In this document: in pieces, positions 1 to 64,000 of the stretch | Layout of the letters: each line of letters begins with the position of its first letter | Numbering within the stretch: position 1 is the first letter of the stretch | Notes under the pieces: generated by a model | Database searches by the model: none | The model's input: the letters and a program-made list of their open reading frames with translations, nothing else | What the model was told of the DNA's origin: nothing | Program-made: the position numbers and the translations under genes | Assembly (NCBI GenBank): GCA_016201405.1 | Contig: JACQCZ010000014.1 | Span: 232,631-296,630 of the forward strand | Source: Candidatus Acetothermia bacterium | Lineage (GTDB): Bacteria > Bipolaricaulota > Bipolaricaulia > RBG-16-55-9 | Reading direction: 5' to 3' | Length of the DNA: 64,000 nt

Positions 1-1175
1 CTCCAATTATTATGCTGTTAGCGGCTTCTACTGCCCTCAGCAAAGACTGGCTCTCCTACAAAAAACTCCAGAAATTTATGATGGTTGCTGGCGCCGTATT
101 GACGTTGCTTCACACACTAATCGCCTTTACACCGCTCTATTATTGGGTCGTAGAGCACGTCATCGGTGCGCCGCAAGAAGTGGTCGAGCCGGCCCGGTTG
201 GGACTGATGATTATGGTTCCCTGGAGCTGGGCGATCGCCTTTCGGCGCTTCCAACAGGGCGTCCTGATTCGCTTTGATCACTCCCGCGCCGTCACAGTCG
301 GGACGATGATTCGGCTTGCGGGTATTGCTTCCGTGCTTACCGCTGGATATCTTCTTCAGAGCGTTCCAGGCGTCATCGTAGCAGCCGCTGCCGTGATCAC
401 GGGTGTGATTGGGGAAGCGATCTATGCAGGATGGCGGGTCAGGCCTGTCATTCGGAATCAATTAAAGACAGCTAGAAAAGTGGAGCCACAATTGACCTTT
501 AGAGAGTTTGCTAGGTTCTACACGCCTCTTGCACTGACCTCTTTGTTGACGCTCATCGCACAGCCGATTGGGAGCGCAGCACTCAGCCGCATGCCAAATG
601 CACTAGAGTCATTGGCTACCTGGCCCGTTGTAAACGGGCTCATCTTCCTGTTAAGCTGTGTCGGCTTCTCTTATCAAGAGCTGGTCGTCGCACTTCTCGA
701 CAAACCCAGCGCCTTCTACAAATTGAGAGACTTTGCCGCAAAGCTTGCATTGATCGCGACCATGGCTCTCTCGATCGTCACAGTCACGCCAATCGGAAGA
801 TTCTGGTTTGAAGGAGCCACTGGACTTTCACCCGCACTCACAGGAATGGCTCTTGTCGCGCTCTGGCTTGGGCTATTGCGACCCGGTCTTCTTGTGATTC
901 TCTTTGGGCTTCAAGGAGCACTGGTGCACAGCCGTCGCACTCGTCCCATCACAGAGGCTATCGCTCTCTCTTTGACTGTGAGCTCGCTCATTTTATGGCT
1001 GGGTGTTCTTCGCGATGACATTATTGGGCTTTATGTTGGCGTCGCTGCCTTTACCCTTGGAGTCGTTGTACAAGTCCTCTGGTTGTGGCTGCGTGGCCGA
1101 AGCACAATTATCGAATTAGAAAAGAAGCATCATCCAGATTTACAGGTCCTTGCAACAGCCGCACCTGCTGAATAG
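1..1175 (+). CDS. Multi-spanning flippase/transporter-like membrane protein, 5' end cut off
   Basis: The reading frame is open from the first bases of the window (codons for Pro-Ile-Ile precede the first Met at 12), so the true start lies upstream. At least 387 residues are visible with about ten hydrophobic segments separated by short basic loops. The pattern, with a conserved-looking basic stretch FRRFQQG near residue 75, resembles the MATE/MOP flippase superfamily, in particular bacterial homologues of the progressive ankylosis (ANK) transporter or polysaccharide flippases. I infer a transporter in the inner membrane; the substrate cannot be told. No partner gene follows: the next 308 bases carry no convincing protein gene. 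Confidence 0.6.
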   Translation, partial: PIIMLLAASTALSKDWLSYKKLQKFMMVAGAVLTLLHTLIAFTPLYYWVVEHVIGAPQEVVEPARLGLMIMVPWSWAIAFRRFQQGVLIRFDHSRAVTVGTMIRLAGIASVLTAGYLLQSVPGVIVAAAAVITGVIGEAIYAGWRVRPVIRNQLKTARKVEPQLTFREFARFYTPLALTSLLTLIAQPIGSAALSRMPNALESLATWPVVNGLIFLLSCVGFSYQELVVALLDKPSAFYKLRDFAAKLALIATMALSIVTVTPIGRFWFEGATGLSPALTGMALVALWLGLLRPGLLVILFGLQGALVHSRRTRPITEAIALSLTVSSLILWLGVLRDDIIGLYVGVAAFTLGVVVQVLWLWLRGRSTIIELEKKHHPDLQVLATAAPAE

Positions 1176-1189
1176 CCCAGCTCATAAAA

Positions 1190-1385
1190 AGTAAGAGGGG
1201 CTTGGCCTCAGGGCAAGCGCTGAGCAAAAATCCGCGTGTATTGGCGGGCTACGCGGCAAAAACTCTTGCAACTTGCGACGAGGATAAAGCAAGGAGGGTG
1301 CTCTATCCCAGCCACCAAGCCCTCTTCCAGGAGGTAACTCCTCATTCCACAATACTCTCTTTCAACGACCGCCAAAGGACGGCTA
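1190..1385. ncRNA. Candidate structured RNA or regulatory leader, unknown family
   Basis: This gap of about 300 bases has no credible protein gene but is rich in inverted repeats. A 12-bp helix with one bulged G joins 1193-1205 to 1315-1326 and encloses about 110 nt containing smaller hairpins: 1207-1211/1220-1224, a perfect 6-bp stem 1232-1237/1251-1256, and 1272-1276/1289-1293. Downstream are a 5-bp stem 1329-1333/1338-1342 closed by a GTAA (GNRA-type) tetraloop on the plus strand, and a hairpin at 1369-1382. On the minus strand the 1232-1256 stem is followed by ATTTTTG, like an intrinsic terminator, so the transcribed strand is unclear. I could not match tmRNA, RNase P, SRP RNA or a known riboswitch. 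Confidence 0.35.
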
Positions 1386-1483
1386 GCTGGTGAGATAGGG
1401 ACGTTTGGGATGTTAAGCAAAACGATCAAAACCAGAGGTGAGGTTGACAGATTTGATCAAGTCGAGGAGAATAGATCGCGCAA

Positions 1484-1762
1484 ATGAAGCGCCAATGCCG
1501 CGTGCGAATCTCAGGGAGAGTCCAGGGCGTCTCATTTCGCGCCAGCACGCATCGCCAGGCCAGCGAATGGGTGCTCACGGGATACGTCAAGAATCTGAAG
1601 GATGGCCGCGTAGAAGCTCTATTCCAAGGAGAAGCTGAGTCTCTCGAAAAAATGGTTGACTGGTGCTACAAGGGCCCAAGACTCGCTCGTGTCGAGCACG
1701 TTGATGTCGAGTGGATGCTGATCGAAAAACAACTGGACTCATTTCGCATACTTATGGATTGA
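1484..1762 (+). CDS. acyP: Acylphosphatase
   Basis: A 92-residue protein of typical acylphosphatase length. It shows the signature GRVQGVSFR near residues 11-19, whose Arg binds the acyl phosphate, and the second motif VKNLKDGRVE around 34-43, whose Asn is catalytic. The enzyme hydrolyses acyl phosphates such as acetyl phosphate or carbamoyl phosphate in the cytoplasm. The start is the ATG at 1484, with a purine-rich GAGGAG about 13-15 bases upstream. A methyltransferase gene follows after 9 bases, so the two are probably co-transcribed. The structured stretch just upstream could be its leader, but no known riboswitch class was recognised there. Confidence 0.93.
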   Translation: MKRQCRVRISGRVQGVSFRASTHRQASEWVLTGYVKNLKDGRVEALFQGEAESLEKMVDWCYKGPRLARVEHVDVEWMLIEKQLDSFRILMD

Positions 1763-1771
1763 GGTGATTTA

Positions 1772-2626
1772 ATGTCTGATCAGAATAGCTCCCCTCTGGA
1801 AGGTGGACCCTTTTCGTTTGTGAGGTTTGCAAGACAGCCCTTCTATCGAGCTGTCAATGAGCATTTGGTCGAGATCTCCGAGTTCAAGCCCGGCGGTGCA
1901 ATTCTGGATCTGGCCTGTGGAACGGGAGAGATTACCAAGCTCATCTTAAACAGGCTTCATGGCGTCAAGAACACAATCATCATCGCCATGGACACCTCTA
2001 ACAAAGCCCTCGATCAGGCTAGGAAGGAGCTGGCTGGCGCAAAAGGCGTGATGATTCAGTTCGTCCAGGGGCAGGCAGAGCAGCTCTCCCAAACCCTAAA
2101 GGGGAGAGTGGACGCTGTTGTCTTTTGCAATGCAATCCACATGGTCGATGACAAACCCAAAGTTTTGGGTGAGATTCATAAAGTATTGAACCCCGGCGGG
2201 ATTCTGGCCTTCAATAGCACGTTCTTTGATGGAAGTCAGCTGCCAGAGACTGATCTCTTCTATCGGCGCTGGATGTCAAAGGCACTGAGACTTCTCAAAA
2301 GGAAACACGGCCTCCTGCCTGCACGTGATGTCAAAGTCGCTTCACGACGCCAGCTCACTCCTGAAGAATATGAACAATTGCTCAATCAAGAAGGCTTCGT
2401 AATCAAAGAGCGCAAGCTAGAGCCTGTGAAAGTCACCCTGGAAGGTTGGCTCGGTATTAGCGAATTTAGTGACTTCATCCAAGGTGCATTGCCTGGCGTG
2501 CCGCTTGCCGCAGCGAGCGAGGCATTGCAGGAGGCCGTGACCCAAGTCTTTCAAGAACTGGAGCTTGAAGCCGTGCCGCGACTCTGGCTCCATGTCGTTG
2601 CTGCGGCCAGGCCGCAGACTACTTAG
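1772..2626 (+). CDS. Class I SAM-dependent methyltransferase
   Basis: A 284-residue protein with a Rossmann methyltransferase core. Motif I is LDLACGTGEIT (about residues 46-56) for SAM binding, an acidic residue follows in the IIAMDTS strand, and LNPGGILAF is the usual post-motif III strand. The layout matches the UbiE/Methyltransf_11 group. The substrate cannot be inferred; the extra C-terminal part (residues 170-284) is not a recognised domain. It lies 9 bases after acyP, so probably in the same transcript, and its last 8 bases overlap the convergent HU gene. Confidence 0.8.
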   Translation: MSDQNSSPLEGGPFSFVRFARQPFYRAVNEHLVEISEFKPGGAILDLACGTGEITKLILNRLHGVKNTIIIAMDTSNKALDQARKELAGAKGVMIQFVQGQAEQLSQTLKGRVDAVVFCNAIHMVDDKPKVLGEIHKVLNPGGILAFNSTFFDGSQLPETDLFYRRWMSKALRLLKRKHGLLPARDVKVASRRQLTPEEYEQLLNQEGFVIKERKLEPVKVTLEGWLGISEFSDFIQGALPGVPLAAASEALQEAVTQVFQELELEAVPRLWLHVVAAARPQTT

Positions 2627-2894
2627 CCAAAGCCTCTTTGAACTGCTTCCCTGCGCGGAACTTGGGGACACTCTTTGCAGGAACAGTCATCTTCTTCCCC
2701 GTCTGCGGGTTGATGCGCTGAGTCGCCTTCTGCTTGCGCGCTTCAAAGGTCCCAAACCCCGTCAATGCAACTTTCTGGCTCTTCTTCACCGTGCTTACAA
2801 TGAGGTCCAGTGCCTCATCCACAACGGTCCGCGCGTCTTTCTTGGAAAGCTTGGCCTTCTTGGCCAACGCCTCGATAAACTCTTGTTTCGTCAT
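2619..2894 (-). CDS. hup: DNA-binding protein HU
   Basis: A 91-residue nucleoid protein with the full HU/IHF fold: N-terminal MTKQEFIEALAKKAKLSKK helices, the conserved GFGTFE turn, and the DNA-clasping arm ending RINPQTGKK (about residues 61-69). It binds and bends DNA without much sequence preference. It is preceded by a strong promoter (2928-2957) and a GGGGG ribosome-binding site. A C-terminal FKEALAK is typical of HU rather than IHF. Its 3' end overlaps the convergent methyltransferase gene by 8 bases, so the two messages may be antisense at their ends. Confidence 0.97.
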   Translation of the reverse strand: MTKQEFIEALAKKAKLSKKDARTVVDEALDLIVSTVKKSQKVALTGFGTFEARKQKATQRINPQTGKKMTVPAKSVPKFRAGKQFKEALAK

Positions 2895-2927
2895 GATGAC
2901 CCCCTAAGTTGGGTAAGATTGAACGCG

Positions 2928-2957
2928 ATTATAAACAGATCGAGTGCTGAAAGTCAA
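2928..2957 (-). promoter_or_regulatory. Promoter of the HU gene
   Basis: On the minus strand TTGACT (2952-2957) and TATAAT (2928-2933) are separated by 18 bases. Transcription would start near 2921, giving a leader of about 27 bases with a G-rich ribosome-binding site before the HU ATG. Confidence 0.75.
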
Positions 2958-3034
2958 GACAAACTCAGCGAATTCTCGACTTGTCTGTTGGAAAAGTCCC
3001 ATAATTTCAAGGCAGATTAGCTTTTAAAAACTGA

Positions 3035-3589
3035 CTATTGCTGAGCTCTCCGGATGGGCAACGAATCTTTGTACAGCTCTTTTCGAATACGCGGCATGAG
3101 CGCCATGAGAACGGCCTGCTCTGTCAATTCCGTTCTGCTCAGAATCTCATGGGAAAGATAGCCGATAGCGCCCATCTGTTGGCCGATGTTATTGATTTTT
3201 GTGAGCTTGGCCATCGCTTCTCCTACACTTTTCCCACTTTGCACTTCACGAATAATCTGAGGCGGGTATTGAAAGCCAGAGCCATGTCCGAGCGTTATCT
3301 CTCCCGATGAGTCAAGAATGGCACAGTACTGAACATCAAAATAGATCTTCAGATCATTCTGCCAGACGAGGCCAGCTTCGATTCCGACGCCATACTCAGC
3401 ATCGGACAAAGAGATCTGAGCTCTCTGTATGGCCCCTTGCGCGACTTCATTTTCGAACGGCTGCTCCGGAACTCCTGAGAGTACCTCAAGAGCAACAACT
3501 TCAATTGGCTGCTCCCCAAAGACCCGATCAAAGACATTTCTCACGGCTTCTATCTTGACCGGATTCTTGGAGCCGACATGAACACGCAT
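3035..3589 (-). CDS. yjjX: Inosine/xanthosine triphosphatase (DUF84, YjjX-type)
   Basis: About 184 residues of the DUF84/NTPase_I-T family, which removes non-canonical purine triphosphates (ITP, XTP) from the nucleotide pool. Family features visible are the N-terminal VGSKNPVKIEAVR (phosphate-binding loop with Ser-x-Asn-Pro-x-Lys), the central GVGIEAGL, and GHGSGFQYP. I chose the ATG at 3589 rather than the in-frame ATG at 3601: the protein then begins MRVHVGSKNP as in other family members, and the upstream ATG lies inside the apparent -10 box. The distance from that box to 3589 fits a leaderless message. Divergent from smpB. Confidence 0.88.
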   Translation of the reverse strand: MRVHVGSKNPVKIEAVRNVFDRVFGEQPIEVVALEVLSGVPEQPFENEVAQGAIQRAQISLSDAEYGVGIEAGLVWQNDLKIYFDVQYCAILDSSGEITLGHGSGFQYPPQIIREVQSGKSVGEAMAKLTKINNIGQQMGAIGYLSHEILSRTELTEQAVLMALMPRIRKELYKDSLPIRRAQQ

Positions 3590-3596
3590 AGTCTGA

Positions 3597-3626
3597 ATCA
3601 TTGCTTCTTTTGTGAAACATTGTCAA
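3597..3626 (-). promoter_or_regulatory. Promoter of the DUF84 NTPase gene, leaderless type
   Basis: Minus strand TTGACA (3621-3626), 18-base spacer, AATGAT (3597-3602). Only 7 bases separate the -10 box from the ATG at 3589, so transcription would begin at or next to the start codon. Confidence 0.5.
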
Positions 3627-3634
3627 CTGAGACA

Positions 3635-3663
3635 TTGAGGAATGCACCCAGAAAACTTATGAT
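3635..3663 (+). promoter_or_regulatory. Promoter of smpB
   Basis: TTGAGG (3635-3640), 17-base spacer, TATGAT (3658-3663). The predicted start near 3670 leaves a leader of about 10 bases without a Shine-Dalgarno sequence before the smpB ATG at 3681. Confidence 0.5.
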
Positions 3664-3680
3664 CATAGCGTGATTTTTTC

Positions 3681-4139
3681 ATGAGCCAAAAGGTCTCCAC
3701 CAATCGCTCCGCGCGCAGAGATTATCATATTGAAGCCACCCTGGAAGCTGGAATCGTCTTGACCGGGACGGAAGTAAAGAGTCTCAGGCGCTATGGCGCC
3801 AATTTGAATGATGGCTTTGCGCTCGTCCGCGATGGAGAGGTCTTTATGCACAACGTTCACATCCCAAAATATGAAGAAGGAAATCGCTACAATCATGAGC
3901 CAGACCGAACCCGAAAGCTTCTCCTCAACAAGAGCGAGATCTCCAGAATCATTGGGAAGACGCAGCAGCGCGGCTACACGCTCATCCCGTTAAAAATTTA
4001 TTTCAAAGATGGCTTTGCCAAGGTTGAGTTGGCTCTGGCCAAAGGATTGGCCAAATATGACAAACGGGAGAAGATCAAAAAGAATGAGCAGAGACGTGAG
4101 ATTGACCGCGCCATGAAGGACTTCCGCAACCGCTCATAG
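3681..4139 (+). CDS. smpB: SsrA-binding protein SmpB
   Basis: A 152-residue protein of normal SmpB length. Visible signatures are NRSARRDYHIEATLEAGIVL at the N-terminus, GTEVKSLR (the classic SmpB block around residues 30-37), KLYD-like LAKYDKRE, and a basic tail. SmpB binds tmRNA and delivers it to stalled ribosomes for trans-translation. The tmRNA gene itself was not found in this window. The message appears to have a very short leader without a ribosome-binding site. The stop codon overlaps the end of the convergent small membrane protein gene by 6 bases. Confidence 0.97.
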   Translation: MSQKVSTNRSARRDYHIEATLEAGIVLTGTEVKSLRRYGANLNDGFALVRDGEVFMHNVHIPKYEEGNRYNHEPDRTRKLLLNKSEISRIIGKTQQRGYTLIPLKIYFKDGFAKVELALAKGLAKYDKREKIKKNEQRREIDRAMKDFRNRS

Positions 4140-4343
4140 CCCTTTGCCTGCGCCCTCAAAGGGACCCAGTTGGCCTGAAGAGAATTGTCCAGTCAGCCTT
4201 TTGGCTCCAGAATCTTCGCGCGCGCCTCTCTTTTTTGCGTTGCCCAAAATGCGCTTACCGCCTTCGCGACGCTTAAAATTCATATAGAGAAAGAGCCCTC
4301 CCAACAGCACAACCACAAAGATGGTCACCTCAAGATTGCTCAT
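4134..4343 (-). CDS. Small single-span membrane protein, unknown
   Basis: A 69-residue protein with one N-terminal hydrophobic helix (about residues 5-20, VTIFVVVLLGGLFLYMNF) followed by a basic, glycine-rich tail (KRREGGKRILGNAKKRG). It has no recognised domain. It is probably real because its ATG overlaps the stop codon of the nucleotidyltransferase-fold gene upstream in an ATGA arrangement, typical of translational coupling. It probably sits in the inner membrane with its basic tail in the cytoplasm. Its 3' end contains a 7-bp inverted repeat (4140-4146/4157-4163) that lies just past the convergent smpB stop. Confidence 0.6.
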   Translation of the reverse strand: MSNLEVTIFVVVLLGGLFLYMNFKRREGGKRILGNAKKRGAREDSGAKRLTGQFSSGQLGPFEGAGKGL

Positions 4344-5086
4344 CGGCGGAGCCCCATCGCCAGGTCATTTGCAAATTGGTTGAGCGACTCCGTCTCTTTC
4401 AAGATCTTTTCAAACAACGAACGAATCTCATCTTTGAAGAGTCTCAATCTCCCAGTCTTTAAGAGATAGACTTGCCTAAAGCTTTCACAGGGAAGCTTGC
4501 ACTTCTCTTCCATCTGGCCAATCACTTCCAAAAACTCCAGCGGAGGCGGGTATTGATCATCTACTGAGCGAAGTATGGTTCGCATCAGCGTTCGATAAGG
4601 TGAGATGAGCTCGCGCAAGAAGAGCTCAAGCGCCTTTGGATCGCGGCTGTTCTCTTCAAAGTAGGCCCGACAGCGAATCGCTTTGGCCATCAGCTCTCGC
4701 AAGAGTTGCGTCTGAACCGCAGAAAAGCTGATCTGAATTTTATTGACAACATCATCGCCAACTAGAATTTGATAGCTCTCTTTTATCTCTAATGACTCAA
4801 TCGGAAAGAGATCGGCCATCTGCTGAAACTCTGTCAACAACATGAAGAGCGGCTGCGCCCCAGTCACTCTGAAGTTTCTCCCGATCTGCGTGGCCTGACG
4901 CAGTCTCTCAGGCTTGATCTCACGCAAGAGAATCAAGAGATTGATGTCGGATTTGCCTGCTTCAAAATAGGGGCTGGCACCGCTTCCATAGAGAATAATA
5001 GACACAAGATCTTCTTTAAAAGAGCCGGAAAGCTTCCCCACATATTCACGCGTAAATTGCTCGGATCGCTGATCGATGGGTGACAT
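4340..5086 (-). CDS. Nucleotidyltransferase-fold protein with helical C-terminal domain
   Basis: A 248-residue protein. Residues 29-53 carry the hallmark of the polymerase-beta nucleotidyltransferase fold, LYGSGASPY followed by SDINLLILL, i.e. Gly-Ser and then an Asp-x-Asn in place of the usual Asp-x-Asp. The rest is mostly alpha-helical, like HEPN-type or kanamycin-nucleotidyltransferase C-terminal domains. The substrate is unknown, and loss of the second metal-binding Asp raises the chance that it is inactive or unusual. It is translationally coupled (ATGA) to the small membrane protein downstream. The start ATG at 5086 follows a -10 box by 11 bases with no ribosome-binding site. Confidence 0.65.
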   Translation of the reverse strand: MSPIDQRSEQFTREYVGKLSGSFKEDLVSIILYGSGASPYFEAGKSDINLLILLREIKPERLRQATQIGRNFRVTGAQPLFMLLTEFQQMADLFPIESLEIKESYQILVGDDVVNKIQISFSAVQTQLLRELMAKAIRCRAYFEENSRDPKALELFLRELISPYRTLMRTILRSVDDQYPPPLEFLEVIGQMEEKCKLPCESFRQVYLLKTGRLRLFKDEIRSLFEKILKETESLNQFANDLAMGLRR

Positions 5087-5097
5087 GGTTCTAGCAA

Positions 5098-5126
5098 ATT
5101 ATCATCCCTAAAACGAGGCTTTACAA
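5098..5126 (-). promoter_or_regulatory. Promoter of the nucleotidyltransferase-fold gene
   Basis: Minus strand TTGTAA (5121-5126), 17-base spacer, GATAAT (5098-5103). The -10 box ends 11 bases before the ATG at 5086, so the 5' leader would be only about 4-5 bases. Confidence 0.45.
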
Positions 5127-5207
5127 CTTTTGTTGCAGCCCCCTGGCTTCTCTGTTAGTCTACGTTTGCCTCACTCGATCTTAAGTTGAGTTTAATGGAG
5201 GAACGAG

Positions 5208-6143
5208 ATGCGAAAGAAAGTGACCGTTGTAGGAGCCGGGTTTGTAGGGGCCACATCGGCTCTACGCATTGCAGAGAGAAATCTGGCTGATGTCGTCATG
5301 GTGGACATCCCAACGATGGAAAATCCCACCAAAGGCAAGGCTCTTGATATGCTTGAGGCCGCTCCACTGGTTGGCTTTGATGTGAATATTAGGGGAACAA
5401 GCAGCTACGAGGATACAGCCAGCTCCGATATTGTTGTGATCACGGCCGGTCTGCCCCGCAAGCCTGGGATGACGCGTGAAGACTTGATCGAGACCAATAC
5501 TAAAATTATCAAGAGCGTCATTGAGCCAATTATCAAATATTCACCCAAGACTATTTTGCTGGTTGTGACCAACCCGCTTGACGCCATGGTCTATGCCGCC
5601 TACAAGCTGAGTGGCTTCCCCCGTGAGCGCGTCATTGGCCAGTCGGGTGCCCTTGATTCGACGCGCTTCCGAACCTTTGTCGCCATGGAGCTTGGTGTCT
5701 CTGTCAATGATGTTCAGGGGCTAGTAGTCGGTGGCCACACTGATGTTGGCATGGTGCCGCTCGTCAGCAGAACGGCAGTTGCTGGCATCCCATTGAGCGA
5801 GCTGCTCAGCAAAGAGAAGATTGAGAAGCTCGTCGATCGGGCTCGCAAGGGTGGCACGGAGATCGTGCAGCTTCTCGGGCAGGGAAGCGCATACTATGCG
5901 CCAGCAGCAGGCGTAATGCAGATGGTCGAGGCGATTCTTCTTGATCAGAAGCGTGTCATTCCCAGTGCAGTTCTGCTCAATGGCGAGTTTGGGGTCAAAG
6001 ACCTCTTTTTGGGGGTACCGGTCGTGCTTGGCGCAAAGGGCATGGAGCGCATCATTGAGCTCAAATTATCTAAAGAGGAGCAAGCAGCATTTAAGAGTGC
6101 TGAAGAGCTTGTTCGCCAGACTGTAAGCCTAGTTAAGATTTAG
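5208..6143 (+). CDS. mdh: Malate dehydrogenase (LDH-like type)
   Basis: A 311-residue NAD-dependent dehydrogenase. The N-terminal Rossmann motif is VVGAGFVGA (residues 7-15). Substrate specificity for malate/oxaloacetate over lactate/pyruvate is indicated by Arg in the mobile loop, [11 protein letters not shown] (about 79-89). [10 protein letters not shown] binds cofactor, and the catalytic pair is the Asp in LDSTRFR and His in [10 protein letters not shown] (about 174-183). It interconverts malate and oxaloacetate in the TCA cycle. A strong ribosome-binding site GGAGGAACG precedes the ATG. A crotonase gene follows after 14 bases. Confidence 0.95.
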
Positions 6144-6157
6144 TTTTATTTAATGAC

Positions 6158-6928
6158 ATGACCCCTCAAAATGTCTTGATGGAAAAGAGAGGCCAAATCG
6201 CGCACGTCATTCTCAATCGGCCTCCACTCAATGTGATTGATATCGCGACTCTCAATGAATTGAACGATGCTTTCACGACGTTCAGAAGTGACGAGTCCAA
6301 GGTCATTGTGTTACGAGCCAATGGCAAAGCCTTTTCGGCAGGAGTTGACATCAAAGATCACACTCCCGATAAAGTCAAAACTATGATGAAGGCTCTCGAA
6401 GATGTATTCAATACCCTGATGGAGTTGGAACAGCCTCTGATAGGTGCAATCCATGGTGCGACGCTCGGCGGCGGCATGGAATTTGCGACCGCTTGCGATT
6501 TGGTGATCGCAGCAGAGAATACTCAGCTTGGCCAGCCAGAAATTCAGGTGGGCGTCTTTCCTCCCATTGCATGTGCTTTGCTGCCGAGGCTGCTCTCATG
6601 GCCAAGAGCCATGGAATTTGTTCTGCTGGGTGAGAGCATCAATGCTCAGCAGGCTCTTGCGCTCGGACTCGTCAATCGAGTCGTTCCGCTGGAGAGACTC
6701 GATCAAGAGACGGAGGCAATTGCTGCAAAACTGGCAGATATGAGCGGTCCGGTTTTGAAGCTGACCAAGAGAGCAGCTCGGATTGGGCTTAATAGCTCCA
6801 CCGATTTCAGACAAAAGATGGCTGAGCTCAATGAGATCTATTTGAATCAATTGATGAAGCTCAGCGACGCCCAAGAGGGCTTGCAAGCCTTCATGGAGAA
6901 GCGCAAGGCTCACTGGAAAGATCAATAG
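6158..6928 (+). CDS. Enoyl-CoA hydratase/isomerase family protein (dienoyl-CoA-hydratase-like)
   Basis: A 256-residue crotonase. Oxyanion-hole segments are AFSAGVDIKD (about 59-68) and GATLGGGMEF (about 99-108); both acidic positions used by hydratases are present (Glu in GGGMEFATACD and in GQPEIQVG). The usual PGAGGTQRLPR segment is replaced by VFPPIACALLPRLL, a pattern I associate with cyclohexadienoyl-CoA hydratases and related subgroups rather than classical FadB-type hydratases; that specificity is inference. It follows mdh by 14 bases without an obvious ribosome-binding site, suggesting co-transcription. Confidence 0.85.
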   Translation: MTPQNVLMEKRGQIAHVILNRPPLNVIDIATLNELNDAFTTFRSDESKVIVLRANGKAFSAGVDIKDHTPDKVKTMMKALEDVFNTLMELEQPLIGAIHGATLGGGMEFATACDLVIAAENTQLGQPEIQVGVFPPIACALLPRLLSWPRAMEFVLLGESINAQQALALGLVNRVVPLERLDQETEAIAAKLADMSGPVLKLTKRAARIGLNSSTDFRQKMAELNEIYLNQLMKLSDAQEGLQAFMEKRKAHWKDQ

Positions 6929-7005
6929 AGACTCTACGTCAGCTTTTCGATTTCCCTCCCCAAAGAAGAGAAGCTATACTGACGACTGTGGGCAGGGGCA
7001 ATTGG

Positions 7006-7749
7006 ATGAGACAGAAATTCATTTATCTTGGGCTGGCGGCTCTTTTCATCACTCTTTCTTGCTCTTCAGTCTTTGCGGTGGGTGAGCTGATTGGCCTCAC
7101 CGTAAAAGTTACGATCCATGGCGGCACCACTTATCAAGGGCAGGTCATTTCAGAGTCAGAACAGACAATCACGCTCTCTGTCGACAAGCAGCCGATTGTG
7201 GTAGAGCGAGATCAGATCGCTTCCATCACACTCATTCAGCAAGATGCCGCCCCAACTTCAAAAACCACTGCACCTCTCGGCCTTAAAGATGATCCAGCCT
7301 TTGCTGAGGTAAGAAAAAAAGCGCTGCAAAAGGCGGCTCTGGCCGCATTCGTCAAAGATGGCAATACTGTTGTGCAGGCCACTCTTAGCTATGTGATTGC
7401 TCGCGATCTGCCTGAAAATAACCGCTATGATCTCTTAACGGCAAAAGCGATTTTCGGAATTGGCACTTGGGTCGTCGGCCTCTTTTTGAGGCCCTCTGCT
7501 GAAGAGAGTCTCTACTGGAACTCTCAGCTTCCTGCTTGGCATGGCATCGTTGGACTGGCGGGCGGAGTGGCCGGATTAGGAGCAGGCGTCTCACTTGCCT
7601 TGGGCTATCTACAAAAGTACGCCGCGCTTGATCAGCTAGAGCCCTCAGAGACATGGTTTCAACGGGCTGAGCTACTCTATGGAATCCAAGGCGGAGCAGG
7701 ACTGATTCATCTTCTCTATGACACAACGATTTTGACATCTGCAAAATAA
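7006..7749 (+). CDS. Exported protein with SH3-like N-terminal domain and hydrophobic C-terminal part
   Basis: About 247 residues, starting at the ATG at 7006, which has AGGGG at 6995-6999; a GTG at 6988 is less likely. Residues 1-24 form a signal peptide ending SSVFA. The next ~45 residues (GLTVKVTIHGGTTYQGQVIS) look like a small beta-barrel of SH3/LSm type. The C-terminal half has hydrophobic Gly/Ala-rich segments (WHGIVGLAGGVAGLGAGVSL), possibly membrane-associated. No function is recognised. It lies 24 bases upstream of the large metalloprotease-propeller gene, so the two probably work together. A TATACT box at 6975-6980 is a likely -10. Confidence 0.6.
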   Translation: MRQKFIYLGLAALFITLSCSSVFAVGELIGLTVKVTIHGGTTYQGQVISESEQTITLSVDKQPIVVERDQIASITLIQQDAAPTSKTTAPLGLKDDPAFAEVRKKALQKAALAAFVKDGNTVVQATLSYVIARDLPENNRYDLLTAKAIFGIGTWVVGLFLRPSAEESLYWNSQLPAWHGIVGLAGGVAGLGAGVSLALGYLQKYAALDQLEPSETWFQRAELLYGIQGGAGLIHLLYDTTILTSAK

Positions 7750-7773
7750 AGAATTACAGAGAGGACGGGGTAT

Positions 7774-10443
7774 ATGAAGATTAAACGTCTAGCAATCTTG
7801 AGTCTCTTGGCCACAGGCTTTCTTCTCTCATCTGTCAATTATAAGGTGCTGTCAGCAAGCTGGTTGACCATGGAGAGCCCCCATTTTCGAGTCACATTCC
7901 AAGAGGGGCAAGAGAGCCAGGCCCAGCAAGCTATTTATTATTTGGAAACGTCTCATGCCAAGCTCTCAGCCGAATTGGGCCACGAGCCGAAGGACAAGAC
8001 CGAGGTATTGCTGGCCGACATGAGCGATTCCCCCAATGGTTTTGCCACTCCCTACTGGGGCTACAACAAAGAGTATTTTCTTATGGTTTATGGAGCACCC
8101 AATTCCACTTTGCGAAATGGAATTGATACCTGGCTCTATACCTTGGCTGCCCACGAATACACCCATACCCTGCACATCGACATGGCTGAAGGTTTTGCGG
8201 GGACCATGAAGGCGATCTTTGGCCGCTCTGGCGGCCCAAACTATCTATTCTTGCCATCAGTCACGACACCCAATGGCGAATTGCCCCAATATCTCATCGA
8301 AGGCTTTGCAGCCTATTTGGAAACCATCAACACGACCGGCGGGCGTCTGCACAGCGCGCTCTGGGAGATGATGATGCGTGCTGATTTCGCCCACAACCGG
8401 ATCATGAGCCGCGATCAGGCGTCTGGTATTTATTCATACTCCAGATTTACAGGAGACGTCCCTCGCTATCTCTATGGTGCCTATTTCTGCGACTACATCG
8501 CACGAATCTATGGACAAGATAAGTTGATGGAGATCATGAAGCAGAACGCAACCAGCATACCTCTCTTTATCAATGGAGCCTTTCGCAAAGTCTTGAGCAA
8601 ATCCCTTCCAGAAGTCTGGCAAGAATTTATTGCCGAAGCCACAACAACCTATGCTGCCCAAATCAAAGATATTCAGTCCAAAAGCGTGACCGAAGCGAAG
8701 CGACTCACAACAACAGCCGAAGAGGCAAGAAACCCCATCTACTCTCCCGATGGCTCTGAGATTGCCTATATGCAGGGAGGGCTGAAGCGCCTCTCAGCTC
8801 TTCGAATCGTCAGCTCCGATGGGAGCAAGAATGAATATCTAATTACCACAGACCCCATCTCTGCCGCGATGGGCGACAGCTTCTCATGGTCTCCAGATGG
8901 GGCGAAGCTCTTATACAGCAGCTTTGATGATGTTGGCAGACAGCTGCTCAGCGACCTTTATGTCTATGACTTCAAACGCGAAGAGAAGAGACGGCTCACC
9001 AGTGGGCTCCGTGCCTATGCGCCTTCATACTCTCCCGATGGGAAGGTCATTGTCTTTGTGGCACATACCGGTGCATTGCAGACGAGCCTGATGGCCATGG
9101 ACGCTGATGGCACAAATGTGCGGACTCTTCTAAAGGGCGCTGACGAGATGCAGTTCAACTCGGCCCATTTCTCACCTGATGGCAAGCAGATTGCTCTCTC
9201 GGTAGGAAGCTATGGCGGCTCTAGTGATATTTATGTTGTGGATGCCGACGGCAAAAACATGAATGCGCTCACTCAAGACAAAGCCCAGGATTTTTCTCCC
9301 CAATGGTCTCCAGATGGCAAATACATTCTCTTTAACTCAGACCGCTCCGGGATTCCCAATCTCTATGCCATCCAGATCAGCAATGGACAGCTCTTCCAGA
9401 TCACCAATGTCCTCTTTGGAGCCTTCTCCCCTACCATCTCTCCGGATGGCAAGAAGATCGTCTATGTAAATTATGACGTAGATGGCTACGATCTCTATCA
9501 GATAGATGCTGACCCAAGCACTTGGAAGAGTCTTTCAGCCGAAAAAACTACTTTGCCAACGACACCCGATTACGCAAGCTTTGCCAAAGACTTCAAGATC
9601 CGGCCCTATTCTGCGATGCAGACACTCTTTCCAAAGCTCTGGGTTCCGCTCATGGCGCAGACCTACGGCGGTGCATTGGTTCGCAGTCAAGATCTCCTTG
9701 GCAGAACGACCTTTTCGGCATTAGCCACGATCTCCGATACGGGCAACCCGTACGGCGAGATAGACATTGCACAGGCTCTGACGGGAGAGTCAGTCACCTC
9801 ATCAGAGCCAGCGCCAGCAACTATCTCTTTGTCCTTGACGCCGCAATTCATCAGTGGCGGGCTCTCCATTCCACTTGAAGACCGGCTCTACTCCAGCCGA
9901 TCTGTTGAGATCAACGGAAAGTCGGGCTTCTTGGGAATGGCTGGCTCGGGAGAAAATGCAACACCCATTGAAGGACTTGGTCTCAGTCTTTCGTGGCTGT
10001 CAAACAGCTCAGGCGGACATGATCGTGTCCGATCGTATGTAAATAGCGAGACGAGCGCCTTTGCGACACTGACTAAGGGGTCGGTAGGTTGGGGATTGAG
10101 TACGACCCGCTCCCTCACCTTTGTGATCGATGGAGATCTCCGACTCTTCTTTCAGACCAAAGTAGATACAAGCGATTTGAGTATGCGAGGATATTCGGAC
10201 GTCAGCTTCACCCTCGCCTTTGTCGAGCAGGAACTTGGAACCTGGCCGATCTATTTTGAGCGCATCAAGCTTGAAGGCTTCGCGGGTGGATCAATCGACC
10301 TCTCCGGCCAGTATGGGTACTACTTTGGAGCCAATCTGATCATACCAACGTTTCTCTGGTACACCAACGAGATAAACCCGCGTATCGGATTTGTGATTGA
10401 TGCGAACGGAAACCTGCAAACGACGTTCAGTTTGGGATTTTAA
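7774..10443 (+). CDS. Exported metalloprotease-like, TolB-type beta-propeller and beta-barrel protein
   Basis: An 889-residue protein with a signal peptide (1-28). Residues 30-300 form a gluzincin-type peptidase domain (Peptidase MA-like): zinc motif HEYTH at 127-131 and a downstream Glu in LIEGFAAYLE at about 176. Residues ~310-590 contain at least five PD40/WD40-like TolB propeller repeats of the form SPDGSEIAY, SPDGAKLLY, SPDGKQIAL, SPDGKYILF, SPDGKKIVY. Residues ~610-889 alternate hydrophobic strands and end in a strand terminating FSLGF, like an outer-membrane beta-barrel. I infer a cell-envelope protein, possibly a surface protease. It is a homologue of the protein encoded at 39195-41921, which has lost the zinc motif. 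Confidence 0.7.
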   Translation: MKIKRLAILSLLATGFLLSSVNYKVLSASWLTMESPHFRVTFQEGQESQAQQAIYYLETSHAKLSAELGHEPKDKTEVLLADMSDSPNGFATPYWGYNKEYFLMVYGAPNSTLRNGIDTWLYTLAAHEYTHTLHIDMAEGFAGTMKAIFGRSGGPNYLFLPSVTTPNGELPQYLIEGFAAYLETINTTGGRLHSALWEMMMRADFAHNRIMSRDQASGIYSYSRFTGDVPRYLYGAYFCDYIARIYGQDKLMEIMKQNATSIPLFINGAFRKVLSKSLPEVWQEFIAEATTTYAAQIKDIQSKSVTEAKRLTTTAEEARNPIYSPDGSEIAYMQGGLKRLSALRIVSSDGSKNEYLITTDPISAAMGDSFSWSPDGAKLLYSSFDDVGRQLLSDLYVYDFKREEKRRLTSGLRAYAPSYSPDGKVIVFVAHTGALQTSLMAMDADGTNVRTLLKGADEMQFNSAHFSPDGKQIALSVGSYGGSSDIYVVDADGKNMNALTQDKAQDFSPQWSPDGKYILFNSDRSGIPNLYAIQISNGQLFQITNVLFGAFSPTISPDGKKIVYVNYDVDGYDLYQIDADPSTWKSLSAEKTTLPTTPDYASFAKDFKIRPYSAMQTLFPKLWVPLMAQTYGGALVRSQDLLGRTTFSALATISDTGNPYGEIDIAQALTGESVTSSEPAPATISLSLTPQFISGGLSIPLEDRLYSSRSVEINGKSGFLGMAGSGENATPIEGLGLSLSWLSNSSGGHDRVRSYVNSETSAFATLTKGSVGWGLSTTRSLTFVIDGDLRLFFQTKVDTSDLSMRGYSDVSFTLAFVEQELGTWPIYFERIKLEGFAGGSIDLSGQYGYYFGANLIIPTFLWYTNEINPRIGFVIDANGNLQTTFSLGF

Positions 10444-10561
10444 GCAACTTTCTCTTTCAGCAATAGCAGGCTTACTAGAGACATGGGATTATATAAATCT
10501 CTGGGTCTTGTGTAATATAGGTGGCAATCATATGTCCTTTTAATAGTCCTCTAGGAGGGAT

Positions 10562-11563
10562 ATGAGATACTTGATTATCATTCTCTCGCTTCTCATGCTA
10601 ATCGAGGTCATTTACAAGAACATTATTGAAGTTGAGTCGAAAATGGTACATGTAAATTGCCAATCTGTAGTCCCGTGCTCGGACTTGATAGGCAGGGCCA
10701 CACAAGTGGCTACACCTGGGTCAATTATAAAAGTCGGACATGGCACATATCGTGAGAAGATGATTAGGATTGGCAAAGACCTCACCATCGAATCGACTGA
10801 TTCGGATGCTCCAAAAATCGTTTTCGAGAATGTAAAAGCAGGGATTAGCATTGAGCTTGAACCTGGGAGGAGCGTCCCAATGGTAGTTCAGCTCTCCAAT
10901 CTTGATTTGGAAGTCAGTGATCAATTGGGAGCAGACTCAGGGAAAGGTGCGACCGGACTTTCAATTCTCGGTAGGGGACTCAAAGACATAAATGCTGGTA
11001 AGCATGATTACGGGATACTTACAATCAAATTACAAAAAATGAAAATTTCAGGGGCTCTAGGAATCGCGATATTAGGAGCTACCGCGGAAGTCAATGAAAG
11101 TGTTATCGCAGCCAGAGTCGTAGGAGTCAGAAGTGACTATTCTGTAGTCAATTTTGTAGGCAATAAGATTTCCGTGAATTCACTCCCTTCCGATAAATCT
11201 TCGGTCAGCGTAATTCTACAACAATCTGCCGCATCATTTGACAAAAACGATATCGAGGGCGGATTTTTCGGTATTTTTGTTGCACTGGGTGGTAAATCAA
11301 GCCTCAACGAAAATAACATTTCAAATGCAGGGACCGGAGTGGTAATTATGAATGGGGTGGCCGTGAATGTTGAAAAGAATAATTTTGTTGATAACGTTAA
11401 ATTTGGGATCGCGCTTTCTCTTCAAGACTGTGTCGCAAATTCCGATCCTGCCCCTCTCTTCACAAGCACTGTAACTGGGAAAGATAATCATTTTCAAGGG
11501 AATGGGCACGATCTATGCCCAGAAAAATGGGATTGGCAAACAGATTTCAAAACTATGCATTGA
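10562..11563 (+). CDS. Exported right-handed beta-helix protein
   Basis: A 333-residue protein with an N-terminal hydrophobic signal/anchor (residues 2-20). After PGSIIKVGHGTYREKM, which matches the start of pectin-lyase-like and NosD-like beta-helices, the chain shows repeated short strands with Asn ladders (NENNISN, VEKNNFVDN, DNHFQGN), diagnostic of right-handed parallel beta-helices. No catalytic residues can be assigned, so I call it a structural or binding protein of the cell surface. Its codon use is more AT-rich than its neighbours. A strong AGGAGG ribosome-binding site precedes the ATG. It may be recently acquired or under different selection. Confidence 0.65.
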   Translation: MRYLIIILSLLMLIEVIYKNIIEVESKMVHVNCQSVVPCSDLIGRATQVATPGSIIKVGHGTYREKMIRIGKDLTIESTDSDAPKIVFENVKAGISIELEPGRSVPMVVQLSNLDLEVSDQLGADSGKGATGLSILGRGLKDINAGKHDYGILTIKLQKMKISGALGIAILGATAEVNESVIAARVVGVRSDYSVVNFVGNKISVNSLPSDKSSVSVILQQSAASFDKNDIEGGFFGIFVALGGKSSLNENNISNAGTGVVIMNGVAVNVEKNNFVDNVKFGIALSLQDCVANSDPAPLFTSTVTGKDNHFQGNGHDLCPEKWDWQTDFKTMH

Positions 11564-11583
11564 ATTCTGATAAGACCAGAGCC

Positions 11584-12765
11584 TTAAAAAACAATTCTCT
11601 TAAACTCGACTTTGTACTGAAGGCCTTCGTGAAGTGACTTTTGAATCATCTCATGGCCATAGGTCAGGTAGACCGCAGGGAAGCCTGTAAAGTCCTGGTT
11701 GTCGCGGTAGGTCATCAGGGGCTTGTGGCCATCCGTGCTTAAGATGAGCGTATCACTCTTCTCGGGAATGCCAAGCCACTCGGCCTGAGCATCGACATGA
11801 ACTGCGGCATATTTCTTCCAGACTCCCCCACCCAAGTGCGGCATCTGCGGCGCTGTCGCTGTGGTCAAAATGACCAAAGGCATGGTAGGAATGACTTCAT
11901 AATTTCTCAAAGCATCGAAGATCTCATCCTGAGGGATGTGCTTTTCACTTGAGTTATATTCAAAAATAAATTGGGCATTCTCAAAGCGGGCGGGCTTCCT
12001 TCTGCCTTCAGAGTCCACGCCTTCGACAAGATAGGTGTACTCTATGTAGCGGTCACGGTGCTCTGGAACGGGCATCTCCCAGAAGGGATGGCCATTTTTA
12101 AATAAATATTCCAGCACATCCGCTAACGGGCGAGTCAGGGCTTGCGAGAATGACTTTTCCGGGACAAATTCAATGCCAGTCAGCTTCAAAAAATCATTGC
12201 GGATGTTCAATATGCGCTGCGCCACATCACCAGATCCGCTGTATTTTTGATAGATGGAATCAATCTGATCGTATCGCTCTCGGAAGGCTTCGATGTTCTG
12301 TTCGGGAGCACTTTTTATGCGATTCTGCCCATCTTTGATCACGGCATTCGGGTCGTATTTAAATTCTTTCTGCAAATGAATGACTCGCTCTGGGTCGAGC
12401 ACAACAGGATTAATGATCACATACTGGATGCGATGGCCTTTGGGCGCGTCGTGCCCTGGATGAAGATTGTCATAGGCTGCATTGAGAATCTGGTCGTCCG
12501 GAATTCCGACACGGCTGGTGATCTTTTTGAAGACGTAATTCCCGTACACTTCATCTATGGCGAGATTTAGGTTTAGATGCGAGAAGGTCGAGATAAGCTT
12601 TGTGCTGCTAAAAAAATCTCTCAGCTCCGGAAAGCGTAATTCTCTGGAATCTTCACCCTGCTGAAGAATTTGTACATTTCTCTCGATGACACTTTGGATG
12701 TCGATTTGACCTGAGGCTTCAATCCCACGGGTCTTCGGCTCTTGGACTGGACAGCTGCACCCCAT
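11584..12765 (-). CDS. Hypothetical protein, unknown family
   Basis: A 393-residue protein that I do not recognise. It begins MGCSCPV, has no signal peptide or membrane helix, and is rich in charged residues. The N-terminal half (about 40-210) looks helical; the C-terminal half contains several beta-type stretches such as MPLVILTTAT and TLILSTDGHKPLMTYRDN. A weak GGAAG site precedes the ATG. It is bordered by the convergent beta-helix gene (20 bases apart) and the divergent rpsT. Its base composition resembles the surrounding core genes, so it looks resident rather than recently transferred. Confidence 0.55.
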   Translation of the reverse strand: MGCSCPVQEPKTRGIEASGQIDIQSVIERNVQILQQGEDSRELRFPELRDFFSSTKLISTFSHLNLNLAIDEVYGNYVFKKITSRVGIPDDQILNAAYDNLHPGHDAPKGHRIQYVIINPVVLDPERVIHLQKEFKYDPNAVIKDGQNRIKSAPEQNIEAFRERYDQIDSIYQKYSGSGDVAQRILNIRNDFLKLTGIEFVPEKSFSQALTRPLADVLEYLFKNGHPFWEMPVPEHRDRYIEYTYLVEGVDSEGRRKPARFENAQFIFEYNSSEKHIPQDEIFDALRNYEVIPTMPLVILTTATAPQMPHLGGGVWKKYAAVHVDAQAEWLGIPEKSDTLILSTDGHKPLMTYRDNQDFTGFPAVYLTYGHEMIQKSLHEGLQYKVEFKRIVF

Positions 12766-12848
12766 TCTTCCATCACCAGATTCCTGCCAGTAATTTTCCT
12801 AGCCTACCAGAGGTGAGCCAAAGAAACAAGAGGCGGGAAGCGATCTTC

Positions 12849-12877
12849 TTGACACAGTGTAGGCTTCTAGCTATGAT
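12849..12877 (+). promoter_or_regulatory. Promoter of rpsT
   Basis: TTGACA (12849-12854), 17-base spacer, TATGAT (12872-12877). Transcription should start near 12884, leaving a leader of about 45 bases that contains a run of eight T and the AAGGAG at 12915-12920. Confidence 0.75.
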
Positions 12878-12928
12878 GCATGCATAAAAGCTTGATGGCG
12901 CAATTATTTTTTTTAAGGAGTGATAGGT

Positions 12929-13192
12929 ATCCCGAACACAGCATCCGCAAAGAAGCAGGTGCGGCAAAACCGCAAAAGGCGTGAGCGCAATTTGGCTCGC
13001 CGCGATGCCCTCAAGCACACGATGAAGAAGTACAAGAAGGCCATAGCGGCTGGTGATAAGAGCTCAGCTGAGTCCCTCATCCCTGAACTCATGAAGACGG
13101 CAGACAAGGCAGCCAAGGGCAATGTCATTCACCCCAAGAAGGCTGCCCGACTCAAGTCTCGTCTGATGAGGAAATTGCAAGCGAAGCCCTGA
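12929..13192 (+). CDS. rpsT: 30S ribosomal protein S20, apparent ATC start
   Basis: An 87-residue basic protein matching S20 throughout: (M)PNTASAKKQVRQNRKRRERN at the N-terminus, then KKAARLKSRLMRKL near the end. S20 binds 16S rRNA early in 30S assembly. There is no ATG, GTG or TTG at the expected position. The canonical S20 N-terminus Met-Pro-Asn requires initiation at the ATC at 12929-12931, which lies 8 bases after AAGGAG (12915-12920). The only standard upstream start, GTG at 12920, overlaps that ribosome-binding site and would add Met-Ile-Gly-Ile. A rare start codon would fit known autogenous control of S20, which uses UUG in E. coli. Confidence 0.9.
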   Translation: MPNTASAKKQVRQNRKRRERNLARRDALKHTMKKYKKAIAAGDKSSAESLIPELMKTADKAAKGNVIHPKKAARLKSRLMRKLQAKP

Positions 13193-13216
13193 CCTGATCT
13201 TCCATTTCGTGCAGCA

Positions 13217-14971
13217 ATGAGGTCACTCGCTAATCCTTCTCTAGTTCGTCATAGAAACCGCTGGGAGCTTCCCGCAATCTCGGAAGAGGCCATCCGTCAA
13301 GTCCAGTCCGAACTCAACGTCTCTTCAGCGATGGCACGGCTTTTGGCATTCAAAGCCGGAAAAGGGACCCCGAGATCACTCCTCTCCCATGACATCTCAG
13401 ATCTCAATGCACCTCTACAGCTCCGCGGGTTAGAGGAGGCAATTGCACGGATTGAACTCGCCATTCGCCAGTCTGAATCTATTTTTATTCATGGCGATTT
13501 TGATGTGGATGGCATCACCAGCTCAGCCCTTCTCTATAGGGCTCTCAAGGATTTAGGGGCAAAGGGACGGATCAAAGTCGAGATCGAAGACCGCGACCGA
13601 GGGCATGGTCTCAACGAGCATGTCATCAAGCAGGTCATTGAAGAGGGCTTTTCGCTCGTCATCACCACGGATTGCGGAGTCTCAGATTTCCAGCATATCC
13701 AAAATCTCTTGCAGCACAAAATTGACGCCATCATTACAGATCATCACCACGTGCCCGAGCAGTTGCCACCTGCCGTTGCTGTGATCAATCCCAAACGTCC
13801 AGATTGCACGTACCCAAATTCGGACCTCGCAGCCGTAGGCGTCATCTATCAGACCGTTTCTGCGCTCTACCAAAGAATGGGACGTCAGAGCGATGAGGTG
13901 AGAGGTTTTCTCGATCTTGTCATGTTAGGCACGCTGGGGGATCTTGTGCCGCTCATCAATGAAAAGTCCGTTGAGAACCGCATCTTTGTCCAGAGTGGAC
14001 TCAAAATGCTGGCCGATGGCTGGGGAAGCATGGGCTTGCGAATTTTGCTTGAAAAGCTCTCACTCGATCCAACGCGGCTTACGGCCGGCGAGATGAGCTT
14101 TGTCGTCATTCCCAAGCTCAACGCAGCCAACCGCGTCGGCGACCCGCGGGTCTCATTCTTGCTGCTTACCACATCGGATCGCGAAAAGGCTGATCATTTG
14201 GCCGAGACTCTGCTTCAATATAACTACGACCGCCAGGTCGCCCAGGAAGATCTGCGTGAGCAGGCCGAAGAGCGTCTTCGCGAAGAGGTCGACCTCAAAG
14301 AAGAAAAGATCATCATTCTGGCTGGTCGATATTGGAATCCTGGTGTGATCGGGCTTGTCGCTTCCGATCTGGCAGACCGCCATCACCGCCCTGCGATCAT
14401 GATCGCCAAGGGCGATGAGATGGCCCGTGCATCAGGTCGCAGTATTCCAGAGTTCAACATGATCGAGAGCCTCATTCAGCATGAGCATTTATTTGAGCGG
14501 TACGGCGGCCATTATATGGCTGCCGGTTTTTCGATCCGCAATGACTGGATTGCCCGCCTCCAGAGCGAGCTGGGCCAATACGCCCGCGAAAAGCTGGCCA
14601 ATCTTGAAGCACCTGTCTTCTCGCTCGAGGCTGAAATTTTCCCTCACGAGGTGAGTTTGGACCTCTTTGAAGAAGTCCAACAACTGGGTCCATTTGGGGT
14701 TGGAAACCGCGAGCCCAGATTTCTGCTTCGAAATGTCCGAATCGAAAATATGCGCTTGGTGGGAAATGGCGGGCGACATCTCAAATTGATGGCTCTCGTC
14801 AACGGCTCGACATTCGATGCGATCGGCTTCTCGCTGGGTGATTCATTGGCTGATATCCGCGGCGCAGAACAAGTTGATTTGGTGGTTAAGCTTTCACGGG
14901 ATGACTGGAGTCGCCAGCCAAAGGTCCAACTAGAATTGATTGATGTTCTTCGCTCAGAAGAGAGTAATTAG
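13217..14971 (+). CDS. recJ: Single-stranded-DNA-specific exonuclease RecJ
   Basis: A 584-residue protein of usual RecJ length. DHH-domain motifs appear in order: HGDFDVDGI (about 92-100), TTDCGVSD, TDHHHVPE, and GTLGDLVPL. The DHHA1 domain shows ASGRSI and RYGGHYMAAGF (about 415-440). The final ~100 residues form the OB-type domain. RecJ degrades single-stranded DNA 5' to 3' during recombination and mismatch or base-excision repair. It lies 24 bases after rpsT with no clear ribosome-binding site, and its 3' end overlaps the convergent glycosyltransferase by 4 bases. Confidence 0.94.
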   Translation: MRSLANPSLVRHRNRWELPAISEEAIRQVQSELNVSSAMARLLAFKAGKGTPRSLLSHDISDLNAPLQLRGLEEAIARIELAIRQSESIFIHGDFDVDGITSSALLYRALKDLGAKGRIKVEIEDRDRGHGLNEHVIKQVIEEGFSLVITTDCGVSDFQHIQNLLQHKIDAIITDHHHVPEQLPPAVAVINPKRPDCTYPNSDLAAVGVIYQTVSALYQRMGRQSDEVRGFLDLVMLGTLGDLVPLINEKSVENRIFVQSGLKMLADGWGSMGLRILLEKLSLDPTRLTAGEMSFVVIPKLNAANRVGDPRVSFLLLTTSDREKADHLAETLLQYNYDRQVAQEDLREQAEERLREEVDLKEEKIIILAGRYWNPGVIGLVASDLADRHHRPAIMIAKGDEMARASGRSIPEFNMIESLIQHEHLFERYGGHYMAAGFSIRNDWIARLQSELGQYAREKLANLEAPVFSLEAEIFPHEVSLDLFEEVQQLGPFGVGNREPRFLLRNVRIENMRLVGNGGRHLKLMALVNGSTFDAIGFSLGDSLADIRGAEQVDLVVKLSRDDWSRQPKVQLELIDVLRSEESN

Positions 14972-15801
14972 ACTGAATTTAGAGTCCAGCTTGCGCATTT
15001 ATAGAAGAGGATTTGCAGTAAGAAGAGCGGAATCACGCGAATGCGCCAGAGGCGCTCAGGCTGACAGATAGCACGCCAAAGCCATTCAAGTCCCCTGTTT
15101 TGCCAGAGCATGGGAGCGCGCCGAACAAGACCTGCCAGCACATCAAAGCTTCCCCCTACTCCCATCAGTACTGGAACTTCTAACTTTTCTCGATTCTTGA
15201 TCAACCAAGTCTCTTGGAGCGGAACTCCCATTCCGACAAAAAGCAGGTCTGGTTTTGCCATGTTGATTTTGGCAATCAAATCTTTTTCATCGTCAGAGCC
15301 AAAATAGCCATGATGCGTTCCGGAAACTTGAAGCTTGGGGTATCTCTGTTCAAGTCTCTCTTTGGCTTTTTCAATTACACCTGGTGCTGCTCCCAAAAGA
15401 AATACCCTGTGGCCATATGACTCCGCATTGCAGAAGAGCCTCTCCATGAGGTCAATCCCGGTGACCCGCTCTGAGATTGCACAGCCAAGGAGACGCGAAG
15501 CCCAGACAAGTCCAATCCCATCGGCTGCGACGACATCGGCCTTCTGATAAGCCTCGCCTAGATTTATATCCCACCGGGCACGCATCAGGGCAGTAGTGTC
15601 GAGTGTGCAGATGAGTCGTCCAAATCTTCTCTCCTCGATCCAGCCTTCAGCTCGCGCGACGACTTCTGACTGAGTGAGCCGGTCAATGGGAGCCCCAAAG
15701 AGATGAAAGCGCGCTGAGTTAGAGTGCCACGGCTGCCATCGCCGAAGCATCGCAAGACTAGGCGCGCTCGCTTCCTCTCTCACACAGCCCGTAGGAGTCA
15801 T
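14968..15801 (-). CDS. WecG/TagA/CpsF family glycosyltransferase (GT26)
   Basis: A 277-residue protein. The family core starts near residue 33 (LFGAPIDRLTQSEVVARAE) and includes ADGIGLVWASRLLG, RVTGIDLMERL, HHGYFG and GMGVPLQETWL; the C-terminal QNRGLEWLWRAICQPERLWR is the usual amphipathic tail. GT26 enzymes add ManNAc or ManNAcA to lipid-linked intermediates of teichoic acid linkage units or enterobacterial common antigen. The first ~30 residues are not part of the family, so the true start may be a downstream codon. Convergent with recJ. No other polysaccharide genes are nearby apart from the flippase-like gene at the window's left edge. Confidence 0.88.
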   Translation of the reverse strand: MTPTGCVREEASAPSLAMLRRWQPWHSNSARFHLFGAPIDRLTQSEVVARAEGWIEERRFGRLICTLDTTALMRARWDINLGEAYQKADVVAADGIGLVWASRLLGCAISERVTGIDLMERLFCNAESYGHRVFLLGAAPGVIEKAKERLEQRYPKLQVSGTHHGYFGSDDEKDLIAKINMAKPDLLFVGMGVPLQETWLIKNREKLEVPVLMGVGGSFDVLAGLVRRAPMLWQNRGLEWLWRAICQPERLWRIRVIPLFLLQILFYKCASWTLNSV

Positions 15802-15927
15802 CCTTGGATCGTAAATGGGATTGGTTCTCTATGAAAAGGACTGCGGTCCGCACGCGAACAGACGCCTGTCCCTGCCTCAAAAATCTCGCCGACTCCATGC
15901 TATGATGTCGCAAGAGAAGAGATCCAA

Positions 15928-16644
15928 ATGACTCTATTATTTATTTTTGCGCTGGCTTTTGCCCCGGGAATCTACTGGCTCCTCTATTTTTATCACAAAG
16001 ATCGACTGGCACCTGAGCCCCGGAGTCTGGTCGCCCGGACATTCATGATCGGCCTTGTTGCTGCAATTCCAATCGCCATCGCTGAGCTTCTCTTCTCCTG
16101 GCTGGGCGGCTTTCTGATGGTTGTGGCTGTCGCGCCGATCCTTGAAGAGTACGGCAAATACTTTTCCGTAAAATTTACGGTTTATCACAATAAGGAGTTT
16201 GATGAGCCATTGGATGGCATCATCTACGCAGTCGCTGCTGCCCTGGGGTTTGCGTCTTTTGAGAACTTTCTCTATCTGCTTCATGCCTATCAGGTCGGGG
16301 CTGGTGAATTGGTAGCCACTTCGATTGTGCGGGCACTCCTCTCCGTGCCCGGACACGCGCTCTTCTCTTCGATGTGGGGATATGCAATGGGGATGGGTCT
16401 TCTTATTACTGATCCCGTCCAGAGAAAGCGATTTATCCAAAAAGGCGTCTGGACAGCCATCTTCTTCCACGCGCTATTCAACTTTTCTATATTCGCAGGG
16501 GGTGACATGGGGCTGGTCGGCGCAGCGATCTTGATTGCTGTTATCTCAACCGCATGGAAAGCCGTCAAGCGCCGCATTGAGACTGCTCTCGAAGCAGGCG
16601 TACATCCACAAGATCCGAGCAGCAAAACCACTCCCTATACTTAA
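15928..16644 (+). CDS. PrsW-family intramembrane metalloprotease
   Basis: A 238-residue protein with seven or eight hydrophobic helices. PrsW signature motifs are present: APILEEYGKYFSVK (EExxK type, about 71-84), GFASFENFLYL (about 111-121), a His in VPGHALFSSMWGY, and FFHALFNF near residue 182. These are the presumed metal ligands of the ABI/CPBP-related membrane proteases that cleave anti-sigma factors such as RsiW. No anti-sigma factor is adjacent, so the substrate is unknown. A TATGAT box at 15901-15906 and AGAGAAGAG ribosome-binding site precede the ATG. Confidence 0.8.
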   Translation: MTLLFIFALAFAPGIYWLLYFYHKDRLAPEPRSLVARTFMIGLVAAIPIAIAELLFSWLGGFLMVVAVAPILEEYGKYFSVKFTVYHNKEFDEPLDGIIYAVAAALGFASFENFLYLLHAYQVGAGELVATSIVRALLSVPGHALFSSMWGYAMGMGLLITDPVQRKRFIQKGVWTAIFFHALFNFSIFAGGDMGLVGAAILIAVISTAWKAVKRRIETALEAGVHPQDPSSKTTPYT

Positions 16645-16658
16645 ATTCATATTTCATT

Positions 16659-16664
16659 TAAAAT
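16659..16664 (+). promoter_or_regulatory. Apparent -10 box of dinB, leaderless type
   Basis: TAAAAT lies 7 bases before the ATG at 16672. No convincing -35 element is visible. Transcription would begin at or next to the start codon. Confidence 0.35.
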
Positions 16665-16671
16665 AATTGGA

Positions 16672-17799
16672 ATGTCCAGACGCATCATTCATATAGACAT
16701 GGACGCCTTCTATGCCTCCATCGAGCAGCGGGATGATCCAGCGCTTCGTGGCAAGCCAGTGATTGTAGGAGGGCGCCCCAATGAGCGCGGTGTCGTAGCT
16801 GCAGCCTCCTATGAAGCGCGAAAATATGGCATCCACAGCGCTATGGCCACATCCCGCGCCATCAAATTATGCCCTCATGTCATGCTGGTTCGGGGCCGGA
16901 TGAGCCACTATCGTGACATTTCCAAAGAGATCCGCGCCATTCTCTATTCGTATACTCAGTTGGTGGAGCCGCTCTCATTGGACGAAGCCTTTCTTGACGT
17001 GACGGAGTGCATCGAAGAATATGGCTCCGCTTCCAAGATTGGGCGCGAGATCAAGGAGCGTGTCCGCAACGAAACGCAGCTTACGTGTTCCGTAGGTGTC
17101 GCGCCAAACAAGTTCACTGCCAAAATCGCTTCCGATCTGAAAAAACCAGATGGCTTTGTAGTTGTGAGACCCGAGAAAGTCAAAGATTTTCTGAAAGATC
17201 TACCGGTCTCACGCATCTGGGGTGTAGGCAGAGCAACGGAGTCGAGACTCCATGAGCTACAAATCAACACCATCGGGGATGTCCGGAGATTTGAGCTTCA
17301 TGATTTAGTGCGGGAATTTGGAAAGTGGGGTGCTCGGCTTCATGAGCTATCTCACGGGATTGATGAGCGCCCAGTGTCAGCCGATCGCGAGACAAAGTCG
17401 ATCAGCCGCGAGACGACCTTTGCCAGAGATATTATGGAGATGGGTAAGCTTCAAGAAGTTCTGATTGAGCTGGCCAAAGAAGTGCGGGATGATTTGCAGA
17501 ACGAAAATCTCAAAGCAAGGACGCTTCAGATCAAAGTCCGCTACGCCGACTTTACAACGATCACGCGGAGCTTTACGTTCAAAGAGCACATGGACCAGCT
17601 GGAGATTTTGCAAGAGACGGCGCAGCTCTTGTTAAGACACAAAGTAGAGCCAGATCCACAAGGCATTCGGCTAATTGGAATCGGCGTCTCCAATCTCACA
17701 GATGAGAGACCGCAAATGCCACTGCTCAAAGAGCTGGATAGCAGCGGACAGAATGACCTCACCAGACTATTGCAAGACTTGCGCAGCAGCTTTCATTGA
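16672..17799 (+). CDS. dinB: DNA polymerase IV (Y-family)
   Basis: A 375-residue translesion polymerase. Catalytic acidic residues lie in IDMDAFYASIEQ (Asp9, Asp11) and SLDEAFLDV (Asp104, Glu105); the steric-gate aromatic is in the same first motif. RIWGVGRATESRL is the helix-hairpin-helix thumb, and the little-finger domain covers about 235-345. It lacks the usual C-terminal QLDLF-type clamp motif; the tail reads DLTRLLQDLRSSFH. Pol IV copies past bulky N2-dG adducts and adds error-prone synthesis under stress. No LexA-like operator was seen, and the start follows an apparent -10 box directly. Confidence 0.95.
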   Translation: MSRRIIHIDMDAFYASIEQRDDPALRGKPVIVGGRPNERGVVAAASYEARKYGIHSAMATSRAIKLCPHVMLVRGRMSHYRDISKEIRAILYSYTQLVEPLSLDEAFLDVTECIEEYGSASKIGREIKERVRNETQLTCSVGVAPNKFTAKIASDLKKPDGFVVVRPEKVKDFLKDLPVSRIWGVGRATESRLHELQINTIGDVRRFELHDLVREFGKWGARLHELSHGIDERPVSADRETKSISRETTFARDIMEMGKLQEVLIELAKEVRDDLQNENLKARTLQIKVRYADFTTITRSFTFKEHMDQLEILQETAQLLLRHKVEPDPQGIRLIGIGVSNLTDERPQMPLLKELDSSGQNDLTRLLQDLRSSFH

Positions 17800-17811
17800 A
17801 GTCAAGAAAAG

Positions 17812-18939
17812 CTATCTTTTAAAAACCTCAATGCGGTGATTATCAGAGTCGGCAACGTAAATCTTGCCATCAACAGAGACCGAGATCCCTTTTGGAGAGT
17901 TGAACTGGCCATCCCCAAGATCGAGCGGGCCGTTATTGTCCAGGTCTTTGCAATCCACTTGATCGATCGTGTTAGCCCCAGCGACGACCGAGCATTTGGT
18001 CCCCCATTTGGTAAGAAATTTCCCCTCTGGGGATAGAATTTCGGCGCGATTGTTGGCCTGATCCATCACATAGATCTTGCCGTCAAGATCAGTGGCAATA
18101 CCGAAGGGGAGCCGGAATTGTCCATCACCTATTTCTAAAGGACCGGCGCCATCCGGGTCTACACAGCCCTCTTTTGTAGAAATGTTGCACTCGCTTCCCC
18201 AGGCACCTAGAAAATCTCCCGTCCGGTCGAAGTGCTCAACGCGGTGGTTGCCATTATCCGTAACATAGACATCTAGCCCGTGGACGGCAACTCCGGCAGG
18301 ATATTTGAATTCTCCTGGACCAGTGCCCTCATGCCCCCACTGGCGCACATACGTTCCAGCCGTGTCGAAGACTTGCACACGATGATTGAGCACATCCGCA
18401 ACATAGACATATCCCAACGAATCCACAGCGAGCCCGACCGGTAGATAAAATTGCCCATCAACGGAGCCAAATCTTCCCCATTTGAAGAGAAACTTGCCCT
18501 CCAATGTAAAGACTTGGACTCGCTGGTTTTCAGAATCGGCGATGTAGACTCGATCTGTGACTGGATCAATTGCGATACCTTCAATGGTCTTGAACTGGCC
18601 ATCACCCACTTGGAGTGGTCCAGAGCCATCGGGGTCGTCACAATCTTTCGGTGTCTCCAGGCTGCAAAGCGACCCCCAACTAAAGAGAAATCTTCCATTG
18701 ACATCAAAGACCTGAACTCGGTGATTGTAGGTGTCCGCCACATAGACTCGGCCATCCACGGCTGTCGCTACGCCTTCAGGTCCGGAGAATTGGCCGGGCC
18801 CTCCTCCCAGCTCTCCCCACTTCTTGAGATAGAGAGGCGCACTCAGGGGTTGGGCCGATTGGGTGACAAGAGCCACTCCAAGCATCACCAACAGAAAAAA
18901 TGCAAGCACGAAACGGCCTCTACTCATGTTGGACCGCAT
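17812..18939 (-). CDS. Exported NHL-repeat beta-propeller protein
   Basis: A 375-residue protein with a signal peptide (to about residue 30, VTQSAQP) and six or seven NHL repeats of the form VYVADTYNHRVQVFD, VYIADSENQRVQVF, VYVADVLNHRVQVF, VYVTDNGNHRVEHF, IYVMDQANNRAEIL and IYVADSDNHRIEVF. NHL propellers bind protein or ligand, sometimes at the surface; there is no catalytic motif. Two insertions contain Cys pairs with Asp/Gly-rich stretches (CDDPDGSGPLQVGDG), which recur between blades. GGAGGT precedes the ATG. It is the last gene of the long minus-strand unit containing the liv transporter. Confidence 0.85.
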   Translation of the reverse strand: MRSNMSRGRFVLAFFLLVMLGVALVTQSAQPLSAPLYLKKWGELGGGPGQFSGPEGVATAVDGRVYVADTYNHRVQVFDVNGRFLFSWGSLCSLETPKDCDDPDGSGPLQVGDGQFKTIEGIAIDPVTDRVYIADSENQRVQVFTLEGKFLFKWGRFGSVDGQFYLPVGLAVDSLGYVYVADVLNHRVQVFDTAGTYVRQWGHEGTGPGEFKYPAGVAVHGLDVYVTDNGNHRVEHFDRTGDFLGAWGSECNISTKEGCVDPDGAGPLEIGDGQFRLPFGIATDLDGKIYVMDQANNRAEILSPEGKFLTKWGTKCSVVAGANTIDQVDCKDLDNNGPLDLGDGQFNSPKGISVSVDGKIYVADSDNHRIEVFKR

Positions 18940-18967
18940 CTCCCACCTCCGGAAGACCCATTCTATT

Positions 18968-20014
18968 TTATCGGATCGGATCTTTCAGCCAAGGCTCCAC
19001 TTCTATGCTGCCCACGATCAGATCGCCTTGTCCCATTTGATCTGCGCTGGTGCGAGGGCCATCTGGACTTCCCCAATAATTGCTACTGGCTAGGATGCTC
19101 TCTGCTGTGTCGTTCTGAAGGCCGGCCACTCGATTGCCACTCCATTGATTATGACTGAGATGCAGGTCCTTTGTGCTTCCCTGCACCAATGAGCCAATTG
19201 CATTTTGTTTGAACATGTTCTCTTCCACAACCGCGTGAAGATCATTGGCCAGATGGAGCCCGGTCTTGTTGCTTTCAAAATGATTTTCAAGCACGCGAAC
19301 GTCACGGGATGATTCTATGGACAGGCCCATATCCGCGTGGTTCCAAAAGGCATTCTCCAAAAATTCATTGTCGGGTGAAGATAAGAGACGAACGCCAATT
19401 CGATCTGACTTGATCACGTTTTGAATAAACTCATTCCCAAATGAGCCATCCTCGACGAAAATTCCGCCGACCGGGTGATCTGAAATCGCATTCTCTTCAA
19501 TGCTATTGTTGGAGCTGGCATCAAGGAGGAGCCCAATAGATTCATTTTGCACCACTTGATTATCGCTGATCTCGTTCTGGTCCGCTTTGCTGAGGACAAT
19601 CCCTTGCAGATTCTTCGTGACCACGTTGTTTACAAGCCGGACGAGCTTTGCACGTTTGACGAGAATTCCTGTGCTTCCATTTCGAATCTCAAAGCCCGAA
19701 AACCTGACTCCGTCTGCTAAAATTTCAATGACGGGCTGGTCGCTCCTCGGGCCGATGAAAATAGCCCGCCCATAGATCGACTCAATGATGACATTGGTTT
19801 TGGTGATCTGGACGGACTCTTGATATGGGCCCCGCCTGGCATCCACATAGATCCGTGCGTTCGGTTTGGCATTTTCCAGTGCGGCGTGCAGAGTCGGAAA
19901 GGTCATTGGGACAATGATGAGATTGGGCCAGCGCGTCAAGAAAAGCTCGCTGAAGAGGAGTGCAAGCATAAAGAATCCTATCAATAGCTTCTTCAGCAAT
20001 AGCGTGGAGGCCAC
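18968..20014 (-). CDS. NosD-like right-handed beta-helix protein
   Basis: A 348-residue protein starting at GTG (20014), preceded by GAGGG. One N-terminal hydrophobic helix (about 5-25) exports or anchors it. The body repeats IxxNxxxxNxxGI units (LVNNVVTKNLQGIVL, ISDNQVVQNESIGLL, IEENAISDHPVGGIF, FLENAFWNHADMGL) typical of NosD/periplasmic copper-binding beta-helices, and ends with the SNYWGSPDGP motif common at the close of this family. The usual nos genes are absent, so a role in nitrous oxide reductase maturation is not supported; a surface carbohydrate- or metal-binding role is a guess. It lies 43 bases downstream of livF. Confidence 0.8.
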   Translation of the reverse strand: MASTLLLKKLLIGFFMLALLFSELFLTRWPNLIIVPMTFPTLHAALENAKPNARIYVDARRGPYQESVQITKTNVIIESIYGRAIFIGPRSDQPVIEILADGVRFSGFEIRNGSTGILVKRAKLVRLVNNVVTKNLQGIVLSKADQNEISDNQVVQNESIGLLLDASSNNSIEENAISDHPVGGIFVEDGSFGNEFIQNVIKSDRIGVRLLSSPDNEFLENAFWNHADMGLSIESSRDVRVLENHFESNKTGLHLANDLHAVVEENMFKQNAIGSLVQGSTKDLHLSHNQWSGNRVAGLQNDTAESILASSNYWGSPDGPRTSADQMGQGDLIVGSIEVEPWLKDPIR

Positions 20015-20057
20015 TTCTACCCTCTACTCTCTCAAGGCGTGATGAATGGATTATAGC

Positions 20058-20762
20058 CTAATGACCCAGATACGCCTGTTGAATATAGGGGTCGTATTGA
20101 AGCTCTGCAGATGTGCCTTGGCGAACGATCTTTCCGGTCTCAAGCAGATACATGCGGTCTGAATGCTTGAAGGCAAAATCGGCATTCTGCTCAGCCAGCA
20201 GGATGGTCACGTTATGTCGGCTCTGAATCTCATCAAGAGCTTTGGAGATATGCGAACGAACAATAGGCGCAAGACCCAATGTCGGCTCATCCAGCATTAA
20301 CAGACGCGGCTTTCCCATGAGCGCCCGCCCGATCGCCACCATCTGCTGCTCTCCACCTGAAAGCGTTCGCACCAGTTGGCGCTGACGCTCTTTCAGACGC
20401 GGAAAGAGCTCAAAGACCTCTTGCAGGTCGCGTTCGACCTCTTTGTCTTTTCGGCGATAGGCTCCGAGCCGCAGATTGTCCACCACAGTCATAAAAGGGA
20501 AGAGGCTTCTTCCTTCCGGACAGTGAATGAGCCCAAGCTGGACTGTATCGTAGGTCTTTTTAGGAAGAACCTTCCCACCAAAAATGATCGTGCCTTTGTA
20601 GGAGATCAGCCCAGAGATTGCATTGAAGAGCGTCGTCTTTCCTGCACCATTGGGACCGATAATGGAGACAAACTCGCCATCTTGTACGTCCAAAGCAATA
20701 TCGTGAAGGGCTTGGGCTTTGCCATAGAAGACATTGATTTCTTGCATTTCCAACAGCTTCAT
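20058..20762 (-). CDS. livF: Branched-chain amino acid-type ABC transporter ATPase LivF
   Basis: A 234-residue ATPase of the LivF subgroup. Walker A is GPNGAGKTT (about 37-45), the Q-loop region has IHCPEGRSLFP, the signature is LSGGEQQMVAIGRAL (about 135-149), and Walker B LLMLDEPTLGLAP follows. It energises uptake with LivG, LivH and LivM. Unlike its LivG partner, all its nucleotide-binding motifs are intact. It starts 3 bases after the livG stop codon. The substrate of the transporter is not determined by this gene. Confidence 0.94.
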   Translation of the reverse strand: MKLLEMQEINVFYGKAQALHDIALDVQDGEFVSIIGPNGAGKTTLFNAISGLISYKGTIIFGGKVLPKKTYDTVQLGLIHCPEGRSLFPFMTVVDNLRLGAYRRKDKEVERDLQEVFELFPRLKERQRQLVRTLSGGEQQMVAIGRALMGKPRLLMLDEPTLGLAPIVRSHISKALDEIQSRHNVTILLAEQNADFAFKHSDRMYLLETGKIVRQGTSAELQYDPYIQQAYLGH

Positions 20763-20765
20763 AGA

Positions 20766-21572
20766 TTAGTTGCTGCTTCCTGAGAGATAGGCCTCTTGAA
20801 CAGCTGGGTTTTTGGCGATCTCTTCTGGCGTCCCCTCCGCCAGCTTTTGACCGAAATTGATCACTACCACTCTGTCTACTAGCCGCATCAGACCGCGCAT
20901 ATTGTGATCGACGACAATTTGTGTCCGTCCTTCCTGTTTCATTGTGCGTAGCAGAGCGCTCATATCATCCACTTCAGACATGGTAAGGCCAGCAAAAGGC
21001 TCGTCAAGCAATAACAGATTTGGCTTGGTAGCCATCGCTTTGGCGATCTCCAGATTGCGGAGTGCGGCATGAGGGAGAGCCGATGGAAACTCAAACATGC
21101 AGTCACAAAAACCATCTTCGATGAGATGGCAGCCCTCCGTACCAAAGATCTTGCAGACGCTTACCTTGGCGCAGAGCTGAGAGACTGTATCGCTTCTCTC
21201 TTGCTTTGAGAGGCCATGAGACAGAATCGCGTTCGGAATTAGGGCGATCTCCACGTTTTTGGTGATCGTCTTATGATGAAAGGGGCGAGGAATCTGGAAG
21301 GTTCTGGCAATCCCTGCATTTACCACCCGATGCGGCTGCCAGCCGGTGATTTCGGTGTTCTGAAAGCGAATCTTCCCCTGATCGGGATGATAGACTCCCG
21401 TGATCAAATTGAATATAGTGGTTTTGCCAGCTCCATTGGGACCGATCAGACCCAGAATCTCCCCTTCGCGCACATCAAAGCTGAGGTGATTGATCGCCTG
21501 AAGACCTCCAAAGGATTTGCTCACTCCGTCAAACTGCAGAATTGCACCATTTATGACCCCGGCTTTGCTCAT
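20766..21572 (-). CDS. livG: LivG-type ABC transporter ATPase with lost signature motif and Cys-rich insertion
   Basis: A 268-residue ATPase with an intact Walker A (GPNGAGKTT, 44-52), Walker B ([11 protein letters not shown], 186-196) and switch His (VVDHNM, His223). The ABC signature, LxYGQQRRLEIA in normal LivG, reads [12 protein letters not shown] (166-177), so the conserved Gly/Gln positions are lost. Just before it, residues 134-158 carry five cysteines (134, 140, 148, 156, 158) in a segment not usual for LivG. The ATG overlaps the livM stop codon (ATGA). The paired LivF has a normal signature, so one of the two composite ATP sites may be impaired or regulated. Confidence 0.9.
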
Positions 21573-22594
21573 GCCCTTGCCCCCTGTTGCGGCTCTTTCG
21601 GTTTCTCAGATTTTATCCAATGCATAAGACGTAATCGAATTTCAGCCAAGACGCCTCGCGGGATAAAGAGGAGAATTAGTAGCGCAATCACAAAGACAGC
21701 AAAGAGTCTCCACTGGCCGAATGGCCGCAGCAGCTCGCGAATCAGAATATAAAAGTAGGCCCCGCCGACCGGACCCAGGATAGTCCCCATCCCTCCCAGC
21801 ACCGATGCGACGATGGCCTCGATACTAATATTGAGATCGAGCACCAGGCCTGGAGAGGCCTGCTGCATCTTATGCACCATGACCGCTCCCGCCAGCCCAG
21901 CCAAGAAACCACTGATCATAAACGCCAGGATCTTATATTTTTTGGCATCGATGCCCGCCGCCTCTGCTGCCTCTTCATCATCCCGAATCGCTTCAAAAGC
22001 GAGCCCGATTCTGGAACGCACGAGAAAGATCAAAAAAATTGCAATACAAACCATCAATCCGAGCGCGAAATAATAGACTTCGACCTCATTGGCGCTGATC
22101 GGAGGGACGCAATGATTGACACCGGTTGCCAGATCGATCTCGCATTGAATGGCGCCTTCAGCTCCCGTAGATCCCAGCTTGAGAACACGGATCAACTGGT
22201 CAATTCCAAGGGCAGAGACCAGAGTAATCAGCGAAAGATATGGCCCTCGCAACCGCAGAGCGGGAGTAGCGACGAGAAGCCCTCCCAACGATGCCATCAC
22301 TCCCCCCAGTGGGATCGTATAGAGGGGAGACCAGCCCAGATGCATGCTTAGAAGCGCGCTCGTATAAGCGCCGATGCCAAAGAAGAAAGAGTGCCCAAAG
22401 CTGATCTGGCCGGTATAGCCGGACAGGAGATCCCAGCTCATGGCTAAGATTGAGTAAATATTAGCAAAGACAAATGTCGAGATCAGAAACGAATTTCCCA
22501 CAAATAATTGCGGCACCAAGATGAGAAATCCAAGTGAGATCAAAATAATAGCGGCTGAGACCCAGGTGAGAGTGCGTGCACGCTTTAAGATCAT
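21569..22594 (-). CDS. livM: Branched-chain amino acid-type ABC transporter permease LivM
   Basis: A 341-residue permease with about nine hydrophobic helices. It contains the LivM block GYTGQISFGHSFFFGIGAYTSALL (about 60-83) and the coupling-helix motif EAIRDDEEAAEAAGID (about 217-232) that contacts the ATPase. It forms the membrane channel with LivH. Start ATG overlaps the livH stop codon (ATGA). The loop CEIDLATGVNHCVPP (about 150-164) is a hydrophilic extracytoplasmic insertion. Confidence 0.94.
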   Translation of the reverse strand: MILKRARTLTWVSAAIILISLGFLILVPQLFVGNSFLISTFVFANIYSILAMSWDLLSGYTGQISFGHSFFFGIGAYTSALLSMHLGWSPLYTIPLGGVMASLGGLLVATPALRLRGPYLSLITLVSALGIDQLIRVLKLGSTGAEGAIQCEIDLATGVNHCVPPISANEVEVYYFALGLMVCIAIFLIFLVRSRIGLAFEAIRDDEEAAEAAGIDAKKYKILAFMISGFLAGLAGAVMVHKMQQASPGLVLDLNISIEAIVASVLGGMGTILGPVGGAYFYILIRELLRPFGQWRLFAVFVIALLILLFIPRGVLAEIRLRLMHWIKSEKPKEPQQGARA

Positions 22595-23451
22595 TCGTGA
22601 GCCCTCCCAAAGAGCCCTTGAGGTCTCAAAATCAAAACAACAATAAGAATAGCGAGTGAGGCGAGGCCTCTCGCTTCCGGTGCAAATTGGACTGTGATTG
22701 TTTCGACATAGCCAATGATAAATGCGGCTAGCAGTGAGCCTGGAAGACTTCCCAACCCGCCCAGCACGACGGTTGAGAAGGCAATCACGGTAAATTCGCG
22801 ATCTGCGAGTGGACTCACTCCCAAAAACGAAGCGCTGAACAATCCCGCGATGGCAGCGAGCGCACCGGAGATGGCCCAGACAAGCAAAATAATCTTGTGG
22901 GTCGGGATTCCAGAGAGTGCAGCTCCCTTTGTGCTCATCGAGATGCCCTGGATCGCTTTGCCATACTTTGTGCGAGTGATAAAGAGCCAGAGAAGCCCAA
23001 TCAAAATGACGGCCACAGCGCCAGCCAAAGCCCGATTATATAAAATACGTATATCCCCAAAAACGATAAATCCGCCTTTGATGATTGGAGGCAGGACGCG
23101 CGCATTGAATCCAAAGGCCAGAATCATGGCCTGTTCAAAGATCACTCCCAGCAACAATGTGGCTAAAAAGACGACAACAGGCTTCTCCCCGAGTGGCCTG
23201 ATGATGACCCAGTATAGAATTGGGCTGATCAGCGCCACACCCAGCACACCCAGAATTGAAGCGGGCAAGAAGCCCAATCCAAATGTCATAATGGCCCATG
23301 AAGCAATATAGGCGGCAAACATGGCCATGGCGCCATGCGCCAAATTGAGGACACCTGCAACGCCAAAGATCATAGAGAAGCCCACAGAGACCAGCGCGTA
23401 GAGTGAGCTGATCAAAAATCCGAAAATGAGGACTTCAGCAATGACTTCCAA
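22591..23451 (-). CDS. livH: Branched-chain amino acid-type ABC transporter permease LivH
   Basis: A 286-residue permease of the LivH subgroup with about eight helices. Family motifs are GVAGVLNLAHGAMAMFAAY (about 29-47) and GGLGSLPGSLLAAFIIGYVE near residues 230-249. It pairs with LivM. It is separated from the upstream binding-protein gene by about 134 bases containing a strong hairpin, and overlaps livM by 4 bases. Confidence 0.94.
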   Translation of the reverse strand: MEVIAEVLIFGFLISSLYALVSVGFSMIFGVAGVLNLAHGAMAMFAAYIASWAIMTFGLGFLPASILGVLGVALISPILYWVIIRPLGEKPVVVFLATLLLGVIFEQAMILAFGFNARVLPPIIKGGFIVFGDIRILYNRALAGAVAVILIGLLWLFITRTKYGKAIQGISMSTKGAALSGIPTHKIILLVWAISGALAAIAGLFSASFLGVSPLADREFTVIAFSTVVLGGLGSLPGSLLAAFIIGYVETITVQFAPEARGLASLAILIVVLILRPQGLFGRAHE

Positions 23452-23505
23452 GGGATTCTTTCCCCTCTCTATGAAATGTTAATTCTGGCGATGTTCCAAA
23501 AGTGT

Positions 23506-23543
23506 GGAGAGGTCACCCACCTCTTTATATGAGTGACCTCTCC
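23506..23543 (-). terminator. Intercistronic hairpin between livK and livH
   Basis: A perfect 11-bp inverted repeat (23506-23516 with 23533-23543) around a 16-base loop. On the minus transcript no T-run follows directly, so it is more likely a partial terminator or mRNA-stabilising hairpin that keeps the binding-protein message more abundant than the permease and ATPase messages. Confidence 0.6.
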
Positions 23544-23585
23544 AGTCTTACAAGTCTATCTCAGATCCTCTTCTTCCACCCCATT

Positions 23586-24929
23586 TTAGAGCCAGGGTGG
23601 AAGAGCAAAGGCAGCCGTGATCAGGCCGGTCTGTCCATCCGGAGCCTTCGGTGGGAAGATGACCTCTTGCTTGCCATTTTGCCATTGAATCCAGACGCCA
23701 TCGCCGTAGCTGCCGCCGAAGCGGAGGTCGTGAGGGAAGGCGTATTGAGGAGCAATGGGGGAGACCCCTGTCTCTCCCTGAGAGAAGAAGCTGAGGTTTC
23801 CCGTTGTGGCCAGGAAGGTCTTGTCTTTGTTGTAGCTCTCCAGCTCTGTGATGATCGCGCCCAAGTTGGCAGCGCTGGTCGGCAGCGTGCCTACCGCCTG
23901 TGCCACTGTCTTAAAGAGCCGAATGGCGTCATAGGTGTAGTAAGCATTGTAGCTTGGGACATTGACGCCGGGGTTGAAGCTGTAGTTCGAAAACGCATCA
24001 ACAAAGGGGATCGTGAGCGAGGTGATCGGTGCGCGTGAGGCCGCGGAGAAAGTTACCACTGATTGAGAAGCACCGCTCGTCAAGGCATCAAACTGACCAT
24101 CCTGCGCCTGCACGTTGATTCCCACAAGCGGGAGCGGAACTTGCTGAGACGCCCACTGCGATGTGGGGCGCGTTCCTGTGTGCGCCATCACCGCGAAGAG
24201 ACCACCCTTCTTGCCTTTCATTGAGGCGACAGCCTGGTTGAAGAGCGGCGTGAAATCGGTGGTGCCTTCATTATACCGGATGACATCGGCAACTTGGACT
24301 TTTGAGCCAAATGCCGCCAAAAGCTTGGCGAAGCTGTCCGTGATCGGTTTGTTCCAAGCCGCATCCTCTGCAAAGAGGACGATGCCATCCCATCCCAATC
24401 CGTGCTCTAGCAGGCCGATTGTAAAGGTCACGGCCTCCTGCAAGATGAAAAAGGAGTTGGCCGGTCCAACACGGAAGAAGTTCTTGTTCTTGTCATAATC
24501 CGTCGCAATGTTGATTGTAGCAACAGGCGTCGAAGCACCAGTTCCCAAGAAGAGTTTCCCGCTGGTCTGCAGGGCAGGGATGGCTCCAATCAGCTCTTCG
24601 CTGAAGAAGAACCCACCCATAAAGCCAGCACCACGAGAGGCAAGCGCCTGCACCGAGAGAAGTGCCTGGTCGCCTCGTCCACCGCTGTCCTCTACGATGA
24701 CGTCCAGCGGAGTTCCCAAGACGCCTCCGGCCGCATTGACTTCATCGACGGCTAAGCGGGCTGCCTTCTCGGCTGCTGCACCAAAATAGGTGCTGGTGGG
24801 AACGGCCAGACCAAAGAGGAAGGGAGTCTGCGCAAATGAGCGGAAGCCAGCCATGGAGAGCGCGACTCCGGCTCCGACATACTTCAAAAAACTTCGTCGA
24901 CTCTGTGACTTTGTCAAGATCTCGTTCAT
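23586..24929 (-). CDS. livK: LivK-type substrate-binding protein with Tat signal
   Basis: A 447-residue periplasmic binding protein of the Leu/Ile/Val (type I, Peripla_BP_6) family. The N-terminus SQSRRSFLKYVGAGVALSMAG carries a twin-arginine motif (residues 10-14), so it is exported folded by Tat. After the signal come GLAVPTSTYFG and AAGGVLGTPLDVIVEDSGG (about 70-88), typical of this fold. The ligand is unknown; homologues bind amino acids, amides or aromatic acids. An AGAGGG ribosome-binding site precedes the ATG. A hairpin downstream separates it from livHMGF. It is preceded by a co-oriented beta-helix gene about 30 bases away. Confidence 0.9.
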   Translation of the reverse strand: MNEILTKSQSRRSFLKYVGAGVALSMAGFRSFAQTPFLFGLAVPTSTYFGAAAEKAARLAVDEVNAAGGVLGTPLDVIVEDSGGRGDQALLSVQALASRGAGFMGGFFFSEELIGAIPALQTSGKLFLGTGASTPVATINIATDYDKNKNFFRVGPANSFFILQEAVTFTIGLLEHGLGWDGIVLFAEDAAWNKPITDSFAKLLAAFGSKVQVADVIRYNEGTTDFTPLFNQAVASMKGKKGGLFAVMAHTGTRPTSQWASQQVPLPLVGINVQAQDGQFDALTSGASQSVVTFSAASRAPITSLTIPFVDAFSNYSFNPGVNVPSYNAYYTYDAIRLFKTVAQAVGTLPTSAANLGAIITELESYNKDKTFLATTGNLSFFSQGETGVSPIAPQYAFPHDLRFGGSYGDGVWIQWQNGKQEVIFPPKAPDGQTGLITAAFALPPWL

Positions 24930-24959
24930 TATTCACCCTCTTGTGCTTTTAGATTTCCC

Positions 24960-26024
24960 TCAGTGCATCTCTACGTTTTTGGTATCGACTGGATCCACGA
25001 GCATGTTGACGCCATTCCCAAGGAAGATGACGCCGATTCCAGTGACGGTGGCCTGCTCCAAATCTTTGCTCAGATCCCCGACCAGCAAGCCGATCTTGTT
25101 TCCTGCGATGACCACATTGCTGAGATTGGCCGTTGCACTAAGGACGGAATCCGTGTTCGTGCCACAGCCTAGCAGAATGGAAGAGGGGCCGCCCACGTGG
25201 ATGCCAGCCTTGGCATTGCCCTGATACGTTCCGCCATTCACATTCGCCGTGGAGTTATCCGTTACATCGAGGCCATAGCAAGCATTGGCTTGCGCAGTCA
25301 GCTCTGTAATGGAAGCGGTAGAGCTGCCACCCAGCTGAATCCCGCTGAGCTGATTCATCTGGATCAGTGTCGAGCCGCCAATCGTGACTGAAGCATTGTC
25401 AGAAGCGGAGATTCCGTTGGCGCCGCTCTTTTGAATAATGGATGTGCCCTTAATGGTCACTTTTGCGTGGCCTCGGACTGCGATTCCGCTGCCCACAGGG
25501 TTGCCCTGAATCGTGATTCCATTGGTGTTGATCTGAACGTCCTGAAGAGTGGCTTTTGAATAATTGAAGAGCGCGACGCCATTGGCCGCGTTCCCGGTGA
25601 TTGTTACGCTCTGCAAGCTGAGCGAAGGCGAATATTGCTCTGGAAGGCCAGGGGGTGCCTGCCCTTGGACTCCATTGAGTCCGGCAGTCACTTTGAGCGC
25701 CTTCAATGTGACCCCAAAGGGACCAACCACAATCACTCCGCGTGTGATAACGGTCTGCTCTTGGCCCGCGCCGATCAGAGTGACACTGTTTGCGATAATC
25801 ACGGGACCCGCGTAGCTACCGGCCGCAATGAAGAGTGTGCTGCCCGGGGCTGCCTTGGCGACAGCCTCTTGAACTGACGCTGTGTCACAGGCTGGCGGCC
25901 CGGATGGGCAGACTGTGATAAGGCTTCCGCCGCGTGCCACGTTATCTACTGCGCTTGAGAATCCAAGCGATAGAAGACCAAGAATGAGAAAGAATATGGC
26001 CTTCTTTGCAAATCTCTTTTCCAT
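24960..26024 (-). CDS. Exported pectin-lyase-like beta-helix protein
   Basis: About 354 residues from the ATG at 26024, which has GGAGGT 7 bases upstream; an extended reading to 26117 would add 31 residues without a signal peptide. The signal peptide ends near SSAVDNVARG. The body is a right-handed parallel beta-helix with repeated IQGNPVGSGIAVRG, IIQKSGANGISASDN, LIQMNQLSGIQLGG and YGLDVTDNSTANVNGG units. The AAGSYAGPVIIANSVTLIGAG segment (about 67-87) resembles the NosD/pectin-methylesterase entry strand, but no catalytic residues are visible. It is the first gene of the transcription unit leading into livK-livHMGF, suggesting a linked surface role, for example in polymer or substrate binding. 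Confidence 0.75.
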   Translation of the reverse strand: MEKRFAKKAIFFLILGLLSLGFSSAVDNVARGGSLITVCPSGPPACDTASVQEAVAKAAPGSTLFIAAGSYAGPVIIANSVTLIGAGQEQTVITRGVIVVGPFGVTLKALKVTAGLNGVQGQAPPGLPEQYSPSLSLQSVTITGNAANGVALFNYSKATLQDVQINTNGITIQGNPVGSGIAVRGHAKVTIKGTSIIQKSGANGISASDNASVTIGGSTLIQMNQLSGIQLGGSSTASITELTAQANACYGLDVTDNSTANVNGGTYQGNAKAGIHVGGPSSILLGCGTNTDSVLSATANLSNVVIAGNKIGLLVGDLSKDLEQATVTGIGVIFLGNGVNMLVDPVDTKNVEMH

Positions 26025-26157
26025 GCTCAAACCTCCTTGTGTTTTGAATGGAATTTTCCAACCTTTTGGGACGTCTTCTTGGTGCCCTTCCCCCTCTGCC
26101 TTCACCCCCTTTAGCAATTCAAAATGTATTCTGAATCACTATAGACCTCAATGCCTG

Positions 26158-26187
26158 ACTATAGCCGCGATGGCGACGAAGTGTCAA
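26158..26187 (-). promoter_or_regulatory. Promoter of the beta-helix/liv transcription unit
   Basis: Minus strand TTGACA (26182-26187), 18-base spacer, TATAGT (26158-26163). Transcription would start near 26151, giving a leader of about 125 bases. A second TATAGT lies 20 bases downstream (26138-26143). Confidence 0.65.
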
Positions 26188-26218
26188 GTCAGGGTATTGG
26201 TTTTTCGGCCATTATAAA

Positions 26219-26261
26219 GGACGTTCCCGCCACATCTCCCGTCCAGAAGGGAACTCTTTTT
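26219..26261 (+). terminator. Terminator-like hairpin with alternative pairing upstream of the TPP enzyme
   Basis: GTTCCC (26223-26228) pairs with GGGAAC (26249-26254), followed by TCTTTTT. The 5' arm overlaps a competing stem, GGACG (26219-26223) with CGTCC (26240-26244), so only one can form. No gene ends just upstream on this strand, so attenuation of the gene starting at 26399 is possible. The rest of the gap 26262-26398 holds a 5-bp hairpin (26302-26306/26314-26318) and a weak TTGACT-18-TTGAAT pair (26338-26367). Confidence 0.4.
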
Positions 26262-26398
26262 AGGCTGAATGGCCATGAGGGACGTCGCTTTTAGCGTACA
26301 ACCACCTTAGTTTGGTGGCCCACTTGATATTTGAAAGTTGACTCTAAAGAATCATTCAGGCTTGAATCAGAGAAATCCAAACGAGGTGTGCTCAATCT

Positions 26399-27946
26399 AT
26401 GGCATCGGAGACTCAGTCTAAATCGGGATCTAAAACGCGCATGGGTGATGAGGCTCTTACTCAATTCTTGTTGGAAAATAATATTGCGCTCGTAACAGGA
26501 GTCTATGGAGATCCGTGCACTCCTCTGCTAGACAGATTTACAGATGCAAAGCTGCCTGTCGAAATCTCACTCGAGGAGAAGTCAGCAATGGCTCAAGCGC
26601 TCGGCGCTTCTGTTGCCGGAAAGCGCTCTGTGGTTGCCGTGAAGCAAGTCGGAATGAATGTGCTAGCTGACCCACTTACAACAGCGGCCATTCATGGCAT
26701 CGGAGCAGGGCTTTTAATTATCTGTGGCGATGACCCTGGGGCTGTGAAATCTCAGAATGAGCAAGACTCGCGCTGGTATGCCAAATTGGCCGAAGTCCCA
26801 GTCTTCACGCCTCGAAACCCGACACATCTGGCGGAGTGTGCGCAACAGGCTTTCACGATCTCGGATGAGCTTGGAATTCCCGTGATGTTGCAAATCACTG
26901 CCCGGCTGATGGCCATGAGCGATGAGTACAAATTGCCTGCCAAATTGGGAAAGGCAGGCCGGTATGATCGCAGCCGCCCCTGGGGCAGATTTATTTTGGA
27001 TAGACATAAATATCATTTCGAGAATATCTGGCCAGAGTTAACGAAGCGGACCGAAGAGAGCACCCTTCACATGCTTGATAACAAATCGACAGCCGATGGC
27101 GTAATTTCATGTGGCTATGTCTCTAATTTTGTCAAAGATGTTGGTCATCTGGCTCTAGCTACAGCCAGTCCTTTGCCAGAAAAATTGATTCTTGCTTTTT
27201 TGAAGAACCGAAAGCGCGTCCTGATTGTCGAAGAGATCGCGCCCATTGTGGAAGAGGGAGTTCGTGCCATAGTGGGCGCACATGGAATCAAAGTAGAGGT
27301 TCTTGGCAGACTGACAGGCCACTTGCCGCGAGTCGGCCAGCTTGAAAGACGTCACGTCGAATCGGCATTCGCACTTAGCCCGGAAGGACTTAACTTTGAT
27401 ACTCAAGTCGAATTGAGCGGAAGTCTTAATGAAGTGCCATGCGGGGGCTTTGAGCTTCTCTATCAAGTGCTTGACACTGTAATTCCACAAGACCAGCTTG
27501 TGGCTGGAGATGTGGGCTGTAACATCTTGCAAGGCTATTTCGCACCACAAACCATCGACACAGCCTTTGGCTTGGGAACCTCCATCGGAACAGCAGCGGG
27601 AATGAGCCTGTCAGGAAAGAAGGGCGTTGCCATCATCGGTGACGTGGGCTTTTTGCACTCTGGCACCACCAATCTTTTAGATGTAATCGAGCATGGCCAC
27701 AATCTATTAGTCATTATTCTCAACAACGAGATCCCGGCCATGACACCGGGGAAACTGGGGTCTGTGGCCATGGCCAAACTGAAGAGCCTCATTGAAGCCT
27801 GTGGGCCAAAGTCTGTTGACGAAGTCGATCTGGCCAACGACAAGCCAAGCGATCTGAAAAGACTCTTTGAGAAGAGACTGAGCGAAAAGGGCGTACAAGT
27901 GGTGATCGTCAAAGCCAAAGCTGTCAAGTTCAAGATGGGGATGTGA
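26399..27946 (+). CDS. IorA-like thiamine-diphosphate enzyme lacking the ferredoxin domain
   Basis: A 515-residue protein closely patterned on the alpha subunit of indolepyruvate:ferredoxin oxidoreductase. The N-terminal pyrimidine-binding half has EEKSAMAQALGASVAGKR and VKQVGMNVLADPL; GDDPGAVKSQNEQDSRWYAK is an IorA hallmark (about 118-137). The C-terminal thiamine-diphosphate half has GDVGFLHSGTTNLL and ILNNEIPAMT (about 416-450), the GDx...NN metal/cofactor motif. The two-cluster 4Fe-4S domain that ends normal IorA is missing and no iorB gene follows. It may be a 2-oxoacid decarboxylase or part of an oxidoreductase with a separate Fe-S subunit. An SDR gene follows after 4 bases. Confidence 0.75.
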   Translation: MASETQSKSGSKTRMGDEALTQFLLENNIALVTGVYGDPCTPLLDRFTDAKLPVEISLEEKSAMAQALGASVAGKRSVVAVKQVGMNVLADPLTTAAIHGIGAGLLIICGDDPGAVKSQNEQDSRWYAKLAEVPVFTPRNPTHLAECAQQAFTISDELGIPVMLQITARLMAMSDEYKLPAKLGKAGRYDRSRPWGRFILDRHKYHFENIWPELTKRTEESTLHMLDNKSTADGVISCGYVSNFVKDVGHLALATASPLPEKLILAFLKNRKRVLIVEEIAPIVEEGVRAIVGAHGIKVEVLGRLTGHLPRVGQLERRHVESAFALSPEGLNFDTQVELSGSLNEVPCGGFELLYQVLDTVIPQDQLVAGDVGCNILQGYFAPQTIDTAFGLGTSIGTAAGMSLSGKKGVAIIGDVGFLHSGTTNLLDVIEHGHNLLVIILNNEIPAMTPGKLGSVAMAKLKSLIEACGPKSVDEVDLANDKPSDLKRLFEKRLSEKGVQVVIVKAKAVKFKMGM

Positions 27947-27950
27947 AGCT

Positions 27951-28715
27951 GTGAGCAAAAATCTCAAATTGTCCGGAAAAGTTGCCATTGTTGCTGGCGG
28001 AGGGCGAGGCATTGGCAGAGCGATCGCACTTGGTCTTGCTCAGGCTGGAGCTGATGTCGTACCGACAAGCCGCACAACTGCGCAACTGGAAGAGGTCGTT
28101 GGTGAAATCAAGAAAATGGGACGCCGCTCGATGACACAACCCTGCGATATCAGCCAAGTCTCTCAGATTCAGACTCTCGTTGAGCGCGTGACAAAAGAAT
28201 TGAAGCGAATCGATATTCTCGTCAATGCTTCTGCCATCAGTCCAATCTGGAAGCCGATTGAAACGATTACCGATTCAGAATGGGAGCAGATTCTGGGCAT
28301 CAATCTAAATGGCGCCTTTAAGCTGAGCCGAGAGGTTGGCAGAAAGATGATTGAGCTTGGTAACGGAGGGTCAATTATTCACATTGCATCTGTCGCGGGA
28401 ATGATGGGGACTGAAAACATCGCGGCCTATGCCGTAAGCAAAGCTGCTCTCATTGGCCTGATGAAGGCACAGTCCTCTGAGTGGGCCAAACACAAGATTC
28501 GCGTCAATGCGATAGCCCCAGGCTGGGTCTATACAGATATGGCCCGCGGAGTGCTCGATCATCCAAAGCTTTGGCCGGAAATGAAGCGGGAGATTCCGCT
28601 TCAGCGATATGCACAGCCAGAAGAGATCGCTCCGCTTGCGGTCTATCTTGCATCGGCTGATTCCAGTTATGCGACCGGGCAAGTCTTTGTCATCGATGGC
28701 GGGCAGACGACGTAG
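27951..28715 (+). CDS. Short-chain dehydrogenase/reductase
   Basis: A 254-residue SDR starting at GTG 27951. The cofactor motif is GGGRGIGRAIA (about 16-26), NASA replaces the common NNAG (about 91-94), and the catalytic Ser-Tyr-Lys occurs in HIASVAG and YAVSKAA (Tyr ~160, Lys ~164). The end, TGQVFVIDGGQTT, is typical of the FabG/gluconate-5-dehydrogenase group. The substrate is unknown. It starts 4 bases after the IorA-like gene, so the two probably act in one pathway, for example reducing the product of a 2-oxoacid conversion. Confidence 0.9.
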   Translation: MSKNLKLSGKVAIVAGGGRGIGRAIALGLAQAGADVVPTSRTTAQLEEVVGEIKKMGRRSMTQPCDISQVSQIQTLVERVTKELKRIDILVNASAISPIWKPIETITDSEWEQILGINLNGAFKLSREVGRKMIELGNGGSIIHIASVAGMMGTENIAAYAVSKAALIGLMKAQSSEWAKHKIRVNAIAPGWVYTDMARGVLDHPKLWPEMKREIPLQRYAQPEEIAPLAVYLASADSSYATGQVFVIDGGQTT

Positions 28716-28734
28716 ACTCAACCATCTCTACGTC
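28709..28734. repeat. 8-bp inverted repeat spanning two convergent stop codons
   Basis: GACGTAGA (28709-28716) and TCTACGTC (28727-28734) flank a 10-base loop and cover the ends of the SDR and the aminotransferase genes. It has no T-run on either side, so it may protect both 3' ends rather than terminate transcription. Confidence 0.4.
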
Positions 28735-29906
28735 CTCGCTTCCACTGCATCTCTAAGCCTCTCCATATCACTCATGTCATTGTAAATTTGCGCGGATATA
28801 CGCACCCAGAGCCGGTTTTGCCAAGAGTGCAGCTGAATCTCGATCTTATCTTCAAAGAGCAGCTTGTCTCGCAGGATTTGGGCATCTTCTTTGCTCTTGC
28901 CCAATGACTCTGGGAGCGGAACCGTCGCCATGACCCCAATCATCTCTTGTCCTGCGGGCATCTCCGTTCCCCAACTCTCACTGAGAAGCTGAGCCGCATC
29001 CCAGGCGAGCTTGTGGTTGTAAGCACGTACTGCTTCAACACCTAAATCTTGCATAAACGCGATCCCTTCAGGTGCAGCCAAGAATGGCGATGGGTCTCGC
29101 GTCCCGACCCAATCGAATTCATGGGTAAATCCCTTGTCCAGCCCCCAGGAGATGACGGGTGGATGAAGCTCTTTCTGCCTCTCAGGTGTTGCCCAAAGAA
29201 AACCGCAGCTTCGCGGCGAATAGGCCCATTTGTGCAAGTTAGCGGAGTACCAATCAACTCCAAGACTGGGAAGATCAAGCTTTATCGCGCCAGGCGCGTG
29301 TGCGCCATCGGCAAGGACCGGAACCCCTCGCTTGCGGCAGCGTTTTTCAATCTCCTGGAGTGGCAAGAGCAGGGCGCTCTCCACAGAGATGTGATCCACG
29401 ATGGCTAAGCGCGTTTTGGACGTAATTGCACTCGTGTAGGCATCTATGATCGCTTCTGGATCGTACCGAGGATAAGGAAACTTGGTCGTGACAAGACGCG
29501 CTTTGCTCTCACGAGCTGCAAAAGATGCGGCATTGGCTATGGCTCCATAGGCGTGATCGGAAATCAAAATCTCATCGCCTTCTTTGAAATGGAGGGATCG
29601 CAAGACTGCGTTGATTCCTGTCGTTGCATTGTCCACAAAGACAATATCGCTGCCCTTGGCTCCTACAAAGCTGGCGATGGCACTGGCTGCATCTCTCATT
29701 TTAGTCTGCTTTGCATAAGGAACTCCTGCAAAATTCGAAAAATCACGCAGCAGATAACGAGAGGGCTGGCGCTCAATCTCGTCTCGTATCTCTTGTTGTT
29801 TTTGCAAAACGCGCCTGGGCGGCGCACCGACTGTGCCATGATTGAGATAGAGAACTTCAGGATCTAACATCCAGTGTTTCAGCATGGAGTGGCCAAATTG
29901 GGGCAA
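28728..29906 (-). CDS. Class V aminotransferase-fold PLP enzyme (isopenicillin N epimerase-like)
   Basis: A 392-residue PLP protein. It opens with LYLNHGTVGAPPRRVL (about 19-34), the CefD/EgtE-type entry, and contains ADGAHAPGAIKLD (PLP Asp/His region) and the cofactor Lys in NLHKWAYSPRSCGFLW (about 225-240). Related enzymes are isopenicillin N epimerase, ergothioneine EgtE and cysteine desulfurase-like lyases; which reaction applies here is not clear. I use the TTG at 29906, which has GGAG 7 bases upstream; the in-frame ATG at 29885 lacks a ribosome-binding site. Convergent with the SDR gene, 12 bases apart. Confidence 0.85.
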   Translation of the reverse strand: MPQFGHSMLKHWMLDPEVLYLNHGTVGAPPRRVLQKQQEIRDEIERQPSRYLLRDFSNFAGVPYAKQTKMRDAASAIASFVGAKGSDIVFVDNATTGINAVLRSLHFKEGDEILISDHAYGAIANAASFAARESKARLVTTKFPYPRYDPEAIIDAYTSAITSKTRLAIVDHISVESALLLPLQEIEKRCRKRGVPVLADGAHAPGAIKLDLPSLGVDWYSANLHKWAYSPRSCGFLWATPERQKELHPPVISWGLDKGFTHEFDWVGTRDPSPFLAAPEGIAFMQDLGVEAVRAYNHKLAWDAAQLLSESWGTEMPAGQEMIGVMATVPLPESLGKSKEDAQILRDKLLFEDKIEIQLHSWQNRLWVRISAQIYNDMSDMERLRDAVEART

Positions 29907-30181
29907 GATTCATCTCCAACTTGCGAATTTAGCGAGCTTTTATACTGAATATTCCAAGTGATGCTCGATTTGAAACTCAAGACCTCAATTAGCTCGATTT
30001 CAAAGCTGGATGCAAGAACAGCAATAGAATACAGGTTACAAACAACCTTATTTCAACAGAAATAATATATTTGCCACTACAACGACACTCATTTGGGCAA
30101 AAGCGTGAGTTCTTCTATAAACATTTTTCCAGATTAAGGCAAACTAAGTCAAATTTGATTAGCCAAAACTTTGCGCCTACT

Positions 30182-30757
30182 TCAATTTGGTCCGCGTTTT
30201 GCGATCTCAGTAAATACGAAAACATTAATGGCGTAGCAGAAGGATATAAAAGCTATTGCAAGCGATTGATAAACTTCAGCGTTTACTGAGATCCATGCAG
30301 GGAAAAACACAACAACAATAAAAGCAATAAGCGAGAAAACGAATGGGAATGATCGCCCAATGAAATAAATCGTTTCACCCCATTTTCGTGGGCATTGGTA
30401 AATCAAAATCATACCCATAACGATAACAAGCGAAATAAAAGCCATATCCTTGTCCGTGGATTGCCAAAACGAATATACTACTCCAAATGCTATTGCAATA
30501 ATCGCATCTAGCACAAATGACCCTCGAATCCCAGACTTACCGTTATGTCCATGTTTGGCGACTTTTAGATCGTTGTGGATATGCATATAATCGGTCACAA
30601 AAAGAACGACAATCGATAACTGAGCAACAGAGAACCATCCAAATGAAGATGAATGGACGAGTGTGTCTGATAGACCGTAAATCATAGAACCCAAAATTCC
30701 TGGATATAGCAGCTTGTACACGAAATCACTCCACGGTTTTGAATCAGAAATTTTCAT
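30182..30757 (-). CDS. Small multi-spanning membrane protein in an AT-rich island
   Basis: A 191-residue protein with about five hydrophobic helices, for example WFSVAQLSIVVLFVTDYM, ISLVIVMGMILIYQC and FVFSLIAFIVVVFFPAWIS. It has a His-rich loop DYMHIHNDLKVAKHGHNG (about 56-73). No family is recognised. The gene and its flanks (29907-30181, about 275 bases with no gene, and 30758-30860) are clearly more AT-rich than the window, suggesting horizontal transfer. A GGAGGT lies 10 bases upstream of the ATG. Confidence 0.6.
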   Translation of the reverse strand: MKISDSKPWSDFVYKLLYPGILGSMIYGLSDTLVHSSSFGWFSVAQLSIVVLFVTDYMHIHNDLKVAKHGHNGKSGIRGSFVLDAIIAIAFGVVYSFWQSTDKDMAFISLVIVMGMILIYQCPRKWGETIYFIGRSFPFVFSLIAFIVVVFFPAWISVNAEVYQSLAIAFISFCYAINVFVFTEIAKRGPN

Positions 30758-30872
30758 TGCCTAACGCACCTCCAAAACAAATCTGGAATAATAATAAGAA
30801 TTTGGTTTCTCAATTACTACTCTTTACCATATAAATTTGGGTGCACAAAATCAGCATTAAACAGGAGCCACA

Positions 30873-32393
30873 ATGAACATTGCTGAGCTGCTTGATGAGA
30901 CAGCCAAGAAGTATCCAACGCGAAAGGCCATCATCTTCGAAGATAAGATGCTGGGGAAGCACGAATTGACCTATGCCGAGCTTTCAATGGCTTCTAGTCT
31001 CCTCGCCGGAAGTTTGAAAAGACTGGGCATAGAGCCAGGTGACCGCATAGCCTTGCATCTCCCCAACCTGCCCCAATTTGTGATCGCCATCTGGGGCGCC
31101 TTCAAAGCTGGCGCGATTCCCACGCCCATGAATCCGCAGCTTAAGCGGCGGGAGATCGCCTATCAGCTCAAAGACTCAGGCGCAAAGCTGATTATCGGAT
31201 TGACACACCTCCTTGAAGAGGTCGAAGCCGCAGTCCATGAAGTTCAGGGTGTGCAAGTCGTCACGGTGGGCGCGGAGAGTCCGTACATTCATTTCGATAA
31301 GCTTTTGCAAGGCCAGCCTCATTTTGTAGACCGGAAAGATGATGATATTGCCCTGCAGCCTTACACCAGCGGCACCACCGGAAAGCCAAAGGGTGTACTG
31401 CTTACACATGGAAATCTCATTTCAAATGTAAAGAATGTCCAGAAGATCATTCCGCTCGCGCCTGAAGATGACCGGATTCTGATTCCCATTCCGATGTTTC
31501 ACATCACCGGCATGACTGTGATGATGCTAGCGCCGCTCACCAGTGGGGCCACGATCTACCCAATGCTGCGCTGGGATGCAGAATTCTGCTTTGAGCTGAT
31601 TCAGAAGTACAAGATCTCGAACTTTCTCTCTGTTCCTACAATCTATATTGACATGCTCCACAACCCAAAGATTCGTGATTTTGACCTCTCCTCGTTGCAA
31701 ATCTGCGCTTCCGGTGGAGCGCGGATGCCCATCCCGATTATGGAAGCCTACGAGAAGAGACTGGGAATCAAGATCTATGAAGGATTCGGGCTGACAGAGA
31801 CTTCGCCCGTCACACATACCAATCTGGCTGCACCGAAGCGCTTGCCCGGCTCCATCGGCTTCTCAATTGACGACACTGAATGCAGAATTGTGGATGAGAA
31901 GGGGAAGCAGGTTCCACCGGGGCTTCCGGGAGAGCTGCTCATTCGCGGACCCCAAGTGATGAAGGGCTATCACAACAATCCAGAGGCAACTCGTGCCGCC
32001 ATCGATCCCGATGGATTCTTCCACACCGGCGATCTTGCCACAGTAGACAAAGAGGGTTATTACTATATTGTCGATCGCGTCAAAGATATGGTCAATGTCG
32101 GCGGCCTAAACGTCTATCCCAAAGAGGTCGAGCATGTTCTCTATGAGCATTCGGCAGTGGCAGAGTGCGCCGTGGTTGGCATTCCCGATGAGCGCAAAGG
32201 CGAGACCGTAAAAGCTTTTATCGTGCTCAAGAAAAATTATGAGCCGACAGATGCATTGGCCGAAGAGATCAAGCTCCACTGCCTCAACGCGATTGCCGCT
32301 TACAAACACCCGCGTCATATAGAGTTTGTGACGGCCCTTCCAAAGACAGGTTCGGGAAAGATCCAAAAGTATCTCTTAAAAGAGAAGGGCTAA
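30873..32393 (+). CDS. Acyl-CoA synthetase (AMP-forming ligase)
   Basis: A 506-residue ANL-superfamily ligase. The P-loop-like motif is YTSGTTGKPKGVLLTHGN (about 165-182), then PMFHITGM, a YEGFGLTETSPVTH substrate/adenylate motif (about 305-318), HTGDLATVDKEGYYYIVDR (about 386-404) with the conserved Asp, and the C-terminal Lys in KTGSGKIQKYLLKE. It activates a carboxylic acid with ATP and CoA; chain-length preference cannot be read from sequence. AGGAG precedes the ATG. TTGGTT-17-TACCAT at 30802-30830 is a possible promoter. It heads a cluster with aldehyde dehydrogenase and enoyl-CoA hydratase. Confidence 0.93.
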   Translation: MNIAELLDETAKKYPTRKAIIFEDKMLGKHELTYAELSMASSLLAGSLKRLGIEPGDRIALHLPNLPQFVIAIWGAFKAGAIPTPMNPQLKRREIAYQLKDSGAKLIIGLTHLLEEVEAAVHEVQGVQVVTVGAESPYIHFDKLLQGQPHFVDRKDDDIALQPYTSGTTGKPKGVLLTHGNLISNVKNVQKIIPLAPEDDRILIPIPMFHITGMTVMMLAPLTSGATIYPMLRWDAEFCFELIQKYKISNFLSVPTIYIDMLHNPKIRDFDLSSLQICASGGARMPIPIMEAYEKRLGIKIYEGFGLTETSPVTHTNLAAPKRLPGSIGFSIDDTECRIVDEKGKQVPPGLPGELLIRGPQVMKGYHNNPEATRAAIDPDGFFHTGDLATVDKEGYYYIVDRVKDMVNVGGLNVYPKEVEHVLYEHSAVAECAVVGIPDERKGETVKAFIVLKKNYEPTDALAEEIKLHCLNAIAAYKHPRHIEFVTALPKTGSGKIQKYLLKEKG

Positions 32394-32398
32394 GATTC

Positions 32399-32474
32399 CT
32401 GGATTCCGGCTCGCACTACGCTTGGCCGGAATGACAATCAAAAGCCCGTCATTCCCGCGAAAGCGGGAATCCAG
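32399..32474. repeat. Palindromic dispersed-repeat-type element
   Basis: A 76-base element between two co-directed genes. It has terminal inverted repeats CTGGATTCC (32399-32407) and GGAATCCAG (32466-32474), an internal pair GGAATGAC (32428-32435)/GTCATTCC (32448-32455), and a compact hairpin TTCCCGCgaaaGCGGGAA at 32452-32469. The GTCATTCCCGC...GCGGGAATCCAG sequence is a widespread bacterial intergenic repeat type (REP/MITE-like). It can fold as one long or two short hairpins. Confidence 0.7.
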
Positions 32475-32496
32475 TAATTTGAATTTGCACGAGGGT

Positions 32497-32526
32497 TTGA
32501 CAGCTTCCTAATTCTCTCGATACCAT
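32497..32526 (+). promoter_or_regulatory. Promoter of the aldehyde dehydrogenase operon
   Basis: TTGACA (32497-32502), 18-base spacer, TACCAT (32521-32526), 31 bases before the ATG, with GAGGAG as ribosome-binding site. Confidence 0.6.
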
Positions 32527-32556
32527 ACTCAATATCTGCTGAATGAGGAGCACTCT

Positions 32557-34032
32557 ATGGGCATCGAACTGAAAAAGAGATATCAGCTTTTTATCGGCGG
32601 CGAGTGGGTCGATAGTGCCTCCGGCGAAACCTTTCAAACAACAAACCCAGCCACAGGCGAAGTCTTGGCAAACGTTGCTTCAGCGGGGAAAGAGGATGTG
32701 CATCGCGCAGTCGATGCAGCCTGGAAGGCATATCAAGGTGGCTGGCGCAGAACGGATGCCGGATTTCGCGGCAAGTCCCTCTACAGAATCGCACAGGCCA
32801 TTCGTGATAATAGCGAAGAGCTGGCACTTTTAGATTCATTGGACAACGGCAAGACGCTAAATGAAGCACGCGTCGATATGTTCATGGCCGCAGAGTGCTT
32901 TGAATATTATGCAGGAGCGGCCAACAAGCTGGAAGGCAAAGTCATTCCTGTCTTTGGTGATCGTCTCAACTATGTGTTGAGAGAGCCGCTCGGCGTTGTA
33001 GGACAGATCATCCCCTGGAATTTTCCACTCATGATGGCCGCTTGGAAGTTGGCGCCGGCACTCGCGGCTGGGAATTGCATCGTCTTAAAACCTGCCGAAG
33101 AGACGCCTCTTTCTGCCCTGAGACTGGGCGAGTTGATCAGCGATATTGTGCCAGCAGGCGTCGTCAATATCTTGACGGGCTATGGGCCAGAGGCTGGTGC
33201 ACCACTCGTTGAGCATCCAGCCGTCAAGAAGATTGCCTTTACCGGATCCACTGAAGTCGGACGCCAGATCATGGCGCACGCCGCCGCGCACGTGGCCGAC
33301 GTGACCCTCGAGCTTGGCGGAAAGAGCCCTCAAATTGTCTTCCCCGACGCCGATCTGGACGCAGCACTCGAAGGCGTACTGCTAGGCATATTCTATAACG
33401 AAGGACAGCAGTGCTCCGCGGGCTCGCGCCTCTTTTTGCATGAATCTATTTATGACAATTTCTTGAAGAAACTGATTGAGAGGTCCAAAGCGATCAATGT
33501 CGGCCCGCCACAAGAGCCGACTTCACAGATTGGCTCGCTCGTCTCCAAAGAGCAGCAGAAGCGCGTTCTCAATTATGTTCAGCTGGGAGTCAAAGAGGGA
33601 GCCGAAGTGGCTTGCGGTGGCAAAGCGCCGGCTGCACCTGAATTGAAGAGGGGCTGCTATGTGGAGCCGACAGTGTTAGTAAACGTGGCCAACAAAATGA
33701 AAGTGGCCCAGGAAGAGATCTTCGGGCCTGTGCTTTGTGTGATGAAGTGGAGCGATGAGAAGAAGATGATCGAAGAGGCCAACGACGTTCAGTTCGGACT
33801 CTGCGCCGGAGTCTGGACCAAGGACATCAACAAAGCCCACAAGACTGCCAACAAGATTGAGGCCGGAAACGTCTGGATCAATCAATATGACGTCTTTGCC
33901 TATGGAGCACCTTTTGGAGGCTACAAGCAGAGCGGCATTGGCCGCGAGCTGGCCTTTGACACGCTGCTCCACTACACTCAACAGAAGAATGTGAACGTGG
34001 ATCTGAGCGGTAAGCCATCCCGCTGGTTCTGA
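32557..34032 (+). CDS. NAD(P)-dependent aldehyde dehydrogenase
   Basis: A 491-residue member of the ALDH superfamily with full-length typical size. IPWNFPLMMAAWKLAPALAAGN (about 153-174) lines the cofactor site, FTGSTEVG (about 226-233) is the Rossmann turn, the general-base Glu is in LELGGKSPQI (about 251-260) and the nucleophile Cys in NEGQQCSAGSR (about 281-291). PFGGYKQSGIGRE closes the family block. It oxidises an aldehyde to its acid; the substrate group (betaine-, phenylacetaldehyde- or general) is not resolved. It is first in a five-gene run with crotonase, DinB-like, cyclophilin and tRNA-binding genes. Confidence 0.95.
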   Translation: MGIELKKRYQLFIGGEWVDSASGETFQTTNPATGEVLANVASAGKEDVHRAVDAAWKAYQGGWRRTDAGFRGKSLYRIAQAIRDNSEELALLDSLDNGKTLNEARVDMFMAAECFEYYAGAANKLEGKVIPVFGDRLNYVLREPLGVVGQIIPWNFPLMMAAWKLAPALAAGNCIVLKPAEETPLSALRLGELISDIVPAGVVNILTGYGPEAGAPLVEHPAVKKIAFTGSTEVGRQIMAHAAAHVADVTLELGGKSPQIVFPDADLDAALEGVLLGIFYNEGQQCSAGSRLFLHESIYDNFLKKLIERSKAINVGPPQEPTSQIGSLVSKEQQKRVLNYVQLGVKEGAEVACGGKAPAAPELKRGCYVEPTVLVNVANKMKVAQEEIFGPVLCVMKWSDEKKMIEEANDVQFGLCAGVWTKDINKAHKTANKIEAGNVWINQYDVFAYGAPFGGYKQSGIGRELAFDTLLHYTQQKNVNVDLSGKPSRWF

Positions 34033-34071
34033 TTTTTAAGAAATTAAATTTATAATCCAAGGAGGCCGTAC

Positions 34072-34854
34072 ATGTCAGATTTGGTACTGTTCGAGAAGAA
34101 GGGCAAAGTTGCAATCATCAAGCTTAACAAAGCCCCAGTCAACAGCTACAACCACGATTTCTTTATGGAGTTTGGCCGCGCCATTGATCAGGTCCGCTTT
34201 GACGATGGAGTCGGAGTGGCCATCGTGACCAGCGCTCTCGATAGTTTCTTCTCTGCCGGAGCGGACATCCGCATGCTCAAAGAGAGCACGCCAGACTTCA
34301 AAGCGATGTTCTGTCTCAATTGCCAGGAGACGCTAAGCAAGATGGAGAGCACACCCAAACTCTTCATTGCTGCGCTCAATGGAACGACAGTGGGTGGAGG
34401 CATGGAGATAGCGCTGGCCACGGACTTGCGCTTTGTCGCCGATGGCGAGAAGGTCAAGCTGGGCTTGCCAGAGGTAACGCTGGGTGTATTGCCAGGAACA
34501 GGCGGCACACAGCGCCTGCCACGCTTAGTGGGAAAATCGAGAGCGCTCGATCTGATGATCACAGGTCGTCTTCTTACTCCACAAGAGGCGCTTCAGATTG
34601 GCCTCGTTGATCGCGTCTTCCCTGCTGCTCAATTTATGGAGAAGACGATGGAGTATGCCAACAACGTGGCTAATGGACCGAGCCGTGCCGTCTCGCTCAT
34701 CAAGCGCGCCGTTCAGCAGGGGACTGAGATGACGCTGGATGCCGGACTCGCTTTGGAGCGCGAGCTGCAGAACCGCCTCTTCGTCACAAGCGATGCCAAA
34801 GAGGGATTGTCAGCCTTCACCGAAAAGCGCAAGCCACAATTCTCGGGGAAATAA
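34072..34854 (+). CDS. Enoyl-CoA hydratase
   Basis: A 260-residue crotonase with a classical core. The oxyanion hole lies in FSAGADIRML (about 62-71) and GTTVGGGMEIALATDL (about 104-119), and the second catalytic Glu in LGLPEVTLGVLPGTGGTQRLPRLVG. Both catalytic Glu residues are present. It hydrates trans-2-enoyl-CoA in beta-oxidation. It has a good AGGAGG site and lies 39 bases after the aldehyde dehydrogenase. Unlike the crotonase at 6158-6928 it keeps the canonical PGTGGTQRLPR segment, so the two likely have different substrates. Confidence 0.93.
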   Translation: MSDLVLFEKKGKVAIIKLNKAPVNSYNHDFFMEFGRAIDQVRFDDGVGVAIVTSALDSFFSAGADIRMLKESTPDFKAMFCLNCQETLSKMESTPKLFIAALNGTTVGGGMEIALATDLRFVADGEKVKLGLPEVTLGVLPGTGGTQRLPRLVGKSRALDLMITGRLLTPQEALQIGLVDRVFPAAQFMEKTMEYANNVANGPSRAVSLIKRAVQQGTEMTLDAGLALERELQNRLFVTSDAKEGLSAFTEKRKPQFSGK

Positions 34855-34860
34855 GAGCTG

Positions 34861-35325
34861 ATGGCACGAACACGAAAAGAGCGGTTGACCTCCGGGCTCA
34901 AAGTCGTGCGGGATCAGCTTTTGGATTCACTGCAGGGCTGCCAGGCAGAAGAGTTCGAGTGGAAGCCCCGGCCTGATATGAAGTCTGTCAAAGAGATGAT
35001 CCGGGAGTGCGGGGCTGTCGAAAAAGTCTTGGTCAATTATGCCCGCAGCGGAGAGCAGCTTGACTTTCAGAAAGCCGTCCAGTGGACGGGTGAAGATCTG
35101 CCATCAACTCTTTCGGACCTGGAAGTGATCCGCAGAGATACGATCCAATATATCAACGTGCTCAAGGACGCTGATTTCGAGCAGACACGCAAGAATCGGC
35201 GGGGCGAAGAGACAGAGATCGAAGAGTTTCTTCGCTCGATCTACACACACGAGTATTATCACGTCGGGCAGATTATCTATAACCGCTGGCTGCTTGGGTA
35301 TAATCCGTACAAGAAGCAGCAATAA
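34861..35325 (+). CDS. DinB/YfiT-like four-helix bundle protein
   Basis: A 154-residue helical protein of the DinB_2/DfsB metal-binding superfamily (unrelated to the polymerase dinB). Two His ligands survive in THEYYHVGQI (about 137-146). The first His ligand, normally in a LxHLxxxE helix, is replaced in this protein by IRECGAVEKV with a Cys. Related proteins act as metal-dependent thiol transferases, for example with bacillithiol or mycothiol. It lies 6 bases after the enoyl-CoA hydratase gene and before the cyclophilin gene, so it is in the same operon. Confidence 0.65.
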   Translation: MARTRKERLTSGLKVVRDQLLDSLQGCQAEEFEWKPRPDMKSVKEMIRECGAVEKVLVNYARSGEQLDFQKAVQWTGEDLPSTLSDLEVIRRDTIQYINVLKDADFEQTRKNRRGEETEIEEFLRSIYTHEYYHVGQIIYNRWLLGYNPYKKQQ

Positions 35326-35358
35326 TCAAACATAGGGGTATTAGAGAGGGGAGAAAGC

Positions 35359-36039
35359 ATGAATACAAAGACATTATTGATCGGGCTTCTGGTCCTGGCA
35401 GTGATTGTCGCCGGTTTTCTATTTATGCAAAACGGAGGCAATAAACCTGCCTCTACCAAACAGCCCGCGACGAGCACCCAGACCAATACTGCGCCACCAA
35501 CCACAGCTACAAGCACCAAAGGAGGCTGCAAGTCGACACCCGACACGGCAACCCAAATGAAAAATCCAATTGCTTGCGTAGAGACGAACATGGGAACCTT
35601 TGAGTTTGTGCTCTATCTCGACAAAGCCCCCATCTCGGCCAAGAACTTTATTGATTTGGCAGAGAAGGGCTTTTATGACGGGCTCATCTTCCACCGCATC
35701 ATTGATGGATTCGTCATTCAGGGTGGAGATCCGCAAGGGACTGGAGAAGGCGGACCTGGCTACACAATCAAGGGCGAATTCATTCCCGAGCTGAAGCACG
35801 ATTCCGCTGGAATTGTCGCCATGGCTCGTGCTGAGGACCCAGACTCTGCTGGCAGCCAATTCTATGTGACTCTTGCCCCTTTGCCGCGTCTGGATGGCAA
35901 GTATGCGGTCTTCGGCAAAGTCTTTGAGGGTCTTGATGTCGTGATGGCTATTGGCAAAGTGAAGACAGGGCCCGGAGACAAACCCATTGACAAAGTCTTT
36001 ATGAAGAAAGTGACAATCATCCATCCAAAGCCGCAGTAA
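35359..36039 (+). CDS. Membrane-anchored cyclophilin-type peptidyl-prolyl isomerase
   Basis: A 226-residue protein with an N-terminal hydrophobic anchor (about 5-23), a Thr/Pro/Ser-rich linker (about 30-60) and a cyclophilin domain from about 70. Active-site residues occur in FHRIIDGFVIQGGDPQGTG (Arg near 117), and SAGSQFYVTLAPLPRLDGKYAVFGKV. The Trp that binds cyclosporin A in human cyclophilin is absent, as in many bacterial forms. It speeds proline isomerisation of proteins outside the cytoplasm. It lies 33 bases after the DinB-like gene, with a GGGGAG ribosome-binding site. Confidence 0.92.
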   Translation: MNTKTLLIGLLVLAVIVAGFLFMQNGGNKPASTKQPATSTQTNTAPPTTATSTKGGCKSTPDTATQMKNPIACVETNMGTFEFVLYLDKAPISAKNFIDLAEKGFYDGLIFHRIIDGFVIQGGDPQGTGEGGPGYTIKGEFIPELKHDSAGIVAMARAEDPDSAGSQFYVTLAPLPRLDGKYAVFGKVFEGLDVVMAIGKVKTGPGDKPIDKVFMKKVTIIHPKPQ

Positions 36040-36045
36040 GAGCAG

Positions 36046-36369
36046 ATGATCACCTTCGATGATTTTATGAAGCTGGACATCCGCATCGGGCGCATCGAGA
36101 GCGCCGAGCGGGTGGAAGGCACTGACAAGCTGATGAAGCTCACAGTCAATCTCGGCAGTGAGAGTCGTCAGCTTGTGGCGGGCATTGCTGAGTCGTATAC
36201 ACCGGACAGCATTATCGGAAAGATCATTCCAGTTCTGGCCAACCTGGAGCCCCGCGTGATTCGCGGCGTCGAGAGCCAGGGCATGATTCTCTGTCCATCC
36301 AATGATCTCGGGAAGCCCGTTTTGCTCCATCCAGAGCGCGAAGTGCCGTTGGGTGCAAAAGTAAAGTAA
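36046..36369 (+). CDS. Stand-alone tRNA-binding (MetRS C-terminal/CsaA-like) domain
   Basis: A 107-residue OB-fold protein matching the tRNA-binding domain at the C-terminus of methionyl-tRNA synthetase and the Trbp111/CsaA family: MKLDIRIGRIESAERVEGTDKLMKL at 8-32, VAGIAESY, and VIRGVESQGMILC (about 71-83). It is dimeric in relatives and binds tRNA structure non-specifically; some act as MetRS beta subunits or chaperones. It starts 6 bases after the cyclophilin stop codon. No metG gene is visible here, so its partner is unknown. It is convergent with the Fe-S oxidoreductase, 4 bases apart. Confidence 0.88.
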   Translation: MITFDDFMKLDIRIGRIESAERVEGTDKLMKLTVNLGSESRQLVAGIAESYTPDSIIGKIIPVLANLEPRVIRGVESQGMILCPSNDLGKPVLLHPEREVPLGAKVK

Positions 36370-36373
36370 AAGC

Positions 36374-38386
36374 CTACTCCATCGCATCTGCCACTAATTC
36401 TGCAATGTCTTTGTCTTGCAGCTTCACGTCATTATTCTTTATGCCATCTTCCATCATGATCATGCAAAATGGACAAGCCGTCGCAAGAATATCAGGCTCA
36501 ACTTCAAGAGCCTGTTTCAAGCGCCTGTCATTGACGCGTTTGCCCTGATCCTCTTCCACCCACATTAGGCCGCCGCCCGCGCCGCAGCACATTCCGCGCT
36601 CTCTACTGCGGGTCATCTCCACGCGCTTCACACCAGGAATGGCGTCTATCGCCGCGCGCTGCGGATCATAAATATTGTTATATCTCCCTAAATAACATGA
36701 GTCGTGGTACGTGATCTTCTTCTCAAGCCCTTTGGTCAATCTAAGCTTGCCCTGTTGGATGAGATCGGCAATCAATTCCGAGTGATGAAGCACTTCATAG
36801 TTGCCACCAAAATCAGGGTACTCATTCTTGAAGGTGTTATAGCAGTGAGGACAAGCCGTGAGAATCTTTGTAATCCCATATTTTGAGAAGGTCTGAATAT
36901 TCTTTTCAGCTTGGACCTGAAAGATATATTCATGGCCGATTCGACGCGCTGCGTCCCCCGTGCAGCTCTCCTCATCTCCCAGAATCGCAAATGTGATGCC
37001 AGCCTTTTCCATAATTTTGACAAGACTTCTTGCCACAGTCTGATTGCGAGGCTCAAAGGCCGTGGCGCAGCCCACAAAGAAGATCAGGTCAATCTGCGTA
37101 TGCTCATTCCTCGCGTGAAGGTCGCGCAGAATGGGCACATTGATACCCTTGGTCCATTCGAGCCGCGCATCAGAAGTCATGTTCCAGGGGTTGCCACGCC
37201 CGTCGTAGCCTTTGAAGACCTCAGTAAAGAAGGTAGGGTATTGATCTTTCATCATCACTTCATTGCGGCGCATCTCCAGAATTTTGTCTAGTTGATTGAT
37301 CTGAACGGGACAGGCTGCAACGCAGGCCATGCAGGTGGTGCAGGCCCAAATCTCGTCAGCCTTGACCGCAACGGGCACCACGTCTTCGCTGACCCCAGCG
37401 CTCTTCCCGAAAAGCGGATTCTCTTTGTAGACCTGATCTCTCAATTCTAAAATGATCTCTTTGGGTGATAAAATTTTCCCTGAATGATTGGCGGGGCATT
37501 CGTCCTCGCAGCGGCCACACTCTGTGCAGCTATAGAGATCAAGCATATCTCGCCACGTCAGATCTTTCACAGTCCGCAGCCCGAGGCTCTCTTCGCGCTC
37601 AAAGGCACCTTCAACATCAAGCTTGGTCATCTGGCCTTGAGGCTGCGTCTTGTAAAAAAGAACGTTGGGCAGACTGGTGATGATGTGAAAATGTTTTCCA
37701 AGAGGCAGGAAATTCAAGAAGAGTAGAATTGTGAGGACATGAGTCCACCATGCACCCATGTAAATCCCCGTGATCGCGCTTGGCGAAAATCCGACTTGCT
37801 GGAGTAGCCAGCCCGTTCCAGCACTGGCAAAGTCCCAGCCGCCGCGCAGATTCTCCCCATCCAGCGCGATGTGCGCCCCATCAATCAGCAGATCTGAGAT
37901 CATGAGTGTCAAAATCAGACCCAAAATGAAGACGCCTTCCCAGGAGAGAGTGAGTCTCGACTTCCGCGCGACCAGTCTCTGGTAGAGCCAGTAGATGCAA
38001 CCAAGACTGACCAGCAATGCAAATGCATCTTTCATGACAAAATAAAGATTCCCAACTGGACTGGCTGGGACATCAATTTGCGGGAAAAAGCCTGAGATAA
38101 ACAGACTCAGTGTTCGTATGGCATAGATGAGAAATCCCCAAAATATGAACGCATGCATCAGGCCGGGCAAGAAATCTTTGAAGAGACCTCGTTGTGCCAG
38201 AAAATAGAGGAATGCGTTAGCAAGGCGTTTTGGCCAGTCACGAAATCGGTCATCGGGCTTGGCGCGGAGGAGCGGTCTGAGTCGCTTCTCTATCACATAG
38301 CCAAAGAATCCCAAACCGGCCACAAGCAAGAGAGCGAGCCATACGCGTCCACCAATGCCGATGAGCGAAATATCCGTAGGGTGCAA
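36374..38386 (-). CDS. Membrane-bound heterodisulfide-reductase-type Fe-S oxidoreductase (ETF:menaquinone type)
   Basis: A 670-residue protein. Residues 1-225 hold about six membrane helices of the nitrate-reductase-gamma/cytochrome b type. A two-cluster 4Fe-4S domain follows: CTECGRCEDECP (about 284-295) and CTTCMACVAACP (about 349-360). Two CCG domains are at about 430-530 and 560-650, the second with the motif GMCCGAGGG. This architecture is that of the DUF224 proteins in syntrophic and other anaerobes proposed to move electrons between reduced ETF and menaquinone. It starts at TTG (38386) with GGAG 10 bases upstream. Nearby beta-oxidation genes support the role. Confidence 0.82.
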   Translation of the reverse strand: MHPTDISLIGIGGRVWLALLLVAGLGFFGYVIEKRLRPLLRAKPDDRFRDWPKRLANAFLYFLAQRGLFKDFLPGLMHAFIFWGFLIYAIRTLSLFISGFFPQIDVPASPVGNLYFVMKDAFALLVSLGCIYWLYQRLVARKSRLTLSWEGVFILGLILTLMISDLLIDGAHIALDGENLRGGWDFASAGTGWLLQQVGFSPSAITGIYMGAWWTHVLTILLFLNFLPLGKHFHIITSLPNVLFYKTQPQGQMTKLDVEGAFEREESLGLRTVKDLTWRDMLDLYSCTECGRCEDECPANHSGKILSPKEIILELRDQVYKENPLFGKSAGVSEDVVPVAVKADEIWACTTCMACVAACPVQINQLDKILEMRRNEVMMKDQYPTFFTEVFKGYDGRGNPWNMTSDARLEWTKGINVPILRDLHARNEHTQIDLIFFVGCATAFEPRNQTVARSLVKIMEKAGITFAILGDEESCTGDAARRIGHEYIFQVQAEKNIQTFSKYGITKILTACPHCYNTFKNEYPDFGGNYEVLHHSELIADLIQQGKLRLTKGLEKKITYHDSCYLGRYNNIYDPQRAAIDAIPGVKRVEMTRSRERGMCCGAGGGLMWVEEDQGKRVNDRRLKQALEVEPDILATACPFCMIMMEDGIKNNDVKLQDKDIAELVADAME

Positions 38387-38415
38387 GCGAGTGACACTCC
38401 TCGTTTATTTTAGTT

Positions 38416-38444
38416 AACGGTACTGACGGGTCTTATGTTTGTCA
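38416..38444 (-). promoter_or_regulatory. Promoter of the Fe-S oxidoreductase gene
   Basis: Minus strand TTGACA (38439-38444), 17-base spacer, TACCGT (38416-38421), about 30 bases before the TTG start. Confidence 0.5.
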
Positions 38445-38485
38445 AAATTCCAAAGAGATCTTATACGATGAAACTCCAGTAGCTG

Positions 38486-38515
38486 TTGACACGCCATTTT
38501 TGCAGGGTTTAAGAT
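38486..38515 (+). promoter_or_regulatory. Promoter of the methyltransferase gene at 38538
   Basis: TTGACA (38486-38491), 18-base spacer, TAAGAT (38510-38515). Transcription starting near 38522 would leave about 15 leader bases, containing GAAGG, before the ATG at 38538. Confidence 0.55.
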
Positions 38516-38537
38516 GTAATTGAAGAAGGTGCGCCGA

Positions 38538-39191
38538 ATGCCCCGTACGAAGATCGATTCTTCCCGAATTAAAGGGATCTATGACGAGCTCTCTCCCAGC
38601 TATGATCGCCGAGAGGCTCTTCTAGACCTCTTCTTTATTAAGCGCCATCGCAAGGCCATCTTCTCTCAGGCTCGTGGCAGGGTGCTTGAGGTTGGCGTCG
38701 GCACGGGAAAGAACTTCCGCTACTATTCTCATAAATGTGAAATTACAGGCATTGATCTCTCTCCCGGGATGCTCCAGATTGCAGAGAAGCGCTCCACAAG
38801 GTTGGATCAGGCTATTCATCTTCAAGTGATGGATGCCCATGAGTTGCAATTTGCGGATCGCAGCTTTGATACGGTGACCAGCAGCCTCACGCTCTGCACC
38901 CTCGTCGATCCCATTCTTGCCTTGAGCGAGATGGCGCGTGTCGTGCGCTCCAATGGCACGATTTTGCTTTTAGAGCATGGGCGAAGTCAGCACAGAATGT
39001 TATCGCGCTGGCTCGACTGGCTCGCTCCCCATTATGTCGAGAACTATGGCTGCCATCCCAACCGCAACATACTCTCGCTCGTACAGGCGGCAAATCTGCA
39101 GATTTTGGATGTACGCCGATTCTTGTTCGGAATACTCTATGCCATCGAGTGTAAGCCTCAGCGACGCGCCAAAGCCTTGAGGAGACTTTGA
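38538..39191 (+). CDS. Class I SAM-dependent methyltransferase (UbiE/PmtA-like)
   Basis: About 217 residues from the ATG at 38538, which follows GAAGG by 8 bases; an in-frame TTG at 38520 is less likely. Motif I is VLEVGVGTGKNF (about 51-62), the SAM-ribose acidic residue is in ITGIDLSPGML, and a VMDAHELQF and ILLLEHGRS follow. The pattern is closest to UbiE-like and phosphatidylethanolamine N-methyltransferase (PmtA) enzymes. The substrate is not fixed by the sequence; a lipid or quinone is plausible because the divergent neighbour is a quinone-linked membrane enzyme. Confidence 0.75.
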   Translation: MPRTKIDSSRIKGIYDELSPSYDRREALLDLFFIKRHRKAIFSQARGRVLEVGVGTGKNFRYYSHKCEITGIDLSPGMLQIAEKRSTRLDQAIHLQVMDAHELQFADRSFDTVTSSLTLCTLVDPILALSEMARVVRSNGTILLLEHGRSQHRMLSRWLDWLAPHYVENYGCHPNRNILSLVQAANLQILDVRRFLFGILYAIECKPQRRAKALRRL

Positions 39192-39194
39192 ATC

Positions 39195-41921
39195 TCAAAA
39201 CGCCTTCTGCAAGTCAAAATAGAACTGGGGCTGTTGTGCGCCAATCCCGTATGCAAAGCCGCCGTGCAGCCAACCATCGAGCAAACCAAAACCAATAATC
39301 AGATGCAGCTGAAATTCGATGCCAATTCCCACACGAAGATTCTCAATATTTAGAGCCTTGCCGACCAATCCCATATCGGTAAAGAGGCTTCCCCGTAACT
39401 CATTCAGGAAGACCGGCAGTGTGTGATAACCACAGCACCCCCAGTTGATATTCCAGATCGGAAAGTCGTAGGCCAGGTTTATCGAAATTCGTTGGGATCC
39501 ACGAAGGAGAGTAGGATGACCTCGCAGCGGGCGGTCGCCTTGCAATCCACCGAGAAGAAACTCAGGAATATCGCTCCAGGCAACACTCGAAGAAAGATCG
39601 AGCCATTGGGGTCCAATCGGGCTTTCGAAGGGAATTTTGAGCCGTTCATCCCAATCCGCTGAGATCCTGCGGGCAAGCCCTGCGATCGTCCACGCCAAGC
39701 CTCCTCGGACTGAAAGCGTCGAAATTCGTTGGGAAAGATCGAACTGAGTCTCCTCAGGCAGATGAAGAGCTGCAAAGAGCTCTGTCTGATCCGGGCTGCG
39801 ATAGATTCCAACTTGCAGGAATTTGGAACTGTTCGGATCAGGTGAGAGCGGGAACTCCAATAACGCCGTCTGTATTTGATAACTTGCAGTCCCCTGCAGA
39901 TGCAGCCGCACCCACGGAACGGGCGTCTTGTGGTTGTACCAAAAGTCATAGAAGAGCTCGAATGGGCTGTAGCTTGTCCCCAAGTTTAGCTGATAAGAGA
40001 TCTGTCCAGTCGGCTCTACATTGCTGGTGTATTCGCCCACATTCCAGCGCCCGATGATTGGCACCCAGAACGTCGGGATGATTCCCTGCTCAGCTTGATA
40101 TGCACTGATCGGAGCATTCTCGATCTCTTGATTTTGGTCGGTCGAGAGAGTCTGGCTCTCTCCAGAGCTTGTTCTCCCGATAAGATTTTTTATTGATCCA
40201 AGAGATTTCCACTGATTGGGATCGACTTTGGCCGTCCTCAACCCAAATCCGTCAGCTTCATATCCGACATAGGCAAGTTGACCCCCGTCGGCTGAGACTC
40301 GTGCCTCACGGACTCCTGTAGAAGATGCGACGACTCGTGATACCTCTTGATCAGCAAGTCTCACGGCATAAATTTGGTATCTGCCTTCAAAATCAGAGGT
40401 AATGAATAGAAATCTCCCATCCAGTGAAAAGCTTGGATCGAAGACTTTGGCCTTTGAAATCCCAAGAACCTGAAGCTCTTTTCCACTTCTGGCTATGAGA
40501 TGAATTCTCACACCAGCATCTTTTTCTGAAAGCGTGAGCGCAATCACTTGGCCATCCGCGGAAACTGCGACGGATAAGAGCTGGTCATCCGGTGAAAAAT
40601 CTCGGATGATTATGCGATTGCGCGTTGCCAGATTGAACAGAACAAGATTACTTCTTCCTGCGTGTCCGCTCCGCAGCAGCAGGACGTCTGTTGCGGATGT
40701 AGGCATTGGCACTACTGCCCAGACCCGCTCGCGATCTGTATACTGCCGCTCATTGTGACTGAGCAGATCATAGGAAAAGAGCTCACCATAGAGCTTGCCA
40801 TCCGGCTGCCGTACGGCTTTTGCATAGATGAGGGTTGAAGGATCGAGCCAGTTCGCTGATCTGCAGTCACAGTCCAAAAGCGGTACATCTTTGCCCTGCC
40901 TCAGCAGGATCAGACGCAGTCCTGGGCTCCGTTCAAGCCCACTGGCGTGGTAAAGAAGCAAATCTCCGCTAGGGGACCAGCGAGGCTCATCCGTCTGAAT
41001 AGACTCAAGACTGACCCTTTTGCTGGTTGCACTTGAGTCTGCCATGAATCGCTGATTTTCAGCCATAAATTTTTCTTGAAGGGAGACCTGAAATTGCGAG
41101 TAAATCTCATTCATGGGGTGTTGTGACAATGATTCGAGTGCGCCAACGGTGAGAGATGGAAGTGGAAACGCAACAGAAAACCGGTAAACATCACGAAACG
41201 TCTCTTCACCAAGAGATTGCTCCAGATCGTGAAGAAATTCTTTACTCACGGAGAGGGTCCCCACATCAGAGATCGGCCAATCCCACTTGGTATAAGGGTT
41301 GCTGAGCTGATCGACAGAAGGGAGACGATTTGAGTTGATCAACCCGCTCACGATCATGCTTGTATAGGCATCCGACGTATCTCCCAGCCCCAAAAGACCC
41401 GCAAAATAGAAGTGCGGAGTCAAAGCTCCAGGCAGGATGACATTTCCAAAGAAGATTCTGAGGTCATGCGTGAAATCTTCGGTTCTCGTTTGCAGCAGAA
41501 CTGACCCAACTTCGCGGTAGATCAGATATTCCAAAAGAGACCGATCTGCTCTTCTTTCCAGCAGAGACTCCATTCCAAATGGGTGATCAATTGTGACCAC
41601 AAGCTGTGGAAAGATCCTGGACGACGCAGATGCTTCATCCTGGGTATCGGACAAAAGAAGATAGATTGGCTCTTCCGATGAAAAATCGAGAAGGCTGGTC
41701 CAAAATTGGTGTGCCGATTCAGCAGCAATGGCGGCCTCTTTTGCCAATTCTTCAAACCCTGCAGGAAAAACGACATCAAAGTGCTTCGTCTTAAGGCTTA
41801 GCAGTCCTGGCAAATATAAGTTTGTTCCAGCAGGCTCGGCTGCAACAAGCCTCTGATCCGGAAACACCCCCGTCGCGACCATGATGAGCAGCAAAAAATA
41901 AAGAACTCTCGATATTCGCAT
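39195..41921 (-). CDS. Exported propeller-barrel protein, paralogue with lost zinc motif
   Basis: About 908 residues from the ATG at 41921, giving a clean signal peptide (MRISRVLYFLLLIMVATGVF); a TTG at 41945 overlaps the preceding stop. Residues 40-310 align in layout with the peptidase-MA-like domain of the 7774-10443 protein (LKTKHFDVVF versus MESPHFRVTF), but its zinc motif position reads YREVGS, so catalysis is lost. TolB-like repeats run from about 320 to 600. The C-terminal ~290 residues resemble a surface-antigen/BamA-type barrel (SPFELFYDFWYN, WNINWGCCGY, HGGFAYGIGAQQPQFYFDLQKAF, ending in Phe). It is probably an outer-membrane protein. It follows a barrel-protein gene by about 20 bases. 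Confidence 0.7.
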   Translation of the reverse strand: MRISRVLYFLLLIMVATGVFPDQRLVAAEPAGTNLYLPGLLSLKTKHFDVVFPAGFEELAKEAAIAAESAHQFWTSLLDFSSEEPIYLLLSDTQDEASASSRIFPQLVVTIDHPFGMESLLERRADRSLLEYLIYREVGSVLLQTRTEDFTHDLRIFFGNVILPGALTPHFYFAGLLGLGDTSDAYTSMIVSGLINSNRLPSVDQLSNPYTKWDWPISDVGTLSVSKEFLHDLEQSLGEETFRDVYRFSVAFPLPSLTVGALESLSQHPMNEIYSQFQVSLQEKFMAENQRFMADSSATSKRVSLESIQTDEPRWSPSGDLLLYHASGLERSPGLRLILLRQGKDVPLLDCDCRSANWLDPSTLIYAKAVRQPDGKLYGELFSYDLLSHNERQYTDRERVWAVVPMPTSATDVLLLRSGHAGRSNLVLFNLATRNRIIIRDFSPDDQLLSVAVSADGQVIALTLSEKDAGVRIHLIARSGKELQVLGISKAKVFDPSFSLDGRFLFITSDFEGRYQIYAVRLADQEVSRVVASSTGVREARVSADGGQLAYVGYEADGFGLRTAKVDPNQWKSLGSIKNLIGRTSSGESQTLSTDQNQEIENAPISAYQAEQGIIPTFWVPIIGRWNVGEYTSNVEPTGQISYQLNLGTSYSPFELFYDFWYNHKTPVPWVRLHLQGTASYQIQTALLEFPLSPDPNSSKFLQVGIYRSPDQTELFAALHLPEETQFDLSQRISTLSVRGGLAWTIAGLARRISADWDERLKIPFESPIGPQWLDLSSSVAWSDIPEFLLGGLQGDRPLRGHPTLLRGSQRISINLAYDFPIWNINWGCCGYHTLPVFLNELRGSLFTDMGLVGKALNIENLRVGIGIEFQLHLIIGFGLLDGWLHGGFAYGIGAQQPQFYFDLQKAF

Positions 41922-41941
41922 ATTTCTGATTCCCGGAAAAA

Positions 41942-42991
41942 TCAAGGCAGGAGGCCTGTCTCAATCGTCAGACTTGGATTGCCTTCGCGATTGACGGCCA
42001 GATCAATTCTCATCCGCAAATCCGGGAAGGAGAGCGACGTTCCCCAGCCAAAGAAGATCTGATCGATTTTGTCTTTGACCTCATCATTCAGAATCACTCC
42101 ACCCTCCATAAAGAATGAGATGTCCCCTTGGAGATCGATCGGAATCCAGCCCAATTGCGATCCCAGCAGCCCCGTCAAGTCGATTACAAAGAGGCGCTGA
42201 GAGAAGAGATCAAATGTCCGCTCAAGAGTCGCGAGCATGAAACGATTGCCGGAAAAATTCCTGGGATAGCTCCGCAGACCCAGATTGAGTTGAAGGCCAG
42301 CAAGCCCAGCCGGATTCTCCAGCGATCCGACCCGAAGATTCAGATCGAGATGATCGAGCGAAACTTTTGTTGAACTGGTAAATATCTGAAAGATATGAGT
42401 CGGATCTTTGGCCGATTGACCCAAAAGGAAATTTCCTGTCGTATCCAGGTCAATCCCAGAGATGACCGGCCACTTTATGAGCGCGCTTAGATAGCCATAT
42501 CGGACCTCTGGGCCCGCATCCTCACCCGGGCCTGGCCACAAGTGGCCAGTAAATCCAGTTCCTTGAAAACTGCTGCCCGCAAGAATCTTGTCCAGCAATC
42601 CATCTTCACTGCTGTTATGGAGCCAGCGATAGAATTTGACGAGATCGACCGAAAGGCGTTCCCCATTTTCACCCTGTCTTCCTAAAACCAGGCTCTCTGG
42701 CCAGTCTCCGTAAGAGAACGAGATCATCTGTGAATAATCGAAGCTCGCTCGATATCGAGTTGCTCCGGTCACGGGTCCCCAGGCACCGCCGATGCCGAAC
42801 TCAAGAGTGCTGATGAGCAGGCGAAAGTCGAGACCCAATAAGAGCCCGTCCCGTTCGCTTTGGAAGATCACAGGTCGAATCGATTGCGAGACGTCATCGC
42901 GTTCGATTTGTGCAATTTGAGCGGATGCCGCTTGAGAAAATCCAGATACAAACAATGAAAAAAGAAATGAGATTACGAGAAGGGCTCGCAT
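41942..42991 (-). CDS. Exported outer-membrane beta-barrel-like protein
   Basis: About 349 residues from the ATG at 42991, which yields a signal peptide (MRALLVISFLFSLFVSGFSQAASA) and avoids overlap with the ABC-F gene; the longer frame to 43090 would run into that gene. GGGAG lies 9 bases upstream. The mature chain alternates strands with Asp/Gly turns (GLDFRLLISTLEFGIGGAWG, NLRVGSLENPAGLAGLQLNLGLR, FFMEGGVILND) and looks like a porin or surface-antigen barrel. No family is recognised. It is the upstream partner of the propeller-barrel gene and is likely co-transcribed with it. Confidence 0.6.
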   Translation of the reverse strand: MRALLVISFLFSLFVSGFSQAASAQIAQIERDDVSQSIRPVIFQSERDGLLLGLDFRLLISTLEFGIGGAWGPVTGATRYRASFDYSQMISFSYGDWPESLVLGRQGENGERLSVDLVKFYRWLHNSSEDGLLDKILAGSSFQGTGFTGHLWPGPGEDAGPEVRYGYLSALIKWPVISGIDLDTTGNFLLGQSAKDPTHIFQIFTSSTKVSLDHLDLNLRVGSLENPAGLAGLQLNLGLRSYPRNFSGNRFMLATLERTFDLFSQRLFVIDLTGLLGSQLGWIPIDLQGDISFFMEGGVILNDEVKDKIDQIFFGWGTSLSFPDLRMRIDLAVNREGNPSLTIETGLLP

Positions 42992-43016
42992 CTCCTTTTG
43001 CTCCCATCTTCTATAT

Positions 43017-44981
43017 CTAAGAAGATTGAGTGATATTGACTGAAAGATCCTGAAGTCGATCAACAACGGCTGTCCACTCCTGATTGGCATGACCTAGCTC
43101 ATTCTTTTTCAGCTGATAGGTTTCGCTGAGCTCGCGCATCCACGCGTGCTTCTTCTCATAACTTGCCGTCTCCATCTCATGCTCAAGCCGCGCGATCTCG
43201 ACTTCCAATTGCTCTAGTCGGGCAGAAAACTCCGCCTCACGCTTGAGGAGACTCTTTTGCTCAGATTGAGGCGCTTTCTCAGCTGACCCAGACGGCTTTG
43301 AGGTCTCTTTTCGAGCGGGCTGAGAATTTCGCTTTTCTTGGCGAGCCCGTGCGGTGCTTCGCTCTTCTGAGCGCTTTCGCAGATAGAAATCGTAGTCGCC
43401 CTTATAGATCCGGCACTTGCCATCCCGAATCTCCCAGATCTGAGTGGCAAGCGCCTGGATGAGATAGCGATCATGAGAGACGAATAACATAGTCCCTTTG
43501 TATTGGCTAAGCGCCTCTTCCAAAACCTCGCGTGAGGAGATGTCCAAGTGGTTAGTCGGCTCGTCCAAGATGAGAAAGTTGCCGCGAAGCTGGGCGAGGC
43601 GCGCCAACGCAATACGGCTACGCTGACCACCAGAAAGCTCCTTTACCTTCTTAAAGACATCATCTTCAGAGAAGAGAAACATCCCCAAAAAATCACGCGC
43701 TTCGCTGATCTTCTGATGTTTTCCTTCGATCAGGCTATCAATTACCGTCATCTCAGCACTCATCTCTTCCCATTGGCTCTGGCGAAAATAGGATGGCTCC
43801 ACGTTATAGCCAAGCTCGAATCTTCCACGGATAGGCGGAAGCTCTCTCAAGATTGTTTTAATCAATGAAGATTTCCCGGAGCCATTTGGACCAATGAGCG
43901 CGATCCGTTCTTCTTGGTAGATCTTGGCTTCAGGACATTCAAACAGAATTGTAGGGCTGGTCTTCCCCTCAGAAGGGGGAAATCCAACAGCCAAATTTTC
44001 CAAAGTCACAACGTCTTTACCGCTATTCTTGGAGACCTGAATTGTAAAATGGATGGACTTCTCTTGATGCGCTGCATCAAGTCTCTCTAATTTATCCAGC
44101 GCCTTTTGACGCGATTTGGCCTGCTGCTCTCGGAAGTAGCCACCGGCAATGTTTCGGCGGATATATTCTTCACTCTTTTTGATCTGTTCTTGCTGTTCTT
44201 CAAATCTCTTGTTTTGAAAATCTACATTCAACTGTTTCTGCTGTTTGGCTTTCGTGTAATTGCCTGTATATTCGTTGACTCGAGAGGCTTCCACTTCCCA
44301 GACCCGCTCTGCCAGGCGGTCTAACAAGAACCTGTCGTGCGAGCAGATCACAAATGCGCCCTTCCAACTGGCAAGATACTCTTCCAGCCATTCGACGGCG
44401 TAAACATCGAGGTGGTTAGTCGGCTCGTCCAGAAGCAAGATGTCCGGCTGCTCCAAGAGAAGTTTTGAGAGCGCAGCTCTCGCCCTCTCCCCACCACTCA
44501 GATAGCGGATGAGCTTGCCTTCATCCTGTTCTGTAAATTCAAGACCATAAAGAACTTTTCGGACTTCGGCTTCTGCTTCGTAGCCATTGGCATTTTGGAA
44601 TGCTTCTAATAGCGCATCATAGGTGTGAAGAAGCTCAGTATGATCTCCAGCTTCAGCCAGCTGCTTCTCGATCTGGCGCATCTGCTGTTCCATCTCCAGG
44701 ATGTGACTTTTGGAGCTCATCACTTCAGAAAAAAGAGTCGCATCTTCGTTGAGCTCCGGCTCTTGCGAGAGATAGCCAATCCGGGCAGAGCTGGTCTTGG
44801 TAAACTGGCCGCGGGTCGGCTCCTCAATGCCTGCCAAAATGCGAAGCAGTGTCGATTTTCCGGAGCCATTGGCTCCGATCAAAGCGACGCGGTCTCCATG
44901 CCCCAGCTGAAGCGAGACATCCTGGAGCACATAATCTCCGCCATATCTCTTAAAGAGCCCATCTAACATAAAAAGCGACAT
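43017..44981 (-). CDS. ABC-F family ATPase (Uup/EttA-like translation factor)
   Basis: A 654-residue soluble protein with two ABC domains and no membrane helices. Domain 1: Walker A GANGSGKST (about 36-44), signature LSGGERARA, Walker B ILLLDEPTNHLD. Domain 2: GPNGSGKSS, LSGGQRSRIALA, ILDEPTNHLD. The linker between domains is the charged P-site tRNA-interaction motif region (about 240-310). The tail (about 550-654) is a coiled coil, as in Uup and YdiF. ABC-F proteins act on the ribosome to rescue stalls or confer antibiotic resistance. The antibiotic-resistance role cannot be told from sequence. TTGCTG-17-TACAAT promotes it. Confidence 0.9.
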   Translation of the reverse strand: MSLFMLDGLFKRYGGDYVLQDVSLQLGHGDRVALIGANGSGKSTLLRILAGIEEPTRGQFTKTSSARIGYLSQEPELNEDATLFSEVMSSKSHILEMEQQMRQIEKQLAEAGDHTELLHTYDALLEAFQNANGYEAEAEVRKVLYGLEFTEQDEGKLIRYLSGGERARAALSKLLLEQPDILLLDEPTNHLDVYAVEWLEEYLASWKGAFVICSHDRFLLDRLAERVWEVEASRVNEYTGNYTKAKQQKQLNVDFQNKRFEEQQEQIKKSEEYIRRNIAGGYFREQQAKSRQKALDKLERLDAAHQEKSIHFTIQVSKNSGKDVVTLENLAVGFPPSEGKTSPTILFECPEAKIYQEERIALIGPNGSGKSSLIKTILRELPPIRGRFELGYNVEPSYFRQSQWEEMSAEMTVIDSLIEGKHQKISEARDFLGMFLFSEDDVFKKVKELSGGQRSRIALARLAQLRGNFLILDEPTNHLDISSREVLEEALSQYKGTMLFVSHDRYLIQALATQIWEIRDGKCRIYKGDYDFYLRKRSEERSTARARQEKRNSQPARKETSKPSGSAEKAPQSEQKSLLKREAEFSARLEQLEVEIARLEHEMETASYEKKHAWMRELSETYQLKKNELGHANQEWTAVVDRLQDLSVNITQSS

Positions 44982-45000
44982 TATTCACACCCGATGCTTA

Positions 45001-45029
45001 ATTGTAAGCGACAGAACCCCGCTCAGCAA
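45001..45029 (-). promoter_or_regulatory. Promoter of the ABC-F gene
   Basis: Minus strand TTGCTG (45024-45029), 17-base spacer, TACAAT (45001-45006), with a leader of about 13 bases to the ATG at 44981. Confidence 0.55.
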
Positions 45030-45086
45030 GCTGGCGAATCCCGCATTTGAAGGCCTCGGCATACCAAATGGGAAGAGTGTCCCTGA

Positions 45087-46686
<1,600 letters not shown>

Positions 46687-46690
<4 letters not shown>

Positions 46691-49600
46691 GCTTTGTTCA
46701 TTTGCATGTTCATTCCGAGTTTAGTCTTCTGGATGCCACTTGCCGGATCGAAGAGCTGTTAAAACAAGCCCACGCCCAGAAGATGCAGGCGCTGGCGCTC
46801 ACCGATCACGGCAACCTCTGTGGCACTGTTGACTTCTACCGCAAAGCGCTTGATTTTAATGTGAAGCCATTGATCGGGTGCGAACTTTATGTCTCTCCAG
46901 CCAGCCGGAGGGATCGCGATCCCCGTGAAAAGTACTTTCATCTGACGACGCTGGCCCGAAATGAAGTGGGCTATAAGAATCTTCTACACTTGTCGAGCAC
47001 TGGCTATCTGGAAGGCTTCTATTATCGTCCGCGAGTGGACAAGGAATTACTAAAAGAGTATGGCGATGGGCTCATCATTCTGTCGGGCTGTCTCAAAGGT
47101 GAGATTCCGACTCTGCTCCTGGCCGGAAAGATCCATGAGGCAGAAGAGGTGGTCAAACAGTTTCAAGCCATTGTTGGGAAAGAGAATTTCTATATTGAAC
47201 TGCAAAACCACGGTATGAAGGAGCAGGAAGAGCTAAAAGGCCGTCTCCTCGATTTGGCGGGCAGGCTTAATATTCCCGTTGTCGCTACCAATGACGTGCA
47301 CTTCCTCACGCGCGAAGATAGCCAGCCTCATGAGGTCTTTATCAATATTGGCTCAAAGAAGCCTGGCGAGCGCCGAACGTATGGGCAGGAGCTTTATCTC
47401 AAGTCTCCCAAAGAGATGGAAGCGCTCTTTGGTCATATTCCCGGAGCACTTGAAAACACCAAAAAAATCGCCGATTGCTGTTCGGTAGAGCTCGATTTTG
47501 AAACGAGTCATCTGCCCTTCTTCAAACTTCCCAATGGCGAATCTTCCCCGGATGAATACATGGAGAAACTGGCTCGGGTTGGCATCAAAGCCCGCTATGA
47601 GCAGATCACTCCTGAGATCGAAGAGCGGCTTCAGCACGAGCTAAAAGTGATCCAAGAGATGGGCTATGCGCCGTATTTCTTGATTGTGCAAGACTTTATT
47701 CAGTTTGCGAAATCCAAAAAGATTCCAGTCGGACCTGGGCGCGGTTCTTCTGCTGGAAGCCTCGTCTGCTACGGCCTTGGAATCACGAATGTTGATCCGC
47801 TCAAGTACGGGCTCATCTTTGAGCGATTCTTGAACCCTGATCGTATTGAGCTGCCCGATATCGACATCGATTTCTGTGTTCGTGGGCGCGACGAAGTGAT
47901 TCGTTATGTGGAAAAGCGCTATGGCCATGATCACGTCGCCCAGATCGTCACGTTCGATACGATGGCCGCGCGTGGCGCGATCCGTGATGTCGGACGCTCG
48001 CTTGGAGTTTCATATACCGATGCCGACCGAATCGCAAAGCTCATTCCCTTTGGATTTAGTTTGGAGAATGCCCTCAAGGCTTCGCCAGAATTGAGAAAAG
48101 AGTGTGACGAAAACGATCAAATCAAACGGCTCCTCGACACGGCACAGAAGCTTGAAGGCCTCTCACGGAACCCATCGACTCACGCTGCGGGTGTCGTGAT
48201 TGCTCCACAAGAGATTGACCGCTACGCGCCACTCATGAAGCTGAGCGATGGCTCAGTTGTAACGCAATATGAGATGAACGCGCTAGGGGCCATCGGGATG
48301 CTCAAGATGGATTTTCTAGGTCTGAGAAATCTGACAGTGATTGACGATGCGCTGAAGTCTATCGAAGGCGCGACGGGCCAGAAGATTGACCTGGACAGAC
48401 TGCCTCTCGATGACGCGAGAACCTATCAAATCTTGCAGGCCGGTCACACCTCGGGTGTCTTTCAGCTTGAAGGCACAGGCATCACGGAGATGCTAAAGCG
48501 TCTCGTTCCATCTGAATTTAAAGACCTGATTGCCATCTTAGCGCTCTACAGACCAGGTCCATTGGAGAGTGGCATGGCCAATGACTACATCGAGCGCAAG
48601 CATGGCCGGCAAAAGATCGCCTATCCACACCCCAAGCTCCAAGAGATCCTTGAGGACACCTATGGGCTGCCAATCTATCAAGACCAGGTGCTGATGATGG
48701 CGCGGGTCATGGCCGGATTCACCTTGGCTGAAGCCGATTCATTGCGAAAAGCGATGGGCAAAAAAGATAAGCAGCTCATGGATCAACAGCGCCAGAAGTT
48801 CATCGATGGCTGCATTGCAAACAATGTAACCGACAAAAAGGCCAGGGCTCTCTTTGATGATATTGATAAGTTTGCCCGGTATGGGTTCGTCAAAGCCCAT
48901 TCCACCGCCTATGCGCTCATTTCATATTGGACAGCCTATTTGAAGGCCCATTATTTTATCTATTACATGGCCGCACTCCTCACCAGTGTTGCAGGCACAG
49001 GCAAAAAAGTGAGTGAATATATCAATGAATGCCGCGAGTTTGGCATCGAAGTTCTGCCGCCTGACATCAACGAGAGCGATTCTGACTTCACGCCAATCGC
49101 AAACGAAAATAAAGAGTCAATCCGCTTTGGACTTGGCGCAATCAAGAATGTCGGACAAGGCCCGATCCAGTCGTCCCTGAAGGCACGCTCTGAGGGAAAC
49201 TTTGAATCTTTCTTTGATTTCTGTCAACGCGTCGATTCAGACAAGCTCAATAAAGAGGTTTTGGAGAGCCTGGTCAAGGCGGGGGCCTTCTCATCGTTTG
49301 GGACGCGCAAAGGACTGCTGGCTCTGGTTGAAGATGGGCTGACGCTCTCAACCCGTGCCTATAAAGAGCGTCTAAGCGGTCAAAAGTCATTCTTTGGAAC
49401 GGATGAGGATTCTGGCACAAAGCACGAGCTGACAGTTGAGAAAATCTCATCCGAAGAATTCTCAAAGAGTGAATTGTTGGGCTTTGAAAAAGATCTGATG
49501 GGACTCTATGTAAGTGGCCATCCCCTTGAGGATGTGGAAGATCGCCTGGAGCTATATCGAACCTGTCCACTGAGTCAGGTGCAAGAGCTCAATGGCGAGC

Positions 49601-50139
49601 GAGATCTGACCCTGGGCGGTCGAGTCGAGTCGTTGAAGAAGATCCAGACTCAGGGTGGCAAGATGATGGCCTTCCTCACGCTTGAAGACCTCACAGACCA
49701 GGCGGAGATCGTGATCTTTCCGCCTGAGTTCGAGCAATACATTGCTGTGCTCAAAGCGGATGAGTTGCTGCTGATTCGAGGGCGATTCGAGAATCGAGGC
49801 GGTCGCAGAGGATTTGTGGCCAAACGCATCTTTCGCTTCGACGAGCTTGATCAAAAGAGTGAGCTGCACCTGCTCCTGACTGCTGAGAAGATTGAAGAGT
49901 CCTTTTTGCTCAAGCTGCGAGAGACTTTCAAACAGAACCAGGGCCGATCGAAGGTCTTTTTATACGTCCCAAATGGCACAGGTCGTGAGAAGGTCATTGT
50001 CGGCTCATCCTATTTTGTCAAGCTCTCCAAGGCCCTGTGCTGTGAGCTAATGAAGTCAGTTGGGCGGGAAGGAATCAAGATTTACGCCAATGGTGAAGAG
50101 ATCAGTCTGAAAGAGAATCTGGTGTCTGTGCCCTCATGA
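46687..50139 (+). CDS. dnaE: DNA polymerase III alpha subunit
   Basis: An 1150-residue replicative polymerase of normal DnaE1 size. The N-terminal PHP domain is intact (HLHVHSEFSLLD, about 4-15; LTDHGNLCG). The palm has GPGRGSSAGS and the catalytic PDIDIDF (about 393-399), and SLRKAMGKKD follows in the polymerase core. The C-terminal OB-fold region includes LGGRVESLKKIQTQGGKMMAF. It has no exonuclease insertion, so proofreading may come from the PHP domain or a separate subunit. It begins at ATGA with the FtsB-like gene and its end overlaps the YvcK gene by ATGA. Confidence 0.97.
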
Positions 50140-51443
50140 TTCAGCGAATTCTCAAATGGCTCTATCCAGGAATGGGAGTCAAGCGCTGGGCGATCCTAAT
50201 CGCTCTTTCTGCATTGATACTTATTCTTGGGTTGATGGGGTTCGTCGGGCGTGAGAATGTACGATATCTCTGGCAATTTTTTATGAACTCACCGATTCCC
50301 ATTGTAGCTCTCGTGGGTGGACTCATTTTGCTGGGTCTTATCGGGATCTCGGTTGGAATGGCTTTTCTGGTGCGCTCAATCATCCGCGAGATCTCACCTG
50401 GAGCCGAAGGGCGGGCCTCTGAGCTGATTTACAGCAAACGTCTTCTGAGCCGAGGGCGTAAAGTGGCTGCGATAGGAGGAGGGACTGGTCTCTCCACTCT
50501 GCTGCGCGGGCTGAAAGAGTGGACCACAAACCTCACGGCTATCGTGACCGTGATGGATGATGGCGGCAGCTCAGGCGTGCTGCGCCGGGAGCGGCAGATT
50601 CTTCCACCCGGAGACATTCGAAATTGTCTCATCGCACTCGCTGAAGATGAGTCTAAGATTGCCAAGCTCTTTCAGCACCGCTTCTCGAAGAGTGGGTCAG
50701 CTCTTGACAGCCACTCGCTGGGCAACTTGGTGCTCGCCGGGCTTCAGGAGATGACTGGCTCCTTTGACCGCGCAATCGAAGAGTTTAGCACTGTGCTCAA
50801 AGTGCGTGGCCAGGTTTTACCAGCTACTCTGGATAGTGTTGAGCTGGTCGCCCATATGGCCGATGGGAGTCTGATTCGGGGAGAGTGCAATATCGCAGAG
50901 AATGGGGTCAAGCAGATCACACAGATGACGCTCTCAAAGCCACGCGTCAAGCCATATCCAAAAGTTCTCTCTGCTATTCGCAATGCCGATGTGATTGTGC
51001 TGGGACCGGGCAGCCTCTATACAAGCATCATTCCTAATTTACTGGTCGACGAGATTGCGCAGGAGATCGAGCGCTCTCGCGCCATCAAGCTTTATGTGGC
51101 AAACTTAATGACGCAGCCCGGCGAAACAGAGGGATTTACACTTGGGGACCACTTAACCGCATTGGCTGAGTACATCGACCTCAACTCTTTTAATTATATT
51201 GTGATCAACAAAGAGCCAATTCCAGCAGAGTATCTGGCAAGTTATCTCGAAGACAATTCCGTACCCGTCAAAAATGATCTTCCCGAAGAGAGCGAATTCA
51301 GGCGCAAGATTATTGGAGTCGATCTTCTCGATTTCGTCGAGATTGGAGGCGAGAAGACCTTGAAGCATCATTCACGAAACCTCGCACAAGCGATTGCCCG
51401 TTGTGCCAAAGACAGCTTTGCAGTTCGGCCAGGAAAAAATTAA
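50136..51443 (+). CDS. YvcK-family (gluconeogenesis factor, CofD-like) protein, membrane-anchored
   Basis: A 435-residue protein. Two hydrophobic helices (about 18-38 and 50-75) precede the YvcK core, which starts at AAIGGGTGLSTLLRGLK (about 111-127) with the nucleotide-sugar-binding glycine loop, and continues DDGGSSGVLR, PPGDIRNCLIAL, and VLGPGSLYTSIIPN. Cytosolic YvcK in Bacillus supports growth on gluconeogenic carbon and peptidoglycan balance by binding UDP-sugars. The N-terminal anchor is also seen in some Deinococcus-Thermus and Chloroflexi homologues. It overlaps dnaE by 4 bases. Confidence 0.88.
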   Translation: MIQRILKWLYPGMGVKRWAILIALSALILILGLMGFVGRENVRYLWQFFMNSPIPIVALVGGLILLGLIGISVGMAFLVRSIIREISPGAEGRASELIYSKRLLSRGRKVAAIGGGTGLSTLLRGLKEWTTNLTAIVTVMDDGGSSGVLRRERQILPPGDIRNCLIALAEDESKIAKLFQHRFSKSGSALDSHSLGNLVLAGLQEMTGSFDRAIEEFSTVLKVRGQVLPATLDSVELVAHMADGSLIRGECNIAENGVKQITQMTLSKPRVKPYPKVLSAIRNADVIVLGPGSLYTSIIPNLLVDEIAQEIERSRAIKLYVANLMTQPGETEGFTLGDHLTALAEYIDLNSFNYIVINKEPIPAEYLASYLEDNSVPVKNDLPEESEFRRKIIGVDLLDFVEIGGEKTLKHHSRNLAQAIARCAKDSFAVRPGKN

Positions 51444-51472
51444 GGTAGTGGTAGATTGCGAGGAGGGACAAC

Positions 51473-52627
51473 GTGCTGCATCGATATAGATTGATGATTC
51501 CAGGCCCTGTAGAAGCAGAGCCTGAAGTTCTGGAAGAGATGGGCAAACCCATCAAAGTTCACTATGGACCGGAGTGGACGCCCTATTTCTACGAGACTAT
51601 CGAATTGATGAAGCAGGTGATGTTCGCCGAAAAGTCGCGTCTTTTCCTGATCCCGGGTCCGGGAACTGCTGCGCTTGACGCCGCCATCGGCAATACCATC
51701 GCCGATGGTAAAAAGATTTTAGTCTTGACCAACGGCTACTTTGGCAATCGCTTCGTCCAGATCAGCAAGAGTTATGTCAAGCCTGAGCTTGTGCGGATTG
51801 TCGAGGCACCCATGGGTGGAGTAATCGATCCTGCCGATGTAGAGCGGGCCTTTAAGAAAGATAAAGACATAAAAGTCGTGGCACTTGTTCATTGTGAGAC
51901 TTCGACGGGGGTCCTCAACCCTGTCCAGGAGATTGCAGAAATCTGCAACCGCCATGGGGCGTTGCTCGTAGTCGATGCCATCACATCTTTAGGCGGGGTG
52001 GAGTTTCGCTTTGATGAATGGGATATTGGAATCTGCATCACATCATCTCAAAAGAATTTGGGGCTCTTCCCAGGAATCGCGCCGATCGCTATCAGCGAGC
52101 GAGCCTGGAAGATGATCGAAAAGACGGATTGTCCAGGATGGTATCTCAATTTCAAGACCTGGCAGAAATATCTCGACAAGTGGGGCCACTGGCACCCGCA
52201 CCCGGTGACGATGCCAACCAATCTTATTCAAGCACTTCGCCGCAGCTGCGAGTCGATCTTGGAAGAGGGACTCGCAGCCCGTTGGGAGCGCCACTCAAAA
52301 GTTGCAAAAATTGTTAGAAAGGGCTTTGAGAATCTGGGGTTCGGGCTTCTCGCTCCGCAAGAGATTGCTTCACCAACAATCACTGCAGCCAAAACCGATG
52401 TGCGACTATCGTCCAAAGAGATCATTGCCTATCTCAAAGAGCATCATCAGATCCTGATTGCGGGTGGTCTGGATGAACTGGAAGGGAAGATCTTCCGCGT
52501 GGGGCACATGGGCCCGACTGCGACCCCCCAGATGGTCCTGCCGATGCTCTATGCTTTGGAAGATGCGCTTCGAGCCGCCAATGTGCCCGTCAAGCCAGAA
52601 CAAAGTCTGATGGGCTTGGAAGTCTGA
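51473..52627 (+). CDS. Class V aminotransferase (alanine-glyoxylate/serine-pyruvate type)
   Basis: A 384-residue PLP enzyme starting at GTG 51473 with GAGGAGGG upstream. It opens with RLMIPGPVEAEPEVLE (5-20), the AGAT/SGAT family entry, has FLIPGPGTAALDAAIGNT (about 58-75), VVDAITSLGGVEF for PLP binding, and the Schiff-base Lys in SSQKNLGLFPG (about 190-200). It transfers amino groups between alanine or serine and glyoxylate or another oxoacid. A tRNA-Ser promoter lies in its last bases. Confidence 0.9.
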   Translation: MLHRYRLMIPGPVEAEPEVLEEMGKPIKVHYGPEWTPYFYETIELMKQVMFAEKSRLFLIPGPGTAALDAAIGNTIADGKKILVLTNGYFGNRFVQISKSYVKPELVRIVEAPMGGVIDPADVERAFKKDKDIKVVALVHCETSTGVLNPVQEIAEICNRHGALLVVDAITSLGGVEFRFDEWDIGICITSSQKNLGLFPGIAPIAISERAWKMIEKTDCPGWYLNFKTWQKYLDKWGHWHPHPVTMPTNLIQALRRSCESILEEGLAARWERHSKVAKIVRKGFENLGFGLLAPQEIASPTITAAKTDVRLSSKEIIAYLKEHHQILIAGGLDELEGKIFRVGHMGPTATPQMVLPMLYALEDALRAANVPVKPEQSLMGLEV

Positions 52628-52645
52628 CCAAGTCCGCTTTAGAAT
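52616..52645 (+). promoter_or_regulatory. Promoter of tRNA-Ser
   Basis: TTGGAA (52616-52621), 18-base spacer, TAGAAT (52640-52645). The start near 52652 would lie 5 bases before the mature tRNA. It overlaps the end of the aminotransferase gene. Confidence 0.5.
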
Positions 52646-52656
52646 AGATTGAACAC

Positions 52657-52746
52657 GGAGGGATGACCGAATTGGCTAAGGAGCCGGTCTCGAAAACCGG
52701 TACGGCTCAAAAGGCCTTCGGGGTTCGAGTCCCCGTCCCTCCGCCA
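52657..52746 (+). tRNA. tRNA-Ser(CGA)
   Basis: A 90-base tRNA with encoded CCA. Acceptor GGAGGGA (52657-52663) pairs with TCCCTCC (52736-52742), discriminator G, CCA at 52744-52746. The anticodon stem CCGGT/ACCGG encloses loop CTCGAAA with anticodon CGA (reads UCG). The long variable arm (TACGGCTCAAAAGGCCTTC region) and the GGGTTCGAGTCCC T-arm are typical of class II serine tRNA. Confidence 0.95.
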
Positions 52747-52792
52747 AGCTCATCCCTAGACCTCTTCAAGGAACGACAAGAGTAGCCAAATT

Positions 52793-52822
52793 AAAAAGGG
52801 CAGATTTTCATCTGCCCTTTTA
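52793..52822. terminator. Bidirectional intrinsic terminator between tRNA-Ser and sigma factor gene
   Basis: GGGCAGA (52798-52804) pairs with TCTGCCC (52811-52817) around a 6-base loop, with A5 before and T4 after. It can end both the tRNA-Ser transcript and the convergent sigma-factor transcript. Confidence 0.8.
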
Positions 52823-52851
52823 TTACTCATCTTAAGTTCTGTAAATATCGA

Positions 52852-53838
52852 CTAGCTAAGCTGAATATCTTCTTCTTGGATCAGGTTGTCAAACTGCTCA
52901 AGTCGTCTTCGCAGACGGCTCTGAGCCAACTTCTCAAGCGCCTCTTTCTCGATCTGGCGGATACGCTCACGGCTCAGATTGAAAAGCTCGCCCACGCGCT
53001 CAAGCGTCATTGGCTGAACACCCTCTCTTAGGCCGAAGCGGAGCTCCAAAATCTTGCGCTCCCGCTCTGTCAAATCGTCAAGTGCCATGTACAGTTCCTC
53101 AATGGACAGCTGCTTTAGCGCTTCGCGCAGAGCGGAGTTGTCCTGGGAGCCAATAAAGTCACCCAAGACGCTCTCCTCTTCATCGCCCACGGGCTCTTCA
53201 AAGGATCGCGTATACGGCGTGATCTTCTGCGCTCGCTCAATCTCTTCCAAAGGCATCTTGAGAATCTTGGCCAATTGCTCTGTTGTTGGCGAGACGCCGT
53301 GCTTCTGGACATGCTCGCCCTCGGCTTTGTAGATCTTTCGCATCAGCTCAAGCATGTGAGTCGGAATGCGAATCGTGCGAGCCTTGTCGGCAATGGCACG
53401 GGTGATCGCCTGACGAATCCACCACGTTGCATACGTGCTGAATTTATAGCCTTTGGTGTAATCAAACTTCTCAATCGCCTTCATCAGCCCGATGTTCCCC
53501 TCTTGAATTAGATCCAGCAAAGGAAGACCGGAGCCTTTGTGCCGCTTGGCAATCGACACGACCAGACGCAAGTTGGCAAGCGCCAAATTCTTTCTGGCCT
53601 CTTCATTGCCTTTGGCAACGGCCTTGGCTAGCTTGACCTCTTCTTCTCGTGTAAGAAGAGGGACACGGCCTATCTCCTGAAGATACATCTTTACGAGGTC
53701 TTCGGAGGCATGGGTATCCAACTCCTCATCTTCCATGAGGGTTTCCTCTCGATCTGCCACAATGGTTGCCACCTCCGGGTGCTCCTCTTCCTCGGTACGC
53801 TCCACGTCGAGGGTCGCAATGCCCTCGTTGAATTCCAT
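52852..53838 (-). CDS. rpoD: Principal RNA polymerase sigma factor (sigma-70 type)
   Basis: About 328 residues. Region 1.2 [23 protein letters not shown], region 2 [49 protein letters not shown] (2.3-2.4), region 3, and region 4.2 [20 protein letters not shown] (about 285-304). It lacks region 1.1 and the non-conserved insert, as do many short group 1 factors. Region 2.4 and 4.2 residues are those expected for TATAAT and TTGACA. I favour the ATG at 53838, 6 bases after AAGGA; in-frame TTG 53886 and ATG 53880 lack a ribosome-binding site. A perfect consensus promoter drives it. Confidence 0.93.
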
Positions 53839-53980
53839 CATTCTTCCTTTTCGGTCCTTTCCTGTATTCTTTCTTTTCATAATCAATCGTCAAAAGAGAA
53901 ATTCGCTCTCATCCCGAGAGCTACCTCATCTCCTGATATAAGTACGTTTGACGGGTTCCTTGGTTTCGAATTTCATCGTA

Positions 53981-54009
53981 ATTATAGCGAAAAAGCCAGC
54001 TTTTGTCAA
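53981..54009 (-). promoter_or_regulatory. Perfect consensus promoter of the sigma factor gene
   Basis: Minus strand TTGACA (54004-54009), exactly 17 bases, TATAAT (53981-53986). The start near 53974 gives a leader of about 135 bases. The -35 box coincides with that of the divergent promoter. Confidence 0.85.
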
Positions 54010-54032
54010 TAGCACCGCATTGTCTGTAGAAT
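54003..54032 (+). promoter_or_regulatory. Promoter of the CxxC/HxxCRC protein gene, overlapping the sigma-factor promoter
   Basis: TTGTCA (54003-54008), 18-base spacer, TAGAAT (54027-54032). Its -35 box overlaps that of the sigma-factor promoter on the other strand, so RNA polymerase can occupy only one at a time. The start near 54039 excludes ATG 54034 as translation start. Confidence 0.55.
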
Positions 54033-54066
54033 TATGGTACTTGAATGTAGGCAGGTTTCGATAAAG

Positions 54067-54633
54067 ATGTTTAAACGACCAGGCGAAAACGGGATGTATT
54101 TGCAATTCTATGCGACTATTTTTTGGGATTCGTGTGAAAAATGCCTTCAAAATCATGGAAAGATCTCTGTAGAAGGCAAAATGGCCCAGCCCCCTCTACA
54201 TGAAGGCTGCCGCTGCTCTGCCCTAAGCTTTTCAGCCAATGAATTGAAATATTACCGTGAGCAAGGCAAACGAATGGAGGCGCAAGCTCAAATCGAGTTT
54301 GATCGCCGTGCATTGCTCCATCAAGCAGGCCAAAGCCTCTCTCAGGCTCCAGAGACGGCCTATGAATTCTTTCAAAAGGCTGCTGAGATTGAACTCTATC
54401 CCGAAGAAGTCCAACAGCTGTTTCAGATTCATGGGCAACACATGAAAGCTAACGTTAATCTGTCGAAGAGATTGCTCAAGCTTTTTCTGAGGGCCAATCG
54501 TTATCGCTATGATCTGCGAAAATATGAGAATATGCCGCCCCGCATGCAGCAGGCCCGCATCGCGCATGGCGAAGAGATCATTCGCAGTCTCTTTCATCAA
54601 TGGCTGCCTGACCTTGATCAAGAGCATCTATGA
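54067..54633 (+). CDS. Protein with phage-head-like CxxC/HxxCRC zinc motif and helical C-terminal domain
   Basis: About 188 residues from the ATG at 54067; the in-frame ATG at 54034 would lie upstream of the predicted transcript start. An early motif WDSCEKCLQNHGK followed by PPLHEGCRCSAL matches the Cys-x2-Cys...His-x2-Cys-Arg-Cys zinc module found at the end of phage Mu gpF/SPP1 gp7-type head-morphogenesis proteins and some toxins. The remaining ~130 residues are charged helices (KYYREQGKRMEAQAQIEFDR; RLLKLFLRANRYRYDLRKY) with no known domain. No phage genes surround it, so it may be a domesticated module. Its stop overlaps the ComEA-like gene (ATGA). Confidence 0.6.
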   Translation: MFKRPGENGMYLQFYATIFWDSCEKCLQNHGKISVEGKMAQPPLHEGCRCSALSFSANELKYYREQGKRMEAQAQIEFDRRALLHQAGQSLSQAPETAYEFFQKAAEIELYPEEVQQLFQIHGQHMKANVNLSKRLLKLFLRANRYRYDLRKYENMPPRMQQARIAHGEEIIRSLFHQWLPDLDQEHL

Positions 54634-54986
54634 CTCTAACGCGGTCTGATGGAAGAGTCTTATTTATCATGGCCGCAATTGGAATGTTATCGATCTTTTA
54701 TGGTCTTATCTCAGCAGATCACTCAAATAATCAGAATTTCATGATTCAAGCTGAGAATCAATCCAAACTTCCTCTGATCACAGACCTAAATCGCGCTTCA
54801 TACGCTGAATTGTTAGATATTCCAGGCATTGGACCGACCCTTGCACAACGAATTCTCGAATACAGAATGGCTTATGGGCCATTCTTGAGATGGGAAGAGC
54901 TGGACAAGATTCGTGGAATCGGGCCAACAACCCTCAAAAAGATTCGCGAAACTGCAGGGGTATGCATGGGACCCAATTGCAAATGA
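54630..54986 (+). CDS. comEA: ComEA-like helix-hairpin-helix DNA-binding protein
   Basis: A 118-residue protein with one N-terminal membrane helix (about 11-27) and a C-terminal double helix-hairpin-helix domain: LNRASYAELLDIPGIGPTLA (about 53-72) and LDKIRGIGPTTLKKIRE (about 92-108). This is the core of ComEA, which binds double-stranded DNA on the outer face of the membrane during natural transformation. It ends with two Cys residues (GVCMGPNC). ComEC was not found in the window, so competence is possible but not shown. Confidence 0.85.
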   Translation: MTLTRSDGRVLFIMAAIGMLSIFYGLISADHSNNQNFMIQAENQSKLPLITDLNRASYAELLDIPGIGPTLAQRILEYRMAYGPFLRWEELDKIRGIGPTTLKKIRETAGVCMGPNCK

Positions 54987-55006
54987 CCCGGGAATAGAGA
55001 TGGATT

Positions 55007-55036
55007 TTGCCCTTCCGCGACGAAGGGTGCTATACT
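55007..55036 (+). promoter_or_regulatory. Promoter of the EF-G-like gene
   Basis: TTGCCC (55007-55012), 18-base spacer, TATACT (55031-55036), with a leader of about 60 bases to GTG 55102. Confidence 0.55.
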
Positions 55037-55101
55037 GAGCCCGAAAATTCTACAAATTCATTTCTTGTGACAAAGAACGAAAAGAACTGGAGGGATGTTG
55101 C

Positions 55102-57075
55102 GTGGGAGAGGTCCGCACAATTGGACTGGTAGGACACACAGGGACGGGGAAGACGGCATTGACGAATGCCATCCTCAAGATTGGTGGAGGAAAGAGCTCG
55201 CTGGACAACAGTCCAGAAGCCAAGTCGCGAGGAAGCTCCGTTGATCTCAACGTTGCCACGCTCAAGAAGGGTGACCAGATTCTGAACGTTCTGGACGCAC
55301 CAGGATTTGGAGAGTTTGTTGAGGAGATCTACAAGAGCGTTTGGACTTCAGACACTTCCGTGCTCGTCGTACACGGCGAAAAGGGGATTGAAGTCCAGAC
55401 GGAGATTGCCTGGAACATCATTCAAAAATACGACAGACCCGCTCTCATCCTGGTCAACATGATGGATCATACCAATGCCAACTTTGGCAAAGTGGTATCC
55501 GAGATGCAAGAGAAATTTGGCACTCACATCGCGCCGATTGAATGGCCCATTGTTGAGGGCGGAAAGTTTGTCGGCATCGTGGATGTGATTGACTTGACCT
55601 CTCGCTACTTTGATGGCAAGACAGGCCCCGTGCCTGCATCTTTGCAGGCTGATGTCAAATCGGCACGCGAGGCTCTCGTTGAAGGTCTCTCAGAAGTTGA
55701 CGAAGAGATGCTCGATCATTTTCTGGAGAACCAGGAGATCACACCCGCCGACATCAAGAAAGACATGAAAGAGGGGCTCCATCGCCGCACTGTATTTCCG
55801 GTATTGGCCAGCTCGGCCATCGTTGACAAGTCCATCGAGTTCCTGACTCATCTAGTCCAGACAACTACGCCTGCATTTGGAGATACACACAAGTCGACAA
55901 GCGATTTTGTGGGCATGATCTTTAACGCCGCATCCGATCAATATCTTGGCGCACTCGCCTTTACCAAAATCATGAGCGGCTCTCTCAAAGAGGGAGCAGA
56001 CTTCACCAACGTCAATCACAAACAGGCCGAAAAATCAAAGGAGATTTTGCGAGCTTCCGGAGAGAAGCCCGAAAAGATTACAGAGGCTGGACCCGGCGAG
56101 ATCGTGCTGCTCACAAAGCTTCACGCCTTCGCGTTGGGTGACACACTCTCATCCAAGCCCAATCAAGAGCTTCTATCTTTAGGCTCTCTGCCAACGACCG
56201 TTTTCCCAAGGGCGATTGAGCCACTTTCGGACGCGGATGAAGAAAAGATGAGCACCGCGCTTCGTGAATTGACTAATACCAAGGCGACGCTTCGTGTCTA
56301 TCGTGACGACGTGACCCACGAGATGATCCTCTCTGGGATTGGGGATACCCAGCTTGCGGTCATGGTAGAACGGCTCAAGAATCGGTATGGCACAAACGTG
56401 CGGCTGCTGAAGCCGCGGGTGCCGTACAAAGAGACGGTAACAGCTGTGTCAAAAGCAGATTACAAGCACAAGAAACAGAGCGGTGGCCGTGGCCAATATG
56501 GAGAAGTCCACTTGCGGGTAGAGCCACTTCCACGGGGTCAAGGCTTTGAATTTGCAGATGAGGTCAAGGGTGGCGTCATTCCCAACTCCTTCATCCCGGC
56601 AGTTGAAAAGGGCGTCGTAGAGGCACTACAAACGGGGAAGCATGGCTATCCTCAGACCGATCTCAAAGCTGCAGTCTTCTATGGCAGCTATCATGACGTA
56701 GATTCATCAGAAATCGCTTTCAAGATCGCAGCCTCGCAAGCTTTCAAGATGGCCGTAGAGAGCGCAAAGCCTGTGCTGCTTGAGCCGGTGATGAAAGTGA
56801 CTATTCACACTCCCGTGGAGTTCACGGGGGTTCTGATGAGCAGCCTCTCTGGAAAGCGCTCGCGCATTCATGGCATGGAACAACAGGAGAATCATTGGGA
56901 GCGGATAGAGGCCGAGGCTCCGCTGGCTGAAGTCCAAGATTATGCCCTTGAGCTCAAATCGATCACGCAAGGGCGAGCTACGTTTCAGATGGAATTTTTG
57001 CATTATCAGCCAGTCATGTCCGATAAGCTTACGGATGATCTGCTCAAGCGCGAGCGAAAAGATGGCGCTCACTAA
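55102..57075 (+). CDS. Elongation factor G-like GTPase (EF-G2/FusA2 type) with altered G motifs
   Basis: A 657-residue protein starting at GTG 55102, with GGAGG 8 bases upstream. Domains follow EF-G order: G domain (1-260), domain II (about 275-370), III, IV (SGGRGQYGEVHLRVEP at about 455-470 matches the EF-G domain IV loop) and V. The G motifs differ from true EF-G: G1 is GHTGTGKT rather than AHIDAGKT, G3 is DAPGF (65-69) without the catalytic His, and G4 is NMMD instead of NKxD. The G2 effector loop is poorly conserved. It belongs to the accessory EF-G-like group; whether it moves tRNA or acts elsewhere is not known. Confidence 0.85.
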   Translation: MGEVRTIGLVGHTGTGKTALTNAILKIGGGKSSLDNSPEAKSRGSSVDLNVATLKKGDQILNVLDAPGFGEFVEEIYKSVWTSDTSVLVVHGEKGIEVQTEIAWNIIQKYDRPALILVNMMDHTNANFGKVVSEMQEKFGTHIAPIEWPIVEGGKFVGIVDVIDLTSRYFDGKTGPVPASLQADVKSAREALVEGLSEVDEEMLDHFLENQEITPADIKKDMKEGLHRRTVFPVLASSAIVDKSIEFLTHLVQTTTPAFGDTHKSTSDFVGMIFNAASDQYLGALAFTKIMSGSLKEGADFTNVNHKQAEKSKEILRASGEKPEKITEAGPGEIVLLTKLHAFALGDTLSSKPNQELLSLGSLPTTVFPRAIEPLSDADEEKMSTALRELTNTKATLRVYRDDVTHEMILSGIGDTQLAVMVERLKNRYGTNVRLLKPRVPYKETVTAVSKADYKHKKQSGGRGQYGEVHLRVEPLPRGQGFEFADEVKGGVIPNSFIPAVEKGVVEALQTGKHGYPQTDLKAAVFYGSYHDVDSSEIAFKIAASQAFKMAVESAKPVLLEPVMKVTIHTPVEFTGVLMSSLSGKRSRIHGMEQQENHWERIEAEAPLAEVQDYALELKSITQGRATFQMEFLHYQPVMSDKLTDDLLKRERKDGAH

Positions 57076-57101
57076 ACCCGTTGCTCTTGGCTAACGACTA
57101 G

Positions 57102-57521
57102 ATGAAGACGATCCTTCTGAGAACCAAACGCAGCCGAGAGTTGCTCGATATTACACAGCAGATCGAGAAGGCGATCCGTGAGCTGGCTTTGTCAGCGGGC
57201 CAGACTGCATGTCTGCTCTATGCTCCGCACACAACAGCAGCCATCACGATTCAAGAGACTGCAGACTCGGCAGTCAAAGAGGATCTTCTGGATAAACTTG
57301 CTCATCTCGTTCCGCATTCTCTGGAATACAAACATGTCGAAGGGAATGCCCATGCGCATATCCAATCGAGCTTGATTGGCTGTTCCGTGATAGTCCCTGT
57401 CAAAGATGGAAAGCTCAAGCTGGGAACCTGGCAAGGGATTCTCTTTTGCGAGTTTGATGGCCCGCGAGAGCGGAATATTTGGGTGATTCCGCTGGGCCAA
57501 GCGCCCGTTGCCTCAGTTTAG
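57102..57521 (+). CDS. yjbQ: YjbQ-family thiamin phosphate synthase-like enzyme
   Basis: A 139-residue protein of the UPF0047/YjbQ family. Metal and active-site motifs are present: YAPHTTAAITIQE (about 40-52), EGNAHAHIQSSLIG (about 80-93) and LGTWQGILFCEFDGPRER (about 107-124). Some members show weak thiamin phosphate synthase activity and may serve other phosphate-transfer roles. It lies 26 bases after the EF-G-like gene, so probably in the same transcript, and overlaps the convergent phosphatase gene by 4 bases. Confidence 0.92.
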   Translation: MKTILLRTKRSRELLDITQQIEKAIRELALSAGQTACLLYAPHTTAAITIQETADSAVKEDLLDKLAHLVPHSLEYKHVEGNAHAHIQSSLIGCSVIVPVKDGKLKLGTWQGILFCEFDGPRERNIWVIPLGQAPVASV

Positions 57522-57952
57522 TTAGAGTATTTAGAAATGGTACTGAAAAGCTCTTTGATTTTGGATTCGATCTGATCTCTAGTTTTGCGATAGGCTTCAA
57601 TCGGCTGGTCGAATGGATCCTCTATGCCCCAGTCAGCCGAGACCCCTCGAAAGTTGACCGGGCAGACCTCTTTGTCGGAGCAACCCATCGCGATTACAAC
57701 ATCAAAATCTATCAGCTCTTGCGGATTGATGCCTTTGGATTGCTGCTTCGAGATGTCGATTCCCTTCTCCGCCATTACTTTGATCGCTTCAGGATGAATA
57801 TAGCCCTGAGGGCGAGTTCCGCCGCTCCTGATCTCGGCATTGAGGCCCATTTTTTTTGCGTAATACTTCGCAAAGCCTTCCGCCATCTGACTGCGGCAGG
57901 AGTTCCCGACACAGACGAAGATGATCCTCTTTTTGTTTGGCGCAGCGCTCAT
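57518..57952 (-). CDS. arsC: Low-molecular-weight phosphatase/arsenate reductase-type protein
   Basis: About 144 residues from the ATG at 57952; the longer frame reaching 58078 adds 42 residues and crosses the promoter region. The phosphate-binding loop CVGNSCRSQMAEG (about 12-24) begins with the catalytic CX5R, and DWGIEDPF (about 113-120) supplies the general acid Asp. GCSDKEVCPV (about 97-106) has the extra Cys found in thioredoxin-coupled ArsC, which favours arsenate reductase over tyrosine phosphatase. No other ars genes are near. The start follows a -10 box closely, with no ribosome-binding site, and divides from the Nudix gene. Confidence 0.88.
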   Translation of the reverse strand: MSAAPNKKRIIFVCVGNSCRSQMAEGFAKYYAKKMGLNAEIRSGGTRPQGYIHPEAIKVMAEKGIDISKQQSKGINPQELIDFDVVIAMGCSDKEVCPVNFRGVSADWGIEDPFDQPIEAYRKTRDQIESKIKELFSTISKYSN

Positions 57953-57962
57953 GACATATTGG

Positions 57963-57991
57963 ATTGTAGAGCGAAATTTGCCATGCCTCAA
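57963..57991 (-). promoter_or_regulatory. Promoter of the ArsC-type gene, leaderless type
   Basis: Minus strand TTGAGG (57986-57991), 17-base spacer, TACAAT (57963-57968). The -10 box ends 10 bases before ATG 57952, so the leader is about 3-4 bases. Its -35 box lies inside the divergent Nudix promoter. Confidence 0.55.
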
Positions 57992-58006
57992 TGACGCCGA
58001 TAAGCT
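57978..58006 (+). promoter_or_regulatory. Promoter of the Nudix gene, leaderless type
   Basis: TTGCCA (57978-57983), 17-base spacer, TAAGCT (58001-58006). Only 6 bases separate the -10 box from the ATG at 58013. It overlaps the divergent ArsC promoter. Confidence 0.5.
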
Positions 58007-58012
58007 GATTCT

Positions 58013-58681
58013 ATGAAAGACCCCAGCCACACGAAATATCTCTACATTGAGACCGACGGAATGGTCTATTTGGTTCAAAGAGATGGAAGACTGACGCTGC
58101 CATCTGCTGATGAAGAGCTTTCATTTAGAACAGAGTCAAAGTTTGAGCTGACAGTTAAGGAGCAGGAAGTCCTCTTTTGCAGACCCATTCTTGATCATCA
58201 CCCCAAAGAGTGGTATCACAAAGATCTCATCCCAGGCATGGATTCTGTAGACCCGCTCGTCCGGCTTGCGGTCAACATGACTCATCCGCGCGTCGTTGTG
58301 GAAGCCCTCATTCTGCGCAACGATGAAGTCTTGCTGGTAAAACCAAACCGGGGCTTCAATGAAGGGCAGTGGACACTTCCTGGAGGCTTTGTGTCATACG
58401 GAGAGGCTCCCGAAGAGGCAGTGCTCCGCGAAGTGCAGGAAGAAGTGGGTGTCACCGGCCGCGTAAAAAAGCTGCTAGGGGTCGAGACGTTCGTTGGAAA
58501 GAATTCTTTTTTCACCTGGCACATGTTCTTCTTTGAAGTCGCACTAGAAAATCCAATGCTGGCTGAATTTCATCCTGCTGCAGACGAGATTGAAGAGGTG
58601 CGCTGGTTCAAGCTAAACGAGGGAGTGGACGTGATGCAAGGCATCAAAAAGCTGCGATTGCAAAAATATCTTCCTGTCTAA
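58013..58681 (+). CDS. Nudix hydrolase
   Basis: A 222-residue protein with a complete Nudix box, GGFVSYGEAPEEAVLREVQEEVGV (starting near residue 124), matching GX5EX7REUXEEXGU with all metal-binding Glu residues. An N-terminal domain of ~90 residues of unknown role precedes it and includes a HHPKEWYHKD stretch. Related enzymes cleave nucleoside diphosphates linked to another moiety, such as ADP-ribose or NADH; the substrate is not fixed. It has no ribosome-binding site and starts just after a -10 box. Confidence 0.93.
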   Translation: MKDPSHTKYLYIETDGMVYLVQRDGRLTLPSADEELSFRTESKFELTVKEQEVLFCRPILDHHPKEWYHKDLIPGMDSVDPLVRLAVNMTHPRVVVEALILRNDEVLLVKPNRGFNEGQWTLPGGFVSYGEAPEEAVLREVQEEVGVTGRVKKLLGVETFVGKNSFFTWHMFFFEVALENPMLAEFHPAADEIEEVRWFKLNEGVDVMQGIKKLRLQKYLPV

Positions 58682-58768
58682 CAGGCTTGTCTCTTAGTTT
58701 GACTCCATGTGACATTAGATTGTAACTTGCGCACCGGAAGACTTCTCAACTTTCATTGAGGAGGGGTC

Positions 58769-60592
58769 ATGTCCAAATTGCTATCCAGGCGGAAATTTCT
58801 CTACGGAATGGGGTTAGGAGCCTCGGCTCTGCTTGTCGGTCTTTATGGATCGCTCGTACAGGGGGCTAAAGGAGCCATCACGGGGGGAATCCAAAACCGC
58901 TCGAACGATTACCTTCAGCAAGCTCGGGTCACTCTATTTAATGACGATCTCTCGTTCTTCCGCGAAGTACGATCCAATGACCAGGGCGAATATTCGTTCG
59001 GACATCTGCCCTCTGGCTCATACAAGCTTGGCATCTCGGCCAAGGGCTTCGCCTACGAAGAGACTAAAGTAGAGATGCGAAACTCAAGACAGACTCTGAG
59101 ATTTGTACTGGAACAGGAGACGGAGCAGGGCCGATGGGAAGTAATCGGCGATACGACGCCTGAGAGATTTGGAGGAACGAACTCTGGCGTCCTTATGCCC
59201 GATGGGAGAATCATCTTCTGTCACAACACCATTGATCCCGTGGTCTTTGATCCCGTATCACGAGAGAAGAGCTTTCCAAAACAATCAGCAGAGATGAGCC
59301 ATTCATCAAATAGCATGCAGGGATGCCACAACGTCAGCCACTTGCTCGATGGGCGAGTGCTCTATGTCGGAGGCGGGACTTTGGACAACCAAGGGAATTT
59401 CAGTGCCGGGCAGTCAGCGATCCGGATTGTCAAAGCCTTTGACCCAAAGACTGCACGCTGGGAAGTCTTCCCGCCCATGAACGAAGTGCGCTGGTATCCC
59501 GGCCTGGCCAGGCTGCAAGATGGCGATCTACTGACCTTTGGCGGAGGGCAGCAGCCTGCGAAGCTCCGCACAGCAACTTGTGAAATCTTCTCCCAGGATA
59601 CGAAAGAGTGGAAGAGCACCGACTCCCTCACGGCAGAGGGAGGCTTTGGCCCGACGGCTCTGCTTTATACAGGTGAAGTCTTTGTGAGCTGGTATCCGCC
59701 TCAGCTTTTCAACGTTGAGACTGGCCGCTGGCGCAACACAACGAACTTCAGACAGCCCCGCCGGGGAACCGGTGAGCAAGCAGGCCAATCTGTACTAGGC
59801 TCAGGGGAGCTCCCGCAGCTTGGAGATCATCCAGATCATTCTATTGTGGTCCTTCCTGATGGCCGCGTCGCCGCCATCGGAATCTGGGGTGCTGCGATGG
59901 AGAATGGCGGCTCGATGGTCGAGATCTTTGACCCTGCCTCAGAGCGCTGGTCCTTAGGCGCGAATCCCCAAACAATTCGAGCGCACCCCGAAGTGTTGCA
60001 GTTGCCGGATGGACGCATCTTTGTAGCTGCAGGAGCGCCGCAAGCGGGTGAGAAGGTCTTTACCAACGAATGGGGCTACACCAACGCTGTCGATCTCTAT
60101 GATCCTCTTGCTGACTCCTGGCGCAAAATGTCTCCGATGAAGAATGCCCGCGAGTACCATGCGATCACACTTCTTTTGCCCGACGGGCGAGTGCTGGTCC
60201 ATGCGGGCGCAGGGCGGCCTGCCTTCAATCCCCCTCCATCAGTGAGTGAGGAGATCGAGGCATTCAGCCCTCCCTATCTCTTCCGGGGTCCGAGACCGGA
60301 GATTCACTCGATCTCAGCCACTGATCTAGCGCGGGGAGACTCATTTTCTTTTGAGCTATCATTCCCTGCCCAATTGACCGATGTGAAACTGATCGGCGTC
60401 AATGCGATCACCCATTTTCTTGACGCCGGAATTCCAAGATTGCTTGAGCTTCCATTCTCACAGAGCGAGTCGAAAATATCTGCGCAAATCCCGACTGACT
60501 CTTTAAAAGTAATGGCTGGATATTATCTGCTCTTTGCCATGACCGATGACGTCCCATCGATAGGAAGATTCGTTCGGGTGCGCGCAGACTGA
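58769..60592 (+). CDS. Tat-exported copper-radical oxidase (galactose oxidase/glyoxal oxidase-like)
   Basis: A 607-residue protein. The N-terminus SRRKFLYGMGLGASALLVG is a twin-arginine signal. Residues 36-115 form a carboxypeptidase-regulatory-like beta-sandwich (NDQGEYSFGHLPSGSYKL). Residues 120-505 form a kelch-type seven-bladed propeller, and the last ~100 residues a galactose-oxidase-type C-terminal domain (DUF1929). Residues equivalent to the galactose oxidase active site are all present: Cys186 and Tyr243 (the thioether cross-link), Tyr463 and His464 in REYHAITLLLPDGRV, and His549 in VNAITHFLDA. It likely oxidises an alcohol or aldehyde to give H2O2 outside the membrane. The substrate is unknown. 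It has a GAGGAGG site. Confidence 0.85.
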   Translation: MSKLLSRRKFLYGMGLGASALLVGLYGSLVQGAKGAITGGIQNRSNDYLQQARVTLFNDDLSFFREVRSNDQGEYSFGHLPSGSYKLGISAKGFAYEETKVEMRNSRQTLRFVLEQETEQGRWEVIGDTTPERFGGTNSGVLMPDGRIIFCHNTIDPVVFDPVSREKSFPKQSAEMSHSSNSMQGCHNVSHLLDGRVLYVGGGTLDNQGNFSAGQSAIRIVKAFDPKTARWEVFPPMNEVRWYPGLARLQDGDLLTFGGGQQPAKLRTATCEIFSQDTKEWKSTDSLTAEGGFGPTALLYTGEVFVSWYPPQLFNVETGRWRNTTNFRQPRRGTGEQAGQSVLGSGELPQLGDHPDHSIVVLPDGRVAAIGIWGAAMENGGSMVEIFDPASERWSLGANPQTIRAHPEVLQLPDGRIFVAAGAPQAGEKVFTNEWGYTNAVDLYDPLADSWRKMSPMKNAREYHAITLLLPDGRVLVHAGAGRPAFNPPPSVSEEIEAFSPPYLFRGPRPEIHSISATDLARGDSFSFELSFPAQLTDVKLIGVNAITHFLDAGIPRLLELPFSQSESKISAQIPTDSLKVMAGYYLLFAMTDDVPSIGRFVRVRAD

Positions 60593-60637
60593 ACTGATTT
60601 TGAACGGGCCTCGATCGGCGAATTCACAGCCGTCAAG

Positions 60638-62044
60638 TCAGCTCCATGCCTGCTCAAAAGCGAAGGCCGCATGCAAAAGATTTAGCTCTTGAAAGCGGTC
60701 TCCGATGAGCTGCAAACCAAATGGCAGATGATCTATCTGTCCGGCAGGGATTGAGATCGCACAGAGCTGAGCCAGACTCGCTGGAACCAAAAACTGGTCC
60801 GTCAAATACATTGCCAATGGATCATCGATCTTTTCGCCCAGCTTGAATGCAGGAGTCGGAGAAGTGGGTGTCATGATCACATCGACGCTCTGAAAAGCCC
60901 TTTGAAAATCTTGGGTAATCAGAGCTCGGACGCCTTGGGCCTTCTTGTACCACTCATCGGCATACCCTGCAGAGAGCCCATAGGTGCCCAGCATGATGCG
61001 GCGCTTCACTTCCACGCCAAATCCGGCGTCACGGCTCAATGCATACATAGTGAGAACGGATTCATCGCTCTCGCGGTGGCCAAAGCGTACACCGTCATAG
61101 CGGGCCAAATTGGCGCTTGCTTCGGCTGCCGAAATGAGATAATAGGTCGGGATTGCATATTTGGAGTGGGGCAGAGAGATCTCTTCAAATCTTGCTCCCA
61201 ACTGCTGAAACTGTTCTTGCCACTTCTTGGATAGAGCGCTTGCTTTTCCTGAGAGGGTCTCCACAAACTCCTTGACAATGCCAATTCTGATGCCTTTAAG
61301 TTCAGCTTCAAGCCCTTGCGTGTAATCCACGTTACCTTGAGCTGCTGAGGTCGAATCAGCGGGATCATGACCGGCAACGATGCTCAGCAGCAGAGCCGCG
61401 TCGCGAACATCGCGGGTCAGGGGGCCAATCTGATCGAGCGAAGAGGCATAAGCGACCAGTCCATATCGAGAGACCAGACCATACGTTGGCTTGACCCCAA
61501 CGACGCCACAAAATGCGGCGGGAAGACGAATAGAGCCTCCCGTGTCCGTTCCAAGTGCACAGATCGCAGAAGCCGCAGCCACCGCGGCCGCAGAGCCTCC
61601 GGATGAGCCGCCAGGAACTCGCTCAAGATCGAATGGGTTTTGAGTTGGGAAAAAGCCCGAGTTCTCAGTCGAAGAGCCCATCCCAAACTCATCCAGGTTT
61701 GTCTTTCCCAAAATCGTCGCACCAGCCGCTTTCAGCTTAAGTATTGCTGTGGCATCAAAGGTGGGTCTGAAGTCCCTCAGGAATTGCGAGCCACAGGTAT
61801 TCCTGAAGCCCGTCGTCGAGATCAAATCTTTGACGGCAATGGGGATGCCTTTGAGTGGAAGGTCTTTCGCGCGTTCCGCTTCTTTTAGAAGAGCGTCTGG
61901 ATCAGAAAGCTCCAAATAGGCCCGAACATCGGTCTCTCTCTCTTCAATGGCGCGATAGAGATCGCGTATAATCTCACGGATCGTGATCTCTTTGACAGAT
62001 AAGAGGCGGATTAGCTCGTGCATCGGCTTCTCATTCAGCCCCAT
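60638..62044 (-). CDS. gatA: Aspartyl/glutamyl-tRNA amidotransferase subunit A
   Basis: About 468 residues from ATG 62044. The longer frame to 62191 is ruled out because it crosses the tRNA-Leu gene. Amidase-signature motifs are all present: the catalytic Lys in IPIAVKDLIST (about 71-81), and the GSSGGSAAAVAA and GTDTGGSIRLPAAFCG (about 147-180) carrying the Ser-cis-Ser-Lys triad. It makes Gln-tRNA or Asn-tRNA from misacylated tRNA with GatB and GatC, which are not in this window. It is transcribed from the tRNA-Leu promoter. AAGG precedes the ATG by 10 bases. Confidence 0.95.
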   Translation of the reverse strand: MGLNEKPMHELIRLLSVKEITIREIIRDLYRAIEERETDVRAYLELSDPDALLKEAERAKDLPLKGIPIAVKDLISTTGFRNTCGSQFLRDFRPTFDATAILKLKAAGATILGKTNLDEFGMGSSTENSGFFPTQNPFDLERVPGGSSGGSAAAVAAASAICALGTDTGGSIRLPAAFCGVVGVKPTYGLVSRYGLVAYASSLDQIGPLTRDVRDAALLLSIVAGHDPADSTSAAQGNVDYTQGLEAELKGIRIGIVKEFVETLSGKASALSKKWQEQFQQLGARFEEISLPHSKYAIPTYYLISAAEASANLARYDGVRFGHRESDESVLTMYALSRDAGFGVEVKRRIMLGTYGLSAGYADEWYKKAQGVRALITQDFQRAFQSVDVIMTPTSPTPAFKLGEKIDDPLAMYLTDQFLVPASLAQLCAISIPAGQIDHLPFGLQLIGDRFQELNLLHAAFAFEQAWS

Positions 62045-62072
62045 GACGACCGCCTTCAGTGCCGTGAAATTC

Positions 62073-62158
62073 TGGTACCCAGGGAGGGATTTGAACCCAC
62101 ACGAGCTAGGCTCACAGGCTCCTGAAGCCTGCGCGTCTGCCAATTCCGCCACCTGGGC
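62073..62158 (-). tRNA. tRNA-Leu(CAG)
   Basis: An 86-base class II tRNA on the minus strand with encoded CCA. Acceptor GCCCAGG (5' end at 62158) pairs with CCTGGGT, with discriminator A at 62076 and CCA at 62073-62075. The anticodon stem CAGGC/GCCTG encloses loop TTCAGGA with anticodon CAG (reads CUG). The T-arm GGGTTCAAATCCC is normal. It lies 28 bases upstream of gatA. Confidence 0.95.
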
Positions 62159-62172
62159 AAATGGAGAATCGT

Positions 62173-62201
62173 ATTGTAGAATCCGCCGCATCCTTTGTCA
62201 A
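62173..62201 (-). promoter_or_regulatory. Promoter of tRNA-Leu/gatA
   Basis: Minus strand TTGACA (62196-62201), 17-base spacer, TACAAT (62173-62178). The transcript would start near 62166, just before the tRNA. Confidence 0.7.
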
Positions 62202-62235
62202 GATTCCGGGCTAGACTTGAGAAGGGCCAGCATAA

Positions 62236-63135
62236 ATGAAGGTGAATTCTGAAGATAAGTATTTGCTAATTATCAATCCGGCAGCGGGTCGGGGTCGCAC
62301 CCAAACCCTCTTCCCGTCGATCCAAAAGACTCTTCAAAACGAGCAGATCTCATTTGAGATCTGCTTCACATCAAAACCGCGAGATGCGACAATATTAGCT
62401 AGAGATGGAGTGTCTCGTGGGCGAACTCACATCATCGCTGTTGGAGGGGATGGCACCATTCACGAGGTCGCAAATGGAATTATTGGCACCTCGGCCACTC
62501 TTTGCGCCATCCCCACCGGCAGCGGAAATGACTTTTGTAAAGCCCTTCAGATTCCACTCAATCCGAAGGAGGCAGTTCATGTTTTACTGCGGAATTGCCA
62601 GCGGCTCGTTGATGTCGGCAAATTGGGAGACCGCTATTTTGTCAATGGCTTTGGAATGGGGTTGGACGGCGCGGTCTCTATGAGATTCCGCAAGACCAGA
62701 TGGCTACGCGGGAAAGCCGGCTATCTTCTTGGATCCATCTATGAAGCGCTCACCTACAAGAGTTGTGGGCTTCAGATGACGACTCCAACCGGAAAGCGCA
62801 CTGGAAAGGTCCTGATGAGTGGTGCTTCTAATGGACCGGTACAGGGTGGAGATTTTCGCGTCGCTCCCGACGCTCAACTATCCGATGGGCTGCTCGATTT
62901 CCATTGGATCACGGATATGCCTCCATTGCGTCGGCTGGCTCAGATTCCGAAAGTGCGCAAGGGGACGCATCTTTCGCTACCCGAGGTACTTATTGAAAAG
63001 AGCCAATGGGCCGAGATAGAAGTGCCAGAGCTTATTCCAGCCCATATGGATGGGGAGCCGCTCATTCTTCAGGCTGGAGCTCACAGAATTGAAGTGGTCC
63101 CAAAGGCCCTCCGAGTGATCTGTGCATCGACTTGA
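62236..63135 (+). CDS. Diacylglycerol/lipid kinase family protein (YegS/DagK-like)
   Basis: A 299-residue protein of the DAGK catalytic family. Visible motifs are the opening LLIINPAAGRGRT (about 10-22), the catalytic GGDGTIHEVANGI (about 70-82), IPTGSGNDFCKAL (about 92-104) and MDGEPL near the end (Glu of the second cofactor site). Members phosphorylate diacylglycerol or related lipids such as sphingosine or phosphatidylglycerol. The substrate is not resolved. It is divergent from tRNA-Leu/gatA. Confidence 0.9.
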   Translation: MKVNSEDKYLLIINPAAGRGRTQTLFPSIQKTLQNEQISFEICFTSKPRDATILARDGVSRGRTHIIAVGGDGTIHEVANGIIGTSATLCAIPTGSGNDFCKALQIPLNPKEAVHVLLRNCQRLVDVGKLGDRYFVNGFGMGLDGAVSMRFRKTRWLRGKAGYLLGSIYEALTYKSCGLQMTTPTGKRTGKVLMSGASNGPVQGGDFRVAPDAQLSDGLLDFHWITDMPPLRRLAQIPKVRKGTHLSLPEVLIEKSQWAEIEVPELIPAHMDGEPLILQAGAHRIEVVPKALRVICAST

Positions 63136-63213
63136 TTCTCATTTCACAGAACGGGGAACCAGAGATCTCACCCAACGATGGACGATGGCCCGAATGACGA
63201 CAACTACGAACCA

Positions 63214-63678
63214 TTAAGCAGGCTTGACGGGATCCCCCACTTGAATGATTCCTTCCGTGAGAATCTGAGCACGGAGTCCGCCGCGATGGACCAGCCCACC
63301 GATGACTCCCTTTTGCGTCAGCCCTTCGAGAGTCGTGCAAGGCTCACAGAGCTTGACTCCTTTGAGTCGGACTCTTCCCACTTGGAATTCTTTGCCGACG
63401 AGATGATTGAGCGGGACGCCTTGCGTCACGACATTGCGGCGTGAGTTGATCGGCTCAAGCTCAATCTCATTCTCTCTGGCCATCGCTTCAAGCGCTTCGA
63501 CCTCAATCAAGGTAATCTCTCGGCTGGGGTGATAGCTGTCTGGCTGGACCTGAAATTTCTTGAAGTAGCGATCTCCTTCCAGCCCTTTGCCGGGAATGGC
63601 GCGAACTTGCCTAACTTGCTGGATCGCGTCACCCTCTTTGGCGGTGATCCCGATCGCGTGCACTATGCCTTGCCACAT
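63214..63678 (-). CDS. MOSC-domain protein
   Basis: About 154 residues from ATG 63678, 8 bases after GGAG; the longer frame adds 43 residues running into the next gene. The MOSC core shows GLEGDRYF (about 32-39), EPINSRRNVVTQGVPLNHLVG (about 74-94) and the conserved Cys in KLCEPCTTLEG (about 108-118). MOSC proteins carry sulfur or bind molybdopterin-type cofactors, as in MOCOS and YiiM. No molybdenum enzyme gene is adjacent. Its stop codon is 78 bases from the convergent lipid-kinase gene. Confidence 0.9.
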   Translation of the reverse strand: MWQGIVHAIGITAKEGDAIQQVRQVRAIPGKGLEGDRYFKKFQVQPDSYHPSREITLIEVEALEAMARENEIELEPINSRRNVVTQGVPLNHLVGKEFQVGRVRLKGVKLCEPCTTLEGLTQKGVIGGLVHRGGLRAQILTEGIIQVGDPVKPA

Positions 63679-63704
63679 CTCTCTCACTCCTTTGAATTTC
63701 GAAC

Positions 63705-64000
63705 TCAGTGTTTTTGCAAGAGTGCAAGTCGCAACCCGAGCGCCACAAAGATGCTGCCTGTGACCCACTTTTGCGCTCGCAGATAGCTCTGCTTCCTCTT
63801 CAGCCAATCATCCAGAAATCCGGCCAATAGCGCGATGCCTGTATTGAACGATGTCCCGATCAGATTAAATAGACTTCCATAAAATATGTATTGGAGCGCG
63901 ACATTGCCATTCTCTGGTGTCACGAACTGAGGCAAGAATGCAAGAAAGAAGAGGGCGACCTTGGGATTGAGGACATTGGTGACGACGGCCTGTGTAAATA
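63705..64000 (-). CDS. LysE/RhtB-family amino-acid exporter, 5' end cut off
   Basis: The frame is open to the end of the window, so the N-terminal half is missing. The visible ~98 residues begin with VVTNVLNPKVALFFLAFLPQFV, the conserved LysE/RhtB stretch around the middle of the family's ~205-residue length, followed by two hydrophobic segments (IFYGSLFNLIGTSFNTGIALLAGF; GSIFVALGLRLAL). It exports amino acids such as homoserine, threonine or lysine in relatives. It sits 26 bases upstream of the MOSC gene in the same direction. Confidence 0.88.
   Translation of the reverse strand, partial: FTQAVVTNVLNPKVALFFLAFLPQFVTPENGNVALQYIFYGSLFNLIGTSFNTGIALLAGFLDDWLKRKQSYLRAQKWVTGSIFVALGLRLALLQKH

Follow-up and report, generated by a model that had tools for sequence, protein, structure and literature searches.

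The window, i.e. the whole 64,000-nucleotide stretch of DNA that was analysed, comes from a draft genome (19 contigs) of Candidatus Bipolaricaulota and carries, on its forward strand, an rpsT gene (12929-13192, with a TGA stop at 13190-13192) encoding an 87-residue bS20 ribosomal protein. The gene is preceded by a putative sigma-70-type promoter (12849-12877, forward strand), identified by consensus scoring against shuffled sequences, in which TTGACA and TATGAT are separated by 17 nucleotides and match 11 of 12 consensus positions; one site of such quality was found versus 0.3 expected in the shuffles, and TTG..-TA..AT-like blocks are present at a similar place in the aligned leaders of relatives, as judged by eye. 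The downstream neighbour, which lies outside the feature discussed here, encodes a RecJ-type exonuclease with an ATG start (13217-14971, forward strand; DHH, DHHA1 and RecJ_OB domains assigned using Pfam). A 393-residue open reading frame adjoining rpsT on the reverse strand (11584-12765) has no Pfam match.

The start region of rpsT reads ...TTTTTTTTAAGGAGTGATAGGTATCCCGAACACAGCA..., and in the S20 frame it comprises TAA (12914-12916), which closes the frame on the 5' side, followed by GGA, GTG (12920-12922), ATA, GGT, ATC (12929-12931) and CCG AAC ACA. As the original prediction had it, the conserved start position is occupied by ATC rather than by ATG, GTG or TTG, and a Shine-Dalgarno (SD) motif, AAGGAG (12915-12920), lies 8 nucleotides 5' of this codon; the 3' end of the 16S rRNA of the same genome is ...GGATCACCTCCTTT (the reverse complement of AAAGGAGGTGATCC). 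The strong promoter then claimed, and the overlap of the sole nearby standard start codon, GTG, with the ribosome-binding site, are likewise borne out. The protein read from ATC gives a near-full-length match to Pfam Ribosomal_S20p (PF01649; profile positions 1-82 of 83, E 7e-24), and bS20 chains of solved structure in the PDB align in the same register, with residue 2 of the query falling on residue 2 of the chain and ATC in the place of Met1. It is the single S20 copy found in the genome.

The closest S20 genes among named records are those of Candidatus Bipolaricaulota/Acetothermia. In a set of 100 genomes from the phylum, an S20 match was obtained in 89, enabling scoring of the start codon in 90 rpsT genes, one genome having two copies. 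The aligned start codon is ATT in 71 genes, ATA in 14, ATC in 3 and ATG in 2, i.e. it is ATH in 88 of 90, with T, A or C as the third base and G only in one family, f9. The codon following ATH is CCN, encoding Pro, in 88 of 88 genes, and the SD core is located 8 or 9 nucleotides from ATH in 78 of them, the match to the 16S end mostly being of 7-8 nucleotides. In 39 of the 88 genes the stretch from the nearest preceding in-frame stop to ATH contains no ATG, GTG or TTG, as in GGAGGTGATCGAGCATT. Conservation in relatives, which the original prediction had raised for ATC together with AAGGAG, thus extends to the SD spacing and to the codon class, but not to ATC itself; the start is non-standard as proposed, though AUC is a minority form in a phylum that mostly uses AUU. 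The proposal that rpsT of the Bipolaricaulota starts at an AUH codon, kept in relatives at a proper SD spacing and with no usable AUG, GUG or UUG, is well supported by these alignments. One genome (G038) has two different rpsT copies (L009 and L037), both with ATT starts, which may be paralogues or may reflect contamination.

The preference within AUH can be compared with ordinary codon usage in family f7, where the rpsT start is ATT in 36 of 36 genes. In an f7 genome (G022, whose stretches read have 68% G+C), 88% of ordinary Ile codons are ATC and 7.6% are ATT, and Ile codons inside the f7 rpsT genes are distributed as 90 ATC, 8 ATT and 7 ATA; because of the relatedness of the species, the comparison is given without a probability. 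The start is always ATT whereas Ile codons are mainly ATC, and the start is therefore unlike an ordinary Ile codon in its behaviour.

In the same genomes infC has an ATH start preceded by a strong SD in 36 of 37 cases, in 27 of which the 25 codons leading up to the conserved domain include none of the standard starts; rpsT thus has the start type of the IF3 gene. In the window's own genome infC (L263:858-1406, on contig C6 of G000) has ATT after AGGAGGT, with an in-frame TAA just 5', and the IF3 protein is intact by Pfam. An ATH start of infC is also present in 20 of 28 outgroup genomes, a result that fits the known infC pattern. The comparison originally drawn with the AUU start of Escherichia coli infC was apt, and infC of the Bipolaricaulota themselves provides a better parallel than does rpsT of E. 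coli. The other ribosomal-protein genes inspected, and the genes around their operons, have ATG or GTG starts; in 25 such canonical-start genes around ribosomal-protein operons of the same genome the median SD match is 5, below that typical of rpsT. A scan for SD motifs alone, over ~0.87 Mb from two genomes, scored control codons as often as ATH. A homology scan of ~170 genes with cross-genome relatives, which is blind to genes with a spurious upstream ATG, GTG or TTG and whose list does not include rpsT itself, gave no gene beyond infC lacking a standard start in its conserved part, and within this scope a general use of AUH starts was rejected; its other matches were dismissed as having a clear ATG further in, as rRNA, or as resembling out-of-frame matches.

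An initiator-type tRNA is present, with a CAU anticodon and three G-C pairs (its sequence being judged by eye). An altered initiator tRNA was rejected on the basis of this anticodon, and AUH would therefore be read with a third-base mismatch. The mechanism that we propose is that the ordinary CAU initiator tRNA would place fMet at the AUH codon of rpsT, which is AUC in the window and AUU in the majority of relatives, and that a long SD would recruit the 30S subunit to a short leader in which no structure is conserved. IF3 would discriminate against the AUH pairing on rpsT, so limiting S20 output at start-codon recognition, with output rising when 30S subunits exceed IF3 and falling when IF3 is plentiful, i.e. 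rpsT would be controlled in the way that infC of E. coli is through its AUU start. In vitro, increasing IF3 leads to less initiation by AUU/CAU and more by AUG/CAU (PMC10158994), and the change of AUU to AUG in infC is given as abolishing autocontrol (Butler et al. 1987, as listed in PMC9845219). We assign a probability of roughly two in three to limitation of S20 synthesis by IF3 discrimination at the AUH codon, as on infC. Direct support is available for the codon, its conservation, the SD, the start type shared with infC and the normal initiator anticodon; from these we infer translation from the AUH codon in vivo and control of rpsT by IF3. The reason for S20 to follow IF3 is not obvious, and constitutive scaling or autogenous control would leave an identical sequence pattern.

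With constitutive scaling, the AUH codon would merely lower S20 synthesis to a level suited to a strong promoter and SD, and IF3 would play no regulatory part; given the near-consensus promoter and strong SD of rpsT, a weak codon would fix the level of synthesis without feedback. However, a weaker SD would be equally effective and easily reached by mutation, yet ATH and a strong SD are retained together across the phylum, and infC carries the same codon class, making this explanation unlikely.

It is less likely again that rpsT is autogenously repressed, with free S20 competing with ribosomes for its own mRNA in a manner enabled by the weak start. Such a mechanism has been proposed for the UUG start of E. 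coli rpsT, but neither an affinity of S20 for its own mRNA nor a conserved operator structure has been found there (review PMC10931766). Thus, of the statement in the original prediction that E. coli S20 starts at UUG and limits its own translation, the first part is correct, while self-limitation is still unproven, autoregulation having been neither confirmed nor refuted (PMC10931766). The leader of the window's rpsT likewise gives no structure signal (z 0.29) and no Rfam leader match, and no covarying leader structure is present in the f7, f6 and f4/f2 alignments. A structured autoregulatory leader, with conserved RNA structure, was accordingly rejected as a candidate for rpsT.

Initiation at the GTG at 12920, giving Met-Ile-Gly-Ile-Pro-Asn, is highly improbable. 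This codon is in frame, and GTG recurs at the same position, 9 nucleotides upstream, in 35 of the 88 relatives, but it begins on the final G of AAGGAG and is not itself preceded by an SD; the recurrence, including that of the window, arises because GTG is part of the anti-SD complement, GGAGGTGAT. Nor is it conserved: 39 of the 88 relatives lack any standard start there, many of them having TGA instead, and in families f2, f4 and f8 the SD, GGAGGTGA, commonly yields an in-frame TGA, so that translation of the frame cannot start further upstream. An error converting ATG into ATC, conceivable in a draft of 19 contigs, is refuted by the 88 of 90 genes without ATG at the start codon, ATH being present in independent assemblies throughout the phylum, including single-contig G020 and G022.

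ATG in relatives, which the original prediction had named as a refuting observation, is seen solely in divergent family f9 (2 genomes, G033 and G073; loci L020 and L134), the only Bipolaricaulota rpsT genes with this start; alongside ATG the second codon is GCN, i.e. Pro is replaced by Ala. In a quick tree of S20 and IF3, f9 falls within the phylum (SH-aLRT 92 and 85), which suggests, with moderate support, a reversion to ATG in this family. By contrast with its rpsT, the infC gene of f9 genome G033 keeps ATC, so any coupling of rpsT to infC is dispensable. Beyond IF3 discrimination on rpsT itself, it may be, though we hold this tentatively and at somewhat less than even odds, that rpsT together with infC makes up a small regulon operating via start-codon discrimination, in which the ratio of IF3 to 30S subunits sets synthesis of both IF3 and S20, the link having originated a single time close to the base of the phylum, with loss in one family.

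Outside the phylum, ATH was present at the aligned rpsT start in 0 of 152 scored genes (64 from a domain-wide sample and 88 scored in a second set, two further loci being unreadable), the start where plain being ATG, GTG or TTG. Verrucomicrobiota and most other distant named matches have ATG, and one from Leptospiraceae has TTG. GTG and TTG are frequent among the outgroup starts (L202-L261, L277-L281 and L352-L441; no exact count is given), and weak rpsT starts seem, from these sequences, to be widespread outside the phylum. E. coli rpsT has UUG, and some other proteobacteria have GUG (PMC10931766); UUG, GUG and AUG are the only start codons mentioned in that review, in which the weak rpsT start as a control device is a question open since the 1980s. 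A preprint of 2020, cited in PMC9845219, deals with genes in which non-AUG starts are preferred and may list rpsT with GUG or UUG. A literature search on rpsT AUU, non-canonical S20 starts and Bipolaricaulota starts, covering few subscription papers, gave no report of an AUH start of rpsT. AUH starts and weak UUG/GUG rpsT starts are each known; the literature searched contained no example of the two combined.

The overall likeness of Bipolaricaulota rpsT to E. coli infC, with its AUU start and IF3 autocontrol, is in the AUH start, the strong SD and the role of the gene in translation; the gene differs, being here that of a ribosomal protein, for which a response to IF3 is predicted. E. coli rpsT is the same gene, also with a weak start codon and its own promoter, but its UUG differs from AUH, which lies outside the ATG/GTG/TTG set and is held by nearly the whole phylum; the AUH start may have arisen convergently as an answer to the same problem of control, as first suggested. 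The pcnB gene of E. coli has an AUU start. It resembles rpsT here as a chromosomal gene with such a start, the second besides infC, but encodes an unrelated enzyme that is not ribosomal.

The finding has a practical consequence, in that gene finders that accept only ATG, GTG and TTG would either shorten the S20 and IF3 genes of the Bipolaricaulota or overlook them; in 34 of the 88 rpsT genes no standard start codon occurs within the next 90 nucleotides. Retention of AUH across the phylum, without leader structure, points to selection on the codon itself, and the ATG of family f9 provides a natural variant for comparison with it. If the proposed initiation is correct, a ribosomal protein would join the very few genes known to start at AUU-type codons, and, if the regulon is real, it would link small-subunit assembly with the factor that acts on that subunit in initiation.
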